Assembly (NCBI RefSeq): GCF_014284155.1 | Contig: NZ_JACOFZ010000010.1 | Location: 50,689 to 114,688 of the forward strand | DNA from: Affinundibacterium nitidum | Lineage (GTDB): Bacteria; Pseudomonadota; Gammaproteobacteria; Burkholderiales; Burkholderiaceae_D | DNA length: 64,000 nt | Reading direction: 5' to 3' | Shown: one piece after another, positions 1 through 64,000 of the stretch | Layout of the letters: every line of letters starts with the position of its first letter | Position numbering within the stretch: position 1 is the stretch's first letter | Translations under genes and position numbers: made by a program | The notes under the pieces: model-generated | What the model saw: only the letters and a program-made list of their open reading frames with translations | Told to the model about the DNA's origin: nothing | The model's database searches: none

Positions 1-1
1 A

Positions 2-289
2 CGTAGTTGTTCGATTGGTTTAGCGACCTATCCCTTCATGCCGAAAGCAATCGAAGCTTATAGTTGGGAGCAGGTAGTTGGTATTGCCGATAAATGCTTA
101 TACGCCGCTAAACGTGCAGGGCGCAATGCCTGGGTTGGACTCTATCTGTTAGACAATGCTGTTGTTCAAGCACCGAGCGGCGATCTTGCACTCGAGATTG
201 AGCAACTTATTGAACACGGTGCGGTCAAAGTCCGCAGTTCATTGGCCGATACCAGTGAATTAAGCTGGATCCAAGGCTGGGAGAAGTGA
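2..289 (+). CDS. GGDEF-domain protein, C-terminal end (5' partial)
   Basis: The reading frame is open from the first bases of the window, so the start lies outside it. The translation shows the tail of a GGDEF (diguanylate cyclase) domain: the strand SIGLATYP, then the helix ADKCLYAAKRAGRN, which closes this domain in most family members. About 50 further residues follow with no recognised domain. The family makes cyclic di-GMP from GTP in the cytoplasm. Whether this copy is catalytically active cannot be judged because the GGDEF signature itself is not in the window. An internal ATG at 38 exists but would cut the domain. Confidence 0.8.
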   Translation, partial: RSCSIGLATYPFMPKAIEAYSWEQVVGIADKCLYAAKRAGRNAWVGLYLLDNAVVQAPSGDLALEIEQLIEHGAVKVRSSLADTSELSWIQGWEK

Positions 290-426
290 ACTCAGAAAAG
301 TCGAGTCGGCACTGAGGTTTTCTCTTGGCAAACTGAGTAAGAGCTTTATAATCATCGCGAATTGAAAATCACACCCATCTCCCTCGGTGGGCACATTTAC
401 TTTCTACAATAAAAATCAGGAGCACT

Positions 427-2121
427 ATGAAACAAGGATTATTACGGTCAGCTTTGGCGTTGAGCTTGGTGGCTGCATTTTCTAATGCACATGCCGCTTG
501 CAACGACGTCGTCGCGAAATCAAAAAAAGAAACCAAGGCAGTGACTGCCTGCAGCGATCTGCGACCAGCCAATTATTGGGGCGGAGTGGTTCAAGAATCG
601 GCTTTACGCGCGCATTTAGCTTTGCTCTCCTCCGATCTCTTTGAAGGTCGTGGTACGGGCCAGCGCGGTGGTGACTTAACTGTACAGTACTTGGAAAGCC
701 AATCTCAAGTCGTCGGTTTGAAACCTGCAAACGGTAACTCTTATCGTCAATTGGTCAAAATCGCTGGCGTCAAATCTTTGCCAGAGCAAAGCTCTGCGCA
801 ATTGATCGCTGGCGGCAAAGCGCTCGACATTAGTTTTGGTAAAGACTGGGTGTGGGCACCCGGCGATGCGGTGGCCGAGCACAAGTTTGATCATGACTTG
901 GTTTTCGTTGGTTACGGTATTACCGCGCCAGAAGAAAAATGGAATGACTTCAAAAACGTCGATGTCAAAAATAAGATCGTCATCATGATGGTGAATGATC
1001 CACAGCCGACGGCAGAAGAAGCAAATCGCTTTGCAGGCAAAGCTCTCACCTATTACGGTCGTTGGACTTACAAGTTTGAAGAAGCTAAACGCCAAGGTGC
1101 GGCTGGGGTGTTATTGATCCACACGACACCAAGTGCGAGCTATGGCTGGTCTGTAGTGCAAAACAGCTGGTTGAATGAACGCTTCCAGTTGGATGGTGCG
1201 GCACCAGGTACGGGTTTGCAAGGGTGGATGACAGAAGACACGGCGCGTCAATTGTTCGCCAGTGCAGGTCAAGACTTAGACAAATTGCGCGCAGCAGCTG
1301 AGAAGAAAGACTTCCAAGCCGTCGCTTTGTCAGCGAAATTGGTTGGTGAAACCAAGGCAGCGATTCGTCGCGTTGAGCAATTTAACGTCGCAGGCATTGT
1401 TCCTGGAACCGATCCTAAGCTGAAAGATGAGATCGTTATTTACAGTGCGCATTGGGATCACTTAGGTAAGCAAGGTACGGGTGCAGACACGATCTATAAC
1501 GGTGCGGTTGACAATGGTTCTGGCACTGCTGCTTTGTTAGCGATGGCGAAGGAAGCCGTAGCGCATCCAGCAAAGCGTAGTCAAATGTTCTTGTGGGTAG
1601 CGGCCGAAGAGCAAGGTTTGCTCGGTAGTGCTTTGTATGGCGCGCAGCCTTTATGGCCCTTGAATAAAACGGCGGCTAACTTGAACCTCGATAGTTTGAA
1701 CTTTGTTGGTCCAACACGTGACATTGGCACTCAAGGAAGTGAGCGTACCGAGTTAGGTGCGATTGCGGCGAAAGTGGCGAAGTCGATGAGTATGGAAATC
1801 GCAAAAGCCGAACCAGATTTGGCTGGTGGCTACTTCCGTAGCGATCATTTCAATTTCGCAAAAAATGGTGTACCTGCATTCTCGATCGAAGGTGGTCGTG
1901 AGTTCTTGAAAGACCAAGCGGCATCGACAGAAAAAGCCAAAGCCTATGGGGCACGTTATCACCAAGTGACGGATGAATTTGATCCAAGCTGGGATTTATC
2001 TGGCATGGTGCAACAAGCACAATTCACACTGAACTTGGGTCAGGCTGTAGCGAATGCGGCGAAAATGCCGGCTTGGAAGGCGGGCGATGCGTTTGGCAAG
2101 GCACGTGCGAGTGCAAAATAA
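427..2121 (+). CDS. Secreted M28-family zinc aminopeptidase with PA domain
   Basis: A 564-residue exported metallopeptidase of family M28, expected to act in the periplasm or outside the cell on peptide N-termini. Residues 1-24 form a signal peptide ending in AHAA. The middle region (about 130-290) looks like a protease-associated (PA) insert. The M28 zinc ligands are visible: H342 in HWDH, D362 in VDNGSG, E394-E395 in AAEEQG, D422 in NLDSLN and H512 near the C-terminus. The start at 427 has a good AGGAG site 6 bases upstream. The gene stands alone and is followed by a hairpin terminator. Peptide specificity cannot be read from sequence. Confidence 0.9.
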   Translation: MKQGLLRSALALSLVAAFSNAHAACNDVVAKSKKETKAVTACSDLRPANYWGGVVQESALRAHLALLSSDLFEGRGTGQRGGDLTVQYLESQSQVVGLKPANGNSYRQLVKIAGVKSLPEQSSAQLIAGGKALDISFGKDWVWAPGDAVAEHKFDHDLVFVGYGITAPEEKWNDFKNVDVKNKIVIMMVNDPQPTAEEANRFAGKALTYYGRWTYKFEEAKRQGAAGVLLIHTTPSASYGWSVVQNSWLNERFQLDGAAPGTGLQGWMTEDTARQLFASAGQDLDKLRAAAEKKDFQAVALSAKLVGETKAAIRRVEQFNVAGIVPGTDPKLKDEIVIYSAHWDHLGKQGTGADTIYNGAVDNGSGTAALLAMAKEAVAHPAKRSQMFLWVAAEEQGLLGSALYGAQPLWPLNKTAANLNLDSLNFVGPTRDIGTQGSERTELGAIAAKVAKSMSMEIAKAEPDLAGGYFRSDHFNFAKNGVPAFSIEGGREFLKDQAASTEKAKAYGARYHQVTDEFDPSWDLSGMVQQAQFTLNLGQAVANAAKMPAWKAGDAFGKARASAK

Positions 2122-2140
2122 TGTGATGTGATTAGCATTC

Positions 2141-2179
2141 AAAAAAGCGAAGTCGAGAAAAATTGGCTTCGCTTTTTTT
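2141..2179 (+). terminator. Rho-independent terminator after the M28 peptidase
   Basis: AAAAAAGCGAAG (2141-2152) pairs with CTTCGCTTTTTT (2167-2178) across a 14-base loop, giving a stem flanked by A and T tracts. It can act on both strands. It lies 20 bases after the peptidase stop and just before the next gene's ribosome binding site. Confidence 0.8.
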
Positions 2180-2192
2180 ATGGAGATTCAAC

Positions 2193-2501
2193 ATGCACCC
2201 GACCAAAGTATCGCGCGACAAATTACAAAAATTGACCGATCTCCCCAATATCGGCAAAGCATCTGCTGGCGATCTCATGCTCTTGGGCTATCAAACACCA
2301 CAAGACTTGGTTGGTGCCGATCCTTTTCAAATGTATCAAGAGCTCTGCGTACGCACCGGTGTGCGCCATGACCCTTGTATGATTGACGTCTTCATGTCGG
2401 TCACGCGTTTTATGGCGGGTGAAGCTCCAGCGGTTTGGTGGGACTATACGGAAGAGCGTAAGCAGCGTTACGCAGTTGTCGTCAAAGAAGCCAATACATA
2501 A
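2193..2501 (+). CDS. Helix-hairpin-helix protein of the Cdd1/'pathogenicity locus' family
   Basis: A 102-residue protein with an N-terminal helix-hairpin-helix signature, LPNIGKASAGDLMLLGY (about residues 17-33), followed by the conserved C-terminal part with RHDPCMIDVF and a tryptophan-rich PAVWWDYTEER. This matches the small Cdd1-like family (PF11731 type), whose function is not established; the HhH motif suggests nucleic acid contact. I chose the ATG at 2193 because GGAG stands 8 bases upstream and the longer TTG reading (2163) starts inside the terminator stem. It is a monocistronic gene between the peptidase and the BlaI-like regulator. Confidence 0.75.
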   Translation: MHPTKVSRDKLQKLTDLPNIGKASAGDLMLLGYQTPQDLVGADPFQMYQELCVRTGVRHDPCMIDVFMSVTRFMAGEAPAVWWDYTEERKQRYAVVVKEANT

Positions 2502-2567
2502 AGTTGCAGGCACGTTGCGTGAGCCAAATAAAAGTTCCCGCAGACACAAAATAAATATAGAAAAAAA

Positions 2568-2589
2568 GTTCTAGAAATTTTGTTCTAGA
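2568..2589 (+). promoter_or_regulatory. Candidate operator: direct repeat GTTCTAGA upstream of the BlaI-like gene
   Basis: GTTCTAGA occurs twice, at 2568-2575 and 2582-2589, with starts 14 bases apart. The first copy also forms the palindrome TTCTAGAA. The pair sits 40-60 bases upstream of the BlaI-like start, next to a TATGCT that could be a -10 element. BlaI/MecI repressors usually bind paired sites in their own promoter, so this is a reasonable candidate, but the sequence differs from the classical staphylococcal box. Confidence 0.4.
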
Positions 2590-2628
2590 TGTTATATGCT
2601 GTATTCCATATCAACGGAGTATTGAGCA

Positions 2629-3027
2629 ATGACATCCACATCCAACGTAAAACCAAGTCAAATTCGTAAGCCAACTCAAGCTGAGCTCGCCCTGTTACGT
2701 GCCCTTTGGCAGCACGGGCCAGCAACAGCTAAGCGCGTGTTTGAATTGGTGCAGCTCGAGCGCCCTGAAATTAATCAAGCCACCGTCCTCCGCCAATTGC
2801 AGATCATGCACAGCGATGGATTATTGACACGCGACGAAAGTGCGCGCTCTCACGTTTACGCGGCCGCACAGCCGCAAGAAAAACTACAAACCAATCTGCT
2901 CAAAGATTTTATTCAGAAAGCTTTTTCGGGCTCCGGTAAGGAGTTGATTATGGCCGCTCTCAAAGAGCATGTGAGTGATAAAGATCGTCAAGAAATTCAA
3001 GAATTTCTGCATGGAGATAAAAAATGA
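2629..3027 (+). CDS. BlaI/MecI/CopY-family transcriptional repressor
   Basis: A 132-residue winged-helix regulator. Residues 15-80 carry the penicillinase-repressor fold: ELALLRALWQHGPATAKRVFELV, then the recognition segment INQATVLRQLQIMHSDGLL. This family represses its own operon and is normally inactivated when the partner membrane metalloprotease cleaves it. Its stop overlaps the start of the M56 protease gene (ATGA at 3024-3027), which implies translational coupling. The start at 2629 is preceded by CGGAG. The target genes are probably its own operon; no beta-lactamase gene is adjacent. Confidence 0.88.
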   Translation: MTSTSNVKPSQIRKPTQAELALLRALWQHGPATAKRVFELVQLERPEINQATVLRQLQIMHSDGLLTRDESARSHVYAAAQPQEKLQTNLLKDFIQKAFSGSGKELIMAALKEHVSDKDRQEIQEFLHGDKK

Positions 3028-4901
3028 ATCTCGACTTCGCCAATAGCTTGAGCACCTTGGGTTGGGCGCTTTTACACTTCGTCTGGCAGGGGGCTCTACT
3101 CGCTTCAATCACGGCATTAGGCCTGTTTGCTTTACGCAGAAAGTCTGCTCAGTGGCGATATCTTTTGGCATGTAGCGCTTTGATCTTATGTGCCGCTTTT
3201 CCAATCTCCTATGTTATTCAACACAGCGATTCTGTTGTAATTACCGATCTAAGTGCCAGCGCGACCACCGTTGAAGTGGCTGAGCTTGCTCCTGTACCCA
3301 CCGCGAACTTATCTAGCGACCTTAGTTTGTGGTCGCAGATTAGCAGTACAACCGAAAGTTTTCTGAAACAGCAGATGCCTTTACTTGTAATTATTTGGGC
3401 CATAGGAGTCTTGGTTTTGGCTCTACGCATGGCTCTGGGCATGCTGTGGGTGCGTCAACAAATCGCGCATGCTGAACAGCATGTTCATCCGATGTGGCAG
3501 GCCAAGGTCAACGATTTTGCAAGACGTCTCGGTATGCAAGAAAACTTGCGCCTTGGCCTTTCGTACCAACTCGAATCGCCGATGACGGCCGGTTGGTGGA
3601 AGCCTATCGTGATTTTGCCGAGCTCATTATTGACTGGGATGCCAGCCGAACTCATAGAAGCTTTACTGGCTCATGAAGTGGCGCACGTCAAACGTATGGA
3701 TTACGTAGTGAACTTGTTTCAAAGCGCAATTGAGATCGCTCTCTTCTATCACCCTGCTGTCTGGTGGATATCTAAACAGATACGCATGGAGCGCGAACAA
3801 ATTGCAGATGATTTAGCCGCAGGATTGTTAGGCGAACCGCGGCGCCTGGCGCTTGCATTGTCCGAGCTGGAACAATTCCAGTTCTCCCACCCCCAACCGG
3901 CCCTTTCGGCACATGGAGGAAATCTTATGTCACGCATCAAACGATTAGTTCGTCCTGAGCTTCCCGCGAAAGCTTTTTCTTGGAAACTCACCTTACCTTT
4001 ATTAGGGATCTCAAGTGCTTGCGCAGTTTTGGTTGCGCAAGCGACCGCAATAAATGTCACTCCAAGTACACCGGCAGCAGTCAGCCTTGCAGCACCCGCT
4101 GCTATACCCGTTGCCTTTAGCGCTCCAGCACCAGACAAGGCGGCACGCAAGCAGCTACGTGAAGCGGCCGTTGAAATGCCGATGGCCTTAGTGAGTGGAA
4201 ATAAGGACGGTCACTATTACATGAGCGGTAGCTCAAAAGACCATAAAGAAATCGAGCGACTCAAGCAAGAACGAGCAGGTGAATTTTTATGGTTTAAAGA
4301 AGAGGGTAAGTCTTACGTAATCCAAGATAGTAAGACTTTGCAACAAGTACATGAAGCCTTCAAGCCCGTGAATCAGCTAAGTGCTGAGATGGAAGAACAG
4401 GGCAAGAAAATGGAGGCACAGGGTGAAGTGATGGAAGCGATCGGCAAAGAAATGGAAGCCATCCATATCGATGAGGCTAAAATTGATCGTGCTGTTGAAG
4501 TGCAGATGCAAGCCTTGGAAAAGAAGATGGAAGTCTTTGAGAAAAAAATGGAGGCCGCTGCCGAAAAAATGGTTAGAGCGAAAGACAAAGCAGAGCGCGA
4601 TAAAGCACAGAAACATCTGAACGAAGTACAAGCCTCGATGGAAGTCGCTGCTAAACAGATACAAGTCAAATCGGAAAAAATCAAGGTTGACGGTGAGGCT
4701 TTAGCTAAGGCTTTAGAACCATTACAAGCTCTGAGTGCCAAGATGGAAGAAGCAGGAAAACCAATGGAAGCATTGGGTAAGAAAATGGAGGCGTTAGGCA
4801 CGGAAATGGAGCTCGCAACAGCGCAAGCGCAGAAAAAAGTGAAGGAAATTATTCAGTCAGCAAAGAAAGAGGGACTGGTCGCACCGGCAACGAAAGGCTA
4901 A
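3024..4901 (+). CDS. BlaR1-like M56 membrane metallopeptidase with coiled-coil C-terminus
   Basis: A 625-residue inner-membrane protein. The N-terminal half has several membrane segments (roughly 8-30, 35-60, 115-140) and the M56 zinc-protease site H217-E-V-A-H221, followed by the helper EREQIADDLAAG. A further hydrophobic segment lies near 325-345. In BlaR1/MecR1 the extracellular end is a penicillin-binding sensor domain. Here it is replaced by a low-complexity, charged, strongly heptad-like region (about 430-610) with many repeats of the type KKMEAxxxxME, probably a long coiled coil. The protein likely senses an envelope signal and cleaves the BlaI-like partner, with which it is translationally coupled. 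The signal is unlikely to be a beta-lactam, given the missing sensor. Confidence 0.85.
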   Translation: MNLDFANSLSTLGWALLHFVWQGALLASITALGLFALRRKSAQWRYLLACSALILCAAFPISYVIQHSDSVVITDLSASATTVEVAELAPVPTANLSSDLSLWSQISSTTESFLKQQMPLLVIIWAIGVLVLALRMALGMLWVRQQIAHAEQHVHPMWQAKVNDFARRLGMQENLRLGLSYQLESPMTAGWWKPIVILPSSLLTGMPAELIEALLAHEVAHVKRMDYVVNLFQSAIEIALFYHPAVWWISKQIRMEREQIADDLAAGLLGEPRRLALALSELEQFQFSHPQPALSAHGGNLMSRIKRLVRPELPAKAFSWKLTLPLLGISSACAVLVAQATAINVTPSTPAAVSLAAPAAIPVAFSAPAPDKAARKQLREAAVEMPMALVSGNKDGHYYMSGSSKDHKEIERLKQERAGEFLWFKEEGKSYVIQDSKTLQQVHEAFKPVNQLSAEMEEQGKKMEAQGEVMEAIGKEMEAIHIDEAKIDRAVEVQMQALEKKMEVFEKKMEAAAEKMVRAKDKAERDKAQKHLNEVQASMEVAAKQIQVKSEKIKVDGEALAKALEPLQALSAKMEEAGKPMEALGKKMEALGTEMELATAQAQKKVKEIIQSAKKEGLVAPATKG

Positions 4902-4924
4902 GTTCTAAGCCTTTAAGAAGAATT

Positions 4925-4954
4925 GGCTCTCCTTAAACTAGAGAGCCATTTTTT
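4925..4954 (+). terminator. Terminator between blaR1-like gene and the convergent kinase
   Basis: GGCTCTC (4925-4931) pairs with GAGAGCC (4941-4947) around a 9-base loop and is followed by ATTTTTT. It lies 24 bases past the BlaR1-like stop. The T-tract overlaps the last codons of the convergent histidine kinase. Confidence 0.8.
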
Positions 4955-7900
4955 ACGTCCTTGCTGCCGGTGTGATGACGAGATGTGTTGGAAATTCCAT
5001 GGTGATCAAGGTTCCATGGCCATGCACTGATTCGACTTTGATCGTGCCTTCGAGAATAGATGTGACAATGTTGTAGGTGATATGCATACCGAGACCTGAA
5101 CCACCATGACCTAATTTAGTGGTGAAGAACGGTTCAAAGATGCGACCTAAATTTTCTTCTGGAATACCCACTCCGTCGTCCTCGAAACAAACACGGACAT
5201 GATCCTCACCGACCATACTTGCGGTCAACCGCATTAAACCGTTTTGTCGACCCTCAAACGCGTGCAGCATGGCGTTCTGAAGTAGATTAATCAAGACTTG
5301 ACCGAAGGGGCCGGGATAGCTATTGAGTTGTATGCCGGAAGGAATTTCAATCTGCAAAGTATGGCCCGCTTGGCGTACTTGATTCATCATCGTTGCCACG
5401 ACTTCGTTCGCAGTCTGCTGCAGATTAAAGACGCGAGCCTGAGCGCTTGCCTGATCAACCGCAACTTGTTTGAAGCTACTCACTAAGTTCGCACTCGTAC
5501 GAAGGCTACGCAACAACAACACGCAGGCTTCTTTGCAGCGTTCGGCAAACTGTTTAAAGTCCGAACGTTTTACGGGGCCAGACTCAATCACTTCACTAAT
5601 CCGGTTGATGTTGTCTTCAATTGAACTGGCGATCAAAAGGCTATTGCCCAAAGGGGTATTAAGCTCGTGTGAGACGCCCGCAACCAAAGAACCTAAGGCC
5701 GCAAGCTTTTCTCTTTCAACCAACTGATTTTGAGTCTCTTTCAATTGTTCATAGGCATCCGCATTGTCGATAGCAATACCTACATACGAGGCAAGCGTAC
5801 GCAGAATGTCGAGGTCGGTAGTCGCATAAGCAAATTTCTTAAAGCTTTGTACACCGACCACACCGCGGATTTCAGCTTTGACGAAAATCGGAACATATAG
5901 CACCGATTGCGGCGTAACTGAACTCGAACCATCTTTGAGTACTGCGCCCCATTCCTCTGGATTCTCCGTCAGCGCCAAACTGGCGATGTACTGGCTATAT
6001 TCGTGCTCGAGATCGTTGATGAAAATTTCTTTCTGATGTTCGATACACCAAACAGGCAATTGATTTTTTTCGCGAAAATCGCGTGTGTAGTGTTCGTAGC
6101 GCTTTCCTGCCTCGGTCACAAATGGGAAATCGATCAATTGTTTTTGTCGATCATAGAAGCCGACTCCAAACACAGTGGCATCCATCAGCATATTTACGTT
6201 GCGATACAGTAGTTCGATAATCGCTTCGGTATCGAGTGTCGCGGTGATCTCTTTGCCGATCTCACTTAACAGAGAGATGTTTTTGTGCGCGTGTTCAAGG
6301 ATTTCTTTCTGTTGCTGAATTGAGGCTTTTTGTTCTTCGAGCTCCAAAGTTCGGGCTTTGACTTGATTCGCGAGTTGCATACGTTGTTGCAAGAGTTGGC
6401 GTACTCGGTACAAAAAGAAACTATAGGTGAGACCCGCTAACAACAAGAACATACTTAACCTGAACCACCATGTCTTCCAATACGGTGGCGTGATGATAAT
6501 TTTGAGCGTAGTCGGTGATTCGTTCCATACACCGTTTTTGTTGCTGGCTTTTACGCGGAAAGTGTAGGTGCCAGGATCTAAGTTAGTGAAGGTGGCAAAG
6601 CGTTTATCAGCGCTTGTTTCGACCCATTTATCATCGAATCCTTCGAGCTTATAGCTGTAACGATTAGCGCTCGGATCAGCATAGTGAAGTGCTGCGAATT
6701 CGATAGAAAATATCGACTCTGTATGATCGAGTGTTAGCTCTTTGAGCTCGCTGATTGCGATGCCTTTTCCAGTCTGCTTATCATTGTGTAGCTGAGTAAT
6801 ACTACGGTTTGATATTAAGAAATCAGTAATGACCACTGGTGGAGGGATAGGATTATCGCGAATTTCTTCAGGTCGGAAGCTGGTTAAACCATTCCATCCG
6901 CCGAAATTCATTACACCATTGTCACTCATCAAGGTAGCACCGATCAGATATGAGCCCTCAATCATCCCATCGCGCGAGGTGTAATTTTTGAATACACCGG
7001 TTTTCATATCCAAGCGTGATATACCCGCCGTACTACTGATCCAGATATTGCCGAGTTTGTCTTCTAAGATGCCGCCGACAGATTCCGCGGAGCCATCCAA
7101 TTGCGTCGGATAAAAGCGAAAACGAATTTGTCCATCACTGTCTTCTTCCATCAAGTTCAAACCGCCGGCGGTTCCAACCCAGATGCGCCCTTTACTGTCT
7201 TCAAATAAAGCATGGATCCTGTTATGGCTAATCGACCCAGTTTGTTTATCGTCATGTCGAAAGTGAACGAAGCTTTCAGTGTCGCTGTCAAAACGGTCGA
7301 GGCCATTCATGGTGCCTACCCAAATCGTACCTTTGCTGCTCTCCATCAAGGTTAACGACCAACTATTGCCGATGCTACTTGGATTGTTGGCGCTATGTCG
7401 AAAGGTCTTAAACTGCTTTTCGTGTTCACGTTTGCGATGAATGCCGCCGCGGCTCGAAATCCACATCGTATTATCACGATCGAAGATAATTTTTTCGATG
7501 TAATTGTCGTTTGGTTCATCACCGAGTGAGATGGGGGTAAAGCTATTTTTCTGAGGGTCGAATAGGGCTAAGCCAGAGCGAGTGCCGACCCATAATTTGC
7601 CATCTTTGGCGTTGAGTAAGGCTCCAATTTGATTTTCAAAAAGACCATTTGGCTTACCAGGTTCTTTGCGCCAAGACTCGACTTGCCGCGTTTTCGTGTT
7701 GAGTTTGAGTAGCCCACCGGCATAAGTTCCCAGCCATAAATGATTGGGGCCTGCTGGGGCTAAAGCGCGTACGCGATTATCGCTGTCGCCACTGGCATCG
7801 TCTTTGAATTGTACATAGCGATTAAATCCGCCACTGCGCAGATCAACGCGGCTGAATCCGGACGACTTTGCACCTACCCACAAGGCGCCAGTGCGATCTT

Positions 7901-8906
7901 GAAAAATCTTACTGACATGGTTGTGCATCAAGCTATTGGGATCGAGTGGGCGATGACGATAGGCTGTGAATTCGCCCGTTTGTGGGTCATACATACGTAA
8001 ACCCGCGTTGATCGTACCAATCCATAGTTTGCCATCATTGGCCTGATATAACGTTTGGATGCGGGCGATGGAAAAACCTTCTGCTTCACCTACAGGACGC
8101 ACGATATAAGGCTTCTGATTCAAATTGATCGTCGCTAAGCCTGCATCAGTACCTATCCAAAGAATCTGGTCAGGGCCTAAGGATAAGTCGACCACATTAT
8201 TTTGCGCCGCGTGCGCACGACCTACGATGTCAATATTGATGTGAATGAACTTGTCATCAGGTGGTCTGAGCAAATCGAGGCCATTCGGGGTGGCGATCCA
8301 AATATTATTTTCTTTGTCTTTGACAATGGCGTTAAGTAGGTCGGTACGAATGCCTTCGTCCACACCAAAGTCATGTCGATAATCTTGAAATGCGTGCGTT
8401 TTGGTATCAAAGTGCATTAAGCCGTAGTCAGTGGCTAACCAGAGTCCTCGCTCACCATCATTGATGATCGAAAATACTTTGTAATTCGCAGTCACCTTGC
8501 TATGTAAATCCTGCCGGCGAAAGTTGGTAAATTTGTTGCTAGCTTTGTCAAAGTAAGAAAGTCCAGATTGTGTCCCTATCCATAAACTCCCTTCACCATC
8601 TTCGTAAGCCGCAGATACGTAGTTATCCATCAAGCTATTGGGATCGCGCGGATCGTTGCGGTAGATGATATTGCGGTAGCCGTCATATTTGACTAATCCC
8701 GCTTGTGTTCCAAACCACATGAAGCCTTGGCGATCTTGTATGACAGTCGTAATCGATTGGGCGCTGAAACCTTGTGCTGAGCCGATCTGATCAAAGCGTA
8801 GTGTTCCAGGCTGTGAGGCTAGACTGGCCGTGGCGGCACATACTAAGCCCATTGCGATAAGTGCTGTTCGCCAATGAGGGATGCGTTTGATGGCTGAAAA
8901 TTTCAT
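4953..8906 (-). CDS. Large periplasmic-propeller sensor histidine kinase with GAF domain
   Basis: A 1317-residue membrane sensor kinase. After a signal peptide (about 1-30), residues 35-720 hold roughly a dozen two-component-regulator propeller repeats (patterns such as GxLWIGT and NIWISS). A Y_Y_Y domain follows (about 730-800, ending in YTFRVKASNKNGVW). One transmembrane helix is near 815-835, then a coiled coil, a GAF domain (about 880-1030), a HisKA segment with phospho-acceptor H1080 in SHELNTPLGN, and a HATPase with EDDGVGIP and GHGGSGLGMHI. Unlike many propeller kinases it has no receiver or AraC domain, so it needs a separate response regulator, and none is adjacent. It probably senses a saccharide or other envelope ligand; that is inference from the family. 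Confidence 0.9.
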   Translation of the reverse strand: MKFSAIKRIPHWRTALIAMGLVCAATASLASQPGTLRFDQIGSAQGFSAQSITTVIQDRQGFMWFGTQAGLVKYDGYRNIIYRNDPRDPNSLMDNYVSAAYEDGEGSLWIGTQSGLSYFDKASNKFTNFRRQDLHSKVTANYKVFSIINDGERGLWLATDYGLMHFDTKTHAFQDYRHDFGVDEGIRTDLLNAIVKDKENNIWIATPNGLDLLRPPDDKFIHINIDIVGRAHAAQNNVVDLSLGPDQILWIGTDAGLATINLNQKPYIVRPVGEAEGFSIARIQTLYQANDGKLWIGTINAGLRMYDPQTGEFTAYRHRPLDPNSLMHNHVSKIFQDRTGALWVGAKSSGFSRVDLRSGGFNRYVQFKDDASGDSDNRVRALAPAGPNHLWLGTYAGGLLKLNTKTRQVESWRKEPGKPNGLFENQIGALLNAKDGKLWVGTRSGLALFDPQKNSFTPISLGDEPNDNYIEKIIFDRDNTMWISSRGGIHRKREHEKQFKTFRHSANNPSSIGNSWSLTLMESSKGTIWVGTMNGLDRFDSDTESFVHFRHDDKQTGSISHNRIHALFEDSKGRIWVGTAGGLNLMEEDSDGQIRFRFYPTQLDGSAESVGGILEDKLGNIWISSTAGISRLDMKTGVFKNYTSRDGMIEGSYLIGATLMSDNGVMNFGGWNGLTSFRPEEIRDNPIPPPVVITDFLISNRSITQLHNDKQTGKGIAISELKELTLDHTESIFSIEFAALHYADPSANRYSYKLEGFDDKWVETSADKRFATFTNLDPGTYTFRVKASNKNGVWNESPTTLKIIITPPYWKTWWFRLSMFLLLAGLTYSFFLYRVRQLLQQRMQLANQVKARTLELEEQKASIQQQKEILEHAHKNISLLSEIGKEITATLDTEAIIELLYRNVNMLMDATVFGVGFYDRQKQLIDFPFVTEAGKRYEHYTRDFREKNQLPVWCIEHQKEIFINDLEHEYSQYIASLALTENPEEWGAVLKDGSSSVTPQSVLYVPIFVKAEIRGVVGVQSFKKFAYATTDLDILRTLASYVGIAIDNADAYEQLKETQNQLVEREKLAALGSLVAGVSHELNTPLGNSLLIASSIEDNINRISEVIESGPVKRSDFKQFAERCKEACVLLLRSLRTSANLVSSFKQVAVDQASAQARVFNLQQTANEVVATMMNQVRQAGHTLQIEIPSGIQLNSYPGPFGQVLINLLQNAMLHAFEGRQNGLMRLTASMVGEDHVRVCFEDDGVGIPEENLGRIFEPFFTTKLGHGGSGLGMHITYNIVTSILEGTIKVESVHGHGTLITMEFPTHLVITPAART

Positions 8907-9103
8907 AGAAAGATTTGCCAGGCCTGGTTAGGGTAGATGAGTGGTCTGCGGAGCGGTAGGGAGACCCTATTCCCATAGTAATCTAGCTTGGGATGATGCG
9001 CACGGGCAATTTTAGAGAGCTTGTTCTTGCAATCATTTTTCGGTGTTTTTTGATCACGGACAGCGGTAGAAAAGAGACACTGTAAAAATTTTGATAACAA
9101 ATT

Positions 9104-9137
9104 AGGCCTGAATCAAAGTGTGTCTTGATTCAGGCCT
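9104..9137 (-). terminator. Hairpin downstream of creD
   Basis: A perfect 13-bp stem, AGGCCTGAATCAA (9104-9116) with TTGATTCAGGCCT (9125-9137), around an 8-base loop. On the minus strand it follows the creD stop by 22 bases and is followed by AATTTG, a weak U-tract. It probably ends the cre operon. The bases from 8907 to 9103 show nothing beyond the likely promoter area of the large kinase. Confidence 0.6.
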
Positions 9138-9159
9138 GATCAATTTTCAATGTATGGGT

Positions 9160-10599
9160 TTAAACGATATGCGTCGGCTTCTCCGGTGTGACGCTTTTTC
9201 CGATCTGGTACCAATCGACTTTACGCGTGACTAACATGATGGCGGCCAATACCGCGAACAATAATGCGCTTCCCATAATCAGGGCATTGTTTTCCGATTG
9301 CAGCAATCCAAATAAGACCCCATACAACACAGTCAAGGCAATACCAAATCCTAACCCGCGTTTCCAGCTATGTAGAGCATTGCTGAGGTAGACCGCGATC
9401 AAGCTTATACATGCACCGCTGGCGACTAAGTACGCTTTCCAAAAGGCGATATGTTCGGACAAACTCAATAACAGCAAGAAGAACAACACCAACGCCAAAC
9501 CCACCAAGGTGTATTGCACGGGGTGTATGGGCAACTGTTTGAGAATCTCAAATAAGAAGAAAGCGGCGAAGCTCAATGCCACAAAGAGTAAGCCGTACTT
9601 CGTCGCACGGTCGGACTGGGAATAGGCATTGACCGGTTCGATAAAAGCAACGCCGAAGCTGTCAATTTGCCCTACTGCTTGCGCTGCGGCGACGACCTCT
9701 GGGCCATTTGGATAGCTATTTCGATTGGCGTTGGCGTTCGCAGTCGTGCAGCATTCGGCTTCGAAAATCTGCTGTTGTGCATTGCTAGACAAAGACGAGA
9801 TATTCCATACGACACTGAAGCCATTGGCATCAATTTTACGTTCGGTCGGTTTAGCCGAAGGTAGGAAGCGACCGAAAAATTGCGGATGCTGCCACTTAGA
9901 AGAAACTGTGAATTGATTGTTTTTAGCGATGGGTACAAAGGCCATTTGCTCAATACCATCGATTGTGAGATTCAATTCGAAAGCCATCTTGCCGCCTTGC
10001 TGCAAATTCGCCAGCGGTACAGGTGCATGTAAGCCATGACTAAAACGATCGAGCTTACTATTTTGCTTAAACTCGTAATCGGTTTTGGCAAAACTAATTT
10101 TGGGAACATTTTTGAGGCCTCGTGTATCGCTTAAACCCAAGCTGATATAAGGCTCGCCTAGCGTAATCGTGGAGTTATTTTTTTCATGAGCAATGGCGTC
10201 GAGCTTAGGAATTTCGTAGTCACCGGTCATTGAATGTTGACCGCTATAGACCAAGACTTTATGCATACCGCGATAACGTTGATCGGTATCGACGCTTGCA
10301 TTGAGCGTCAATTGATCGGGGAACACGAAGATTTGGCGTTTCGTCTTGCGAGAGCGCATGACTTTTTGTTTGCTTGCCTCCTCAATTTCCTCTTCTTGAT
10401 AATTCTCTGTGTAAGGAATAATGAGTAAAGGTCCAAGTAAGGTCTGACTGGAAACCGAATCTTCGGCAATACTGCGCACCGCTTCATCGCGATATATCAT
10501 GCGTGAACGTATAGTGCCTTCAATCATCATCAAGGGAATGGCAATCAAGAGCATGAGAACGAGAATACTCAGCGCTTTGAGGAATAGACTTCTTTGCAT
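9160..10599 (-). CDS. creD: Cell envelope integrity / inner membrane protein CreD
   Basis: A 479-residue inner-membrane protein of the CreD family. It has one N-terminal membrane segment (LFLKALSILVLMLLIAIPLM), a large periplasmic domain (about 40-330) and a cluster of about five or six membrane helices at the C-terminal end. CreD is the classical output of the CreBC two-component system and is linked to envelope stability; its molecular role is unknown. I use the ATG at 10599 because AGGAG lies 6 bases upstream and the 24 extra residues of the longer frame do not resemble CreD. It follows creB and creC in the same direction, with a 176-base gap that leaves room for its own promoter. Confidence 0.88.
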   Translation of the reverse strand: MQRSLFLKALSILVLMLLIAIPLMMIEGTIRSRMIYRDEAVRSIAEDSVSSQTLLGPLLIIPYTENYQEEEIEEASKQKVMRSRKTKRQIFVFPDQLTLNASVDTDQRYRGMHKVLVYSGQHSMTGDYEIPKLDAIAHEKNNSTITLGEPYISLGLSDTRGLKNVPKISFAKTDYEFKQNSKLDRFSHGLHAPVPLANLQQGGKMAFELNLTIDGIEQMAFVPIAKNNQFTVSSKWQHPQFFGRFLPSAKPTERKIDANGFSVVWNISSLSSNAQQQIFEAECCTTANANANRNSYPNGPEVVAAAQAVGQIDSFGVAFIEPVNAYSQSDRATKYGLLFVALSFAAFFLFEILKQLPIHPVQYTLVGLALVLFFLLLLSLSEHIAFWKAYLVASGACISLIAVYLSNALHSWKRGLGFGIALTVLYGVLFGLLQSENNALIMGSALLFAVLAAIMLVTRKVDWYQIGKSVTPEKPTHIV

Positions 10600-10775
10600 A
10601 GGGACTCCTGTGAAAACGACATGATGAGAAACCGATATGGTTCTCAAGAGTCCACAGCATAAGAAAGTCAAGTGAAGGGAATATGGGGCCGAGCCAGAGA
10701 ATTGTGTGCTGAATGTGAAGTGGCTTGGAATGAAGAAGGAAAGATGCTGCGCTGCTGCCTACGTCTACGATATCA

Positions 10776-12245
10776 TCATATACATGGCAAACGTAATTGC
10801 GCACTCGCGCCGACCACGACATCATTTCCATCAACGACTTTTTTAAGATTGACTAATTGCACGCTACCGCTATGTAAGCTCGCTACTTCTTTGACGAATG
10901 GCAAGCCTAGACCGGTACTCTTGGCTGCATCTGGGCGAGGCAAAGAATAAAAACGCTCGAAGATCTTCTCTTCTGCGTAGTCGGGAATGCCACTGCCGCT
11001 ATCGTCGAGATATAGCCTGACATACCCTTCTTCAACACTCGCATGTAAGCGAATCAAGCCATGCTGTGAGGTGAAGGCAATTGCGTTTTCAAGCAAGTTG
11101 CCAAGCGCTTGACGCAGTAGGAGATAGTCGCCGCGTAAATGAATGTCGGGCAAATTGATTTCTACGCGAATGTCCTTCCGCTTGATCGACGTTTGGAAGT
11201 CATCGATGACGGTGGTGACCAATTGCGGTAATGCGATGTTTTCCACCTGCTCCAAACGTTGCTGCTTCTCTAAGCGCACTAACTGCAAGAGGCGGTCGAT
11301 TAATTGTTTTTGCCGTTGGTTTTGTTCAATGATATTGCTCAGAAACCGTTGCCTATCGGCGGCTGGCATGTCTTCCTTGAGCAATTCGGCAGAGCCTTGA
11401 ATGGCGGCGATGGGGCTTTTGAGTTCGTGCGTTAAGGTATGCATCAAAGTTTCCACATACTCTTTGCCTTCAAGCTTAGCGCGCATGCTCTCTAAGGCTA
11501 AACCCAATTCACCGATTTCATTATTGCCGAGCTTGGGTAAAGTCGTTTTCGCATCGACACTGACGGCCTTGGCATAGTCTTGCAAGCGTTTGAGCGAGCG
11601 ACTTAACCACCAAGAAAAGCCAATGCCGATTAACAGTGATGCCATCAAGATCCAGAAGCTGCGTTGCAGGATTTTCTTTTGGCTACGTTCGACAAAAGGC
11701 TTGATGGTAGAGATGGGCTTAGCGACAGTCAGCACGCCGAGCAAGCGTCGTGGTTTGCCGTCGTTGTTATTGTCCATGATGGGCGCTGCCACATGCATCA
11801 CAGTCGACTCATCATCATTCGGGTCAACCCGTGTACTACGAGCGCCGTATTGACCGCGCAGAGTCAAATACACATCGTTCCAGCGTGAATAATCTTTGCC
11901 CACATCTTTCTGATCCGAATCGAAAATCACGATGCCTTTGTCATCGGTGATGTAGATGCGATAGTCGAGTTGCGATTTGGTTTTTTGTACTCCACTGAGT
12001 TTGACGTCGATACTGCGTTGGGCGTAGTTTTCTAATCGTTTGAGTAGCTCAGTATGGGCGAGATCACCGTGTTTAACATCTTCGGCGACTAGGCGCGCTA
12101 ATAGTTGTGCGGTGTCGATCAATGTGTCTTCTAGCGTGGCACGTACACCTGGTCGTACTTCCATCACAAACACATTTAAGACAAACCAAGCCGCTAATCC
12201 TAAGATTAAGAAGTAACCGAGTAGGATGCGCAGGCCGATTTTCAT
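10776..12245 (-). CDS. creC: Two-component sensor histidine kinase CreC
   Basis: A 489-residue membrane kinase. It has an N-terminal helix (about 5-28), a periplasmic sensing domain with IYITDDKGIVIFDS (about 100-115), a second helix (about 195-215), HAMP, and HisKA with H273 in THELKSPIAAIQGS. The HATPase domain has the N-box LGNLLENAIAF, the G1 box LDDSGSGIP and the G2 box STGLGLPFVKEV. It is expected to autophosphorylate and pass phosphate to CreB, 11 bases upstream in the operon. In enterobacteria CreBC responds to carbon and envelope state, and in Aeromonas-type systems it controls beta-lactamase; the signal here is unknown. Confidence 0.9.
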   Translation of the reverse strand: MKIGLRILLGYFLILGLAAWFVLNVFVMEVRPGVRATLEDTLIDTAQLLARLVAEDVKHGDLAHTELLKRLENYAQRSIDVKLSGVQKTKSQLDYRIYITDDKGIVIFDSDQKDVGKDYSRWNDVYLTLRGQYGARSTRVDPNDDESTVMHVAAPIMDNNNDGKPRRLLGVLTVAKPISTIKPFVERSQKKILQRSFWILMASLLIGIGFSWWLSRSLKRLQDYAKAVSVDAKTTLPKLGNNEIGELGLALESMRAKLEGKEYVETLMHTLTHELKSPIAAIQGSAELLKEDMPAADRQRFLSNIIEQNQRQKQLIDRLLQLVRLEKQQRLEQVENIALPQLVTTVIDDFQTSIKRKDIRVEINLPDIHLRGDYLLLRQALGNLLENAIAFTSQHGLIRLHASVEEGYVRLYLDDSGSGIPDYAEEKIFERFYSLPRPDAAKSTGLGLPFVKEVASLHSGSVQLVNLKKVVDGNDVVVGASAQLRLPCI

Positions 12246-12256
12246 CTTCGTTCTTA

Positions 12257-12943
12257 TTAAGCGACCGCGATGCTATAACCCATGCCGCGATGGGTTTCGA
12301 TAGGATCATCTTTGTCGTTAATCGCCTTGAGTTTGGCGCGCAGCGATTTGACATGAGTGTCGACCGTGCGGTCCATGGTATTGGCAGCGTGGGTCCAGAC
12401 TTTATCCATCAATTGTGCGCGTGAGAATAGTTGCCCTGGTCTTTCAATTAAGGTCTTCAACAATAAGTACTCGTAACGCGTTAAGATCAATAAATGGCCG
12501 TAATACAAAATACGCGCCTCTTCTTCGCGCAATTCAAAACGCTCTGGCACCTCTTTGCTGTTACTGACAGGAGCGAGCTGACGACGTAGTACTGCTCGTA
12601 CGCGTGCCACTAATTCGCGTGGAGAGAAAGGCTTGGTGACATAATCATCGGCCCCAATCTCTAAACCAACGATGCGATCGACTTCATCACTACGTGCGGT
12701 GAGAAAAATCACTGGAAGATTGCTGGTTTGACGCAAGCGACGGCAAACTTCAAAGCCATTGATATCGGGAAGACCGACATCGAGCACCACCAGACTAATC
12801 TGGTGATCGGGTGTTTGAAGTAGGTCGAGCGCAGCTTGTCCTAAACTCAGGTGTTTAGGTGTAAAACCATCAGTCGCCAAGGCATAAGCGAGGTTATCAG
12901 CGATAGCGACTTCGTCTTCGACCAGTAGGATGTGTTGCGACAT
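12257..12943 (-). CDS. creB: OmpR/PhoB-family response regulator CreB
   Basis: A 228-residue response regulator. The receiver domain has the acidic pair in LLVEDEVAIA, phospho-acceptor D55 in VVLDVGLPDING, T83-like LTARSD and the KPFSPREL lysine. The C-terminal winged helix includes TRYEYLLLKTLIERPGQLFSRAQLMDKVW and the tail RTVDTHVKSLRAKL. I prefer the ATG at 12943 over a TTG 39 bases upstream because the protein then begins directly at the receiver fold (MSQHILLVEDE). It is the first gene of creBCD, so it is the expected activator of creD downstream. Confidence 0.9.
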   Translation of the reverse strand: MSQHILLVEDEVAIADNLAYALATDGFTPKHLSLGQAALDLLQTPDHQISLVVLDVGLPDINGFEVCRRLRQTSNLPVIFLTARSDEVDRIVGLEIGADDYVTKPFSPRELVARVRAVLRRQLAPVSNSKEVPERFELREEEARILYYGHLLILTRYEYLLLKTLIERPGQLFSRAQLMDKVWTHAANTMDRTVDTHVKSLRAKLKAINDKDDPIETHRGMGYSIAVA

Positions 12944-13019
12944 AAGCTGAATACAGTCTCGATCAGAAAATGGTTGGTGCAAAAGGATAGTACAAAAGGC
13001 AGCACTTCGTAAGGAGGTA

Positions 13020-14210
13020 TTACCCGACTACAGCCTGATATACCAAACGTTTAAATTCAAATGAATACGGATGCCAAAACGCCATCTGTCTTTGCGTCAT
13101 CAATAGGCCCGCCAAATTATGGCGGGGTGAAATCCACCAATGGGTACCCGCGATACCACCCCATTCGAATTCGCCATGCGCTTGTGGCGGATCATTTTCA
13201 CCTGGCTGCATGGTCACAGCGCCACCGAAACCAAAGCCTTTACCAGGGACGTCGCCAACGCCCGGAAAAGCAATGCCCCAGCCAGCAGGCAAATGGTTCT
13301 GCATCATCAAAGCAATACTTTCTGGCTTTAATACTGCATGACCGCCAGGCATAAAACTACGCATCAAGGCCAGCATATCTTGCATGCTAGAGACTAAACC
13401 ACCGCCGCCTGAAAAGCGAGGAATAGGTTTCAGGAAAGCTTCTGGATACGGCGATTTTTCGAGTCGCTTCAAATCCCGATTGAGCACATTCATGGGGTCG
13501 GTGCCCGCATAATAGGCGGTCAAACGATGATGCTTATGCGGTGGCAACCAGAAGGCAGTGTCATTCATGCCCAGCGGTGAAAAGATCTTGGCGTGCAGGT
13601 AAATATCAAAATTATCGCCACTCACCACTTCCACCACGCGGGATAAAACATCGGTCGCAATCGAATACTCCCAAGCGGTACCGGGGTGAAAAGTCAGCGG
13701 TAGGTCTTCGAGCACATTGATCAATTCGGACAAAGGCTCAAACGCATTGAGCACCTTGCGTTCGACATAGGCTTTATAAATCGTACTGCCATGGTCAAGC
13801 AAACCATAGCTGAGGCCGGACGTGTGGGTCAGCAGTTGGCGGATGGTGATCGAGGAGCGCGCGGGTTCGGTCTGCTCGATACTGGTCGCACCGGGTAACA
13901 GAACTTGGCGCTTGCCGAGTTGCGGCAAATAACGCTCGACTGGGTCATCTAAACCTAAGAGCCCTTCTTCGATCAATTGCAAAATGGCGATCGAAGTCAC
14001 TAATTTGCTATTCGAGAAAACGCGGAACAAGTGCTGATGATCGAGTGGAATTTGGTTTTCGATATCGGCCCAGCCAGCTGCATGAAAATGCACCAAATCT
14101 TGTCCATGTAGCACGGCAGAAGACACGCCCGAGAGAATCTTGCGGTCGATATAAGACTGCATCGCAGGGGCGATAGCGCTAAAGTTGTATGGATTGCTGA
14201 TGATTTTCAT
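13020..14210 (-). CDS. Serine hydrolase of the beta-lactamase class C / esterase family
   Basis: A 396-residue cytoplasmic-looking protein with the penicillin-binding SxxK motif S66-N-S-K69 in FRVFSNSKLVT and a tyrosine motif in WEYSIATDVLSRVVE. The family includes class C beta-lactamases, D-aminopeptidases and EstB-type esterases; the YSI variant and the absence of a signal peptide favour an esterase or amidase over a true beta-lactamase. The frame is open for 76 residues upstream, but I chose the ATG at 14210 (MKIISNPYNF), where the domain begins and which avoids overlap with the divergent glycerate kinase. It lies just upstream of creB, in the same direction. Confidence 0.82.
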   Translation of the reverse strand: MKIISNPYNFSAIAPAMQSYIDRKILSGVSSAVLHGQDLVHFHAAGWADIENQIPLDHQHLFRVFSNSKLVTSIAILQLIEEGLLGLDDPVERYLPQLGKRQVLLPGATSIEQTEPARSSITIRQLLTHTSGLSYGLLDHGSTIYKAYVERKVLNAFEPLSELINVLEDLPLTFHPGTAWEYSIATDVLSRVVEVVSGDNFDIYLHAKIFSPLGMNDTAFWLPPHKHHRLTAYYAGTDPMNVLNRDLKRLEKSPYPEAFLKPIPRFSGGGGLVSSMQDMLALMRSFMPGGHAVLKPESIALMMQNHLPAGWGIAFPGVGDVPGKGFGFGGAVTMQPGENDPPQAHGEFEWGGIAGTHWWISPRHNLAGLLMTQRQMAFWHPYSFEFKRLVYQAVVG

Positions 14211-14285
14211 GAAGCTATTTGTGGCCAAAACTGGTATTTTATCCTTTCTTGCCACCGCCAAGCGTTCTTCAACATCTTCAATACC

Positions 14286-15599
14286 ATGCCAAGTCTGCCG
14301 ACTAACTCCAACGCTTCTCAAGAACAGCAAGCCATCAGTCGCTTGCGAGAACTGTTCGAGACAGGCGTCGCTGCGGTGACGCCTGCACAATGCATGCCGC
14401 CAGTGATTGCTCGGATACTGCGCGATTTTGACGATCAATTACCGCAACGTACTTTCGTTATCGGTGCCGGAAAAGCGGCGGCCGCGATGGCGCAGACGCT
14501 GGAACAATATTGGCCGACCCCGCTGCAAGGTATAGTGATTACGCGCTACGGCCATGCCGTTCCCTGCCAACACATTGAGGTCGTTGAAGCGGCCCACCCG
14601 GTGCCGGATCAGGCGAGTTACTTAGCAGCCCAGCGCTTGTTAGCATCGGTGCAAGGCTTAAGTGCAGATGATTTGGTGATCTGTTTGTTATCGGGCGGTG
14701 GCTCCGCGTTGATGAGTTTGCCCGCACCCTGTTTGAGCTTGGAACAAAAGCGAGAGATCAATCGCGCTCTGCTGCGTAGTGGTGCCACCATCCATGAAAT
14801 GAATTGCGTACGCAAACATTTGTCAGCGATTAAAGGCGGTCGCTTAGCGTTAGCCTGTGCTCCTGCACGAGTGATTAGTTTAATTATTTCCGATGTCGCA
14901 GGTGATGACGCCGCGATCATTGCGAGTGGCCCTACCTTGATCGATGAGAGTACGAGTGCCGATGCACTCGCCATTTTGCGTACGCATCATATTGCCGTGC
15001 CATCGGTTGTGGAAGCGTATTTGCAGTCGCCTCAATCAGAAACGCCTAAGCAATTTCCTTCTGATCTGCGTTCAGATTACGTACTACTCGCCTGTGCGCA
15101 AACAGCGCTGGACGCGGCGGCCACTTGGGCGAGAGCGCAGAATATCGATGTCCATATTTTGTCTGATCGTTTGCAAGGCGAAGCGAAAGAACTCGGAAGA
15201 CAGCATGCGCAGTTAGCGCGTTCGTTTGCCGCACGTGATCTGCAAAGACCGCAGTTACTCTTATCTGGAGGTGAGACGACGGTGCAGGTCAAGGGCCAAG
15301 GGCGCGGTGGTCGTAATACCGAATATTTATTGAGTTTATGCATAGGCTTACAAGCGCATCCCCAGATATACGCATTGGCTGCGGATACCGATGGCATCGA
15401 CGGTAGCGAAGACAATGCGGGTGCATGGCTGACACCGAATAGTTTGCTGTTAGCGCATCATGCGGGTTTGCACGCGTCCGTCTCTTTGGCAGCTAACGAC
15501 GCCTATTCCTTCTTTGAAACGCTCAAAGCCTTGCTGGTGACGGGCCCAACCTTAAGCAATGTGAATGACTTCCGTGCGATTTTGATACTGCAGAAATGA
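14286..15599 (+). CDS. Glycerate 2-kinase (GckA/TtuD, DUF4147-MOFRL type)
   Basis: A 437-residue enzyme expected to phosphorylate D-glycerate to 2-phosphoglycerate with ATP. The N-terminal DUF4147 domain shows FVIGAGKAAAAMAQ, CLLSGGGSALMSLP and the lysine-rich MNCVRKHLSAIKGGRLA. The C-terminal MOFRL part has SGGETTVQVKGQGRGGRNTEY and ends with NDFRAILI, as usual. Length is typical. It starts divergently from the serine hydrolase, with 75 bases between the two ATGs. It probably feeds hydroxypyruvate or glycerate into glycolysis. No tartronate pathway partners are adjacent. Confidence 0.88.
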   Translation: MPSLPTNSNASQEQQAISRLRELFETGVAAVTPAQCMPPVIARILRDFDDQLPQRTFVIGAGKAAAAMAQTLEQYWPTPLQGIVITRYGHAVPCQHIEVVEAAHPVPDQASYLAAQRLLASVQGLSADDLVICLLSGGGSALMSLPAPCLSLEQKREINRALLRSGATIHEMNCVRKHLSAIKGGRLALACAPARVISLIISDVAGDDAAIIASGPTLIDESTSADALAILRTHHIAVPSVVEAYLQSPQSETPKQFPSDLRSDYVLLACAQTALDAAATWARAQNIDVHILSDRLQGEAKELGRQHAQLARSFAARDLQRPQLLLSGGETTVQVKGQGRGGRNTEYLLSLCIGLQAHPQIYALAADTDGIDGSEDNAGAWLTPNSLLLAHHAGLHASVSLAANDAYSFFETLKALLVTGPTLSNVNDFRAILILQK

Positions 15600-15726
15600 T
15601 GTCGGAATGCAACACTTGAGCAAAAATTGACTTAAGACAAGGTCTTTTCCAGCTAATAATCGTATTTATCGTGTTCTTTGGTTTTTTCCCGGTTTTTTGC
15701 AGCGACGTACTACCCAGGGACTTCTT

Positions 15727-16323
15727 ATGCATGTCAGCAAACCAGCCTCAGATCTAGCATTGTCGGTATCGATTAATCATGGCCTAAAGCAAGTCATCGA
15801 AATCTCGCATCAAATCAACTTGGTCGCCATGAATGCGATCTTGGTGGCGAAGCGTGCAGGGCAACAATCATCCGGTTTCAAAGTGGTGGCGATGGAGTTA
15901 CGGGTGTTTAGCCAAAAGATGGAAGAAATGATGGCACGTCTGGGCGAGATGATTTTCCGACTGGTGAAACGTATTGCCGATTTACGTAAGCTACAAAAAA
16001 ACTTAAGTCTTCTCGCCAGTGCCATGAAAAAGACTCAGCGTGCGGCTGAGCAACTACATGCGAGTCACGCACTGAAGTCAGAGCAATTCCAACAGTTACA
16101 AGAGGGCGTTGATCATGAATGGCAAAGCTTAGAAGCCGAGGTCAAACGCTCACTCAATCTATGCAGCTCGGGCGCCATGTTGTCCCACAATGCGCGCATT
16201 GAAGCGGCCTACGGCGGCACGATGCTGGCCGACATGCAACAAGTCGCAGGACGCATTGAAGAGATTATGAATTTAACGATCTCTTATCTCAAACAACTCA
16301 CCACCACCATGAAAAACGCATGA
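15727..16323 (+). CDS. Soluble MCP-like chemotaxis signalling protein
   Basis: A 198-residue all-helical protein without membrane segments. Residues 25-66 read like the tip of a methyl-accepting chemotaxis protein hairpin, with INLVAMNAILVAKRAG followed by GFKVVAMELRVFSQKM, comparable to the family pattern NLLALNAAIEAARAG and GFAVVAxEVR. A long helical region follows (to about 150), then a second amphipathic stretch. The ATG at 15727 follows AGGGA; the longer frame starts at a TTG without support. The stop overlaps the next gene by 4 bases (ATGA), so it works with the ODP-like protein, probably as its signalling arm. It is much shorter than a real receptor, and CheA/CheW binding is only inferred. 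Confidence 0.7.
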   Translation: MHVSKPASDLALSVSINHGLKQVIEISHQINLVAMNAILVAKRAGQQSSGFKVVAMELRVFSQKMEEMMARLGEMIFRLVKRIADLRKLQKNLSLLASAMKKTQRAAEQLHASHALKSEQFQQLQEGVDHEWQSLEAEVKRSLNLCSSGAMLSHNARIEAAYGGTMLADMQQVAGRIEEIMNLTISYLKQLTTTMKNA

Positions 16324-17063
16324 AAAAATACCAAACCATATTTGAACAAGGCGATCATAGCTGGGCTGTTATTACGCGTGATCCAGAAAAACCAGACTAC
16401 TTGATCGACACCAATGAGTATCTGGTGATACAAGGTGACAAAGCGATTTTGACCGACCCCGGTGGTATGGAAATTTTCCCCGAGGTGTTCTCCGCCATTA
16501 CTTCAGAGATGGATGCGCGCAATATCGTCGCCCTCTTTTCCTCGCATCAAGACCCTGATGTGATTTCATCTTTGTCCTTGTGGTTAGAATTTAACCCTGA
16601 CTTGAAATGTTATTTGAGTTGGTTGTGGAGCTCGTTTATCCCGCACTTCGGCGGCAATGGCGAAACTTTTATTCCACTTCCCGATGATGGCCTCGATATT
16701 AGTTTAGGTCGCATACGCTTACGCGCAGTGCCCGCCCACTACTTGCATTCGTCGGGGAACTTCAATTTGTATGATCCAACCGCTAAAGTTTTCTTTTCTG
16801 GGGATGTCGGCGCTGCTTTGTTGCCGCCGGGTGAAGATGATTTGTTCGTTAAAGACTTCGATAAACACATCCGTCATGCGGAAGGATTTCATCGTCGTTG
16901 GATGGGCTCGAACGAAGCCAAACTTGATTGGTGTCGACGCGTCAATGATTTGGATATCGATATGCTGTGTCCGCAGCATGGCGCCATTTACCAAGGGGCC
17001 GATGTGAAGCGCTTTATTAATTGGTTCTCTGAATTGCAGATTGGTTCCGGCATACGCCGCTAG
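16320..17063 (+). CDS. Oxygen-binding di-iron (ODP) metallo-beta-lactamase-fold protein
   Basis: A 247-residue stand-alone metallo-beta-lactamase-fold protein of the flavodiiron/ODP type. The metal ligands expected for a di-iron site are visible: H76, D78 and D80 in SSHQDPD, H140 in HYLHS, D162 in SGDVG and H220 in CPQHG. In flavodiiron proteins this domain reduces oxygen or NO and is fused to flavodoxin; here no flavodoxin follows, which fits the ODP family that binds oxygen as a sensor for chemotaxis proteins. The gene overlaps the MCP-like gene by four bases, which supports a sensor-transmitter pair. A hydrolase role is less likely because the usual HxHxDH zinc motif is absent. Confidence 0.8.
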   Translation: MKKYQTIFEQGDHSWAVITRDPEKPDYLIDTNEYLVIQGDKAILTDPGGMEIFPEVFSAITSEMDARNIVALFSSHQDPDVISSLSLWLEFNPDLKCYLSWLWSSFIPHFGGNGETFIPLPDDGLDISLGRIRLRAVPAHYLHSSGNFNLYDPTAKVFFSGDVGAALLPPGEDDLFVKDFDKHIRHAEGFHRRWMGSNEAKLDWCRRVNDLDIDMLCPQHGAIYQGADVKRFINWFSELQIGSGIRR

Positions 17064-17079
17064 AAAAACTGCTGCCAGC

Positions 17080-17898
17080 TTAAGCTACCAAACGTAAAGG
17101 CTCTTGGTAGCTTGTTTGATGCTCGCTGAATTCTGGCAGCACGCGACCGTCAACAAATACTTTCAATTCACCCGTTTGAAACGCTGTCCATTGTTCGTTG
17201 GTCGTCAATGGCTCGGTCACGATCACAGCCACGCGATCTTGCGGCGTGGTCACTGCGGAAAAATCAATCGCTAAATTCTCATCACTTAATGCCGCGGTGG
17301 TGAAGGGAAATTGGCGTTCGACATAATGCAACTTTGTTGAGCAATGCACGTAAAGGGCAGCGCCATTCGACAAAGTAAAGTTGAACGTGCCATGGCTGGC
17401 CACTTCAGCGCTGAACTGTTTGAGGAACTGACGCACTTGTTCGATGCTGGGTGCAACATCGCCAAATTCTTGTGTTAGCCCTTGCATCAAAAAGCAAAAC
17501 GCCAATTCGCTATCGGTATTACCTGCTGGCTGGTAGCTACCGTTCAATACGGGGGCGAAGCTCTTCAAATCGCCATTGTGCGCAAACACCCATTCTTGGC
17601 CCCACGCTTCGCGAATGAAAGGGTGGCAGTTCTGCAAAGAAGTTTCGCCTTGCGTCGCCTTGCGAATATGGGCAATCACATTTTTCGATTTAATCGGATG
17701 CGTCTTAATCATCTCTGCCAAAGCAGACTCGACTGCTGGTTTGTCGTCGATAAAATGACGAACACCCTTCTCTTCAAAAAACGCGATACCCCAACCATCT
17801 TTATGCTCGTCAGTACGCCCACCGCGTTCGGAAAAGCCAGTAAAGCTAAACACGATATCGGTTGGTGTATTGCAGTTCATCGAGAGAAGTTGGCACAT
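17080..17898 (-). CDS. Class II glutamine amidotransferase (YafJ-like)
   Basis: A 272-residue Ntn-type glutamine amidotransferase. The nucleophile is C2 directly after the initiator methionine (MCQLLSMNC). Other family motifs are HKDGWGIAFF, IAHIRKAT, NCHPFIRE, FAHNGDL and NTDSELAF. The family removes ammonia from glutamine, but the acceptor of YafJ-type proteins is not known. It is convergent with the ODP gene, 16 bases apart, and stands alone on its strand. The position of C2 fixes the start at 17898. Confidence 0.88.
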   Translation of the reverse strand: MCQLLSMNCNTPTDIVFSFTGFSERGGRTDEHKDGWGIAFFEEKGVRHFIDDKPAVESALAEMIKTHPIKSKNVIAHIRKATQGETSLQNCHPFIREAWGQEWVFAHNGDLKSFAPVLNGSYQPAGNTDSELAFCFLMQGLTQEFGDVAPSIEQVRQFLKQFSAEVASHGTFNFTLSNGAALYVHCSTKLHYVERQFPFTTAALSDENLAIDFSAVTTPQDRVAVIVTEPLTTNEQWTAFQTGELKVFVDGRVLPEFSEHQTSYQEPLRLVA

Positions 17899-18160
17899 AG
17901 TCAGATCAAGAAAACGCAGAAAGATGACAGAGGCTATAACTTAACATCGAAGTTTTATATGTTTAAATAATATATTCGGATTTGCTTATGCTGGTTTTGC
18001 GTATAAGGCAGAGCGAATGAGTGTTAGGCCTTCATCTTTCTTGACGAATAGTTCTTTAGTTTGGAGATGGCTCACTGCTTGACCAGTGTCCCAGCTTAAG
18101 TAGAATGCAACATTCTGGCTATGATTTATTTGTACTAATTGAAAGTTTGCGCGAAGAAAT

Positions 18161-18625
18161 ATGATTACACCCGACAGCATGAAAGCGGAACTCGCAGAAT
18201 GGAACTCTGGTGAAGGCGTTAACCTTGAAACCTGGGTTGGCTGCATGGGCCGTTTTTCATTGGCAGTGGGATATGCAGCAGTATTTTGGCCGGAATTGGT
18301 CGAATTTGAAGGCCTTATTTTGAGCCAAGGCTTTTCGGAAGATGCGATACGGAAGCTGATTAATCGGGCAGATTACAATCCACACTCGGTTGAGTGGATG
18401 AACAACCATTTACATATCTTAGACATTCAATATGTAGGGTGTGAAGATGCCTCGAGAGATAGGCTGATCGCGCTAGGCAACACTTTGAAAGAGATGTGGG
18501 AAGCAAAGTTAAAGTGGCAGTTTCCAGAAAAGCCTTGTAAGGTCGAGTTCTATCAGCCAGACGATATCGATGACCTTTCTCAGTATCAAATCTCGTTTTG
18601 GCAAGAAAAGTATGAGCATGCCTAA
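18161..18625 (+). CDS. Hypothetical protein, 154 residues, acidic
   Basis: Not recognised with confidence. The protein is soluble, acidic and rich in tryptophan and aromatic residues, with two parts: an N-terminal helical region (EFEGLILSQGFSEDAIRKL, about 45-65) and a C-terminal region with a basic-acidic patch and WQEKYEHA at the end. It has no signal peptide or membrane segment. It looks like many small immunity-type or stress proteins that sit in variable genome regions, but nothing in the sequence proves that. The start at 18161 has a purine-rich GAAGAA upstream. It opens a run of small genes (18.2-21.0 kb) of mixed type. Confidence 0.6.
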   Translation: MITPDSMKAELAEWNSGEGVNLETWVGCMGRFSLAVGYAAVFWPELVEFEGLILSQGFSEDAIRKLINRADYNPHSVEWMNNHLHILDIQYVGCEDASRDRLIALGNTLKEMWEAKLKWQFPEKPCKVEFYQPDDIDDLSQYQISFWQEKYEHA

Positions 18626-18657
18626 TAAAGGTAAAACGTATTGAGTCCCACACATAG

Positions 18658-19110
18658 ATGAAAAGCGGAAAACAACGGCGGCAGGAAATGAACTTGGATC
18701 GAGCGGCGCGCCGTGCGGCAGATGCTGCCCTTGCCCAAAAGGCGAGACTTGAGGAGCGCATCAGGAAAGCGGCCATCGCTAGAGGTGAGAAAATACGTTC
18801 ACTGGCGTCGGTCAGTAAAAAAATTCTTGTGAATGCTGCGAATTTAGGCCCCAACGTCAGTTGCGGCTGGCCGGAATTCGTTCATCGCGGATACTATGTC
18901 GACCTTCCCTTTACATGCAAGGCTTGTGGCGTACATGAGGTCTGGACTGCGACCCAGCAAAAATGGTGGTACGAGTCCGCCAAAGGTGGGGTTTGGACGG
19001 CAGCGGTATTGTGTAGACCATGTCGTGTAAAAGAACGTGAGCGCAAAATCACCGCACGTCAGGAGCACTTTGAGGGGCTGGAAAGGAAGCAACTTAATAC
19101 CAAAGAGTGA
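18658..19110 (+). CDS. Zinc-ribbon domain protein
   Basis: A 150-residue protein. Residues 1-55 are a highly charged, basic, helical region (RRQEMNLDRAARRAADAA). Residues 80-125 form a treble-clef-like zinc ribbon with two CxxC pairs, FTCKACG and LCRPCR, separated by WTATQQKWWYESAKGG. This is the pattern of the 'probable zinc-ribbon' family found in many proteobacteria (YVDLPFTCKxCG, then EQKxWYExAKG). Function is unknown; nucleic acid or protein contact is likely. It follows the previous gene by 32 bases in the same direction. Confidence 0.72.
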   Translation: MKSGKQRRQEMNLDRAARRAADAALAQKARLEERIRKAAIARGEKIRSLASVSKKILVNAANLGPNVSCGWPEFVHRGYYVDLPFTCKACGVHEVWTATQQKWWYESAKGGVWTAAVLCRPCRVKERERKITARQEHFEGLERKQLNTKE

Positions 19111-19328
19111 CAGAGATAATACTCCATGCGATTACGGCTGCTGAAAGAATAGACAGCGAGCGCCAATTAGTTTGCCTTAGAGATTGTGCGGAAAAATTTG
19201 ACGCTGAGTAGTAGCTTTGCGTATTTGTTTAGAGCGTCGCAATAAATCGAAGATGGTAAGATTCGTACTACTAAAGAAGCAGACTTTGCCTAAGCAGCAA
19301 AACACAAGCATCATTTGATTAAGGGTAC

Positions 19329-19958
19329 ATGAGCAAACAACTCCTCTTCGTCGACGGTGTCGGCGGCAAGAAATACATGCGCGGTGCGCTGATACGTCAC
19401 TTCGAGCGTTGCGGCTATACCGTGCATTGTTTTGACTATCTGCCATCGAAACAATCGATTACTCAAATTAAGCAAGACCTCACTGCTGCAGTAGAAAAAC
19501 TCGCCGCACTTGGTGAGTATGATGCAATCGCTTATTCATTTGGCGGCGTGATATTACGTATGGTTTTGCAGGAATTATCGGATCGAGACATACAGCCGCG
19601 TCGACTAGTTTTGCTCGCATCGCCTTTAAAGGCCATGCGTCTGAGTCAACGTATCCGTGATTGGCACACTTATCATTGGATGGCCGGAGAATGCGGACAA
19701 TTGGTTGCCGATGAAAAACGCATGGCCGCGATTTCTGTGCCGCCTATTCCTACTGCAAGTGTGTATGGATTATGGCCTTGGCTAGGTGCGCTCGGCGTCT
19801 TTGCCGGTTTTGGTTTTGATCATGACGGCATGGTAACTGCAGACGAAGCCTGTGCTTCAGAAATGGTAACTCGTTTTCCTGTCTCGGCTAGTCATGGTTT
19901 TATTCCATCTAATCAAGAAGCATTGCGTCTGATGCAAAAGTGGTTTGATGATGATTGA
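19329..19958 (+). CDS. Alpha/beta-hydrolase (lipase/esterase-like)
   Basis: A 209-residue alpha/beta-hydrolase. It opens with the beta-strand LLFVDGVGG, has the nucleophile elbow A-Y-S70-F-G-G, a plausible acid in FDHDGMVTADEA (about 167-178), and a catalytic histidine in SASHGFIPSN (about 190). The family hydrolyses ester or amide bonds; the substrate is unknown. There is no signal peptide, so it is probably cytoplasmic. It stands alone between a 218-base gap, in which I see nothing, and the DUF4279 gene 63 bases downstream. Confidence 0.78.
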   Translation: MSKQLLFVDGVGGKKYMRGALIRHFERCGYTVHCFDYLPSKQSITQIKQDLTAAVEKLAALGEYDAIAYSFGGVILRMVLQELSDRDIQPRRLVLLASPLKAMRLSQRIRDWHTYHWMAGECGQLVADEKRMAAISVPPIPTASVYGLWPWLGALGVFAGFGFDHDGMVTADEACASEMVTRFPVSASHGFIPSNQEALRLMQKWFDDD

Positions 19959-20021
19959 TGTGCTCATGAGCTCCATATCTATCTAAGACTAGATAAACTC
20001 GAAAAACAAATCGGTGTCTGA

Positions 20022-20447
20022 ATGAATGATGAATCAAAAGTGAGGTCGATGCCGCGTGCGTACGTCTACTTCCATATTTCTGGTGAGTATTTGCCTCTTG
20101 ATCAAATTACCCGCGAAATGGGCATGGAACCCACAGAACAGTGGAGCAAAGGAGATCGCGGTAAATACGTAAACGAACGCCATAAAAGTGGGTGGTCATT
20201 GCGCGGCCCATTGGATGAGTCAAACACAGTTTTGAGAGACCATATTGAAGCGTTTCTACCTATATTAGAAACACGTATTGAAGCAGTAAAGCGCTTTAGC
20301 GAAAATTTTGACACATACTTGGTTAGTGTTGGTTACTACGATGAAACTGCAAGCCCTGGGCTTTCATTGTCGCGCTCAATGGTGTCAAGAATAGCCGCTT
20401 TGGGATTGGCACTTGACGCTGATCTTTATTTCGCCAAAGACAAATAG
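20022..20447 (+). CDS. DUF4279 domain protein
   Basis: A 141-residue protein that fits the DUF4279 family: an N-terminal strand YVYFHISGEYLPLDQITREMG, then PTEQWSKGD and HKSGWSLRG, and a C-terminal half with a strand pair around YLVSVGYYDE and a helix of small residues. The family is widespread and often found near polymorphic toxin or accessory genes, with no biochemical role assigned. An alternative start at 20049 (MPRAYVYF) has GAGG 3 bases upstream, so the first nine residues are uncertain. Confidence 0.75.
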   Translation: MNDESKVRSMPRAYVYFHISGEYLPLDQITREMGMEPTEQWSKGDRGKYVNERHKSGWSLRGPLDESNTVLRDHIEAFLPILETRIEAVKRFSENFDTYLVSVGYYDETASPGLSLSRSMVSRIAALGLALDADLYFAKDK

Positions 20448-20514
20448 CCTTATAAGATAGGCTCATGAGAATAGCTGAAAGTTTGTTCAAATTCGGTGAA
20501 GTGCTGGAGGAAGT

Positions 20515-20958
20515 ATGAAATATCTAGAAGGAATCAAACGCGCATTAGCCATCGTGATATTGGCATGTTTCTTCTTGCCCTTATCCCAATGTACGACGGT
20601 GGTGCAAGAAAATGGAAAACCTGATGCGAAAATGGTCAGTAAGACGGAACAATACGTTCCCTATAAGGCCATTCATTTCGAGAGCATTGATGAAATTCTA
20701 GTGATTTCGATCTTTGTCTGGCCGCTTGGTTTTTGGGCCTTAAACCGAAAAACGCGATCAAAGCGTAGTGCGGTGTTGATTAGCCTCACGGAACTACTGT
20801 GTGGAATTGCATCTTTAGCTTATCTCGCTTACCTCTTCCTGTTCTGGACCGAGATCAAATGGGCAGGCATCGTGGTGACTGTGGCGTTTGCACTGAGTGT
20901 CTTACTATCGATTCGCCTCATTCTCTATCACGCCTTGCGCGAACCGTCGACGCCCTGA
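20515..20958 (+). CDS. Hypothetical membrane protein, 147 residues
   Basis: Not recognised by family. It has an N-terminal hydrophobic segment (about 8-26) ending in LSQC, which could be a lipobox, then a short polar region (27-60) and three further membrane segments (about 60-77, 87-110 and 115-137). If C27 is lipidated the protein would be a lipoprotein with membrane helices, which is unusual; a plain four-helix protein is more likely. A good ribosome binding site (GGAGG) precedes the ATG. It is the last of the run of small rightward genes and ends just before a leftward terminator. Confidence 0.6.
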   Translation: MKYLEGIKRALAIVILACFFLPLSQCTTVVQENGKPDAKMVSKTEQYVPYKAIHFESIDEILVISIFVWPLGFWALNRKTRSKRSAVLISLTELLCGIASLAYLAYLFLFWTEIKWAGIVVTVAFALSVLLSIRLILYHALREPSTP

Positions 20959-20973
20959 TTGTCAATTAGCCAT

Positions 20974-20999
20974 AAAAAAAGCACCAGAACAACTGGTGC
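20974..20999 (-). terminator. Terminator of the hppD-VOC operon
   Basis: GCACCAG (20981-20987) pairs with CTGGTGC (20993-20999) with a 5-base loop. On the minus strand the stem is followed by seven T residues. It lies about 85 bases downstream of the VOC gene stop and is oriented for that operon. Confidence 0.8.
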
Positions 21000-21083
21000 A
21001 AATCATCTGTACAAAGGTACAGGAGGGAGACTATCCGGATATGTAAATAGGTCTGCCGCCTAGCAAACCTTGTTTTCATATCG

Positions 21084-21623
21084 CTAGTGGGTAGCGAACT
21101 CTTTCTCGTGCAACCACGATGCATGGTGCACCGTGCGCTTGCTGGCAGTCCAATCTTCCAACATCTGCGGCGCGATTTCTTTGAGTTTCTTCAGCATTTC
21201 TGGTGTCGAGGTATTCGCTGCCAATTCTATGCGATGGCCGTTCGGGTCATTGAAATAAATCGATTGGAATAACTCGTGATTGGTGGGGCCGACTACGCTC
21301 AGTCCCATGCTTTCGAGATGAGATTTCGCCGCCAACAAGCTATCGAGGCTATCGACTTGGAATGCTAAGTGTTGCACCCATGATGGCGTATTACGATCTC
21401 TATCCATAGGTGGTGAATTCGGAATTTCGAAGAACGCCAGCACATTGCCATTGCCTGCATCGAGGAAGACATGCATATAAGGGTCTTCTTCTTTGGTCGA
21501 CGGTACGCGGTCTTCGGAAATCGCCAACATGAAGTCCATGCCTAAAGCCTGTTGATAAAATTCGACCGTTTCTTTGGTGTCGCGGCAACGATATGCCACG
21601 TGGTGTACGCCTTGTAATGCCAT
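21084..21623 (-). CDS. VOC-family (glyoxalase-fold) protein next to hppD
   Basis: A 179-residue protein with the vicinal-oxygen-chelate fold: GVHHVAYRCRDTKETVEFYQ at the start, the second strand set with VQHLAFQV, and the metal-site end FNDPNGHRIELA. Metal ligands are probably H7 or H8, H94-like and the final E. It lies 30 bases downstream of hppD in the same direction, which suggests a role in tyrosine or aromatic catabolism, but the reaction is not known. The C-terminal 40 residues are an extension beyond the fold. It could also be an extradiol-type or detoxification enzyme. Confidence 0.8.
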   Translation of the reverse strand: MALQGVHHVAYRCRDTKETVEFYQQALGMDFMLAISEDRVPSTKEEDPYMHVFLDAGNGNVLAFFEIPNSPPMDRDRNTPSWVQHLAFQVDSLDSLLAAKSHLESMGLSVVGPTNHELFQSIYFNDPNGHRIELAANTSTPEMLKKLKEIAPQMLEDWTASKRTVHHASWLHEKEFATH

Positions 21624-21653
21624 GTTATTCCCCTGTCTTTATTCTTGGACTGT

Positions 21654-22688
21654 TTAAATTACACCACGACGTTCTTGGTCTTTTTCAATCGAACGGAACA
21701 AAGCACCGAAATTGCCCTCACCAAAACTCAGATTGTTTTCGCGTTGGATGATCTCGATGAAGATAGGGCCGATGATGTTTTTCGTAAAAATTTGCAGCAA
21801 GTATCCATCATCATCACCATCGACTAAGACCTGATGTTTTGCGATGTGCGCATGATCTTGACGGACGTGAGGCACGCGTTGGAAAACCTCGGCATAGTAG
21901 TCATCATCAATATCCAAGGTTTCAATGCCGCTACCATCGAGTTGGTCGAGTGAATGCAGGATGTCTTCGGTTAAGAATGCCAAATGCTGTACGCCAGGGC
22001 CGTTATAGTCGCGCAGGTATTCCGCGATTTGATCTTGTTCGTTCTTCGGTTGATTGATAGGAATGCAGAAGCTGCCATCAGGTGAACGTAAGGCATAGCT
22101 GGTCAAACCCGTTTTCGCGCCTTGAATATCGAAGTAACGTACCTCCGTAAAGCCGAAAATGCCCTTATAGAAATTTGCCCATTTTTCTTGCTCGCCGAAA
22201 GGCACATTATTGGTCAAGTGATCGACCGTTAAGAAACCTTTTTCGGCTTGGATCAAAGGTGAGGCCAAAGCGACGAAATCGCGCTCGTAGATTGATGCGC
22301 CGCTGCCTGTTGGCTCGATAAAGTAAATCACACTGTCGCCAATACCATATACCGCTGGGTAAGCATGATCTTTATCCGCATCGGCAACCGCACGTGCCCC
22401 GCGTTTGACCGCTTCTTCCAAAGCGAAAGCAGCGTTCTCGACGCGCCAGCCCATAGAGCAAATGGATGGGCCATGCTTTTTAGCGAACTCAGCGGAGAAA
22501 CCTTGACGTTCATTGTTGATGAGGAAGTGAATATCGTTTTGGCGGAAGTAGCTAATCGCTTTGCTTGGATGTTGGCGCAATTTGGAAAAGCCAAATGCCC
22601 AAAATAATTTTTCTAGGTGTTCAGCCGATGGGCCGCAGAATTCGGTGAATTCAATACCGTGCAGTTTGAGTGGATTCGCTTGTGTCAT
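21654..22688 (-). CDS. hppD: 4-hydroxyphenylpyruvate dioxygenase
   Basis: A 344-residue non-haem iron dioxygenase that converts 4-hydroxyphenylpyruvate to homogentisate in tyrosine degradation. It has two VOC modules. The C-terminal module carries the two-histidine, one-glutamate iron site: H in VDHLTNNV, H in GVQHLAFLTEDI and E in GPIFIEIIQR. FTEVRYFDI and YLLQIFTKNI are also typical. Length is near the family norm of about 350-370. The ATG at 22688 is preceded by GGAG. It heads a two-gene operon with the VOC protein and is divergent from a LysR regulator that probably controls it. Confidence 0.92.
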   Translation of the reverse strand: MTQANPLKLHGIEFTEFCGPSAEHLEKLFWAFGFSKLRQHPSKAISYFRQNDIHFLINNERQGFSAEFAKKHGPSICSMGWRVENAAFALEEAVKRGARAVADADKDHAYPAVYGIGDSVIYFIEPTGSGASIYERDFVALASPLIQAEKGFLTVDHLTNNVPFGEQEKWANFYKGIFGFTEVRYFDIQGAKTGLTSYALRSPDGSFCIPINQPKNEQDQIAEYLRDYNGPGVQHLAFLTEDILHSLDQLDGSGIETLDIDDDYYAEVFQRVPHVRQDHAHIAKHQVLVDGDDDGYLLQIFTKNIIGPIFIEIIQRENNLSFGEGNFGALFRSIEKDQERRGVI

Positions 22689-22714
22689 TGTAGGTCTCCA
22701 ATAGATTTCTGTGG

Positions 22715-22791
22715 CGCTAACACCCTGTTAGCGACTGTTTTCGCTAATGTAATTAAGATAGATCAACAAAAAAAGCACAATATTTCGCTAA
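22715..22791. promoter_or_regulatory. Candidate LysR operator in the hppD/lysR intergenic region
   Basis: A perfect inverted repeat CGCTAAC-ACCCT-GTTAGCG lies at 22715-22733, and the hexamer CGCTAA recurs at 22742 and 22786. The cluster sits between the divergent hppD and LysR starts, as LysR-type binding sites usually do. Binding is inferred from position and symmetry only. Confidence 0.5.
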
Positions 22792-22849
22792 ACTTCATCA
22801 AGAATTTCGATGATGTTGCAAACGCTTTTTTCAGAATTTGGAGCAAACT

Positions 22850-23722
22850 TTGAGCCTCGATCTCAATTTCATGTTGGCCCTCGATACCGTGGTGCGCGAA
22901 GGCAGCGTCGCTAAAGCCGCACTGCGTTTGCATAAGGCGCAATCGGCGGTCAGTTATCAAATCAAACAGCTGGAACAGCAATTGGGCCTTGATTTGCTCG
23001 ATCGTGATGGTTACCGGGTAAAGCTCACTTCAGCCGGCGAAGTGGTTTTGAATGAAGGACGACGATTACTAATTCAAGCGAACCAGTTAGAAGCCTTATC
23101 GCGCGAACTCAATCAAGAGTGGGAAGCTAAGTTATTCGTGATTGTCGATGGCATCTTGTCGCTGCAAACGGTGCTAAAGGCGCTGAAAGACCTGGCCGAC
23201 GAAGGTGCGCCAACGCGCGTGCAAGTCAAAGTTGAATTTTTACGCGGCGTTCAACATCGCTTTGAAAGCAAAAAAGCCGATTTAATGATCGTTAAAGACT
23301 ACACGCCACATCCGCACCTTCATGCCGAAAATTTATCGGAAATCGAATGCGTCTTATGTGTAGCACCCGAGCATGCATTGGCGCAAATGAAGAAAGTGAG
23401 TTTGACGCAATTGCAAGAACATACCGAGTTATCGGTGCAAGACTCCAGTCAGAGCGGTAATGACGAGCATGTCTTCGGTAGTGAACGCGTTTTTTATCTT
23501 GATGGCTTCTTTGCCAAGAAAGAGGCTTTGTTGATGGGCTTGGGCTACGGTTGGATGCCGAGTTTCTTAGTCAAAGATGAGCTCAAGAAGCGTAAATTAG
23601 TTGAAGTGAGATTTGATGAAGGTTCACGCTATCGCTTTGTACCGCGTATGGTGCGCCACCGAGATCAAGCCTTAGGGCGGGCTGGGCGTCGCCTTGTCGA
23701 GTTGTTGCGCGCAGAGGCCTAG
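22850..23722 (+). CDS. LysR-family transcriptional regulator divergent from hppD
   Basis: A 290-residue LysR regulator. Residues 5-65 form the winged helix (FMLALDTVVREGSVAKAALRL, then SAVSYQIKQLEQQLGLDLLDR). The rest is a periplasmic-binding-like effector domain. No ATG is suitable: the TTG at 22850 has TTTGGAG with a 6-base spacing and gives a protein starting MSLDLNFML, so I prefer it over the TTG at 22838, which overlaps that site. The divergent arrangement with hppD suggests control of tyrosine catabolism, probably with an aromatic keto acid as effector. Confidence 0.85.
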   Translation: MSLDLNFMLALDTVVREGSVAKAALRLHKAQSAVSYQIKQLEQQLGLDLLDRDGYRVKLTSAGEVVLNEGRRLLIQANQLEALSRELNQEWEAKLFVIVDGILSLQTVLKALKDLADEGAPTRVQVKVEFLRGVQHRFESKKADLMIVKDYTPHPHLHAENLSEIECVLCVAPEHALAQMKKVSLTQLQEHTELSVQDSSQSGNDEHVFGSERVFYLDGFFAKKEALLMGLGYGWMPSFLVKDELKKRKLVEVRFDEGSRYRFVPRMVRHRDQALGRAGRRLVELLRAEA

Positions 23723-23876
23723 ATCCAGAGTTATGAATCCTCCTGGAAGTGACAAAAGCAGCTCGCATGTCGTACGAAACGCAAATTTTTGCTCCAGCTA
23801 CAATTGATTGCAGTAAAAACGTTTATGCTACGGATATCGTAGCTTCTATTGCTGATTCGGTAGTCGAGAAAATACT

Positions 23877-25301
23877 ATGCATGAAATGATCAAGATGAAA
23901 TCATTGTCTGTTTGGAGGCGATACTATCGTCTTGGCGTTTGTATGGGTTTGCTAGCGTTTTCCGTTTCAACTTACGCGCAGAAGACTACCAAGCCCGATA
24001 GTAGTGAAGCGAGCAAGGCTGGCGTTGGCGAGACCGTTTTACCCCAGCCTTCGTCTGCAGCGCAAAAACTCTATGCTGCTGCCAAGAATGACCTGCTGCA
24101 AATCCGTGTTCTGGTGCGTAATGGGCGTACACAATCTTCCGTCGGTTCGGGTTTTTTTGTAGAAGATACCGATTTGGTGGTGACGAACTACCATGTGATT
24201 TCACAAATCGCCCTTGAACCCGAAACGTATGTCGGTGAATTTGTCGACACTAACGACCAACGCGGAACTTTGGAGTTGTTGGCCGTGGACGTCTTGCATG
24301 ATTTAGCGGTCGTGAAGGTCAGCCGCAAAGGCAAAGGTTTTTTCAAAATACCAAGCACTGCAAATCAGCTGAGCCCATTGGTTCAAGGTCAATATCTGTA
24401 TTCCTTAGGCAATCCACTTGATCTCGGTTTTGCGATTTCTGAAGGGGCCTACAATGGCGTCATTGCGCGTGCGTTTTACGATCAATTTTTATTCACCGGC
24501 CCTATCAATGCGGGCATGAGTGGCGGTCCAAATGTCAACGGCGTCGGCGCGATTGCCGGTGTGAATGTCGCCAAGCGCACCGACGGTGAACTCGTTAGTT
24601 TTTTAGTGCCTGCTCGATTTGTGGTGGAGTTGGTTAATCGCGTCAAAGCACAGAAACAAGTGCCCTTAGTATTCAGTGAGGAAGTAGGACGGCAGTTGAT
24701 CGCACATCAAAATTTCATGGTGGATCGTCTATTAGAGAATAATTTGAGTTCTCGTGTGCTTGGTAAATACCAAGTGCCAGTGCGTGAATCAGACCAGATG
24801 CGGTGTTGGGGAAGCTCGAATACCAAAGAAGAAAGTAGTTATGCGGACGATAAAATGAATTGCGCGATGGAGTCCTCGCTTTTCATTTCTGGAAAACTGC
24901 AAACCGGTCACATCGCGATTACCCACACATTATTGCAGTCGAAGAGTCTCGATGCGCTACGTTTTTCACGTTTGATTAGTGAGCGTTTCAAGAATCAAAT
25001 TTTTGCGAGCACACGTTACCCTAGTGTCACTGCACCTGCTTGTCATGAAGACTTTGTGAAGAACGAGGGCGTGTCGATGAGGACTGTGCTATGTGTGCGT
25101 GCTTACCGAAAATTCCCTGAGCTGTACGACTTCATCATGATCAGCACTACATTAGATCAGGCCAAAGAAGTACTGCAGAGCCGTTTGGACACGCGTGGTG
25201 TGTCATATCAAAACGGTATGCGGGTTGCCCGATTGTTCTTAAAGAGTATCGCTTTGAACTCGAATAACGCCGGGGCTGATAAGAAAGTGGAGGCCAAATG
25301 A
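23877..25301 (+). CDS. Secreted trypsin-like serine protease (S1C/Do-like)
   Basis: A 474-residue exported protease. A signal peptide ends near SVSTYAQ (about residue 35). The chymotrypsin fold shows the full catalytic triad: H106 in VTNYHVIS, D142 in HDLAVVKV and S215 in NAGMSGGP. No PDZ domain follows; instead residues 260-470 form an uncharacterised domain with several cysteines (DQMRCWGSS, MNCAMESS, APACHEDF, VLCVRAY), probably disulphide-bonded in the periplasm. Its stop overlaps the FHA protein start by four bases, so the two are made together. Its substrate is unknown. Confidence 0.85.
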   Translation: MHEMIKMKSLSVWRRYYRLGVCMGLLAFSVSTYAQKTTKPDSSEASKAGVGETVLPQPSSAAQKLYAAAKNDLLQIRVLVRNGRTQSSVGSGFFVEDTDLVVTNYHVISQIALEPETYVGEFVDTNDQRGTLELLAVDVLHDLAVVKVSRKGKGFFKIPSTANQLSPLVQGQYLYSLGNPLDLGFAISEGAYNGVIARAFYDQFLFTGPINAGMSGGPNVNGVGAIAGVNVAKRTDGELVSFLVPARFVVELVNRVKAQKQVPLVFSEEVGRQLIAHQNFMVDRLLENNLSSRVLGKYQVPVRESDQMRCWGSSNTKEESSYADDKMNCAMESSLFISGKLQTGHIAITHTLLQSKSLDALRFSRLISERFKNQIFASTRYPSVTAPACHEDFVKNEGVSMRTVLCVRAYRKFPELYDFIMISTTLDQAKEVLQSRLDTRGVSYQNGMRVARLFLKSIALNSNNAGADKKVEAK

Positions 25302-26275
25302 GTGCACCTTTCTTCGTCGAATTATTGAACCGCAATGGCGAAGTCGAGCAGCGTGTTCGAGTCGAGCAGCTGCCGATACGCATTGGACGCTCCTACGAAA
25401 ACGAAGTCATTCTCGATGACGAGCACGTTGCGGCGCGTCACGCTATTGTTGAAGAAAACGCCGACGGCAATTTGCAAATCCGAGATCTCGATAGCCGCAA
25501 TGGCATGTCGTCGCAAGGTAGACGACAAAGCCAGTTAGAGCTGACAGGGTATACCGTAGTGCGACTCGGACAAAGTCATTTGCGCGTGCGGCGCTCGAAT
25601 TTTGAGGTGGAGCCAGAGACTGTTGATACTAGCAATTATCAATGGGAAGGCTGGCGTCCGGCGTTGGCAGGTGTCGCCATCATCTCCACCCTTACTTGGG
25701 TGAGCACTTGGTTGTCGCAAACTGATGGATTTAATCTGCTGGTGTATTTGCAAGCGGTCATTTCTGTTCTACTAGCGGCGCTGTTGTGGAGTGGCATCTG
25801 GGCAGCTGCAAATCGTTTGTTTGGGCGCAATCCGCGCTTTGGTCGACATCTCTTTATCGTTGCGAGTGCCATGCTCTTTCTTCAAGCATGGAACGCCCTT
25901 GCGAGCTTTTTGGGCTTTATGTTCTCTTGGGAATGGTTCACACGGTATGGTAGCCATATCGACATTTTGGTGTTGGCCATCGCGATTTATATGCACTTAA
26001 GTACCATCAAGCGCCGCTATACGCGTGGACTACTGATGACCAGCTTGTTCTGCTCAGCTTTGGGCTCGGGCTTGATCTTGATGACGCATCAAAAAAATAC
26101 AGGAACCTTCGCCGATGAATTGTATATGGGCGATATCTTTGCTCCAGGCTTACATATTGCGCATGACGAAGATGTCGATCACTTTGCGCAGGCTGCTGAT
26201 AAGTTAAAGAGCCAAGTGGATAAAGATCGCACAAAGATCTTGCCCCCTGGCGAAATGCAAATTGAGGAAGATTAA
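25298..26275 (+). CDS. FHA-domain membrane protein
   Basis: A 325-residue protein. Residues 20-90 are a forkhead-associated domain (LPIRIGRSYENEVILDD, then ARHAIVEE and LDSRNGMSSQG), which normally binds phosphothreonine peptides. Four to six membrane segments follow (about 120-270), then a soluble acidic tail. The FHA domain comes first and has no signal peptide, so it faces the cytoplasm. The gene overlaps the secreted protease by ATGA. The pair may link a cytoplasmic phosphorylation signal to an envelope protease; that is inference. No kinase is adjacent. Confidence 0.82.
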   Translation: MSAPFFVELLNRNGEVEQRVRVEQLPIRIGRSYENEVILDDEHVAARHAIVEENADGNLQIRDLDSRNGMSSQGRRQSQLELTGYTVVRLGQSHLRVRRSNFEVEPETVDTSNYQWEGWRPALAGVAIISTLTWVSTWLSQTDGFNLLVYLQAVISVLLAALLWSGIWAAANRLFGRNPRFGRHLFIVASAMLFLQAWNALASFLGFMFSWEWFTRYGSHIDILVLAIAIYMHLSTIKRRYTRGLLMTSLFCSALGSGLILMTHQKNTGTFADELYMGDIFAPGLHIAHDEDVDHFAQAADKLKSQVDKDRTKILPPGEMQIEED

Positions 26276-26370
26276 AAAGTTGCAGTGAACGTCAACTATC
26301 GTGAACTCAATTGACAGACTGATGCTGTCAATCGATACTAAGCCGCATTCAATTTGAGATAGAGTGTTGT

Positions 26371-26697
26371 ATGGTTTTTTACGAAGTCAGTGTAGAAGTG
26401 CGTGCCGATTTGGCGACCGCCTTTGAGCAATATATGCGCGACAAACATTTGCCAGAAATTATGGCGACAGGGTGTTTCGTTGCTATTCGCTTTGATCAAG
26501 CCACCGAGACCTTATACCGCACTTGCTACCAAGCTGAAACTCTAGAAGATTACGATCGCTACCTGAGCGAACACGCTGCTGATATGCGTTTCGATTTCAT
26601 GCAACACTTCCCTGAAGGCTGCACGCCAAGTCGTTTGGTCTTTAATGAATTGTTCACCCTGAAGCGGGTAGAAAAAACAGACGAAAAGTTTTTTTGA
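26371..26697 (+). CDS. DUF4286 family protein
   Basis: A 108-residue dimeric alpha/beta-barrel-like protein of the DUF4286 family. It opens with the strand FYEVSVEVRADLATAFEQYM, has the conserved HLPEIMATGCF, and a middle YRTCYQAETLEDYDRYLSEH. The fold resembles antibiotic-biosynthesis monooxygenases. The function is not known. It is monocistronic and convergent with mnmE. The ATG at 26371 has only a weak ribosome binding site. Confidence 0.8.
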   Translation: MVFYEVSVEVRADLATAFEQYMRDKHLPEIMATGCFVAIRFDQATETLYRTCYQAETLEDYDRYLSEHAADMRFDFMQHFPEGCTPSRLVFNELFTLKRVEKTDEKFF

Positions 26698-26789
26698 GCG
26701 AACGAATCTTAGTGACTCTTAGTGACTCGATTGATGCAAGCGCACCTCACTTACATCAATCACATTTCATCACTTGTATTTGACTGATA

Positions 26790-28205
26790 TCACTTACCTA
26801 TACAAAAACGCGAGAAGATCACGCCAAGCAAGTCGTCTGAGGTAAATTCACCGGTAATGCTATTGAGTCTATCTTGCGTCAGGCGTAGCTCTTCAGCGAA
26901 TAGATCAAGCGATTGATCATTTTGAGCAGCGTATTCTGCGGCTTGTTCCAGATGTTCATGCGCGTGTTTGAGCGCAATCAGATGACGCTCTCGTGCCAAG
27001 TACAGCGACTCTCCTGTTTGCTGCCAGCCTGCAATGCGTAGTAATTCTTGGCGTAACAAATCCATACCCAAATGTTCTTGTGCCGACAAATACACCTGAG
27101 TTAAATCGTTGACGGTGTCGACGCTAGCGTGATGACCAGAGATATCGATTTTGGTCCACACACAAATCACAGGTACTTCCGCAGGGAAACGCTCAGCGAT
27201 TTCTTCATCAGCACGTGTGGGGCCGCGGCTTGCATCGAGCAAATGCAAGATGACGTCGGCTTTTTGTACCTCTGCCCATGTGCGTTCGATACCAATACGT
27301 TCAACCGCATCGATCTTATTGACAGGTTGGTCGTCGTGCGCAATGTCATCATGGTCGTGACGAATACCAGCGGTATCGATGATATTAAGTGGGATACCTT
27401 CGATATGAATGGTCTCTGTCACTTTGTCGCGCGTGGTGCCAGCAATCGGTGTCACGATAGCGATATCATCACCCGCCAAGGCATTGAGCAAAGAAGATTT
27501 ACCCACGTTCGGCTGCCCAGCTAAAACCACGTTTAAACCTTCACGCAGTAAAGCGCCCTGCGCTGCTTGTTCGAACACTGCGCGTAAGGACTTTTGAATG
27601 TCGGCGAGTTGACCGCGCGCATCCGATTTCTCTAAGAAGTCGATTTCTTCTTCCGGAAAATCGAGCGTCGCTTCGACCAGCATCCGTAAATGCACAACCT
27701 TCTCGACTAAGGTATGAATCACTTTCGAGAAAGCACCTGACATTGATTGCGATGCTGATTTCGCGGCCGCTTCGGTCGAAGCTTCGATCAAATCAGAAAC
27801 CGCCTCGGCCTGCGCCAAGTCGAGTTTGTCGTTCATGAAGGCACGTTGCGTAAATTCGCCAGGCTCGGCCAAACGCAAACCTTGTTCTTTGCCGGCCTCA
27901 AGACAGCGACCGAGTAACATCTGCATGACGACCGGGCCGCCATGGCCTTGTAGCTCCAACACATCTTCACCCGTATAGGAATGCGGTGCTTTAAAAGCGA
28001 TCGCTAAGCCTTGGTCAATCACGGTGCCATCGGCTTGTTTGAAGTCGAGATAGGTGGCGTGGCGCGGCTTGAGCGCGGTGCTGCCGAACAAAGCTTGTGT
28101 GATGCCGCTAAGGTCTTTACCCGAAATGCGCACGACGCCAATCCCGCCTCGGCCTGGTGCGGTGGCAATTGCAACGATGGGTGTGCTGTCGTAGTGATGT
28201 GTCAT
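26790..28205 (-). CDS. mnmE: tRNA modification GTPase MnmE
   Basis: A 471-residue GTPase that, with MnmG, adds the (carboxymethyl)aminomethyl group to wobble uridine 34 of several tRNAs. The N-terminal tetrahydrofolate-binding domain starts with [20 protein letters not shown]. The G domain has [14 protein letters not shown] (about 226-239), the switch region [12 protein letters not shown] and the NKxD-like WTKID. The essential cysteine is at the C-terminal end in FCIGK. Length is standard (about 450-470). It lies downstream of yidC in the usual origin-proximal block, separated by a terminator. Confidence 0.96.
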
Positions 28206-28320
28206 GAGGAAATTCTATACTTGCTTTAGGGAAATCAGTAGATAAAGCCATTCAAGGCTGTCGTCAAAATACTACAGGTTATGCAGCAAAACGATAGGGA
28301 TTTTATAACGATGATGATGA

Positions 28321-28351
28321 AAAAAAAGCCCATTTCGCAATGGGCTTTTTT
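28321..28351 (-). terminator. Terminator after yidC
   Basis: GCCCATT (28328-28334) pairs with AATGGGC (28339-28345) around the tetraloop TCGC, flanked by seven A and six T residues. It can work on both strands and lies about 30 bases downstream of the yidC stop, separating it from mnmE. Confidence 0.85.
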
Positions 28352-28381
28352 GCTAACTTCGCCAAACTAATTTGCGTTGTT

Positions 28382-30058
28382 TTATGTGCGATGCTCAGGT
28401 GGCACGATCTTATTGTTGATAACCCACTGCTGAGCAATCGACAAGATATTGTTGACCACCCAGTACAAGACCAAACCAGATGGGAAGAAGATGAACATCA
28501 CCGAGAACATCAATGGCATGAACAACATCATCTTCGCTTGAATCGGGTCTGCTGGTGCAGGGTTCAATTTGGTCGTGATGAACATGGAAATCGCGTACAA
28601 CACTGGCAAGATGAACCATGGATCTGGCTTACTCAAGTCGGTAATCCAACCCACCCACGGTGCGCCGCGCATTTCGACTGAGGCTTGCAATACCCAGTAC
28701 AAAGCCAAGAAGATAGGCATTTGTATCAACATCGGCAAGCAACCACCGAGCGGATTGATTTTCTCTGTTTTGTAGAGTTCCATCATCGCTTGGTTCAGTT
28801 TTTGTGGCTCGTTTTTGTACTTCTCTTTGAGTGCTGTCATTTTTGGCGTGACAACCTTCATCTTCGCCATGCTGCGGAAGCCTGCTGCAGACAATGGGAA
28901 TAAAGCGAGTTTGATACCGATCGTAAACACCACGATAGTCCAACCCCAGTTACCGAGGAATTTGTGGATCAATTCCATGATCCAGAACATTGGCTTGGCG
29001 ATCATCGATAGTTTCCAATAATCTTTGACCAAATCTAAACCTGGTGCGACTTTTTCCAAGATCGCTGATTCTTGTGGACCGGAATACAAGCGTGAAGTGG
29101 AAGACACTTCAGCACCTGGCGCTACCGTTCCCAAGTTGATTACGGAAGAAATGGAATAGATATTGTCACGCACTTTGTCAGTACGAATTTCACGTTGTAC
29201 TTTGCCGTCAGGGATAAAAGCTGAAACGAAGAAATGCTGGATTACGGCAACCCAACCATTGTTGGCAGAAGTTGGATGATCTGGCGGAACATTCGTCTTA
29301 GCGAGACGTTTTTCAATGTCTTCAAATGACAGTTTTTGGAAGAACTTCTCTTCTGTATACACAGCTGGCGCATAGAATTCGGTAGTGCCAGAGAACATGC
29401 CGCCAGATTTTGGTTTCGTGCCATCATGAATCAATTGCAGATACAAAGATGGTGTAATTGGTGCCGCTGTCTTGTTAGCTACAGTGTGTTTCACACCAAT
29501 CACGTAATCACCTTTTTTGAAGGTGAAGGTTTTGGTCAATTTCACGCCAGCTTGCTCAGATTCCAACACCAAGTTCAATTCGTTTGCATCACCTAAAACG
29601 CGTGCGCCTGGAACTGCTGTAAAACCAGATTTATGGTTAGGGAAATTGCCGCCGATCAAACCTGTTTGAGCGGCATAAGTGCGGTCTGCAGATTCGTGGA
29701 ACAACACGACATTTTTCTTCGCATCGTCGCTATCAACATACTTCAACAATTCCAAACGCTTGATTTCGCCGCCTATAGTGTCGATGTCGACCTTCACTAC
29801 GTCAGTTGTGATCGTGATTGTCTCGCTTTTCACCGCAGTCACTGTGCCGTCTGTAGCCGTTGCAGTTGCGCTAGCTGGGGCGCTAACCGCAGCAGCACTT
29901 GCACTGGCAGAGGCCGAAGCATTTGGCGCTTTTGCTTGTTGCGAAACTGGCGTTGGGAAAAACATCGAGCTCTTGCCCGAATGCTGCATCCATTTGTCCC
30001 AAAGCAGGACGAGCGACATCGTGAAGATGACCCAAAGGAAGGTACGCTTGATATCCAT
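28382..30058 (-). CDS. yidC: Membrane protein insertase YidC
   Basis: A 558-residue inner-membrane insertase that helps membrane proteins fold and insert, alone or with SecYEG. The first helix is in the N-terminal MDIKRTFLWVIFTMSLVLLW. Residues 40-110 are a low-complexity alanine/serine linker. The periplasmic beta-sandwich P1 domain runs from about 80 to 345, then five conserved helices carry WGWTIVVFTIGIK, GGCLPMLIQMPIF and FPSGLVLYWVVNN. I use the ATG at 30058, typical for betaproteobacteria, not the one nine bases earlier. It belongs to the rpmH-rnpA-yidD-yidC block. Confidence 0.96.
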   Translation of the reverse strand: MDIKRTFLWVIFTMSLVLLWDKWMQHSGKSSMFFPTPVSQQAKAPNASASASASAAAVSAPASATATATDGTVTAVKSETITITTDVVKVDIDTIGGEIKRLELLKYVDSDDAKKNVVLFHESADRTYAAQTGLIGGNFPNHKSGFTAVPGARVLGDANELNLVLESEQAGVKLTKTFTFKKGDYVIGVKHTVANKTAAPITPSLYLQLIHDGTKPKSGGMFSGTTEFYAPAVYTEEKFFQKLSFEDIEKRLAKTNVPPDHPTSANNGWVAVIQHFFVSAFIPDGKVQREIRTDKVRDNIYSISSVINLGTVAPGAEVSSTSRLYSGPQESAILEKVAPGLDLVKDYWKLSMIAKPMFWIMELIHKFLGNWGWTIVVFTIGIKLALFPLSAAGFRSMAKMKVVTPKMTALKEKYKNEPQKLNQAMMELYKTEKINPLGGCLPMLIQMPIFLALYWVLQASVEMRGAPWVGWITDLSKPDPWFILPVLYAISMFITTKLNPAPADPIQAKMMLFMPLMFSVMFIFFPSGLVLYWVVNNILSIAQQWVINNKIVPPEHRT

Positions 30059-30154
30059 TTTTTCCATGTGAGTATGTGGTTAGGTGAATAGTTGAATGTT
30101 AAATAAAATTTTAATGAATTAAGTCAATAAGCAATATGTCTTTAGCCCAATTCT

Positions 30155-30436
30155 TTAAGACAGCGGAGCGCTAGAACTAGGCTCAGATGTGGGGGCTGTT
30201 TGCTTTTTTTCATCAGGAGCATGTTTGCAAGGGACGGGATCAACACCGCCCGGATGCCAGGGATGGCATTTGCACAAACGTTTACCTGCCATGAACGAGC
30301 CGTGTAAAGCACCATATTCGCGAATCGCTTCGGCCGCATATTCTGAACAACTCGGATAAAAACGGCAATTTTGCCCTAACATTGGACTAATCGCTAATTT
30401 ATAAGCGCGTAACAGAAGAAGCAGCAGCGATTTCAT
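30155..30436 (-). CDS. yidD: Membrane protein insertion efficiency factor YidD
   Basis: A 93-residue peripheral membrane protein that assists YidC. It shows the whole family signature: an amphipathic N-terminal helix ([18 protein letters not shown]), [15 protein letters not shown] with the conserved cysteines, and [14 protein letters not shown] short polar, serine-rich tail ([13 protein letters not shown]) is extra. Its start overlaps the rnpA stop by four bases, which is the normal coupling for this pair. Confidence 0.94.
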
Positions 30437-30900
30437 GGTGATGCCCTGCCGTGGCCGAGATCAGCAATGGGGTCACCGATAGAATGAGAAGCAGAAGTGG
30501 TGCGTTGCGAATGGAATAGACGTAGAACTTCGTCCCGCAACGCACGTTTCAATTGTGCGTTAGTGGCAGGACCGGCTTTGCTATTGACTGGCTTTGATAA
30601 GCGCACAATGCAATCCACATTCACCAGGTTAGACTGTCGAAATATTTCTCGGGTTACGCGCTTGATCATATTGCGTGTCGCCGCCCGAGGGGCAAAGCGT
30701 TTTGCTGCAACTACACCGAGCCGCGCATGCGTCAATTCATTGCTACGGGCATAAAGTACGAAATGCGCCGTTCGTTGTACAGGCCGCAAACGAAAAACGG
30801 ATGAGAACTCATCCGTTTTAACGATTCGTCGTACCCGCGCAAAATCTCCGCCGGACAACTGGTTTTGGGCAAGGTTGGTAGATGAAGTCAAATTAGTCAC
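30433..30900 (-). CDS. rnpA: Ribonuclease P protein component
   Basis: A 155-residue basic protein subunit of RNase P, which matures tRNA 5' ends together with the M1 RNA. The core has [28 protein letters not shown] and the RNR-like signature [13 protein letters not shown]. The N-terminal 20 residues and the C-terminal 30 residues are extensions beyond the usual 110-120. The start at 30900 could be somewhat downstream. It follows rpmH with a gap of about 196 bases in which I see no other gene. Confidence 0.93.
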
Positions 30901-31096
30901 AATATAAATTTAAACCTATTGAACAAACTAATTGACTGAGTATCAAGAGATACTAAACACACCAACCAAAGCCATCTGTATTCAAGAAATTCAATGTTAG
31001 GGATGCAAAGTGAGGCGCTTTTCGCAGCAATACTAGTGCATTGCGAGGACAAGCAACGAAACAGTGCGCCCTAAAATTGGATTTATAGGATGCAGA

Positions 31097-31231
31097 TTAA
31101 GCTGCCAGGCGCTTACGGCCTTTAGCACGGCGTGCGTTCAAAACTGCACGGCCACCACGTGTTGCCATACGAGCGCGGAAACCGTGAGTGCGCTTACGAC
31201 GAACTACGGAAGGTTGATAAGTACGTTTCAT
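31097..31231 (-). CDS. rpmH: 50S ribosomal protein L34
   Basis: The 44-residue L34, read on the minus strand: it starts [18 protein letters not shown], continues [13 protein letters not shown] and ends GRKRLAA before TAA. It is entirely basic and of exact family length. It binds 23S rRNA in the large subunit. It is the first gene of the leftward rpmH-rnpA-yidD-yidC block and borders the replication origin region. Confidence 0.98.
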
Positions 31232-31617
31232 GTTGATCTCACTATTTGAGCAAAAAATAAATCGGAATTACGGGTGAGTGCATTGCGCCAGTTGCTTCGA
31301 TGCGGCCCTGTTATGGAAGAGCACAACTAAACAATAGCAACACGCTATTTACACCACTACTGCCCCCAAAACCGCTGCTCATGGTTTCATCTTGCGACTT
31401 TGTCCATGCCGACTTTGGCTTTGCTAGTAGAAGCCAATCGTTTTCTCATTTTCAATAAATTAAGAAATCAGATGACGTCTATACAAGACAAGGTCACATT
31501 TAACAAAACAGGGTAGGGAACCCGTAATTAGACACCATTTTCAAGCCCGCTGTCAATCCATTTCGCCCGTTTTATGCGTTTACCAAAAGAGTTAATGAAA
31601 AGAAATTTGATCGCGCC

Positions 31618-31626
31618 TGTGGATAA
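31618..31626 (-). promoter_or_regulatory. DnaA box TTATCCACA
   Basis: Exact match to the consensus high-affinity DnaA box, read on the minus strand, 297 bases upstream of dnaA. It may serve both initiation and dnaA autoregulation. Confidence 0.75.
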
Positions 31627-31724
31627 CTATTGCCGTGGAGGGTAGAATAGTGGGCTTGGAAGTATTGCCGTCAGACATCATAATTTTAATGCTTAGTTAA
31701 CACTTTGCGGTCACACAGCTCCAT

Positions 31725-31730
31725 TATAAT
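31725..31730 (+). promoter_or_regulatory. Candidate dnaA promoter -10 (TATAAT)
   Basis: A perfect TATAAT lies 193 bases upstream of the dnaA ATG. The best -35 candidates (TTAACA at 31697, TTGCGG at 31705) have poor spacing, so this is only a suggestion. Confidence 0.3.
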
Positions 31731-31922
31731 CATTGTCGATTTTAGTTGTTTGCTCGCTGTGGCACCCAAAAAATGGGTAAACAATAAATAGTAAGCAAGC
31801 AAAGGGCTCTGGCGTAAATAAAGATGGGCAAAGCAGCATCACCAAGAAAAAAGTGGAATCAGAGATTCAAGAGATCGATGGTTTTGAGAAGAATAAATCT
31901 TAAGTAAATAGTAAAGCGATTC

Positions 31923-33329
31923 ATGGAAAATTTCTGGCAAGCCTGCTCGTCACAATTAGAACAGGAACTCACGCCTCAGCAATTTAGTGCTTGGATCAAG
32001 CCTTTAACAGTAGTCGACTTTGAAGAAGGTCGTCTGCGTATTGGCGCACCTAATCGCTTTAAATTAGATTGGGTCAAAGCCCAATTTGCAGGACGTATCA
32101 CCGAATTCGCCTCTCAGTTTTGGGATGACACTGTTGATGTCGAATTTATCATCGACCCACGTGCAGGCAAGAAACCCGTATCGACTACCACCGCGCCCGC
32201 CAATTTAGGTGAAGGCAGTGGTGCTGATCACAGTCAACGTACATCACAAGCAGGTACCAGCGACCTCGTTCATCACGACCCCGTGCCAGAAACAGCACCG
32301 CGTCGTGATAACTCACGCATCAATTTTGATCTAACTTTTGATAGCTTCGTTACCGGTAAGGCCAATCAATTGGCGCGGGCGGCAGCAATTCAAGTGGCGA
32401 ATAATCCTGGCGTTTCCTATAACCCACTATTCTTATATGGCGGCGTGGGCTTGGGTAAGACGCATTTGATTCACGCCATCGGCAATCAGATCTTGCACGA
32501 CAAACCGAACGCACGTATTCGTTATATCCACGCCGAACAATATGTACGTGACGTGGTGACGGCGTATCAGAAAAAAGGTTTTGACGATTTCAAACGTTAC
32601 TACCATTCGCTCGATTTGCTCTTGATCGATGATATTCAATTCTTTGGCGGCAAAAGCCGTACGCAAGAAGAATTCTTCTATGCATTTGAAGCGCTGATCG
32701 CGGCTAAGAAACAAATCATTATTACCAGTGATACCTACCCAAAAGAAATTTCGGGCATGGATGATCGCTTGATTTCGCGTTTTGATTCCGGTCTGACGGT
32801 CGCGATTGAACCGCCAGAGCTAGAAATGCGCGTGGCGATCTTGCTCAAGAAAGCATATACAGAGGGCGTCAATTTCTCTGACGACGTCGCTTTCTTTGTG
32901 GCCAAGCACTTGCGTTCTAACGTGCGTGAACTTGAAGGCGCTTTGCGTAAGATCTTGGCGTACTCGCGTTTCCACGGCAAAGACATCACGATTGATGTCG
33001 TCAAAGAAGCGCTCAAAGATTTGTTGTCGGTACAAAACCGCCAGATCTCTGTTGAAAATATTCAGAAGACAGTGGCTGACTTCTTCAATATCAAAGTCGC
33101 CGATATGTATTCCAAACGTCGTCCGGCGAATATCGCTAGACCACGTCAGATCGCCATGTATTTGGCGAAAGAATTAACGCAGAAAAGTTTGCCAGAAATT
33201 GGCGAGTTGTTTGGTGGACGTGATCACACGACGGTATTGCATGCTGTACGTAAAATCGCCGCCGACCGCGCCAAGAGCCCAGAATGCAATCACGAATTGC
33301 ATGTCTTGGAGCAGACCTTGAAGGGATAG
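31923..33329 (+). CDS. dnaA: Chromosomal replication initiator protein DnaA
   Basis: A 468-residue AAA+ initiator that binds DnaA boxes and melts oriC. Domain I is at the N-terminus ([22 protein letters not shown]). A linker of low complexity spans about 80-135. Domain III has Walker [10 protein letters not shown] (near 174-182), Walker [12 protein letters not shown] and the arginine-finger region [10 protein letters not shown]. Domain IV carries the DnaA signature [15 protein letters not shown] near the end. Length is typical. Its ribosome binding site is weak, as often seen for dnaA. Confidence 0.98.
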
Positions 33330-33345
33330 TGGTAAGAAGTATTTT

Positions 33346-33455
33346 GTCATTCCCGCGAAGGCGGGAATCCAGTGGCGTAAAAAGCACTGAAAGCAATGAA
33401 TCGGCTGTAGCAGTAAATACGAAAGGCGCTGGGTCCCTGCCTCCGCTGGGACGAC
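33346..33455. repeat. REP-like palindromic pair between dnaA and dnaN
   Basis: Two hairpins form an imperfect overall inverted repeat. The first is TTCCCGCGAAGGCGGGAA (33350-33367) within GTCATTCCCGC and GGGAATCCAG. The second is GTCCC-TGCCTCCGCT-GGGAC (33433-33452) between CTGG and GACAG. The outer ends mirror each other, as in the widespread proteobacterial BIME/REP elements. The remaining bases of the 353-base dnaA-dnaN gap show no gene. Confidence 0.75.
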
Positions 33456-33682
33456 AGTAAAAGATTTTAAGCAGTAAAGCGGCGTAGGATTTACGCAAAA
33501 TTGGCCACCAGGTTTGGGCAGTTTTTCGCAAGTCCTCCCAATGTGAAGTAAATGCAGCATCCTTAGGAGTGAGGCAACTGCGTTGGCTAGGCGTGGAACC
33601 GAAAACACGGTGAACACAACAAAGCCAGCGTTGATTGTGCCGAAGTCCTAATCCCTTAACATTGATTGAGAGAGGATACAAA

Positions 33683-34789
33683 ATGCAATTGGTCAAAACC
33701 CACAGGGATACCCTACTGCGGCCCCTGCAAATTGTGAGTGGTATTGTCGAGCGTCGGCACACATTGCCGATTCTGGCCAATATCCTCATCCGCAAAGACG
33801 GCGAAAAAGTATCGTTCTTGTCGACAGATATCGAAGTGCAAATTACGACGCACGCTGAAATCGGTTCCGGTGGCGATGTCACGGCAACGACAGTGGCGGC
33901 ACGTAAGTTGCTCGACATCTTGCGCGCCCTGCCAGATGACAATGACGTCACCTTGAAGCTCGACAATAAAAAGATGAGTGTGCAATCAGGTAAGTCACGC
34001 TTCTCTTTGCAGACCTTGGCGGCGGAAGAATTCCCAACCGTGGCACAAGCCGAGCATTTCAATGCTAGCGTGAGCTTGCCGCAAAAAGCCTTGAAACACT
34101 TGTTCAACATGGTGCACTTCTCCATGGCACAACAAGATATTCGTTACTACTTAAATGGCTTGTTATTAGTCGTTGATGGTAAAAACGTGATTGCGGTGGC
34201 GACTGACGGTCACCGTTTGGCTTATGCGCAAGTACAAGTTGAGCAAGAATTCGCGCGTCAAGAAGTCATCATTCCACGTAAAACGATTTTGGAATTGCAA
34301 CGTCTGTTAGAAGACAAAGACGACAACGTGCAACTCGATATCGCCAACAACCAAGTTAAATTGACGTTTGCCGACATCGAATTGATTTCGAAATTGGTCG
34401 AAGGTAAATTCCCCGACTTCAATCGCGTGATCCCTAAGGGTTACAAAAACAATTTCACCTTAAGCCGTGAAAAATTGCTGCGCTCTTTGCAACGCGTTGC
34501 AATTATGACGTCGGATAAATTCAAAGGCGTCCGTTGTGTGATCGAACCAGGTTTGATGCGCATTTTGTCGACCAATGCTGATCAAGAAGAAGCGGTCGAA
34601 GAAATCGAAATCGATTACGGTGGCGATAGCGTCGATATCGGTTTCAACGTGACGTATTTGTTAGATGTATTGAATAACCTCAAAGTTGATCAAATCAACA
34701 TCGCTTTGGGCGATTCGAATTCATCTGCATTGATCACGATTCCTGACAACGGTGATTTCAAATACGTTGTCATGCCGATGCGGATTTAA
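33683..34789 (+). CDS. dnaN: DNA polymerase III sliding clamp (beta subunit)
   Basis: A 368-residue ring subunit that tethers DNA polymerase III to DNA. It has the typical start MQLVKTHRDTLLRPLQIVSGIVERRHTLPILAN, the conserved VATDGHRLAYA in the middle domain, and the end YVVMPMRI. Three repeats of the clamp fold fill the length. The ATG at 33683 follows AGAGGA; the open frame 16 codons upstream is not part of the protein. It lies 353 bases after dnaA, a larger gap than usual, filled by a REP-like element. Confidence 0.97.
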   Translation: MQLVKTHRDTLLRPLQIVSGIVERRHTLPILANILIRKDGEKVSFLSTDIEVQITTHAEIGSGGDVTATTVAARKLLDILRALPDDNDVTLKLDNKKMSVQSGKSRFSLQTLAAEEFPTVAQAEHFNASVSLPQKALKHLFNMVHFSMAQQDIRYYLNGLLLVVDGKNVIAVATDGHRLAYAQVQVEQEFARQEVIIPRKTILELQRLLEDKDDNVQLDIANNQVKLTFADIELISKLVEGKFPDFNRVIPKGYKNNFTLSREKLLRSLQRVAIMTSDKFKGVRCVIEPGLMRILSTNADQEEAVEEIEIDYGGDSVDIGFNVTYLLDVLNNLKVDQINIALGDSNSSALITIPDNGDFKYVVMPMRI

Positions 34790-34811
34790 TTCCATTAAAG
34801 TTAAGTAGTAA

Positions 34812-37397
<2,586 letters not shown>

Positions 37398-37417
37398 TTT
37401 TTGTTTGAATCTGAGAG

Positions 37418-37444
37418 AGCCCAACTCCGAGTTGGGCTTTTTTG
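37418..37444 (+). terminator. Terminator after gyrB
   Basis: The stem AGCCCAACTC with GAGTTGGGCT, closed by a short loop, is followed by a run of T residues. It lies 20 bases after the gyrB stop and marks the left edge of the accessory island. Confidence 0.85.
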
Positions 37445-37669
37445 TTGGACTGTGAATTTCAGAGTTGAATTAGAATTGTTTGAACGAAATCTCAGCTTTA
37501 AAGTTGTGCCATTTCGTGGAATTGTCAAAAAGCGATAAAGTGGTTATTGAATCTTGACAAATTCTAATTTACTAAGAAAAGATTTCGCTACGATTGGCGT
37601 TGAACTGAAGCTGCTCCTTTCAACCCCTTCTTTTGGTTTAGCGGTAACTCAAATTTTTATGAATTTCTA

Positions 37670-38767
37670 ATGACGGAAAATGACAATTCAAATTTAAAGA
37701 AAGATTTTGTTGATCGGCTGCATGGATTAAGTCCATATGTCGGTCGATTGGCAGTTCATCGCGCAAAAATTCTTATTTCTCAATACACAACCGCGGGTAA
37801 TACACTTTTAGATCCGTTTTGTGGCTCTGGCACAATCCCTTTAGAAGCTTGGAAATATGGGTTAAATGTTTTCGCTAGCGATCTCAGTCCATACGCGATA
37901 GCGCTTACGAGAGCAAAATTATTTCCGTATCAATCAGTTGAATTAGCGTTGAAACGAATCGATAAATTCACCGCGCTGGCTGAGCGCGAACGCAAATTAG
38001 TCGATTTGCGCACGGTGCCGATGTGGGTAAGAGATTTTTATCATCCTGAAACATTACGAGATGCAATTGCGTGGGCATGCGTTCTTAGGCAACAAAAATC
38101 TTGGTTTCTCTTCGGTTGTTTTCTTAATTTGCTTCACCACCAACGACCTGGATTCTTATCTTTTCCGGCGAGTCACGCTACACCATATTTAAGGAGTGGA
38201 AAGTTCCCTAAGAATGACTTTCCAGAATTATATGAGTATCGAGACGTTCGGAGCCGTTTGATTAAGAAAGTAAATAGAACACTTAGCAGCCCCATTCCGT
38301 TGAATTTTGATATTCATAGAAACGTCAAATCGGTCAATGCAGCAACACGGAAAAATGGATTTGAAGCAATTGACATGATCTTTACAAGCCCTCCTTACAT
38401 GTCAGGACTTGATTATGCGAGAGACAACAGACTTCGTCTTTGGTTTTGTGGTGTTAGCGATTGGACTCTGCTTGAACAGGATTTGTCGCCATCTCGCAAA
38501 CCATTTTCGGATTTAATGTGTAAATGTTCAAAACGGTGGCAGGAGAATCTTAAACAGCATGGGCATCTGGCAATTGTTTTGGGAGATATACATCGAGACA
38601 AGAAGAGGATAGATGTCGCAAAGATCGTGTTAGAAGCTGTAACTTCAAGTGCACCGAGATTAAGGCTCATCGCTTGCGAAGACCAAGTTTTGCCAGATGA
38701 AAAGCGCTTAATTAAAGGAAATGCGGGAACTCTTAAAGAGACCACTTTGATATTTAAGAAAGTCTAA
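37670..38767 (+). CDS. DNA methyltransferase-like protein (DPFCGSGT / TSPPY)
   Basis: A 365-residue SAM-dependent methyltransferase. Motif I is D48-PFCGSG-T55 followed by FASDLSPYAIALTRA. The catalytic motif IV is T239-S-P-P-Y243, continuing MSGLDYARDNRLRLWF. SPPY is typical of amino-methyltransferases that act on DNA N4-cytosine or N6-adenine. Motif I precedes IV by about 190 residues, leaving a large middle region (100-230, with GFLSFPASHATPYLR) that may be a target-recognition insert. No restriction enzyme is fused. The gene is AT-rich, starts a three-gene operon and is joined to the next gene by TAATAATG. It could modify host DNA for self-recognition; RNA methylation is not excluded. Confidence 0.8.
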   Translation: MTENDNSNLKKDFVDRLHGLSPYVGRLAVHRAKILISQYTTAGNTLLDPFCGSGTIPLEAWKYGLNVFASDLSPYAIALTRAKLFPYQSVELALKRIDKFTALAERERKLVDLRTVPMWVRDFYHPETLRDAIAWACVLRQQKSWFLFGCFLNLLHHQRPGFLSFPASHATPYLRSGKFPKNDFPELYEYRDVRSRLIKKVNRTLSSPIPLNFDIHRNVKSVNAATRKNGFEAIDMIFTSPPYMSGLDYARDNRLRLWFCGVSDWTLLEQDLSPSRKPFSDLMCKCSKRWQENLKQHGHLAIVLGDIHRDKKRIDVAKIVLEAVTSSAPRLRLIACEDQVLPDEKRLIKGNAGTLKETTLIFKKV

Positions 38768-38769
38768 TA

Positions 38770-41274
38770 ATGCTGATTGAAAATCCAACACAATGGGTGG
38801 GAAAAGTTATCGAAGAATATGAGTTGAAATCGATACTTGGGAACGGAAAAATTGGATACGTCTTTCTGGCGGAACATAAAGTGCTCGCGGAAGCCAAGAG
38901 GGCATGCAAAATTATTCGGAGTGATCAACTCAAAACAGGGTGGGAACTTGAAATACAAAAAGTGAAAGCGTTATCAAGTGTTCCGCAAATCGTTGACATT
39001 CAATCTTGGGGTGAAATTCTCGATGAAAAAGGTGATTCCTTCACTTATATTAACTACCAATACATTGATGGCGAAAACTTAACTCAATACCTTAGTCGAG
39101 AGAAAAACCTTTCAATCACTTTTTTGCAGGCGTTAGGTGAGGCACTCATTTATGCAAAACACGCATGTGATGCAATGGATTTGAAGCATGGTGATTTACA
39201 TGAAGGTAACATCTTAATTTCAAAACCAGACCCGAGGCTTCCAGATAATCCAATTCGAATCTATGTCACAGATTTTGGTTGTGGTGGTTCACGCAATCAG
39301 CTCGATCCAAAACCAGACTCGCAGCAAGTTAGTTCGATCATGTGTCGGTTGCTTAAAAGCGTTAGAATCGATCAGCTTGAGGCAACCGAGCGATCAATTA
39401 GAGAGAAACTTATTATTTTTTTTGGTAAGGAATTCACGGATTCTTATCGAATGAATGTTTCAAATAATATCGAATCTACAAACCTAAATTTATGGTCTCT
39501 ATATAAAAAAAGAATAAGTGAAGCCCAAGTAGATGCCGCAAATGCCGGCCGAGGTAGGAGTGAAATTAACGTTGATGACTATTTAAATGCAGAGGCATTA
39601 GGATATCGACAGGATGAATGGCAGAACCTATTTGTGCCAGAAATACTCGGCGCGAGTGCTTTTACAAGTAGGAACGTCACCGTAATCACTGGTGCTCGAG
39701 GATGCGGTAAAACGATGGCGTTCCGAAGGATGACACTCTTCCTCGATGAGTTAATTGGCGAATCCTCGGGTGTACAAGGTGCCGATGGTGTTCTCGGATT
39801 TTATTTGAATTGTCGCGATATAGTTGAGGCTTTCCCATACATTCCTTCGAAATTACATGACGGGCAACGCCGCCAACTGATTCATTACTTTCATTTATGT
39901 TGGCTACATGAAATTTTCCGTGCCTTTGGACAAAGAAATATACGTGAGTCGCTGAGTTACGAATGGGTTTATAACTGGCTGGAAAAGAAATTTGGAAATG
40001 AGTTTGAGCGACCATTGCTTACAGGGGTAGAACCTCTGACATTTCTCTCCAATTTTCTTGGAAACCAAAAAGAAAAATGTCGCTTAAGTCAAAGTAAGAA
40101 ACTAGATCATTGGAACTTAGACCAAATCGATCTTTTAGATGAGCTTTATGCTGTTGCGTCTGAAAATATTCACTGGATTCAAGGCAAGCCATTTTTCTTC
40201 TTTCTGGATGACTATACCATTCCCCTGTTGAATGTTGCGTTACAAGGCACATTAAATCCAATCATCTTTAAGCGGAGAGCAAATCTTTTTTTCAAAATTT
40301 CAACGGAGGCCTCAAATAGTTTCTTGCGAATGAATGGAAAAAAGGCGCTTGAAGTTACACACGATTTTGATTTGATCGATCTCGCGAACGAGACATTGCA
40401 TATTGAATACGAGGAGCGAGCAGATTTATTAAACTCCATCTTTAGACGTCGAATAAAGCGAATTGAAGAATTCCGAGAGTTAAGCTTAGGGCTTGACGAA
40501 ATATTGGGAATAAGTGATTGGTCCTTCAATGAGCAAGCACGAAGGTTGCGTAGTTCAAAAGGGTCTAGTTCCAAAGCAATTTACTATGGATCAAAGGCTT
40601 TCATTAGTATGTGGTCGAGTGATGTTCGTAGTATGGTTCAATTGTTCAATGAGCTTGTTCGATCGCTAAAGGTTAAAGACGTTAGTTTACTGCCAATATC
40701 TCCAATAGATCAACAAAGCAGATATTCTGATTCTGGTGGAGAATTCTTAAACTTAACGGAAACAATTAAGGATACCGGTTTCTGGGATGAAGACGTTAAT
40801 CGCGGAACAACCTCAAAGAATTTTGGTACAAAGTTAAAGGACATCGTTCAGGCATTTATTGCAATTTGTCGGTGGGAATTAATTGAGCAACCGTTGATTC
40901 AAAATCAAGACAGAGAAAATCCAAAACAAGCTTTTCGGATTGAGATAATTGATGCGTTAGAATTAACAGAAAAAACGCAGCTTTATTACAACGGACTATT
41001 GCGATGGCATGTATTCCTCCCCGATTGGCGAGGCAGGAGTGTGCGTGGCGTTATGACCCCTCGTATTTTCTTAAATCAAAGATTGATACCGTTTGCGAGG
41101 ATTTCGTTTAGTAAGAAAGACAGTATTTCCTTGAGCAATAAAGAATTTCAACAGCTATTGAATGAACCAAAGAAATTTGAGCGATACTGGAAAGAAAAAA
41201 GGCGAAATCTAACAAAAGTGAAAGTGCCCCCTGAATCTGGTCAAGCGGACCTTGGATTCGATAAAATGGAATAA
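38770..41274 (+). CDS. Protein kinase fused to a P-loop ATPase (possible ORC/CDC6- or STAND-like)
   Basis: An 834-residue two-domain protein. Residues 15-250 are a eukaryotic-like protein kinase with all key residues: glycine loop G24-N-G-K-I-G29, K47 in ACKII, H140-G-D-L-H-E-G-N147 and D168-F-G170. Residues 270-560 are a P-loop ATPase: Walker A G308-ARGCGK-T315 and Walker B FFLDD481, followed by FFKISTEAS, which could be a sensor 1 strand. The remaining part (560-834) is helical with no recognised motif. There are no membrane segments. It is AT-rich, and it is placed between the methyltransferase and the duplicated Rossmann-like gene, with TAATAATG at both junctions. The architecture suggests a signal-controlled switch in a defence system; the substrate is unknown. 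Confidence 0.75.
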   Translation: MLIENPTQWVGKVIEEYELKSILGNGKIGYVFLAEHKVLAEAKRACKIIRSDQLKTGWELEIQKVKALSSVPQIVDIQSWGEILDEKGDSFTYINYQYIDGENLTQYLSREKNLSITFLQALGEALIYAKHACDAMDLKHGDLHEGNILISKPDPRLPDNPIRIYVTDFGCGGSRNQLDPKPDSQQVSSIMCRLLKSVRIDQLEATERSIREKLIIFFGKEFTDSYRMNVSNNIESTNLNLWSLYKKRISEAQVDAANAGRGRSEINVDDYLNAEALGYRQDEWQNLFVPEILGASAFTSRNVTVITGARGCGKTMAFRRMTLFLDELIGESSGVQGADGVLGFYLNCRDIVEAFPYIPSKLHDGQRRQLIHYFHLCWLHEIFRAFGQRNIRESLSYEWVYNWLEKKFGNEFERPLLTGVEPLTFLSNFLGNQKEKCRLSQSKKLDHWNLDQIDLLDELYAVASENIHWIQGKPFFFFLDDYTIPLLNVALQGTLNPIIFKRRANLFFKISTEASNSFLRMNGKKALEVTHDFDLIDLANETLHIEYEERADLLNSIFRRRIKRIEEFRELSLGLDEILGISDWSFNEQARRLRSSKGSSSKAIYYGSKAFISMWSSDVRSMVQLFNELVRSLKVKDVSLLPISPIDQQSRYSDSGGEFLNLTETIKDTGFWDEDVNRGTTSKNFGTKLKDIVQAFIAICRWELIEQPLIQNQDRENPKQAFRIEIIDALELTEKTQLYYNGLLRWHVFLPDWRGRSVRGVMTPRIFLNQRLIPFARISFSKKDSISLSNKEFQQLLNEPKKFERYWKEKRRNLTKVKVPPESGQADLGFDKME

Positions 41275-41276
41275 TA

Positions 41277-42332
41277 ATGACTCTACGAAACTTGGAACCT
41301 ATCTCGTCAACCCTCTTAAATTGCCAAAACAGTGCCTTCATTTTCGCGATGGGTTTTGAAGATAGAGCCCTAGCTATTCCAAAAGAGATTTGCGCTTCCG
41401 CGGACATCACCCAACTAATTGCGATTCGATATTCACAAGCGAAGGGGAAGAATAGGGAATCCGAAGTAAAGCAAATGTTCGATTCGCATCACAAGGACCT
41501 TTCGGTTTTACCGTATTCATCTAAATCCGCTCATGAATTTGAATATAAGATTAAGGGAATCTGTAGAAAATCTTTGGCGAATTTTTCCGAAATAATTGTC
41601 GACATTTCTGCGATGTCGAAAATGTTAATCTTAGTACTTATCGTTGTACTTTTAAAAGAGAGGAAAAATATTAGAATTGTTTTTTCGGAAGCAGAAACGT
41701 ATGCGCCAACAAATGTAGAGTTCAATAAGGTTTTTCAAAGATCAGGGTCGCTTTTAGCAACTTTTGCAGGGCAACCAACTTTAGGAATTTCAACGATTTT
41801 GCGTTCAACGTGTTTAAGTAGCTCACGAATGCAGGGACAACCTGTTTGCGCCGTTGCCTTCACATCTTTCAACGAAGAATTAATTCGCCATAGCATCGGT
41901 ACACTAAATCCGCATCGCTTAGTTTTGATCAATGGAGTTCCTCCTTCAACAGAATCACACTGGCGAGCGTTGGCAACACAACGAATTCACAAGAAACTAA
42001 TTGAGGAGTTTTCAGAAGACAATCCAATAAATCCCGAGAGTCAATTATTGGTCCGATCGACGTCGACATTAGACTATCAAGACACTTTGAAAACACTCAT
42101 TGAGATTCGCAGCAAATTTAATATTTATGAGCGTCTGATATATTTCGCAACCGGCTCAAAAATGCAAACCGTTGCGTTGTCATTGTTAAAAGCTGCTTTT
42201 GATGATGTCCATATTGAATATCCGACACCTGATAGTTATTTTTTTAATGAATACTCAAAAGGAATAGGAAAACAGTGGCAGTTGCTGATCGATGCAAACA
42301 CCGTGATTGATCTTCAAAAAATGGAAGCTTAG
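41277..42332 (+). CDS. Tandem Rossmann-like protein with duplicated S-K-M motif (unknown function)
   Basis: A 351-residue protein that I do not recognise as a named family. It consists of two similar halves. The first has AMGFEDRAL (25-32), then IIVDISAMSKMLILVLIVVL with S114-K115-M116, then IRIVFSEAETYAP. The second has VAFTSFNEELI, then LIYFATGSKMQTVALSLL with S294-K295-M296, then VHIEYPTPDSYF. In each half a hydrophobic strand leads to SKM, a hydrophobic helix and a strand ending with a tyrosine. This layout recalls CARF/SAVED-type ligand-binding domains, which have TGGTK at a similar place, but the match is by eye only. It is the last gene of the operon and might be the sensor or effector. 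Confidence 0.65.
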   Translation: MTLRNLEPISSTLLNCQNSAFIFAMGFEDRALAIPKEICASADITQLIAIRYSQAKGKNRESEVKQMFDSHHKDLSVLPYSSKSAHEFEYKIKGICRKSLANFSEIIVDISAMSKMLILVLIVVLLKERKNIRIVFSEAETYAPTNVEFNKVFQRSGSLLATFAGQPTLGISTILRSTCLSSSRMQGQPVCAVAFTSFNEELIRHSIGTLNPHRLVLINGVPPSTESHWRALATQRIHKKLIEEFSEDNPINPESQLLVRSTSTLDYQDTLKTLIEIRSKFNIYERLIYFATGSKMQTVALSLLKAAFDDVHIEYPTPDSYFFNEYSKGIGKQWQLLIDANTVIDLQKMEA

Positions 42333-42383
42333 AGACTCTGCTCAATTAGAATAGAACTGGAAAAAATTGGTTGCAATGGATCT

Positions 42384-42407
42384 ACCTCAAATGAGGTGAT
42401 TATTTTG
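42384..42407. terminator. Weak hairpin between convergent island operons
   Basis: ACCTC-AAAT-GAGGT (42384-42397) is followed by GATTATTTT. It lies between the two convergent island operons and may serve as a weak terminator for the rightward one. Confidence 0.35.
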
Positions 42408-42414
42408 GCCTAAT

Positions 42415-44394
42415 TTACTCCAAAACTGTAGATAAAGACCATACACCGCAATTCAGCAAGTACGTAAAGTTCTCGCCCAAGAAATTTGGTAATCTCGTGT
42501 TATCTTCTGCATCACCAAGCGGCACAAAAATCACCATCCCCTGCCGGGCTCGAGTTAACAAAACCCGATAAGCATTTTCAAGATACCGCTGTTGTTCCTC
42601 TTGCTGCCGCCGTTTCCACGTCGTTCCAGTGAACCGCCAATGCTCGAATTGACCATTGACGTAACGATAGTCTGCATCCCAGGCCACCAAACACCAATCG
42701 AGTTCAAGACCTTGGATATCGAATTCAGTCGCAACATCTTCGAGGTAATGGCATGAACGCACATCGTCCTGCTCATTCAAAAACCAATCTGCTGCAGACA
42801 GTCGATTTTTTACAAAGATACCCTCTGGTTTGAGACGTACTGCGCCAGAGGATGCAATTACTCCTTTTGTTTCATTGGCTCGTGCACGCTCTTTGATCCA
42901 CGCTTTTGCGGCTTGTAAATCGCGAGTGACGACGATGGGGAATTTGTCTTTAAAAGTCTGATAAATCTCCGCCGCGGCCTGTGGATTGTTGTGGATGATG
43001 TGATGCACCATGTGCGACAGTTTCTCTGCGCGGAATGAGCGCATCGATGTGGCTAGGTGCAAACTTGGTTCTGCTTTTGCATTGGCGACAGCATCAAATT
43101 TCACATCACGACCTGCGTATTCAATCTGCGTCAGCTTATCCGAGTAAAAAACATCCCAATGCTTAAAGTGTTGAGCGAGTGCGTCTGCCCAACCTTGTAA
43201 GCCTGCTTCACCCGTGTTGATTTCTTGTCCGCCACCAATCAACGCAATGATCACGCACCAGTCTTGATGCCTATCCATGACACTGATCAGGAATTCAGGT
43301 TCTGATTGTGCGAAGTCTTTTTGACCGCGCTTGGTCGTCATGAATTTAGATGTGTTTTCTTGATCCCAAGCGCGTTGTGCCTCGTCAAAGATCACGACAT
43401 GTTCAACAGGCGCGGACTTATCCTTAATGTATTCGTCTCTGAATTTGTGGATATTTTGTATCGACGCAGAGGCGGCTCGCAATGCGCTTGCTTTGTTCTT
43501 GTGCGCGTTCCTTTTGACTGAATCGCGCGCCAGTGCTTCCGTTAAAACTTCGACCAATGGGCCATTACCGGATAAGAAAACCGCTTGTTCTTCTTTTTCG
43601 ATTCCTGCGTCAGTTGCAATATTGAGGCCTACCAAGGTCTTGCCTGCCCCTGGTACTCCGGTCACGAAGCATATCGTTTTTCGCTGATGTAATCGGGCGT
43701 TGTGAATGATGTCTTCCAAGGTCTTTGAAGTTAGATGCAAGTTCTGTGCGCCTGCGTCGTTTCGCGCAATGTCGTTCACATCGTGATTGGCATAGAGCGC
43801 TTGTGCAGCTTCGATGATGGTGGGTGTTGGCTTATAGGACGCATACAGCCATTCGCCTACATTGATCGTCGGCGGATTCTCGATTTGGCGAACACATTGC
43901 TCAATCATGGCTAAAACGTTTTCTTGATTGGCGCGTAGCGGCTCAAAGACCAAGTCTGCGCCGCATGTGATCGGATCATGTTTTGACTTGGCATTTGTTG
44001 CGATCAGCATCGGTACTATGCATTTGTCGTGGCTTCCCTCATGAAAATGATGAAGGTCGAGTGCGTATCCGTGCGCTTGGCGGAGGTCACTAGCGTGGTA
44101 GTCTTTGGCGCCAACCTTAAACTCGAGCACAAATAAAATGTCTTTGTAGATCAAGACTACGTCGGCACGCTTACCCATGCGTGGTATCAGAACTTCAAAT
44201 AGTAGAAAACCTTCTGTGAGACCTGCCAAACATTTTTGAAGTAAATTGATTTGACTCAGCCATGCACCGGTCTGTTCATGATTGATTTCTTGTGAATGAC
44301 GTTGCGTGATTTTGCCGATGATGGCGTCCGGCGACTCGCGCAAGAAATCTGGCACTTCAGCATTGTAGAATGATCTGCTCGACATACTTCTCAC
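42415..44394 (-). CDS. PD-(D/E)XK-like domain fused to DUF2075 helicase-like ATPase
   Basis: A 659-residue protein. The N-terminal part holds a nuclease-like core: E67, D78 in KRADVVLI, and E91-F-K93 in VLEFKVG, the PD-(D/E)XK order. A DUF2075 (SF1-like) ATPase follows: Walker A FVTGVPGAGKT with K252, Walker B IFDEAQRAWD, a late QGLELDWCLVAWD and the motif-VI-like YRVLLTRARQGM near the end. Such proteins are common in defence islands and resemble restriction subunits. The GTG at 44394 overlaps the stop of the controller gene (GTGA); an ATG at 44385 is an alternative start. It probably acts on foreign DNA or RNA, with expression set by the controller. Confidence 0.82.
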   Translation of the reverse strand: MRSMSSRSFYNAEVPDFLRESPDAIIGKITQRHSQEINHEQTGAWLSQINLLQKCLAGLTEGFLLFEVLIPRMGKRADVVLIYKDILFVLEFKVGAKDYHASDLRQAHGYALDLHHFHEGSHDKCIVPMLIATNAKSKHDPITCGADLVFEPLRANQENVLAMIEQCVRQIENPPTINVGEWLYASYKPTPTIIEAAQALYANHDVNDIARNDAGAQNLHLTSKTLEDIIHNARLHQRKTICFVTGVPGAGKTLVGLNIATDAGIEKEEQAVFLSGNGPLVEVLTEALARDSVKRNAHKNKASALRAASASIQNIHKFRDEYIKDKSAPVEHVVIFDEAQRAWDQENTSKFMTTKRGQKDFAQSEPEFLISVMDRHQDWCVIIALIGGGQEINTGEAGLQGWADALAQHFKHWDVFYSDKLTQIEYAGRDVKFDAVANAKAEPSLHLATSMRSFRAEKLSHMVHHIIHNNPQAAAEIYQTFKDKFPIVVTRDLQAAKAWIKERARANETKGVIASSGAVRLKPEGIFVKNRLSAADWFLNEQDDVRSCHYLEDVATEFDIQGLELDWCLVAWDADYRYVNGQFEHWRFTGTTWKRRQQEEQQRYLENAYRVLLTRARQGMVIFVPLGDAEDNTRLPNFLGENFTYLLNCGVWSLSTVLE

Positions 44395-44606
44395 TCGCTC
44401 TCGAAAAGCGCAGAAGCTGGTACATCAAGTGCACGCGCTAAGCGGAAGATATTCGAAAGGCTGACATTACGTACACCACGCTCAATGCCGCTGATGTAAG
44501 TGCGGTCGAGTTCCGCGATTAGGCCCAGTTGTTCTTGGCTGAGTCCTTGAGCCAACCTCAATTCCTTGAGATGCTGTCCAAACGCGAGAAGATCTTTGTC
44601 CGCCAT
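44391..44606 (-). CDS. C-protein-like XRE controller regulator
   Basis: A 71-residue helix-turn-helix protein. The HTH spans about 12-66: LKELRLAQGLSQEQLGLIAELDRTYISGIERG, then VRNVSLSNIFRLARALDV. The DRTYISGIER turn and size match controller (C) proteins of restriction-modification systems, which bind GACT-N-AGTC boxes and first activate and then repress their own operon. Such boxes lie 50-75 bases upstream. It overlaps the DUF2075 gene by four bases, in the position of C before R. An ordinary XRE repressor is the main alternative. Confidence 0.85.
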   Translation of the reverse strand: MADKDLLAFGQHLKELRLAQGLSQEQLGLIAELDRTYISGIERGVRNVSLSNIFRLARALDVPASALFESE

Positions 44607-44652
44607 GCGTGCCTCGTGAAAGCGATTGAAGAATCGCCAATCATGGTGGAGT

Positions 44653-44683
44653 GTGACTTATAGGTCTACGGACTATGAGTCAC
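44653..44683 (-). promoter_or_regulatory. Controller-protein operator (paired C-boxes)
   Basis: GTGACTTATAG (44653-44663) and CTATGAGTCAC (44673-44683) form an inverted repeat with 10 of 11 positions paired across a 9-base spacer. Inside it are two C-box-like half pairs, GACTTATAGGTC (44655-44666) and GACTATGAGTC (44671-44681), the second a precise GACT-NNN-AGTC. It lies 47 bases upstream of the controller ATG on its strand. This arrangement is what C-proteins of restriction-modification systems use for delayed expression. Confidence 0.72.
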
Positions 44684-44818
44684 ATATTTAAGAACACAAA
44701 TGAATTCTTGACTTAGTCTTTGACGACAAAGAAACTACCAGCAGATTGAAATCTCCACATCAAGCGAGTGTGGGACACTTCCCTAATCGCGCAGAACGAT
44801 TAAACAGCGAGGCAACAA

Positions 44819-45217
44819 TTGATTTCTCACGTCTTCATCGGCATCACCGACCACACGCGTGCTCATGCTTTCTATTCAGCGATCATGGATGAGCTGGGTT
44901 ATGTTCTGAAATTTTCTTATCCAGAGCGATCATGGTCTGGTTGGGTGGAGCAAGGGGTGGCGCGGCCTATCGTTTGTATTGGTCAGCCGTTTAATGGCGA
45001 GCCCATGAGCGTTGGTAATGGGCAGATGCTGGCCTTGCTGGCGAAGAGTCGTAAGATCGTCGATGCCACTTACGCGAAAGCGATTGAACTCGGTGCTAGT
45101 TGTGAAGGGCCGCCTGGTCTGCGGCCGCACTACCATCCTAACTATTACGGTGCCTACTTTCGCGATTTGGATGGCAACAAGATTTGTATTTGCTGCCATG
45201 AGAGCGAAGGCATTTAG
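44819..45217 (+). CDS. VOC-family (glyoxalase-fold) protein
   Basis: A 132-residue glyoxalase-superfamily protein. It begins ISHVFIGITDHTRAHAFY and ends with the metal-site strand YFRDLDGNKICICCHE. A TTG at 44819 is used because no ATG fits; a purine-rich GCGAGG is 8 bases upstream, and the family typically starts MISHVFIG. It is monocistronic, with unknown substrate. It marks the return to chromosome-like composition right of the island. Confidence 0.78.
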   Translation: MISHVFIGITDHTRAHAFYSAIMDELGYVLKFSYPERSWSGWVEQGVARPIVCIGQPFNGEPMSVGNGQMLALLAKSRKIVDATYAKAIELGASCEGPPGLRPHYHPNYYGAYFRDLDGNKICICCHESEGI

Positions 45218-45253
45218 GTTTTAAATACGCCATGCATTTCATGCTGCTTGTAC

Positions 45254-46108
45254 TTAATTTTTTGCAGGTTCTTTGAACAACCACAACACCGCCTGTTCAA
45301 AATCTTCGCGCCAAAATTTTTCATTATGTTCAGCACCCGCGACAATTTTGAGACTGAGGTTTTCGCCTGGGTGGCCGACTTTGATCAATTCCTCATACGA
45401 TTTCTTGGCGTCGGCCACTTGTGAGCCGCCCTCTTTTTCTCCTGAGGCGATGTAAAGGCGCGCGTCTCTGGCGGCTGGTTGGCGAGCGATAAAGTCTAGC
45501 GATTGCTTCGATATCCAATAGGAAGGCGAATAGATGCCTGCTTTGCTAAACACTTCGGGAAATTGGTTGATGGCATAGTGCGAAATCAAACCGCCCATGG
45601 AGCTTCCCATGATGCCGGTGTTGGCGCGGTCGGGTTTGCTGCGGTAGTGTTGGTCGATGTAAGGTTTGAGTACCTTGACGATAAATTCCACGTATTGCTT
45701 GCCCTCGGCGGGGCTGAACTCTGGGTTATCCCAAGGGTTCAGCTCGTTCATGCGCTTGCTTTCGCCATTGTCGATGCCAACCACGATCAATTCAAGTTTG
45801 CCCGATGCCGCCAAGGCGTTCATGGTTTCATCAACTCCCCATTCGCCTGCATACGAAGTTCGTACATCGAATAGGTTTTGCGCGTCGTGCATGTAGAGCA
45901 CAGGGTAAGTTTTGTCAGACTTGGCGTAGTCGGGCGGCAAGTAGATGCGAATTTGGCGTGAACGATTGAGCCCCGGCATAGCGAGTTTATCGGCCAAGAT
46001 ACTGACATTGGCTTGCGCGGTGGATTGCAGTGTTGAGTTGTCCCTCTTAGCCTCACAGGCGCTGGTCATCGCGCACAAGCTCAGCAGAAAAATCGCAATG
46101 GTTTTCAT
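45254..46108 (-). CDS. Exported alpha/beta-hydrolase of the esterase D (PF00756) family
   Basis: A 284-residue hydrolase. The N-terminal signal (IFLLSLCAMTSAC) may be a lipobox with C18. The esterase domain has VLYMHDAQNLFD, the oxyanion region VGVDNG-like IVVGIDNGESKRMNELNPW, the nucleophile elbow GIMGSSMGG and a histidine in AGAEHNEKFW. Related proteins hydrolyse acylated sugars, siderophores (Fes/IroE type) or act as mycolyl-like transferases. It stands alone on its strand. Substrate is not determined. Confidence 0.82.
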   Translation of the reverse strand: MKTIAIFLLSLCAMTSACEAKRDNSTLQSTAQANVSILADKLAMPGLNRSRQIRIYLPPDYAKSDKTYPVLYMHDAQNLFDVRTSYAGEWGVDETMNALAASGKLELIVVGIDNGESKRMNELNPWDNPEFSPAEGKQYVEFIVKVLKPYIDQHYRSKPDRANTGIMGSSMGGLISHYAINQFPEVFSKAGIYSPSYWISKQSLDFIARQPAARDARLYIASGEKEGGSQVADAKKSYEELIKVGHPGENLSLKIVAGAEHNEKFWREDFEQAVLWLFKEPAKN

Positions 46109-46569
46109 CTTGTTTGCCTTTGTTTCAATCAGGTTGGGTCGGCTGGTGCAGAATTCATGCAGGGTAAGACCATAAAACGCGTGATAAGTTTATTTACCCT
46201 GAATTTCGAGTAGACAATGAACTTTTTGGCAAGCCACATCGCTTGTAAGCGATGCTCACACTCAGCATTTCTACAACACAAAGCTATACTTTCACGCCAC
46301 TAAAACCACAAACCGCACACTCCGCGTGAAATTGCTGGACGGCATGCATGCCATTGAATATTCTTTCATTATGGCAAATTTTTGCATTTGCGCATGCTTT
46401 CCTTTTCTCTAACAAATTCTGATTTGCATTAGAAAATGAACGAATTGGCAACAGCGTGGGCAAACTATCTAAATTACGTGAATCATCACGGCAACCATTG
46501 AGCAGCGCGGCGAAGTGTCTTTAGATACAACGTCGATCGACCATCAAGAATGTAGCGAAGGAGTAGGTA
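46109..46569. other. Intergenic region between divergent esterase and DUF3334 genes
   Basis: About 460 bases without a gene. The one clear structure is the palindrome CATCGCTT-GT-AAGCGATG at 46237-46254, which could be an operator or a small hairpin. The right half is AT-rich and presumably carries the promoter of the DUF3334 gene, but I see no convincing -35/-10 pair. Confidence 0.5.
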
Positions 46570-47265
46570 ATGAGCGCGGACGATAAAACCATTGTTTACG
46601 GCACGGAAGACCTCTTAACCAGCTTATGTCATTCGGTGACGCGTGTCTTGAATGTGGCGACGCAGACCAAAATTCACTACTCGGCAATGGTGCAGCGTAT
46701 TACCAAAATTGGTTTGAAACCGGATATCGGTTGCTTCGTCTTGTTTGATGGTGGTTTCTCTGGCTTGGTGGTATTGAATTTTTCTTCCGCCGCAGCGATG
46801 GAGATTTATGCCAAATACATGCTGAGCATGGGCATGCCAGAATCTGAACTGGCCGGGTCCTTTACTTCAGATGAGGTGTCGAATATCTTGGGCGAATTGA
46901 TGAATCAAATCGTTGGTGACTTCACAGGCAAAGTTCGCCGCGAATTACAAACCAATATCACCCAAAATCAACCGAAGATGTTGGTCTTGACCAAGCAGGT
47001 GATGCTGAGTGTGGATACCCCGCTCGACCGCCCCGAAATTCGTCGCGTATCTTTCTTCACCGAGAACAACAACATCTTCTATCTCGAACTCGCGATCGAT
47101 CGCACAGAGTTCATCAAATTGCATGACTTCGATGTCAGCGAAGTGCCAGACCCAGATGATCTGCTCGAATTCCAACAGGCCAACCAAGCGTCCCCAGCTC
47201 CATCCGCACCCGCAAAAGGTGGTGATGATGAGAGTGATGAGTTGTTGAAATCTTTGGGGATGTAA
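46570..47265 (+). CDS. DUF3334 protein, CheX/CheC-like
   Basis: A 231-residue soluble protein of the DUF3334 family. Residues 20-185 resemble the CheC/CheX fold: FVLFDGGFSGLVVLNFS, then SDEVSNILGELMNQIVGDFTGKVRREL, whose ExxNxxGExxN-like order recalls the phosphatase motif of CheX/CheC. The C-terminal 45 residues are a proline/alanine linker and an acidic end (ESDELLKSLGM). It may act on chemotaxis or another response-regulator pathway. AAGGAG precedes the ATG. No chemotaxis genes are adjacent. Confidence 0.75.
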   Translation: MSADDKTIVYGTEDLLTSLCHSVTRVLNVATQTKIHYSAMVQRITKIGLKPDIGCFVLFDGGFSGLVVLNFSSAAAMEIYAKYMLSMGMPESELAGSFTSDEVSNILGELMNQIVGDFTGKVRRELQTNITQNQPKMLVLTKQVMLSVDTPLDRPEIRRVSFFTENNNIFYLELAIDRTEFIKLHDFDVSEVPDPDDLLEFQQANQASPAPSAPAKGGDDESDELLKSLGM

Positions 47266-47285
47266 GTTTTCAACGGCCCAAGTCT

Positions 47286-48488
47286 TTAAGATTTGACCGG
47301 TACGGGTTTTAAGACGGAAGTCAAAATAGCGCGACGCAATTCTCTAAACGGCAATTTAGGGTTGGTATCGGCATTACACAAACAAGCATAGGTAAGGCCG
47401 CTTGCTGGGTGGCTCACTAGCATGCTGGCAAAGCCCATCACGCCGCCGTGATGGTGAATGATGGCAGATTGGTCGCTGGTGCTCTCGTGGTCGATTAATA
47501 AACCCAGACCATAATCAACACTCCCCATCATTTTGTCATTCGGTGAAAACCGATTCGTACTCGCTTTGCGCTTGTTGCGCAGCAGACCAGGCGCCATCAA
47601 CTGCGCTAAGCTCTCAGGCGAGAATACTGCACCGCTTAAGAGTAAATGATGCCAACGGCAGAGATCGGATGCATTCGAAATCATGCCGCCGGCAGCGCCA
47701 TTGAGCACCATATCTTCATAGCCCGCGTTGGTGAACGGCAGATTCGCCTCTTCGCTCAGGGCGTATCCCGCCGCGCGATATGGAACGATACGTTGCGCCA
47801 CATCAAAGCTAGTTTTGCTCAACTTCAGTGGATCAAACAAGAGTGCTTTGCCAGCATCGGTGAGCGATTTCGAGGTGACATGCTCAATGATGGCACCGGC
47901 CAGGAAATAATTGGAGTTACTGTAGAGCCATGCGGTACCTGGTGCAAAATCAAAAACCTTTTTTTGTTTCGCGATCAGTTGCGCGAGTTCGATTTGATTC
48001 GTTGCCTTGATTGTGCGCGGGTCGACATCTGCATCGTGAATGCCAGCCGTGTGCTGCAAGAGTTCGCGTATGCTAAAGCTCTCTTTTGTTGCGAAATAGG
48101 GCAGGTATTTTTTGACGGGGTCATCAAGCTGCAAGGCTTCAGACTCTGCAAGTTTCAATAACATTGCCGCCGTAAATTGCTTACTGAGCGAGCCAATTCT
48201 AAAAATGCTGTCTTTGTTGACTGGTGTTCCAGTCTCGAGATTAGCATACCCCACTTGCTGCGAATAGACTTCTGCGCCTTTGTGCCATACGCTCAGTGCA
48301 ATACCCGGCGCGGCGCGGCTAGAAATGGCTTTGTCTAGAGCATTGGTCAATGTATTCGATTCAAACGGCGCAGGAACTACAGGGTTAATGGGCGCTGCCG
48401 AAGTTGCAAGGTGCGAGCCGCCATACATAGCTGCACCGGCACTGAGAATACCTGTTTTCAAAAATTGTCTGCGTTGGGAAAGAGACAT
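47286..48488 (-). CDS. Tat-exported serine hydrolase (beta-lactamase class C family)
   Basis: A 400-residue serine hydrolase. The N-terminus has a twin-arginine signal, SQRRQFLKTGILSAGAAMYG, so it is exported folded. The SxxK motif is in FRIGSLSKQFTAAML, and the tyrosine motif in LYSNSNYFLAG. The C-terminal HHHGGVMGFAS supplies the HxG-like triad. It is more like classical class C enzymes (YSN, SLSK) than the other serine hydrolase at 13.0-14.2 kb. Likely a periplasmic D-amino acid peptidase or beta-lactamase-like esterase. It is convergent with the DUF3334 gene. Confidence 0.85.
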   Translation of the reverse strand: MSLSQRRQFLKTGILSAGAAMYGGSHLATSAAPINPVVPAPFESNTLTNALDKAISSRAAPGIALSVWHKGAEVYSQQVGYANLETGTPVNKDSIFRIGSLSKQFTAAMLLKLAESEALQLDDPVKKYLPYFATKESFSIRELLQHTAGIHDADVDPRTIKATNQIELAQLIAKQKKVFDFAPGTAWLYSNSNYFLAGAIIEHVTSKSLTDAGKALLFDPLKLSKTSFDVAQRIVPYRAAGYALSEEANLPFTNAGYEDMVLNGAAGGMISNASDLCRWHHLLLSGAVFSPESLAQLMAPGLLRNKRKASTNRFSPNDKMMGSVDYGLGLLIDHESTSDQSAIIHHHGGVMGFASMLVSHPASGLTYACLCNADTNPKLPFRELRRAILTSVLKPVPVKS

Positions 48489-48721
48489 GTTCGCCTTTCA
48501 TCTTCACCAGAATACTGTGAACAAATTAACGAAGATTGTACTCCTGCAGCTTTGAAAAATGTATTTTCTTATGACTATCAATTGAATGTTGAATCACCCT
48601 CAATCTGAGTACAATAGGGCATGCTCCGAGGCTCGTTAGAAGTGCAACCTGGATAGGCATATTGGCTTCAGCTTTTTAAAATGGAGTCCTCGAACATCGC
48701 ACACACAAGAAGGAGAGCACC

Positions 48722-49009
48722 ATGGAAATGAGGCGTATTAATGCAGGCAAATTGAGGGCGATTGGCTATGACGCTAAGGAACGCACGCTGCGCGTTGAGT
48801 TCGATGACGGCAATGCGATTGATTATGCAGGTGTGGGCAATGAAACTTGGCGTCGCTTTTCAACGGCATCATCAAGTGCGATGTGGAGCTTTTATCGCGA
48901 CAACATCGAAGAGGAATTTCACGGCAAACGTGGACGTGCTGGAACGAGCTCGGCGAGCAGCCGAGCAGCTCTTGAAGATTTATTTAAAGCGCCAGACGCA
49001 GAGACTTGA
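48722..49009 (+). CDS. KTSC-domain protein
   Basis: A 95-residue protein whose first 65 residues match the KTSC domain: INAGKLRAIGYDAKERTLRVEFDDGNAIDYAGVG and an aromatic end MWSFYRDNIEEEF. The C-terminal part is basic then acidic. The family often stands alone or fused to nucleases and is thought to bind nucleic acid, without proof. A strong AAGGAG site lies 6 bases upstream. The IS481 element lies about 50 bases downstream, outside the gene. Confidence 0.8.
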   Translation: MEMRRINAGKLRAIGYDAKERTLRVEFDDGNAIDYAGVGNETWRRFSTASSSAMWSFYRDNIEEEFHGKRGRAGTSSASSRAALEDLFKAPDAET

Positions 49010-49057
49010 TTCCTGAAAAATACGAAGAAGTGCAACTAAATATACTAAGCATCTACC

Positions 49058-49083
49058 TGTATTAGTTCAGACTTGATCTGACA
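49058..49083 (+). repeat. Left terminal inverted repeat of the IS481 element
   Basis: 26-base repeat, TGTATTAG at the outer end, matching the right end in about 21 positions when read in reverse complement. Confidence 0.88.
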
Positions 49084-49160
49084 CATCGACTTGAAAAGAT
49101 GAGAGTTACCGGTTTAGATATGGGTGTCGAATCCTACTAAACCAAAGAAAGGTAACTCTC

Positions 49161-50201
49161 ATGCTACATACTAACAACCCTATCATCAAACATAAAGCCG
49201 GTTTGCTCAATTTAGCTGAGGAACTGAGCAATGTGTCCCGAGCGTGCAAAGTCATGGGCGTTTCACGCGACACTTTTTATCGCTATCAAGAGCTGGCGAA
49301 CGAAGGTGGTGTTGAAGCGCTGATTGATAAAAGTCGGCGTTCTCCGAACCTCAAGAATCGTGTTGACCCCACCATTGAAGACGCCGTTAAAACCTATGCG
49401 ATTGACTACCCAGCGCACGGGCAGCACAGGACGAGCAACGAGTTAAGAAAGCTTGGCATCTTCGTTTCTGGTAGTGGTGTACGATCCATATGGCTGCGTC
49501 ACGATCTGGAAAATTTCAAGAAGCGACTCAAGGCGCTGGAAGCGAAAGTGGCAAGTGAAGGCATCCTCTTAAACGATGCACAAGTTGCAGCATTGGAAAA
49601 GAAGAAGGAAGACGATGAAGCCTGTGGTGAAATCGAAACGGCGCATCCGGGCTATCTTGGCTCGCAAGATACTTTCTATGTGGGTAACCTTAAAGGCGTG
49701 GGCCGTATCTACCAACAGACCTATGTTGATACCTATAGTAAAGTCGCTCATTGCAAGCTCTACACCACAAAAACCCCGATCACGGCGGCTGATTTAATCA
49801 ACGATAAAGTGTTGCCGTTCTATGAAGCCAATGAGCTTTCTGTACTGCGTGTCTTGACGGATCGAGGTACGGAATTCTGCGGTAAAGTTGAACAACATGA
49901 CTACCAACTTTATTTGGCTATCAACGATATTGATCACACCAAAACGAAAGCGATGTCGCCACAAACCAATGGTATTTGCGAACGATTCCATAGAACTATT
50001 TTGCAGGAATTCTATCAAGTGACGTTCCGTAAAAAGATCTATACGACGCTCGATGAATTACAAAAAGATCTGGACGCTTGGCTCATTTACTATAACAATG
50101 AACGAACTCATCAAGGCAAAATGTGCTGCGGCAGAACGCCAATGGATACTTTGCTTGAAGGGAAATTGATTTGGGTTGAAAAGAATTTGACTCAAATCTA
50201 A
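49161..50201 (+). CDS. IS481-family transposase
   Basis: A 346-residue DDE transposase. The N-terminal helix-turn-helix (AEELSNVSRACKVMGVSRDTFYRYQ) is followed by a second HTH (HRTSNELRKLGIFVSGSGVR). The rve-type catalytic core carries a D in YVDTYSKVAHC, a D in VLTDRGTEFCGK and an E in NGICERFHRTILQEFY, which complete the DDE triad. The end has YYNNERTHQGKMCCGRTP, typical for the family. The frame is intact, so the element may be able to move. Confidence 0.92.
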   Translation: MLHTNNPIIKHKAGLLNLAEELSNVSRACKVMGVSRDTFYRYQELANEGGVEALIDKSRRSPNLKNRVDPTIEDAVKTYAIDYPAHGQHRTSNELRKLGIFVSGSGVRSIWLRHDLENFKKRLKALEAKVASEGILLNDAQVAALEKKKEDDEACGEIETAHPGYLGSQDTFYVGNLKGVGRIYQQTYVDTYSKVAHCKLYTTKTPITAADLINDKVLPFYEANELSVLRVLTDRGTEFCGKVEQHDYQLYLAINDIDHTKTKAMSPQTNGICERFHRTILQEFYQVTFRKKIYTTLDELQKDLDAWLIYYNNERTHQGKMCCGRTPMDTLLEGKLIWVEKNLTQI

Positions 50202-50231
50202 TCTGACAGACACCCTCGAAAAACTGGTAAC

Positions 50232-50257
50232 TGTCAGATCGGGTATGAGCTAATACA
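50232..50257 (-). repeat. Right terminal inverted repeat of the IS481 element
   Basis: Mirror of the left repeat; outer end TAATACA, inner end TGTCAGATC, directly followed by the duplicated target TCTACC. Confidence 0.88.
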
Positions 50258-50557
50258 TCTACCTCATCTTCTTCTTGATTTTTGCTTTTTCATCGTCCAT
50301 AGTAAAAACGAAGGCGCGCGTTATCGATGTGTGCTTTCGTGTTGACATTTGCTACGCCCTTACCCAATGTAGCGAATGAGTATTTTCCAACCTCGGCCCA
50401 ATTTGAATTAACTCCTAACGCACAAGTATCACATTCTCAGCGTTTTTATCCTTCGTCCTTTTGCTTCTTTAAAGTAGGCGGTGGCACTTCTTCTTTCACC
50501 GCATGATGTAGTTGTTCTTCTCACCAATAGTTGTATTGATTGTTAAAGGAGCTCGCT
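50258..50557. other. Gap between IS481 element and exbD
   Basis: About 300 bases without a clear gene. On the minus strand two short open stretches show protein-like composition (50292 to about 50440, and a short end near 50264-50325 ending MDDEKAKIKKK), each lacking a start or a good ribosome binding site. They may be remnants of a decayed gene. Confidence 0.4.
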
Positions 50558-50992
50558 ATGGAAAACATCTCTACCGCAAATACTGGCAAAGCCAGCGCAC
50601 CTGCCGAACCCATGTTGGAAATGAATATGACACCGATGATTGATGTCATGCTGGTCTTGATCATTATGTTCATCATGACTTTGCCGGTTGCGCAAAATGC
50701 GGTCAATCTCAATGTGGCGGGAGCAGATTGCGCCATCGTTTCTTGTGATTTGAAAAAGCCGGTGAAGGTCGATATCGATTTTGATGGCACCGTGTCTTGG
50801 AACGGCCAAGTGATCGATCGCAATACCTTGGAATATCGGTTTCAGGAAATCGGTAAACTTGATAAGCAGCCAGATGTGCATCTCTTAGCGAACCGCTTAA
50901 CTTTGTATAAGAATGTGGCGGCGGTGATGGTGGCGGCACAAAGCCGGGGCGTGAAATCGATGGGTTTGATCGGCAGTGAACAATATCTGTAA
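50558..50992 (+). CDS. ExbD/TolR-family biopolymer transport protein (orphan)
   Basis: A 144-residue inner-membrane protein. It has a short cytoplasmic start, then EMNMTPMIDVMLVLIIMFIMTLPVA with the conserved aspartate in IDV that carries protons, and a periplasmic domain rich in short strands. The family works with ExbB/TolQ to energise TonB or Tol systems. The ATG at 50558 has AAAGGAG 6 bases upstream. Neither exbB nor tonB is adjacent, and the C-terminus is of normal length. A terminator follows. In several betaproteobacteria extra ExbD genes occur next to other TonB sets, so a partner elsewhere is likely. Confidence 0.85.
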   Translation: MENISTANTGKASAPAEPMLEMNMTPMIDVMLVLIIMFIMTLPVAQNAVNLNVAGADCAIVSCDLKKPVKVDIDFDGTVSWNGQVIDRNTLEYRFQEIGKLDKQPDVHLLANRLTLYKNVAAVMVAAQSRGVKSMGLIGSEQYL

Positions 50993-51048
50993 GCTCGTCG
51001 CTGAATGAGCTTGATAAGCTGGCTTTAGCTCGTTCAGATTGACAGCAA

Positions 51049-51087
51049 AATGCCGCGTTTGATGCGTTCAAACGCGGCATTGTTTTT
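51049..51087 (+). terminator. Terminator after exbD
   Basis: AATGCCGCGTTTGA (51049-51062) pairs perfectly with TCAAACGCGGCATT (51068-51081), loop of 5, followed by TGTTTTT. Confidence 0.85.
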
Positions 51088-51205
51088 GGGTGCCTGAACA
51101 TTTTGGCGTGGCGTGCTATGATCTTTTGTCGACTATCGTCAACCGCGATGCGCTTCGTTTTACTTTCCATCGCGCTCTATCGAATCCGTTAAATCAGGGG
51201 ATAAC

Positions 51206-51826
51206 ATGCCGCAACTTAAAATTACTTACTTCGATGTGCACGGTGGCCGTGCCGAACCAGCTCGATTAGCTTTGGCAATCGGTGGCGTGAGTTTCGAAGA
51301 CCACCGTTTCACGTTTCCAGAGTTTGCAGAGGTACGCAAAACGACACCGTTCGGCCAAGTGCCGACCTTGACGGTTGACGACGTTCAAGTCACTCAATGC
51401 GATGCGATCATTCGCTATGCAGGTAAGTTAGCAGGTTTGTATCCAACAGACGCTTACCAAGCCTTGTTGTGTGATGAAGTAATGTTCGTCGTTGAAGAAG
51501 CGAGCATGCGTATGGGCCCCACTTATCGTATGACAGGCGAAGAGCAAAAAGAAGCGCGTTTGGCTTTGGTTAATGGCTCAATTCCTGTTTATCTGCGTTG
51601 GTTAGAGCAACAATTGAGAGCGCATGGTGGTGAGTATTTTGCCGATGGTCGTTTGACTGTGGCCGATCTCAAAGTTTTCATCGACATTCGTACCTTGAAT
51701 TCTGGTCGTTTAGATCACGTGCCGACGGATTTGGTTGAACAAGTGGCTCCAGCATTGAACGCGCATATGAAACGCGTGGCGGAACATCCCGCGGTGGTGG
51801 CTTACTACGCGAAGTTTGCCGCGTAA
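51206..51826 (+). CDS. Glutathione S-transferase (sigma-like)
   Basis: A 206-residue GST. The thioredoxin-like N-terminal domain has Y8 in KITYFDVHGGRAEPARLAL as candidate catalytic residue, the cis-proline motif QVPTLTVDD and the GSH-binding QCDAIIRYAGK. The C-terminal helical domain has FADGRLTVADLKVFIDIRTL. It resembles the sigma class that includes prostaglandin-D-synthase-like GSTs. Expected role: glutathione conjugation in detoxification. It is monocistronic and followed by a two-way terminator shared with the ene-reductase gene. Confidence 0.88.
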   Translation: MPQLKITYFDVHGGRAEPARLALAIGGVSFEDHRFTFPEFAEVRKTTPFGQVPTLTVDDVQVTQCDAIIRYAGKLAGLYPTDAYQALLCDEVMFVVEEASMRMGPTYRMTGEEQKEARLALVNGSIPVYLRWLEQQLRAHGGEYFADGRLTVADLKVFIDIRTLNSGRLDHVPTDLVEQVAPALNAHMKRVAEHPAVVAYYAKFAA

Positions 51827-51866
51827 TCGCAATCGGCAAATAAGAAATAAGCAGATAAAAAATAAG

Positions 51867-51919
51867 TAAAAAAGAGGCAACGCTGCGAAATAAATATTTT
51901 CGCGGCACTGCCTCTTTTG
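51867..51919. terminator. Two-way terminator between GST and ene-reductase
   Basis: AAAGAGGCA (51871-51879) pairs with TGCCTCTTT (51909-51917), with an inner imperfect stem (CTGCGAAA with TTTTCGCGG). A/T tracts on both sides fit convergent genes. Confidence 0.75.
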
Positions 51920-51972
51920 CTTTGCTACCTTTGTTACTTGAATGCGATCAAGTACCAAGTCCTGCATCCAAA

Positions 51973-53028
51973 TTACATCGTTGGATAATCAGTGTAGCCT
52001 TTTTCACCTGGTGTGTAGAAGGTGCTGGCATCTGGTGCGTTCAATGCTGCGCCCGCTTTCAAGCGCGCTGGCAAATCTGGGTTGGCCAAGAAGCCAGTAC
52101 CGAAAGCCACCACGTCGAGTAAGCCATCTTTGATCGCTTGTTGTGCTTCATCACCGCTATAACCCATATTGCCGATCAATACGCCTTTGTAGTTGGCACG
52201 AGCCACGGTCATCACGTCACCTTTTTGCGCTTGGAAGAAGTCTGCGCGCATTAAATGCAAATAAGCGAGGTTGAAGCTATTGAGGTGTTTGCTTAAATAG
52301 TCGATCAAAGCGATAGGGTCGCTATCGATCATGCCGTTATAGCTGTTCAATGGTGACAAGCGCACGCCGACACGATCCGCACCGATCGCGGCGCTGACTG
52401 CGGTCAAAATCTCGCTCAAGAAGCGCGCACGATTTTCGAAAGAGCCACCGTATGCATCGCTACGTTTGTTGGAGCCATCACGTAAGAATTGGTCGATCAA
52501 ATAGCCATTTGCCGCATGCACTTCAACGCCGTCAAAACCAGCCGCAATCGCGTTTTTCGCTGCTTGTGCAAACTCTTGCACGATCACTTGAATTTGTTCG
52601 ACACTGAGTTCTTGTGGGGCGACATGCGGCACCATGCCGTTTTGCGTGTGTATATCACCATTGATGGCGATCGCGCTCGCAGAGAAAGTTGGCGCACCAC
52701 CATTTAAGTCTGGATGCGCAGCGCGGCCGGCATGCCAGATTTGCATAAAGATTTTGCCGCCTTTTGCATGCACAGCATTAGTCGTCAATTTCCACGCTTC
52801 GATTTGTTCTGCGCTATACACACCAGGCTCTGCTGCAAAGGCAGAGGTGTTTGGCGTAATCATGGTGCATTCGGTGATGATCAAACCAGCGCTGGCACGT
52901 TGTGCATAGTACTCAGCCATCAGTGCGTTCGGCAAATGTTCATAGCCAGCGCGAGTGCGTGTTAATGGTGCCATCACCATACGGTTGTCGAGAGTTAAAG
53001 CACCTACTTTGATCGGAGAAAATAACAT
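51973..53028 (-). CDS. Old-yellow-enzyme family alkene reductase (NemA-like)
   Basis: A 351-residue FMN-dependent flavoprotein. It has the conserved start FSPIKVGALTLDNRMVMAPLTRTRA, the active-site region VHAANGYLIDQFLRDGSNKR with the H/N pair, RVGVRLSPLN, and the FMN-binding GNMGYSGDEAQQAI. Such enzymes reduce activated C=C bonds and nitro compounds with NAD(P)H. A TetR-type repressor lies 75 bases upstream, transcribed in the same direction, an arrangement like nemR-nemA, where the repressor senses electrophiles. The gene name nemA is plausible but not certain. Confidence 0.88.
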   Translation of the reverse strand: MLFSPIKVGALTLDNRMVMAPLTRTRAGYEHLPNALMAEYYAQRASAGLIITECTMITPNTSAFAAEPGVYSAEQIEAWKLTTNAVHAKGGKIFMQIWHAGRAAHPDLNGGAPTFSASAIAINGDIHTQNGMVPHVAPQELSVEQIQVIVQEFAQAAKNAIAAGFDGVEVHAANGYLIDQFLRDGSNKRSDAYGGSFENRARFLSEILTAVSAAIGADRVGVRLSPLNSYNGMIDSDPIALIDYLSKHLNSFNLAYLHLMRADFFQAQKGDVMTVARANYKGVLIGNMGYSGDEAQQAIKDGLLDVVAFGTGFLANPDLPARLKAGAALNAPDASTFYTPGEKGYTDYPTM

Positions 53029-53103
53029 GGTCTTTCCTTTATTGAGACATGGTTCAGGAGACGTGATATCGCGGATTGCGGCACACGTGAACTACAAATA
53101 GTG

Positions 53104-53694
53104 TTAATCGAGTTGCAGGGTTTTCTTGGTCGTGGCCATCGCGCAGTCGAGTGCACTGCGATCGTGACGCATCTTGGTCAGTAAGCTTGCGCCAAGCCAC
53201 ATTTGGTACAGGCTTTCGGCACATTGCTGCGCTTGAATATCAGCGGCGAGCGAACCATCTTGCTTGCCTTCTTCGATGCAAATCGCAATACGAGCGATGA
53301 TGCGGCGTGTGCCTTCTTGTAGTGCTAGTCGCATCGCTTCAGAAAGATCTGAGACTTCACCTGCGAGCTTGGCCGCTAAACATTGGCATTGCATTTCGCT
53401 TTCAGCAAAGCTAGACAGCCAGCCACTCCAATAATTCAGTAAACGTTGTGCTGCGGGAGTGTCGCTAGTTTGAAGAACGCTTTCTATCTGTGCGAGGTAA
53501 TGTTCGAAGTAATCCGCCAGCAAGGCTTCACCAAACAACTCTTTCGATTTGAAGTAGTGATAGAACGAGCCTTTAGGAACTGCAGCTGCTGTTAACACTT
53601 CATTTAGACCAACCGCGGCAAAGCCTTTGCCCAGAATAATGGGTTTGGCTGTGTCCAAAATATGTTGGCGGGTATTGTCGCGGGTGGTATTCAT
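53104..53694 (-). CDS. TetR/AcrR-family repressor (NemR-like)
   Basis: A 196-residue TetR regulator. The N-terminal HTH is seen in TRQHILDTAKPIILGKGFAAVGLNEVLTAAAVPKGSFYHYFKSKE. The C-terminal domain holds several cysteines (EMQCQCLAAKL), which could sense electrophiles, as in NemR. The start is uncertain: the ATG at 53694 or one 12 bases upstream. The operator-like palindrome directly upstream and the ene-reductase downstream support autoregulation of a detoxification operon. Confidence 0.85.
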   Translation of the reverse strand: MNTTRDNTRQHILDTAKPIILGKGFAAVGLNEVLTAAAVPKGSFYHYFKSKELFGEALLADYFEHYLAQIESVLQTSDTPAAQRLLNYWSGWLSSFAESEMQCQCLAAKLAGEVSDLSEAMRLALQEGTRRIIARIAICIEEGKQDGSLAADIQAQQCAESLYQMWLGASLLTKMRHDRSALDCAMATTKKTLQLD

Positions 53695-53715
53695 ACTTCG
53701 CATCATAGAACATAT

Positions 53716-53730
53716 TAGACCAGTCGTCTA
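53716..53730 (-). promoter_or_regulatory. TetR-type operator TAGAC-CAGTC-GTCTA
   Basis: TAGACCAGTCGTCTA is a palindrome with 5-base arms and a 5-base centre, placed 22-36 bases upstream of the repressor ATG. TAGAC/GTCTA half sites are typical for NemR/AcrR-type repressors that control ene-reductases, so autoregulation is likely. Confidence 0.65.
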
Positions 53731-53815
53731 GTAAACTTTTTGAGCCTGATCGACTTTGCCAAGTTGCAATGATATGTCTGTATTTTAAGTGAACTTAGCT
53801 GATATTTCGCCGCAT

Positions 53816-54583
53816 TTACGCGATTTTATTGATAAATCGGCTTTGGGCCCCTGTATCTGCATGCCGAACGGCCTGCACTAATTGCTCGACTAATTCCTGG
53901 TCAGTTTGCCAGAATTGCCCGTCTAGCCCTGCAATGACCCGCATCGCTGCCGTGGACTGCTGTAGTTGTCGAGCGGATGCATGAACTGCGTGTGCGCCGG
54001 TCATGAGAATCAGATCCTGTACCTGAGCCGCATTGACGCCAGCACCTGCGATGATTTCCAAGGCAGCGTTTCTTTGTACGTAATTGGCGATCTGAGCGGC
54101 ACCGGTATTCGCATCGTCGCTAGCGCCCGATGTGAGTAAGCCGTGTACGCCGAGACTCGTCAGCGCGGGCCAGTTGCGGTCAATATCGAGCACGCAATCA
54201 AACGCACGATGAAACACCACGCGCATATCACCTGCTGCATCTATCAGCCGAATACAGAAATCACGATCAATATTGCTATCACGATCGAGGGCACCAATCA
54301 CTACGCCATCGCATGCCAGTTGGCGACACATGCTGACATCACGCAACATGATCTCCAACTCCTCATCACCATAACAAAAATCGCCAACGCGAGGCCGTAT
54401 CAAAACATGTAAGGGAATATTGAGCTTATCGCGCGTGTAAGCGATCGTGCCAAAAGAAGGCGTTACACCGCCTCCCTCTAAGAATTCGCACAACTCAACG
54501 CGGTCTGCGCCACCAGCCTCGGCCGCAATGGCGGAGCGCACAGAATTCGCAGCAATTTCTATGATGGTGCGACGGGGGATCAT
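53816..54583 (-). CDS. cutC: CutC-family protein
   Basis: A 255-residue TIM-barrel protein of the CutC family. Conserved parts are IEIAANSVRSAIAAEAGGADRVELCEFLEGGGVTPS, the VLIRPRVGDFCY motif, VFHRAFDC, and LLTSGASDDANTGA. CutC was named for copper homeostasis, but the copper role is weak and a sugar-metabolism role is often proposed. It is the last of three leftward genes after glucokinase and glycosylasparaginase, with a two-base gap to the latter. That neighbourhood supports a carbohydrate role. Confidence 0.88.
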   Translation of the reverse strand: MIPRRTIIEIAANSVRSAIAAEAGGADRVELCEFLEGGGVTPSFGTIAYTRDKLNIPLHVLIRPRVGDFCYGDEELEIMLRDVSMCRQLACDGVVIGALDRDSNIDRDFCIRLIDAAGDMRVVFHRAFDCVLDIDRNWPALTSLGVHGLLTSGASDDANTGAAQIANYVQRNAALEIIAGAGVNAAQVQDLILMTGAHAVHASARQLQQSTAAMRVIAGLDGQFWQTDQELVEQLVQAVRHADTGAQSRFINKIA

Positions 54584-54585
54584 GC

Positions 54586-55584
54586 TCAGCTCTTAGCGTA
54601 GACAGAGGCAGAATCCAACAAGCGTTCATCTTTATCATGATCGCAGACCGCATACACAAAGCCATGATGCAGAGCATAAGCACCAACTTCGCCATGCTTA
54701 TTCATTGCCAGCAAACAGACTTGTAAATTCTTACTTGCTTCCTCACGTTTCTTAACGATGCGCTCTAATGCAGCGAGACAGGCCTCGCTAGGTGACTTCC
54801 CTTGTCGCATCATCTCGACCACGAGGAAACTCGCGGCATTGCGTATCATTTCTTCGCCGACGCCAGAGGCTGTCGCTGCACCTACTTCGTTGTCGACATA
54901 TAAGCCAGCACCGATGATAGGGCTGTCGCCCACACGGCCACGTAACTTCCACGCCATGCCACTGGTGGTGCATGCGCCAGCGAGGCGGCCATTGCTATCA
55001 ATCGCGAGCATACCTAAAGTATCGTGATTCGTTTTGTCGCCCGGCATAGCTTTGGATAAACGTTCGACATTCATTTGGGGCCGATACTTACTTTCCTTCT
55101 TCCATTCTTGCCATGCCTCTTTAGCCGTTGGGCTCAATAGATTCTTTTTTCTGAATCCCTGTTCGACCGCAAACTGTTGGGCACCAGCGCCGACTAACAT
55201 CACGTGCGGCGTCTTTTCCATCACGCGGCGCGCCACGGAAATCGGATGCAAGATATCTTCTAATGCAGCAACCGAGCCGCAACGACCGTCACCATCCATG
55301 ATGCTAGCGTCTAAGCTCACATGACCATCACGATCTGGGTTGCCACAACGGCCAACGGTGGCATTACACAGGTCACTTTCGGCCCAACGTGCGCCTTGCT
55401 CCACTGCGTCCAAGGCACTACCGCCAGCGCGTAAGGTTTTCCACGCGGCTTGATTGGCGCCGACGCCGAAGTCCCAAGTCGATACCACACGTGCTTGTTG
55501 CTGTTCTCGACAAAAAGCCTGCGGGACGATGAGCGACGCACCACTCGCGCTAATACCGGTAATCCATTGACGACGTGAAATCAT
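54586..55584 (-). CDS. N4-(beta-N-acetylglucosaminyl)-L-asparaginase (glycosylasparaginase)
   Basis: A 332-residue Ntn hydrolase with a Tat-like leader (MISRRQWITG, then GASLIVPQAF). The self-cleaving nucleophile is the threonine in NHDTLGMLAID, the family site of autoproteolysis. GRVGDSPIIGAGLYVDNEVGAATASGVGE follows, typical of glycosylasparaginases. It would split N-acetylglucosamine from asparagine in degraded glycoproteins, in the periplasm. The ATG at 55584 avoids a 44-base overlap with glk that the longer frame would need. It is between glk and cutC. Confidence 0.87.
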   Translation of the reverse strand: MISRRQWITGISASGASLIVPQAFCREQQQARVVSTWDFGVGANQAAWKTLRAGGSALDAVEQGARWAESDLCNATVGRCGNPDRDGHVSLDASIMDGDGRCGSVAALEDILHPISVARRVMEKTPHVMLVGAGAQQFAVEQGFRKKNLLSPTAKEAWQEWKKESKYRPQMNVERLSKAMPGDKTNHDTLGMLAIDSNGRLAGACTTSGMAWKLRGRVGDSPIIGAGLYVDNEVGAATASGVGEEMIRNAASFLVVEMMRQGKSPSEACLAALERIVKKREEASKNLQVCLLAMNKHGEVGAYALHHGFVYAVCDHDKDERLLDSASVYAKS

Positions 55585-55597
55585 ACTGTCTCTGTTT

Positions 55598-56620
55598 CTA
55601 TGAAATGGTGGATCGATGCTCTCTGGCAAATTGCGCCGCACCGACTAAGGCCAACTGACCGTGATCAATCACTTGGACAAAGCTTTGGCGCATGACCGCA
55701 GTCATCACCCCTTTATTAGTAAAGCGACTTGCAAATCCACTGTGCTGGAGGAAAGGCCAAATTAATGAAGGGATGCCGCCCGCCAAGATGACACGTTGGG
55801 CGCTGGAACTAATGCACAAATCCGCTGCGACACTGCCAAGCCATTCGCAAAACACATTGAGCGTAGTGACTGCTAGCGGATCGGTATTTGCCATCGCCGC
55901 TTCTGTGATGGCCGCGGGCGACGATAAATGCGGCTCTCTCGCTTCCAATGTGCACAGGGCTTGGTAAATATTGATCAAGCCCGGGCCTGACAAAACGCGT
56001 TCGACATTCACATAGGACCACTGCTTTCTCAATTCTTGTACGATCGCCGTTTCAAGTGCGGTCGAGGCAGCTAAGCTAATATGACCTGCTTCACTCGCCA
56101 GTACTTGCGACGCTTGCCCACCATGACCGGGTAACCAATACGCCGCTCCCAATCCAGTACCGGGCCCCATCACCAATACTGGGCCTGCGTATTCCGTCGA
56201 TGGTGTGCCACACAGTAATTGCAGATCGGCCTCTTGCAGGGTCGGCACTGCGTGAGCAAGCGCAACGAAATCATTGAGCAATGTAATCGATTGCTGCGGG
56301 AATGTTTGTCGCAATTGCTGAATGCGCACAGGCCAAGGCATATTCGCTTGCGCCGCCACATCGCCATGAATAATCGGCGCAGCGACCGCGAGTACCATAT
56401 CGAGGGCTTGAGCGCCTGTGTGGCGCGATTGATAGTGCTGTAGTAAAGACTCTAGGGTAGTGAAATCGCGGCAAGCAAATTTTTCTAGATGGGCCAATGA
56501 GATGGTGTCTTGTGCTCCGCCCCAAGTCGCCATTGCCAAGCGCGCATGTGTCCCTCCGATGTCGGCGACGACGGTGCTCGTTCCAGTGTTGGTGCTCAGC
56601 ACTTGCAAACGATTGCTCAC
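55598..56620 (-). CDS. glk: Glucokinase
   Basis: A 340-residue ROK-unrelated bacterial glucokinase (Glk family). It has TVVADIGGTHARLAMATWGG at the phosphate loop, LNDFVALAHAVP with the catalytic aspartate, GPGTGLGAAYWLPG, SEAGHISLAA and AGGIPSLIWPFL near the end. It phosphorylates glucose with ATP. It is the first gene of the operon glk-glycosylasparaginase-cutC, so it may serve hexoses released from glycans. GAGTG/AGGAG-like sites upstream are weak. Confidence 0.9.
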   Translation of the reverse strand: MSNRLQVLSTNTGTSTVVADIGGTHARLAMATWGGAQDTISLAHLEKFACRDFTTLESLLQHYQSRHTGAQALDMVLAVAAPIIHGDVAAQANMPWPVRIQQLRQTFPQQSITLLNDFVALAHAVPTLQEADLQLLCGTPSTEYAGPVLVMGPGTGLGAAYWLPGHGGQASQVLASEAGHISLAASTALETAIVQELRKQWSYVNVERVLSGPGLINIYQALCTLEAREPHLSSPAAITEAAMANTDPLAVTTLNVFCEWLGSVAADLCISSSAQRVILAGGIPSLIWPFLQHSGFASRFTNKGVMTAVMRQSFVQVIDHGQLALVGAAQFAREHRSTIS

Positions 56621-56841
56621 AACGGCGCTCCTATCTCGCTAAAATGGGAATGAGTGTAGCGCATTTTAATACCGTCTAAGGCAAAAAAAGGATCGACTTC
56701 ATACCGACGATGTAGTTTAGCCTCAAGCGCACTAAACAAGCCGATAGTTCAAATGAGAAACATTGCCAAGCAGGCCTTAGCTGTGGCACATTGCCGAATC
56801 CTAGTTTCGGCAAGAGTCGACTCTTTCTTGATCGCAAAAAT

Positions 56842-57513
56842 ATGTCCGTCATCGATTATTACAACCAGATCGCATCAAGCTATGACGAATCACGTTTCGC
56901 CAATAGCTACGGACAATACATTGATCGCTGCGAACGAACTATTTTGAGTGCTTGGTTGGCTGACTGTTCAACCAAGGACGTGATTGACTTCGGATGTGGC
57001 ACCGGACGTCTCTTAACTTACGCAATGACGGGGCTCGATGGTTCGCAAGAGATGTTATCGGTAGCGACGCAGAAGTATCCCGATCGACGCTTGATTCACG
57101 CTGACCTTACGCAAATTCCCGACCAATTGCACGGGTTTTCAGCGGCAACTTGTTTTCACGTGATGATGCATTTGCAGCCGGAACAGATTGAAAGCTTTCT
57201 GCAACGCGCAGCCCGAGTGGTGAAACCTGGTGGCATACTGGTCGTCGATTTTATGTCTGAACCAAGGCGACGGCTTTTGCGTAAAAAGAAAACGGGATGG
57301 CATGCTAATACCGCGCTCACTCTCGATCATATTTCAAGATTGGCTGCGAGCGATTGGCAGCTTACACAATGGCGTGGCATATTGATGCTGCCGATACACC
57401 GATTCCCTGCCTTTATTCGACCATTACTCGCACGTATCGACCGATTCTTGTGCGGTTCTTTCTTGGCACCCTACGCGTCTTATTATGTGGTGCGACTGGA
57501 GCGTCGCGCATGA
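56842..57513 (+). CDS. Class I SAM-dependent methyltransferase
   Basis: A 223-residue methyltransferase. Motif I is VIDFGCGTGRLL, the motif II area gives LDGSQEMLSVA, HVMMHL, and the post-motif part ARVVKPGGILVVDFMS. Substrate is unknown. It begins MSVIDYYNQIASSYDESRF, the usual start for small-molecule methyltransferases. The longer frame from 56791 has no support. Its stop overlaps the VanW-family gene by four bases, so both are probably used in one pathway. Confidence 0.8.
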   Translation: MSVIDYYNQIASSYDESRFANSYGQYIDRCERTILSAWLADCSTKDVIDFGCGTGRLLTYAMTGLDGSQEMLSVATQKYPDRRLIHADLTQIPDQLHGFSAATCFHVMMHLQPEQIESFLQRAARVVKPGGILVVDFMSEPRRRLLRKKKTGWHANTALTLDHISRLAASDWQLTQWRGILMLPIHRFPAFIRPLLARIDRFLCGSFLAPYASYYVVRLERRA

Positions 57514-58229
57514 GCTTGAGTACACGTTTGAGAAATTGGGTGCCTTTATCGTGGCGTCAAGAACTTAAACATTGGCAGCGACAATGGCGTGATCATCAAG
57601 GTCAACAAGATTTCGGTGATAGTCATTCCACCTTGCGTTGTGCACAGCCTTTACGTATTACACAGCCCATTTTGCACAGTAGTTTTTACGAAAATAAGCT
57701 TAAGAATATTGAACGTGCTTGTGTACTCTTATCCTCTACCTCGATCGCGCCGCAACAAACTTGGTCGTTCTGGCATAGATTAGGGCGCCCGACACGTGGC
57801 AATGGGTTTTATCCTGGCCGCAATCTCGTCAACGGAGAAATGAGTGCACAAGTGGGTGGCGGTTTGTGCCAAATGAGTTCGATGCTTTACCATTTAGCTT
57901 TGTCTTCCGGCCTGCATGTCGATGAGCGCCATCCACATAGCCTCGATATCTACGACGACCATCAACGTTACACGCCGCTCGGAGCGGATGCGACGGTGGT
58001 GTGGGGGACTAAAGATCTGCGCTTCTTTAATCCTCATTCGTTTGAGTTAGTGTTTGTTTTGCGTAGAGAAGATGCATGCCTCGTCGGTGAAATTCATTCC
58101 GCGCAGCCATTACCAAGCTACGCCTTGGAATTCAAGCGGCAAGCAATCGATGAGAAGACAAATTTGGTAGAAGCCATGGTTAATGGTGTGATGGTCGCTT
58201 CAGATGTTTATGTGAAGAAGAAAGTTTGA
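57510..58229 (+). CDS. VanW-family protein
   Basis: A 239-residue protein with the VanW domain: TWSFWHRLGRPTRGNGFYPGRN, EMSAQVGGGLCQMSSMLYHLAL and YTPLGADATVVWGTKDLRFFN. The family is named after a vancomycin cluster gene without known activity; GGGLCQ suggests a possible enzyme. The start at 57510 overlaps the methyltransferase stop as ATGA, with no signal peptide. The function is unknown; coupling with a methyltransferase suggests a shared substrate. Confidence 0.85.
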   Translation: MSLSTRLRNWVPLSWRQELKHWQRQWRDHQGQQDFGDSHSTLRCAQPLRITQPILHSSFYENKLKNIERACVLLSSTSIAPQQTWSFWHRLGRPTRGNGFYPGRNLVNGEMSAQVGGGLCQMSSMLYHLALSSGLHVDERHPHSLDIYDDHQRYTPLGADATVVWGTKDLRFFNPHSFELVFVLRREDACLVGEIHSAQPLPSYALEFKRQAIDEKTNLVEAMVNGVMVASDVYVKKKV

Positions 58230-58288
58230 AAAAATTGAGTATATCTGGTTCAGAACTGCATAAATTTAGAACGACGAGGTAAGTGAAG

Positions 58289-58564
58289 ATGGAAATAGAG
58301 AAAATGAATTCAGTTGAGCTTTTGGCTTTTATTTCCAAATGGCGTCGGATCTTTTCTTTTTTTGGTGCAGTATTGGTTTGTGTCCTAATCGACCTAGTTG
58401 CATTTCATCCGGTGGGGATGCACCAAGCCCTTCTTTTCTTGATCGGATTCATCTGTGTCATGGTCTGCCTGCTTGCGGGCAGTAAGCTTCAAGACCCCGA
58501 CCGTGTTGATGCCGCGATTGACGCAGAGGTATTGATGTCAACTGAATCATTTGATGACGATTGA
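58289..58564 (+). CDS. Hypothetical two-helix membrane protein
   Basis: A 91-residue protein with two hydrophobic helices (about 18-38 and 47-65), SKWRRIFSFFGAVLVCVLI and ALLFLIGFICVMVCLL, and an acidic tail (DRVDAAIDAEVLM...FDDD). Not recognised. The ATG at 58289 has GAGGT 8 bases upstream; an earlier GTG at 58283 is too close to that site. It follows the VanW gene by 59 bases in the same direction and precedes the DTW gene. Confidence 0.55.
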   Translation: MEIEKMNSVELLAFISKWRRIFSFFGAVLVCVLIDLVAFHPVGMHQALLFLIGFICVMVCLLAGSKLQDPDRVDAAIDAEVLMSTESFDDD

Positions 58565-58662
58565 GTTCGTTGTTTACTTCTCATACACCAACGAACGAAC
58601 AAATCTCGTACAATCACTCATCTCTCTTTACCAACCCGATCGCCTTCGCTAGGGTTTGCTTT

Positions 58663-59421
58663 ATGTCTTCCAGTGTTGTCCCTCACGCCGTCTCCCAGCT
58701 ACGCACGCTGCGCTTGCAACGTAGCACTCGGCCTTTTCTAGCGCGTGGTGGCCCCCATGGCGAGCGTTGTGCGGGATGCCGTCTCTTGCCCTCCTACTGC
58801 ATCTGTGAATGGCGTACCATTGTGCCGACCAACGCCGCGGTGTGTTTGTTGATGTCAGACACGGAGCCTTTAAAACCGAGTAATACCGGATGGTTGATTG
58901 CGGACGTGGTACCCGACACTTTTGCCTTTGCTTGGGCGCGTACAGAGGTTGATCCTGCTTTGTTGGCCTTGCTGGCTGATCCGCAATGGCAGCCGTACGT
59001 GGTTTTTCCTGGCGAGTTTGTTGACCCAGCACGCGTCGTCAACGACTTGGCGCCCGTACAGAGTTATTCAGATCACGTAAAAACAAAGAGACCCTTATTC
59101 ATTTTGCTCGATGCAACGTGGTCGGAAGCGCGCAAGATTTTCAAGAAGAGCCCTTACCTTTTGAACTTTCCTGTTTTGAGTTTGCAGCCAGAGCAGATTT
59201 CCAATTATCGCTTGCGCCGCTCACGTCGTGACGATCACTTCTGCACGGCGGAAGTGGCAGCACTGTGTTTGGAACTCGCAGGAGAAACCCATGCCGCGCA
59301 AACCATGGATGCGTATTTAGATTTGTACACGGAGCATTATCTGCGGGCGAAAATGCAGCAGAAATTGAATTGGGATGATGAGATCCACCAAACTTTGCGT
59401 AGCTTACGCGAAAAGATTTAA
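58663..59421 (+). CDS. DTW-domain tRNA-uridine aminocarboxypropyltransferase (TapT-like)
   Basis: A 252-residue protein of the DTW family, which includes TapT, the enzyme that transfers the aminocarboxypropyl group of SAM to uridine in tRNA. It has the zinc-type ERCAGCRLLPSYCICEWR near residue 35, the D-A-T-W motif in FILLDATWSEARKIFKKSPYL, and RLRRSRRDDHFCTAEVAA. The ATG at 58663 is used because AGGG precedes it and the longer frame overlaps the upstream gene. It is the last gene of a loose rightward run. The exact tRNA target cannot be read. Confidence 0.85.
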   Translation: MSSSVVPHAVSQLRTLRLQRSTRPFLARGGPHGERCAGCRLLPSYCICEWRTIVPTNAAVCLLMSDTEPLKPSNTGWLIADVVPDTFAFAWARTEVDPALLALLADPQWQPYVVFPGEFVDPARVVNDLAPVQSYSDHVKTKRPLFILLDATWSEARKIFKKSPYLLNFPVLSLQPEQISNYRLRRSRRDDHFCTAEVAALCLELAGETHAAQTMDAYLDLYTEHYLRAKMQQKLNWDDEIHQTLRSLREKI

Positions 59422-59431
59422 TGCAGAGTCT

Positions 59432-59457
59432 CCCTTCTCTCGTAAGCGGGAGAAGGG
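59432..59457. repeat. REP-like palindrome downstream of the DTW gene
   Basis: CCCTTCTC and GAGAAGGG form an 8-bp stem around TCGTAAGCGG, followed by TTAGGGACGAGGG. This resembles the widespread REP sequence of the CTCTCCCGCAAGCGGGAGAG type. It lies between convergent genes and may also act as a terminator. Confidence 0.65.
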
Positions 59458-59509
59458 TTAGGGACGAGGGTGGTTCAGATCTGGAATCCCATGGATTCCG
59501 AGCCGCAAA

Positions 59510-60949
59510 TCACTTTGCCAACGCCGCCTCAATCGCCTCAACGCTGCGCGGCAATTTACCACTCATATTGCGATTGCCTTCGGGCGTGATTAAAACCACA
59601 TCTTCAATCCGCACGCCTATGCCACGCCATTTGGCGTCGACATCATTGGCATCGCTAGGAATATAAATGCCAGGCTCGACAGTCAAGGCCATGCCAGCTT
59701 GCAAAACACGTTGCCCGCCACGTTTGCCCGGCTCCATTTGATACCCACCCGCGTCATGCACATCAAGCCCTATCCAATGGCTAATGCCGTGCATGGTGAA
59801 GCGGCTATAGGCGCCGCTCTTGTAGAGCGCCTCTTTATCGCCTTTCAGAATGCCAAGATCGATCAAGCCATCGCTCATGACACGCATCGCCGCATCAAAA
59901 CCTTCGTGATGTAAACGACCTGCTTTGACCAGATCGATGGCGGTGTTTTGCGCTTTCAACACCAGCTCGTAAATGGCTTTCTGTTCTTTTGAAAATTTGC
60001 CGGACACTGGCCAGGTACGAGTGACGTCGGCGGTGTAATAACCGACCTCTGCACCAGCGTCGAGTAACATCACACCATTCTTTTCAATTGCATGGTCATT
60101 CGTCACGTAGTGCAGGGTGCAACTATTACCACCCGCACCGGCGATCGTGTCATAGCCAGTGAAACGAGCACCTAAGCGACGTGTCGTACCTTGAAAGGCA
60201 GCTGCGACCTCTCCCTCATTGCTGGCAGTTAAAGACGCCTTCATTGCAGCGAGATGACCGGCCGCTGTGACATCGACCGCGTTTTGCAGCATCTCGATTT
60301 CAGCGGCTTGTTTAATCAAGCGCATCTCTGCCACTAAGTTACGTCCATCGACCAGAATCTTTTTGTAACTGGCGTGATTGTTATCGCTACCAAAGGGATA
60401 AACGAGATCGAGCGCTTTCTTACGGAAGTCTTCGTCGAAGTTGGAGATCAATACCACGCGTTGTGCTTTGCTAATGGCCTCTTTCAGGGTTTTTTCTGCC
60501 GCAGGAAATGACTCCGCCTGATCGGCGCCCTGCTTCACCGCACCTTCAACACCCAAGCGAGCACCGTCGTAACGTTCGCGTCGCGCATCACGTGTTCTGA
60601 CCAACAGAGTGTAGGGTTTGTCACTATCGGCGTTCAAGATCGCGACGGATTCTGCTTCTTCTATGCCTGTCAGGTAGTAAAAGTCGGAATCTTGTCGATA
60701 CATGTGATGACTATCGCCATTCCGGTTTTGCTCTGGCATCGATTTGATGATCGCAATCGTCCCTGGCCCCATTTTTTTCAATTCCGCCAGTAGGCGTGCT
60801 CGGTTGCCTGCAAAAAAGCTGGCTGGTAAGCGAGCGGCATGAAAGCTTTGAGTTGTGGTGACTGCTGGCGCTGCTAGGGCGGCGGTGCAGATAGGCGCGG
60901 AAAGTGCCAAAACCAAGGCAGGCAAGCAGACAAGTCGAAATGCTGACAT
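59510..60949 (-). CDS. Secreted Xaa-Pro aminopeptidase (M24B, aminopeptidase P)
   Basis: A 479-residue exported metallopeptidase that removes N-terminal residues before proline. A signal peptide (CLPALVLALSAPICTAALAA) covers residues 1-30. The N-terminal creatinase-like domain is followed by the pita-bread fold with ligands in MLLDAGAEVGYYTADVTRTW (two Asp), GISHWIGLDVHD (His), TVEPGIYIP (Glu) and VRIEDVVLIT (Glu). The ATG at 60949 has GGAGA upstream; the frame before it is not conserved. It is convergent with the DTW gene. Confidence 0.9.
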   Translation of the reverse strand: MSAFRLVCLPALVLALSAPICTAALAAPAVTTTQSFHAARLPASFFAGNRARLLAELKKMGPGTIAIIKSMPEQNRNGDSHHMYRQDSDFYYLTGIEEAESVAILNADSDKPYTLLVRTRDARRERYDGARLGVEGAVKQGADQAESFPAAEKTLKEAISKAQRVVLISNFDEDFRKKALDLVYPFGSDNNHASYKKILVDGRNLVAEMRLIKQAAEIEMLQNAVDVTAAGHLAAMKASLTASNEGEVAAAFQGTTRRLGARFTGYDTIAGAGGNSCTLHYVTNDHAIEKNGVMLLDAGAEVGYYTADVTRTWPVSGKFSKEQKAIYELVLKAQNTAIDLVKAGRLHHEGFDAAMRVMSDGLIDLGILKGDKEALYKSGAYSRFTMHGISHWIGLDVHDAGGYQMEPGKRGGQRVLQAGMALTVEPGIYIPSDANDVDAKWRGIGVRIEDVVLITPEGNRNMSGKLPRSVEAIEAALAK

Positions 60950-61152
60950 GGGTGTCTCCAAAGATGATTGTTGTTGTAGATGAGAGGTCTGACCACGATT
61001 GTGAACCAGAGTTTCAATTGCAGACAAGCTAATTACAAAAGAATGTGGGAATACGGTTTGTTTTAGGCTTTCCGTGATGCCAGAAGCTTTGATACCTACC
61101 CCATCTTAATGGCATACTATTCTTTCTATAAATACATGAAATCCGTCTCACT

Positions 61153-62397
61153 ATGATAAAAAAGCTCTTCACGGTCATCATTTTTCTTGGCTACAGCGCC
61201 TTTTTCTGCAGCGTACATGCTCAAGGTACTAAAGAGAGTATGTTTGGCAATGCTAAGGCTGAGGCCTTAGTTAAAGAAGGAAATGTATTGTGGTCTTATC
61301 AAAAGGCCGATGAGGCATTAGAGAAATACCGACAAGCGAGTGTAGCGGATCCCAAGGCATCCGCGCCTTGGTCTAGTCAGGCAGCGATTTTCTTCACCGC
61401 TGCAAAGCTTACTAAACCTGAATTTGTGGAAGAGTACCGTGCACGCTCCAAAGCATTGGCTCAAAAGGCGCTACAACTGAATGCTGAAGATCCAGTGGCA
61501 CTTGAGGTATTGCGTGGCTTGGTTGCGCCATCGCCACAGGAGCAGCTGACCTCTAATCAAGAGGCAGCGCGCCTGTTTTCTGAAGCCGAGGATTTGTTTC
61601 AACGTCACGACTTCAAAGCGGCAGTGGTAAAGTATGAAGCTGCAGCTGCACAAGACCCCAAGTTTGCTCGTGCTGTTTTGTATGCGGGTGACGCTTATTT
61701 TCAGCTGCAGAATTTTGATCAAGCGGAAAAGTTATATCGTAAGTCTTTAGATATTGATCCTCGAAACTTTCAAGGCTGGCGTTTTCTCGCCCATGCACAG
61801 GATAAGCTCGGTCGTCCGCCGGAAGTGATTAAACTTTCCTTGATAAAGTCGATTGAAATCCAACCGAATTACATGCCTGCTTGGGATTGGTATGCCCAAG
61901 TCTCCGCTAATAGTGGTCAAGTTCTCAAGCCGATCAGTGTAAAACGTTACGCCGATTTAAAACCTGTTGAGAAGGATGGCAAGAAGTCGTTTGGTGTTGA
62001 AATCGACGCGAGTATTAAGGATGCAACAGAAGAGAATGGAGGTGCCGCTTGGTTCTTGTACGCATTGGCGAAAGTCCCATTGATGGCAACACAGGAAGCA
62101 ACTGCCGGGGCTAATCTAAATGGCGAAGAAAAAGCGCTGCTCAGTCCATTTCGTCTGGAAAAAGCAGCTTGGACTCAAGTTTTTAGTTCCAAAGAGTTCG
62201 TAAAAAAAATCAATCAACCTACTTTGGGTTTGTTACAGCAAGCCGCTCAAAATCAGGAGCTCGATGCGGCCATCTTTATTCTCTTTTTTGAGGAAGCTTA
62301 TCGTCCAGATTTCGAAGCGTGGAAAAAAGAGAACCCCACAGGCCTGCAAAAATTTATCGAGAAGTATGGTGTACGACCAAGTATTGCTAAGAAATAA
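61153..62397 (+). CDS. Exported TPR protein
   Basis: A 414-residue protein with a signal peptide (LFTVIIFLGYSAFFCSVHA). Tetratricopeptide repeats are visible at about 37-70 (GNVLWSYQKADEALEKYRQA), 140-175 and 175-230 (YAGDAYFQLQNFDQAEKLY, GWRFLAHAQDKLG). The C-terminal half (about 260-414) has no recognised domain and contains an acidic, aromatic region. It should act as a scaffold in the periplasm or outer envelope. It is monocistronic and convergent with the AEC transporter. Confidence 0.78.
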   Translation: MIKKLFTVIIFLGYSAFFCSVHAQGTKESMFGNAKAEALVKEGNVLWSYQKADEALEKYRQASVADPKASAPWSSQAAIFFTAAKLTKPEFVEEYRARSKALAQKALQLNAEDPVALEVLRGLVAPSPQEQLTSNQEAARLFSEAEDLFQRHDFKAAVVKYEAAAAQDPKFARAVLYAGDAYFQLQNFDQAEKLYRKSLDIDPRNFQGWRFLAHAQDKLGRPPEVIKLSLIKSIEIQPNYMPAWDWYAQVSANSGQVLKPISVKRYADLKPVEKDGKKSFGVEIDASIKDATEENGGAAWFLYALAKVPLMATQEATAGANLNGEEKALLSPFRLEKAAWTQVFSSKEFVKKINQPTLGLLQQAAQNQELDAAIFILFFEEAYRPDFEAWKKENPTGLQKFIEKYGVRPSIAKK

Positions 62398-62418
62398 TTC
62401 TGAGGCATGGCTGGGAAT

Positions 62419-63402
62419 TTAGTTACCTAACACCATTAACCACAAGGGGGCCATCAAAGCAAAACCAACGGTCGACATCACAATCGCAGCGCTGGTTTCG
62501 GCTTCCAGAGTTTGATAGCGCTGGGCGAAGAGTAAGGTATTGCTGCCGCACGGCAGTGCTGCGCCTAGAGTGACCACGGCCAGTTGTACGCCACTCAAAT
62601 GTAGGCCAAAGCGGGCGGTCAGAAACACGGCGAGCGGCATTAAACACATTTTGCCGATGCTGATGAGCATTGCGGGTTTGACCGAGCCTTTGATGCCATG
62701 ATGTGCTAGTGAGAGCCCAATCAGTAACAGGCACAAAGGCACCGTGCCGGAGCCCATCAGTTGTAAAGTTTCGTCGAGCGGTTGCGGTAGAGTTAGCCCC
62801 GTTAAATTGAAGGCAAATCCTAACAGTACGGGCAAAATGATGGGATGGATGATGATATTGCGCGCAGTTTGTTGTAAGGTTTTCGCCAAACTTTGTTGAC
62901 CGTTATTGAGATGCTGGCGCGCGATGTCGAGTTCGACTAAGAGAGTGCCCGTGCCCATCAACAGTAGCGCATGCATACTAATAATCGCAACATGAATCGA
63001 CAGGCCCATATCACCGTATAAAGAAGCGATGAGCGGCAAGCCAACTTGTACGTTATTGCCAAAACTTAGGCTCAAGGCGCGTACCGCTGGCTTTGCCACC
63101 TCTTCTGAACTAATCTCGACGCCTTTTGTTTTCTTTTGCAGGAAGCGCTGCAGGACATAATTCAACAGCAACCAAATCATGACGGGGATGAAGAAAGCGG
63201 TCAAGGTTTGCCATGGCATGTGCTGGGCATCAATACGGGCGGTGGCGCGAAACAGTAAGGCAGGCGCCAATAAGTAGAATGCAACAGCCGAAATCACTCG
63301 CACTGGCTCGGGACCGCGCAGCATCGAGGTGCGGCCTGCCCACCAGCCAATCGCAACGATCAGAATGAGAACAAATAGCTTGAGGAAGATGGCCAGTGAC
63401 AT
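62419..63402 (-). CDS. AEC-family (auxin efflux carrier-like) transporter
   Basis: A 327-residue inner-membrane transporter with about ten membrane helices in two halves. Conserved features are RALSLSFGNNVQVGLPLIASLYG in the first half and LGAALPCGSNTLLFAQRYQ in the second, the crossing helices of the family. Members export small organic acids such as malate or malonate. The substrate is not known. It is monocistronic on the minus strand. Confidence 0.85.
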   Translation of the reverse strand: MSLAIFLKLFVLILIVAIGWWAGRTSMLRGPEPVRVISAVAFYLLAPALLFRATARIDAQHMPWQTLTAFFIPVMIWLLLNYVLQRFLQKKTKGVEISSEEVAKPAVRALSLSFGNNVQVGLPLIASLYGDMGLSIHVAIISMHALLLMGTGTLLVELDIARQHLNNGQQSLAKTLQQTARNIIIHPIILPVLLGFAFNLTGLTLPQPLDETLQLMGSGTVPLCLLLIGLSLAHHGIKGSVKPAMLISIGKMCLMPLAVFLTARFGLHLSGVQLAVVTLGAALPCGSNTLLFAQRYQTLEAETSAAIVMSTVGFALMAPLWLMVLGN

Positions 63403-63572
63403 AGATTAAGAAAGCAATTGCGGCGGAAGTAAGCCACTATGATGCCATAAGGACCTTGCTTATTGGCACCTTGATCAACATAGTAAATTCACCATTGTTT
63501 GATTCCCTCGCCATTCAAACGTAAAATGCCAGCTTTCCAAGTTATTTCATTATCTAAGAATCGAGTACTAGC

Positions 63573-63818
63573 ATGACTGATAACGCTAAACCAGCATTCC
63601 CAGATCGCCTTTCGGTCGACCCACGTAGTAAATTTTACGTGGCTGAAATTTTTCAACACGACGTTGGTATTTTGCTCAATGGTAAAGAGCGTCAAGGCGT
63701 TGAAGAGTATTGCATCAGCGAAGGTTGGATTACCGTGCCAGCGGGTAAAACGCTTGATCGTAAAGGCATGCCGATGATGATCAAAGTAAAAGGTGTGGTT
63801 GAACCTTTCTATCGTTGA
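63573..63818 (+). CDS. DUF3297 family protein
   Basis: An 81-residue protein that matches the DUF3297 family: FPDRLSVDPRSKFYVAEIFQHDVGI, then LNGKERQGVEEYCISEGWITV and the end VKGVVEPFYR. The function is unknown. The ATG at 63573 has no strong Shine-Dalgarno site. It is followed by a strong terminator. Confidence 0.85.
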   Translation: MTDNAKPAFPDRLSVDPRSKFYVAEIFQHDVGILLNGKERQGVEEYCISEGWITVPAGKTLDRKGMPMMIKVKGVVEPFYR

Positions 63819-63831
63819 TCGAATGATGCTC

Positions 63832-63866
63832 AAAAAAAAGGCGCGACTTTGTTCGCGCCTTTTTTT
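63832..63866. terminator. Strong bidirectional terminator after DUF3297 gene
   Basis: GGCGCG (63840-63845) pairs with CGCGCC (63854-63859), loop of eight, flanked by eight A and seven T residues. Confidence 0.88.
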
Positions 63867-63873
63867 AACTTTA

Positions 63874-64000
63874 TGACCCGTCCTGAAATAGATTGACAGT
63901 TTTCTTTGTGATCGAAAGGAACGTCAATGAAATCAACAGAGCGTAGGAGTCAAAGAGATTACACCTTAGCCTTTAAATTGTCGGTTGTTAGTCAGGTGGA
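63874..64000 (+). mobile_element. IS3-family element, left end (cut by window)
   Basis: Starting near TGACCCGTCCTGAAAT at 63874, the sequence leads into a transposase start. The left end TGACC fits an IS3-type terminal repeat. The right end lies outside the window, so length and duplication cannot be checked. Confidence 0.6.
63927..64000 (+). CDS. IS3-family transposase OrfA (3' partial)
   Basis: The first 24 codons of a protein starting MKSTERRSQRDYTLAFKLS, the HTH opening of an IS3-type OrfA. AAAGGA lies 7 bases upstream. The frame is open at the end of the window. In such elements OrfB follows by a programmed frameshift. Confidence 0.7.
   Translation, partial: MKSTERRSQRDYTLAFKLSVVSQV

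Follow-up and report, generated by a model that had tools for sequence, protein, structure and literature searches.

Organization of the locus

What is the function of three tightly packed genes downstream of gyrB in Affinundibacterium nitidum, whose products combine a DNA methyltransferase, a kinase fused to an ATPase and a protein made of two similar halves? We addressed this question in a window of 64,000 nucleotides, by which we mean the whole stretch of DNA analysed. A sequence-only reading had proposed an AT-rich operon encoding a phosphorylation-gated, methylation-aware defence system. In the ORF list the three ORFs lie on the plus strand with gaps of 2 nt between neighbours; at both junctions a stop codon is followed by two bases and then by the next ATG. 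As read from the ORFs, dnaN precedes gyrB and the cassette is located 3′ of gyrB. The features are as follows.

37419..37437, plus strand: hairpin with a T run, terminator-like, 3′ of gyrB, upstream boundary of the cassette (read from the sequence)
37670..38767, plus strand: gene 1, 365 aa, amino (N4-cytosine or N6-adenine) DNA methyltransferase
38770..41274, plus strand: gene 2, 834 aa, kinase - ORC/Cdc6-like ATPase fusion
38782..39537, plus strand: kinase domain of gene 2, residues 5-256, with K47, H140-G-D-L-H, N147 and D168-F-G; short activation segment
39607..40560, plus strand: best stretch of the ORC-CDC6-like ATPase of gene 2, residues 280-597, with Walker A GARGCGKT (308-315) and D480-D481; PF24389 match 2.1e-22
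40903..41124, plus strand: conserved C-terminal block of gene 2, residues 712-785
41277..42332, plus strand: gene 3, 351 aa, tandem CARF protein without effector domain
42383..42398, plus strand: terminator-like hairpin 3′ of gene 3 (pattern scan; site frequency not above that of shuffled sequence)

All three ORFs and every motif quoted in the earlier reading were recovered in their places, and both the Pfam matches and the residues conserved in 43-45 homologues argue against a chance occurrence. The cassette is indeed AT-rich, with a G+C content of 0.398 compared to 0.474 for the whole window; an equally low value was reached by 4 of 594 sliding segments of the same length. Transcription from a single promoter side is plausible in view of the hairpin 3′ of gyrB, but no promoter-like site was found upstream of gene 1 by the pattern scan. 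The hairpin at 37419-37437 was spotted by inspection of the sequence and is absent from the list of the scan, which returned 7 sites overall, fewer than the mean of 14.1 for shuffled sequence. Downstream, the cassette is bounded by a convergent gene of different base composition, PDC-S41 (42415-44394). We rejected it as a fourth gene: it resides on the opposite strand, has a G+C content of 0.477 versus 0.398, matched nothing in any of 82 sources and is present without the cassette in a relative (L163).

Properties of the gene products

Gene 1 matches Pfam N6_N4_Mtase (5.2e-9). Its motif I DPFCGSGT (residues 48-55) is followed after approximately 180 residues by motif IV TSPPY (239-243). The product also carries a family signature, HHQRPGF (156-162), whose Q is present in 45 of 46 aligned rows and whose other six residues are invariant, as is SPPY (46/46). 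An SPPY motif points to N4-cytosine methyltransferases. A profile match to solved cytosine-N4 methyltransferases reached 1.3e-8, while adenine enzymes matched more weakly. Because of these matches and the invariant SPPY, gene 1 likely encodes an N4-cytosine methyltransferase, with N6-adenine as a possible specificity.

The N-terminal part of the gene 2 product has a kinase fold (Pfam Pkinase, 3.2e-10) with the K, HxD, N and DFG residues in place; K47 occurs in 43 of 44 rows, H140, D142, N147 and D168 in all of them. The kinase lacks the features of the Ser/Thr type, a lysine within HRDLK and a full activation segment: H144 replaces the catalytic-loop lysine in 44/44 rows, and only 11-15 residues separate DFG from D183. 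HGDLHxGN is a catalytic loop known from small-molecule kinases. Given the missing HRDLK lysine and the brevity of the activation segment, it is uncertain whether the substrate is a protein. A cut-down C-lobe was ruled out as the whole fold was matched; it is the activation segment alone that is short.

The second domain of gene 2 passes the curated cut-off of PF24389 (80 bits vs 27). Its Walker A motif and acidic pair are intact, the LDD comprising residues 479-481, and G-x-R-G-C-G-K as well as D480-D481 are found in 44/44 rows. A second PF24389 stretch (profile positions 401-571) spans the C-terminal block, in which E725, D752, S757, G760, R765, P774 and D784 are likewise kept in 44/44 rows; a search with the last 170 residues alone gave no Pfam match. 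This block might conceal a diverged nuclease. The fold-match lists of gene 2 were filled by the kinase. Pfam, PADLOC and NCBIfam models detected no nuclease domain in genes 1-3 and thus direct restriction by the cassette is not obvious.

Gene 3 had been described as a duplicated Rossmann-like protein. The two S-K-M halves exist: the first (approximately residues 16-175) contains D109-I-S-x-M-S-K (S114-K-M), the second (approximately 189-338) T-G-S-K-M at 292-296 (S294-K-M), and D109, M113, G293 and K295 are kept in 46/46 rows. What had been missed is the identity of the protein, which has to be corrected to a tandem CARF protein. It matches PADLOC CARF6 (9.9e-16), and its CARF fold emerged from the predicted structure and from VIA/Foldseek matches. 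CARF proteins or their kin make up the 25 highest VIA rows, with a SAVED domain at rank 23; the rows include VC1899 and SiRe_0806, which we take to be CARF proteins. The top match, Can1 (PDB 6sce), spans both halves. A Cap12 match (0.0016) was set aside as a chance or common-fold match, and so were transporter and reductase structures, even though some of them outrank CARF proteins by E-value. The cassette therefore carries a sensor of the type used by CRISPR and CBASS.

The three genes are conserved as a unit

To be a system of its own, the set should recur elsewhere, as the sequence-only reading had suggested checking. Searches with the gene 2 protein yielded few relatives. The genome contig collection gave 29 stretches with no confirmed relative, and none was found among 50,697 phage records. 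Five plasmid records matched, one of them covering at least 80% of the query. Within the class, gene 2 is present in 3 of 369 genomes including its own, and the two others harbor all three genes in identical order at 25-41% identity. A three-row profile run over the phylum hit 31 of 398 genomes, 29 of them by the kinase part only; these rows were not used, and a profile of the methyltransferase was employed instead.

The latter search produced 80 loci out of 89 confirmed relatives. The full trio, on a single strand and in constant order, was found in 47 of the 80. In nine loci gene 2 stops at most 120 bases from the contig end, 23 possess no gene 2 orthologue (among them L144 with a weak kinase match and L114 with gene 1 and a gene 3 fragment), and one (L096) is cut within gene 1. 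L107 appears to be a near copy of L108; the contigs of L105 and L133 are those of L034 and L035, which were omitted from the tally. Gaps are mostly short, with at most 54 nt between genes 1 and 2 in 41/47 loci and at most 25 nt between genes 2 and 3 in 45/47. The wider ones (284-2340 nt in 6/47 and 247-723 nt in 2/47, respectively) are partly due to split ORFs. No fourth gene recurred in the flanking 4 kb, or up to the contig end where this came first; the best cluster occurred in 4/47 loci. We conclude that the trio travels together across bacteria and archaea.

Alignments comprised 43 (gene 2), 45 (gene 3) and 45 (gene 1) of the 47 loci plus the window, short or split ORFs and L108 being omitted. 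The divergence of genes 2 and 3 is closely matched over 43 cassettes (r 0.95), that of genes 1 and 3 (0.79) and of genes 1 and 2 (0.74) less so, and within gene 2 kinase and ATPase gave r 0.90; none of 2000 permutations reached any of these values, which partly reflect shared host descent. By these correlations, genes 2 and 3 are the more tightly linked, whereas the methyltransferase is a real partner with a looser association. In the gene 2 tree host phyla are interleaved, which does not prove transfer; the window was grouped with Verrucomicrobiota, Bacteroidota and Nitrospirota (100/100). Placing the three archaeal rows takes three label changes, and two of these lie in a small clade that also includes a planctomycete.

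Other enzymes occupy the position of the kinase

We then surveyed loci with the ATPase family regardless of the kinase, namely 18 PF24389 loci from order and phylum searches plus L161, a relative of the genus (n=19). G770 was left out since its match coordinates are identical to those of G906. A CARF6 protein is fused to or directly follows the ATPase in 16 of the 19. It is absent at L043 and L183, which have partial PF24389 matches (50 and 41 bits), and at L044, whose gene begins at the edge of a contig and is followed by another ORF; as far as can be seen, L044 is a true exception.

In the 16 core loci, the slot preceding the ATPase is held by a PRTase-CE in seven (L037, L038, L041, L175, L179, L180, L182), a calcineurin-like metallophosphoesterase in four (L036, L040, L177, L161), an HD-CE in two (L176, L178) and a ParA-like protein in one (L039); in one (L042) it is cut by the contig end. 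The remaining locus, L181, has a kinase in one chain with the CARF part. This kinase scores below the Pfam cut-off, while the protein matches PADLOC CARF6--CARF_STK_AAA from end to end. Eleven of the 16 loci have a methyltransferase nearby, of D12 type in L036 and L040, of C5 type in L041, L176, L178, L181 and L161, and of N6/N4 type in L037, L038, L039 and L175. That of L178 is several genes distant, and L181 has two, both on the opposite strand. None was seen in L177, L179, L180, L182 and L042; on one side of L042 and of L177 the contig ends. An extra gene of approximately 640 aa lies beside the trio in L179, L180 and L182, the one of L182 showing a weak match to HAD hydrolases. The ATPase and the CARF protein thus form a conserved core, on which the kinase position is probably a slot for exchangeable enzymes, and this is the step of the mechanism proposed below that is best supported by comparison.

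The methyltransferase family, too, was found with other partners and is hence an exchangeable part. At L077 it lies beside a ParA-like ATPase and a SIR2-like protein (Pfam). Judged by eye from the first residues, both partners occur at L104, a ParA-like one only at L112, and a SIR2-like one only, behind another ORF, at L125, L134, L136, L145 and L149; L150 was put in this group by place and length only. A GmrSD_N/DUF262 protein adjoins the methyltransferase in L078, L079, L101 (Pfam) and L076 (by eye), and a ParB_N protein in L116. Methyltransferase and core are hence not obligatory partners: a gene 2 orthologue is missing from 23 of the 80 methyltransferase loci, and no methyltransferase was seen in 5 of the 16 core loci.

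Genomic site and mobile copies

Of 20 gyrB-bearing relatives of the genus, 14 were read over 9-13 kb behind gyrB. The cassette was present in none of them, and defence-type genes were in five. L161, whose gyrB is 97% identical, harbors there a sister cassette with the metallophosphoesterase and a C5 methyltransferase; L164 has a C5 methyltransferase and a DpdB/REase-like gene, and L173 and L174 have type I methyltransferases. L163, the fifth, has PDC-S41 approximately 1.2 kb further on. In L166 the next gene on the far side of the window's cassette follows 382 bases after gyrB. The PADLOC scan, which did not take in L162, L167, L168, L171 and L172, gave a weak match in L170 and none in L165 and L169, for each of which one gene was scanned. 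L162 and L171 contain, further on, an incomplete additional copy of the 3′ end of gyrB, an indication that insertions may target this end of the gene; in the window no second copy was found. Outside this site, a plasmid carries the cassette (L155), two viral contigs (L156, L157) contain all three genes with a tail-protein gene nearby, and a third (L158) contains gene 2 and a CI-like repressor, the label viral being taken from the sequence collection. The variable site behind gyrB and the plasmid and viral copies agree with the earlier proposal of a defence system, a function which we infer.

Relationship to known systems and ligand makers

The earlier reading knew of no system with exactly this set. 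In part it is known: PADLOC CARF6--CARF_STK_AAA (PDLC01925) matches gene 2 over residues 8-654 (3.6e-22) and gene 3 (2.4e-11). Kinase, ATPase and CARF appear in the same order in this model, but as one chain of 1187 positions, whereas the cassette splits them over genes 2 and 3. Moreover, the single-chain locus L181 adjoins C5 methyltransferases on the other strand and not an amino-methyltransferase with HHQRPGF. The model reportedly stems from a 2020 survey of the CARF superfamily. As this model and the Pfam families PF24389, PF24390 and PF24391 bear names, parts of the pattern have already been seen by others. In the literature searched, which did not extend to the 2020 CARF survey and two further surveys, no paper described the three-gene form or its mechanism. 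The PF24389 cassettes with PRTase-CE, HD-CE or calcineurin-like enzymes share the ATPase-CARF6 core, its order and often a nearby methyltransferase, but differ in the slot enzyme and in the class of the methyltransferase.

Components are shared with several other systems. Can1, an accessory nuclease of type III CRISPR and the best solved match of gene 3, has two CARF domains per chain, while a nuclease domain is absent from gene 3 and the searches of the genome turned up no cas10. BREX type 2 consists of PglX, PglW, BrxC and PglZ. The cassette resembles it in having a methyltransferase, a kinase and an ATPase of the ORC/Cdc6 clade. It differs by the CARF pair, by a kinase that is not PglW (NCBIfam: 21.3 bits vs a cut-off of 990) and by the absence of PglZ from the locus, the only match in the genome residing on contig C22, while the window is on C1. 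The methylation-associated defence system MADS, a multi-gene mad set, shares a methyltransferase and a kinase with the cassette, and the kinase domain matches mad6 (5.6e-14); however, the MAD6 score was 42.1 bits vs a cut-off of 460, and only three genes are present here. Among the genes scanned, genes 1-3 and PDC-S41, further mad matches were mad2 (1e-5, gene 1) and mad8 (0.022, PDC-S41). PD-T4-6 and Stk2 are antiphage kinase genes. PD-T4-6 models match gene 2 (best 2.7e-14), but in the cassette the kinase shares its chain with an ATPase and is accompanied by a CARF protein and a methyltransferase.

In the genome of the strain (a draft of 80 contigs, 99.69% complete) there was no match to Cas10 by TIGR02578 or TIGR02577 and none to a SMODS synthase (CD-NTase) by PF18144. 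By the markers tested, the cassette is not BREX, CBASS or type III CRISPR. Of 40 of the 47 cassette genomes searched, eight contain Cas10, ten SMODS, 15 either and 25 neither, counting matches above the cut-offs of three models in genomes many of which are bins and maybe incomplete. As 25/40 genomes and the strain's own are without either, these synthases cannot be the general source of a messenger.

A model for the action of the cassette

How might these parts work together? With about even confidence, we propose a defence guarded by modification, in which the methyltransferase marks, the ATPase switches, the CARF protein gates and the kinase acts. The methyltransferase would mark the cell's own DNA. 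The ORC/Cdc6-like ATPase, to judge by its family, would be a DNA-engaging switch and platform that loads on incoming unmarked DNA and assembles there. The tandem CARF protein may bind the ATPase and gate it, most simply by a nucleotide ligand held between its halves. The N-terminal kinase, once licensed, would be the output, phosphorylating targets and thereby stopping growth of the phage or of the cell itself. The assignment of the kinase as output is chiefly based on the sister cassettes, in which other enzymes fill the same slot on the ATPase-CARF core. For the same reason the kinase is more likely an output, or a producer of a signal, than the gate implied by the term phosphorylation-gated.

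In the role of signal producer, the slot enzyme would make, alter or remove a small phosphorylated or nucleotide ligand read by the CARF pair, and the ORC ATPase would be the effector or DNA step. Judged by family name, the chemistry of every slot enzyme but ParA concerns phosphates, nucleotides or phosphodiesters, gene 2 combines its loop of the small-molecule-kinase type with weak Pfam matches to APH and ABC1, and with Cas10 and SMODS mostly absent a ligand would need another source. Nonetheless we deem this reading rather unlikely. Absence of the synthases can also be understood if the CARF pair is an adaptor or a sensor of RNA ends instead of a receptor for cyclic nucleotides. The CARF domain of RtcR binds the proteins RtcA and RtcB (PMC9650030), and the match in divergence between genes 2 and 3, which is as close as that between the two domains of gene 2, is as expected for a stable complex. 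On the other hand, the four invariant residues of gene 3 lie on a loop before a helix in each half and would suit a pocket, and the solved structure that matches best belongs to a receptor with cyclic oligoadenylate as its activator; an adaptor appears distinctly unlikely.

An exclusion mechanism resembling BREX, in which the methyltransferase and the ORC ATPase would stop replication of phage DNA, without death of the cell, and be tuned by the kinase and the CARF protein, is unlikely as well. In BREX, a methyltransferase goes together with BrxC, an ATPase of the ORC/Cdc6 clade, and type 2 systems include the kinase protein PglW (PMC12839542). Yet the locus is devoid of the core component PglZ, the PglW score was far below its cut-off, and the replacement of the kinase by other enzymes fits an output better than a tuner. 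Finally, a host epigenetic or regulatory operon without a role in defence might be suspected from the chromosomal location beside dnaN and gyrB. This is highly improbable in view of the rare and patchy distribution within the class, the absence behind gyrB in 14 relatives, the plasmid and viral copies and the low G+C content.

A more general interpretation of the proposed defence is tentative and rather doubtful at present. In such an exchangeable-platform immunity, the ORC/Cdc6-like ATPase and the tandem CARF protein would replace the restriction nuclease, any of several methyltransferases would mark self, and a swappable phosphate or nucleotide enzyme, here the kinase, would make the ligand or deliver the blow; with neither Cas10 nor a CD-NTase, the messenger of the CARF protein would be new. 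If this is true, CARF sensing would be joined to the discrimination of self and non-self through DNA methylation, and an ATPase resembling replication initiators would be the hub carrying different output enzymes. The occurrence of one methyltransferase family next to very different partners would be accounted for as well, and the cassette would offer a test bed for what a CARF pair senses in cells without Cas10.

Gene junctions and the gyrB 3' site

Inspection of the window sequence revealed that genes 1 (methyltransferase), 2 (kinase-ATPase fusion) and 3 (tandem CARF protein) of the cassette are joined by identical junctions, each consisting of a stop codon, two bases and then ATG. Because the same eight bases occur at both junctions, coupled translation of the three genes is suggested.

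38765-38772 (+), gene 1/gene 2 junction
41272-41279 (+), gene 2/gene 3 junction
42415-44394 (-), PDC-S41 candidate defence gene

PDC-S41, a PADLOC label for a Schlafen group 3 helicase (1.8e-281), has a normal G+C content and converges with the cassette. In L163, a relative of the same genus, it is present behind gyrB and the cassette is absent. The same site of other relatives contained the following features.

L161:7852-12760, sister cassette (C5 methyltransferase, 948-aa metallophosphoesterase-ORC fusion, CARF6 protein)
L162:3454-3558, gyrB 3' end partially duplicated downstream of the gene
L171:3100-3289, likewise

Since partial repeats lie downstream in L162 and L171, it appears as if the gyrB end were an insertion target.

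Related loci

Two contigs labelled viral (L156, L157) harbored the whole cassette close to a tail-protein gene. Other loci of note were as follows.

L159:7917-9230 and L160:7917-9263 (viral contigs), kinase-like proteins of ~440 aa matching gene 2 in the kinase part only
L114:9902-11668, gene 1 and, behind it, a 163-aa gene 3 fragment, without gene 2
G000:C22:408873-409403 (L184; own genome, away from the cassette), PglZ-domain match in an 836-aa frame
L077:9905-12959, gene 1-family methyltransferase with ParA-like ATPase and SIR2-like protein (both by Pfam)

L114 looks like a decayed cassette. The PglZ-domain frame possibly belongs to a BREX system or a relative. L179, L180 and L182 contained cassettes of PRTase-CE, ORC and CARF6, in which a methyltransferase was not seen; each includes an extra gene of ~640 aa, that of L182 weakly matching a HAD hydrolase.

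Gene 1-family methyltransferases also adjoin a GmrSD_N/DUF262 protein, accompanied by an extra ORF of ~215 aa (L078, L079, L101; L076 by eye), for which Pfam gave no match in L078 and L101. The ParA-like and SIR2-like partners were recognized by eye in L104 and, less surely, in L112, L125, L134, L136, L145, L149 and L150. Together with the methyltransferase they look like another methylation-guarded defence set.
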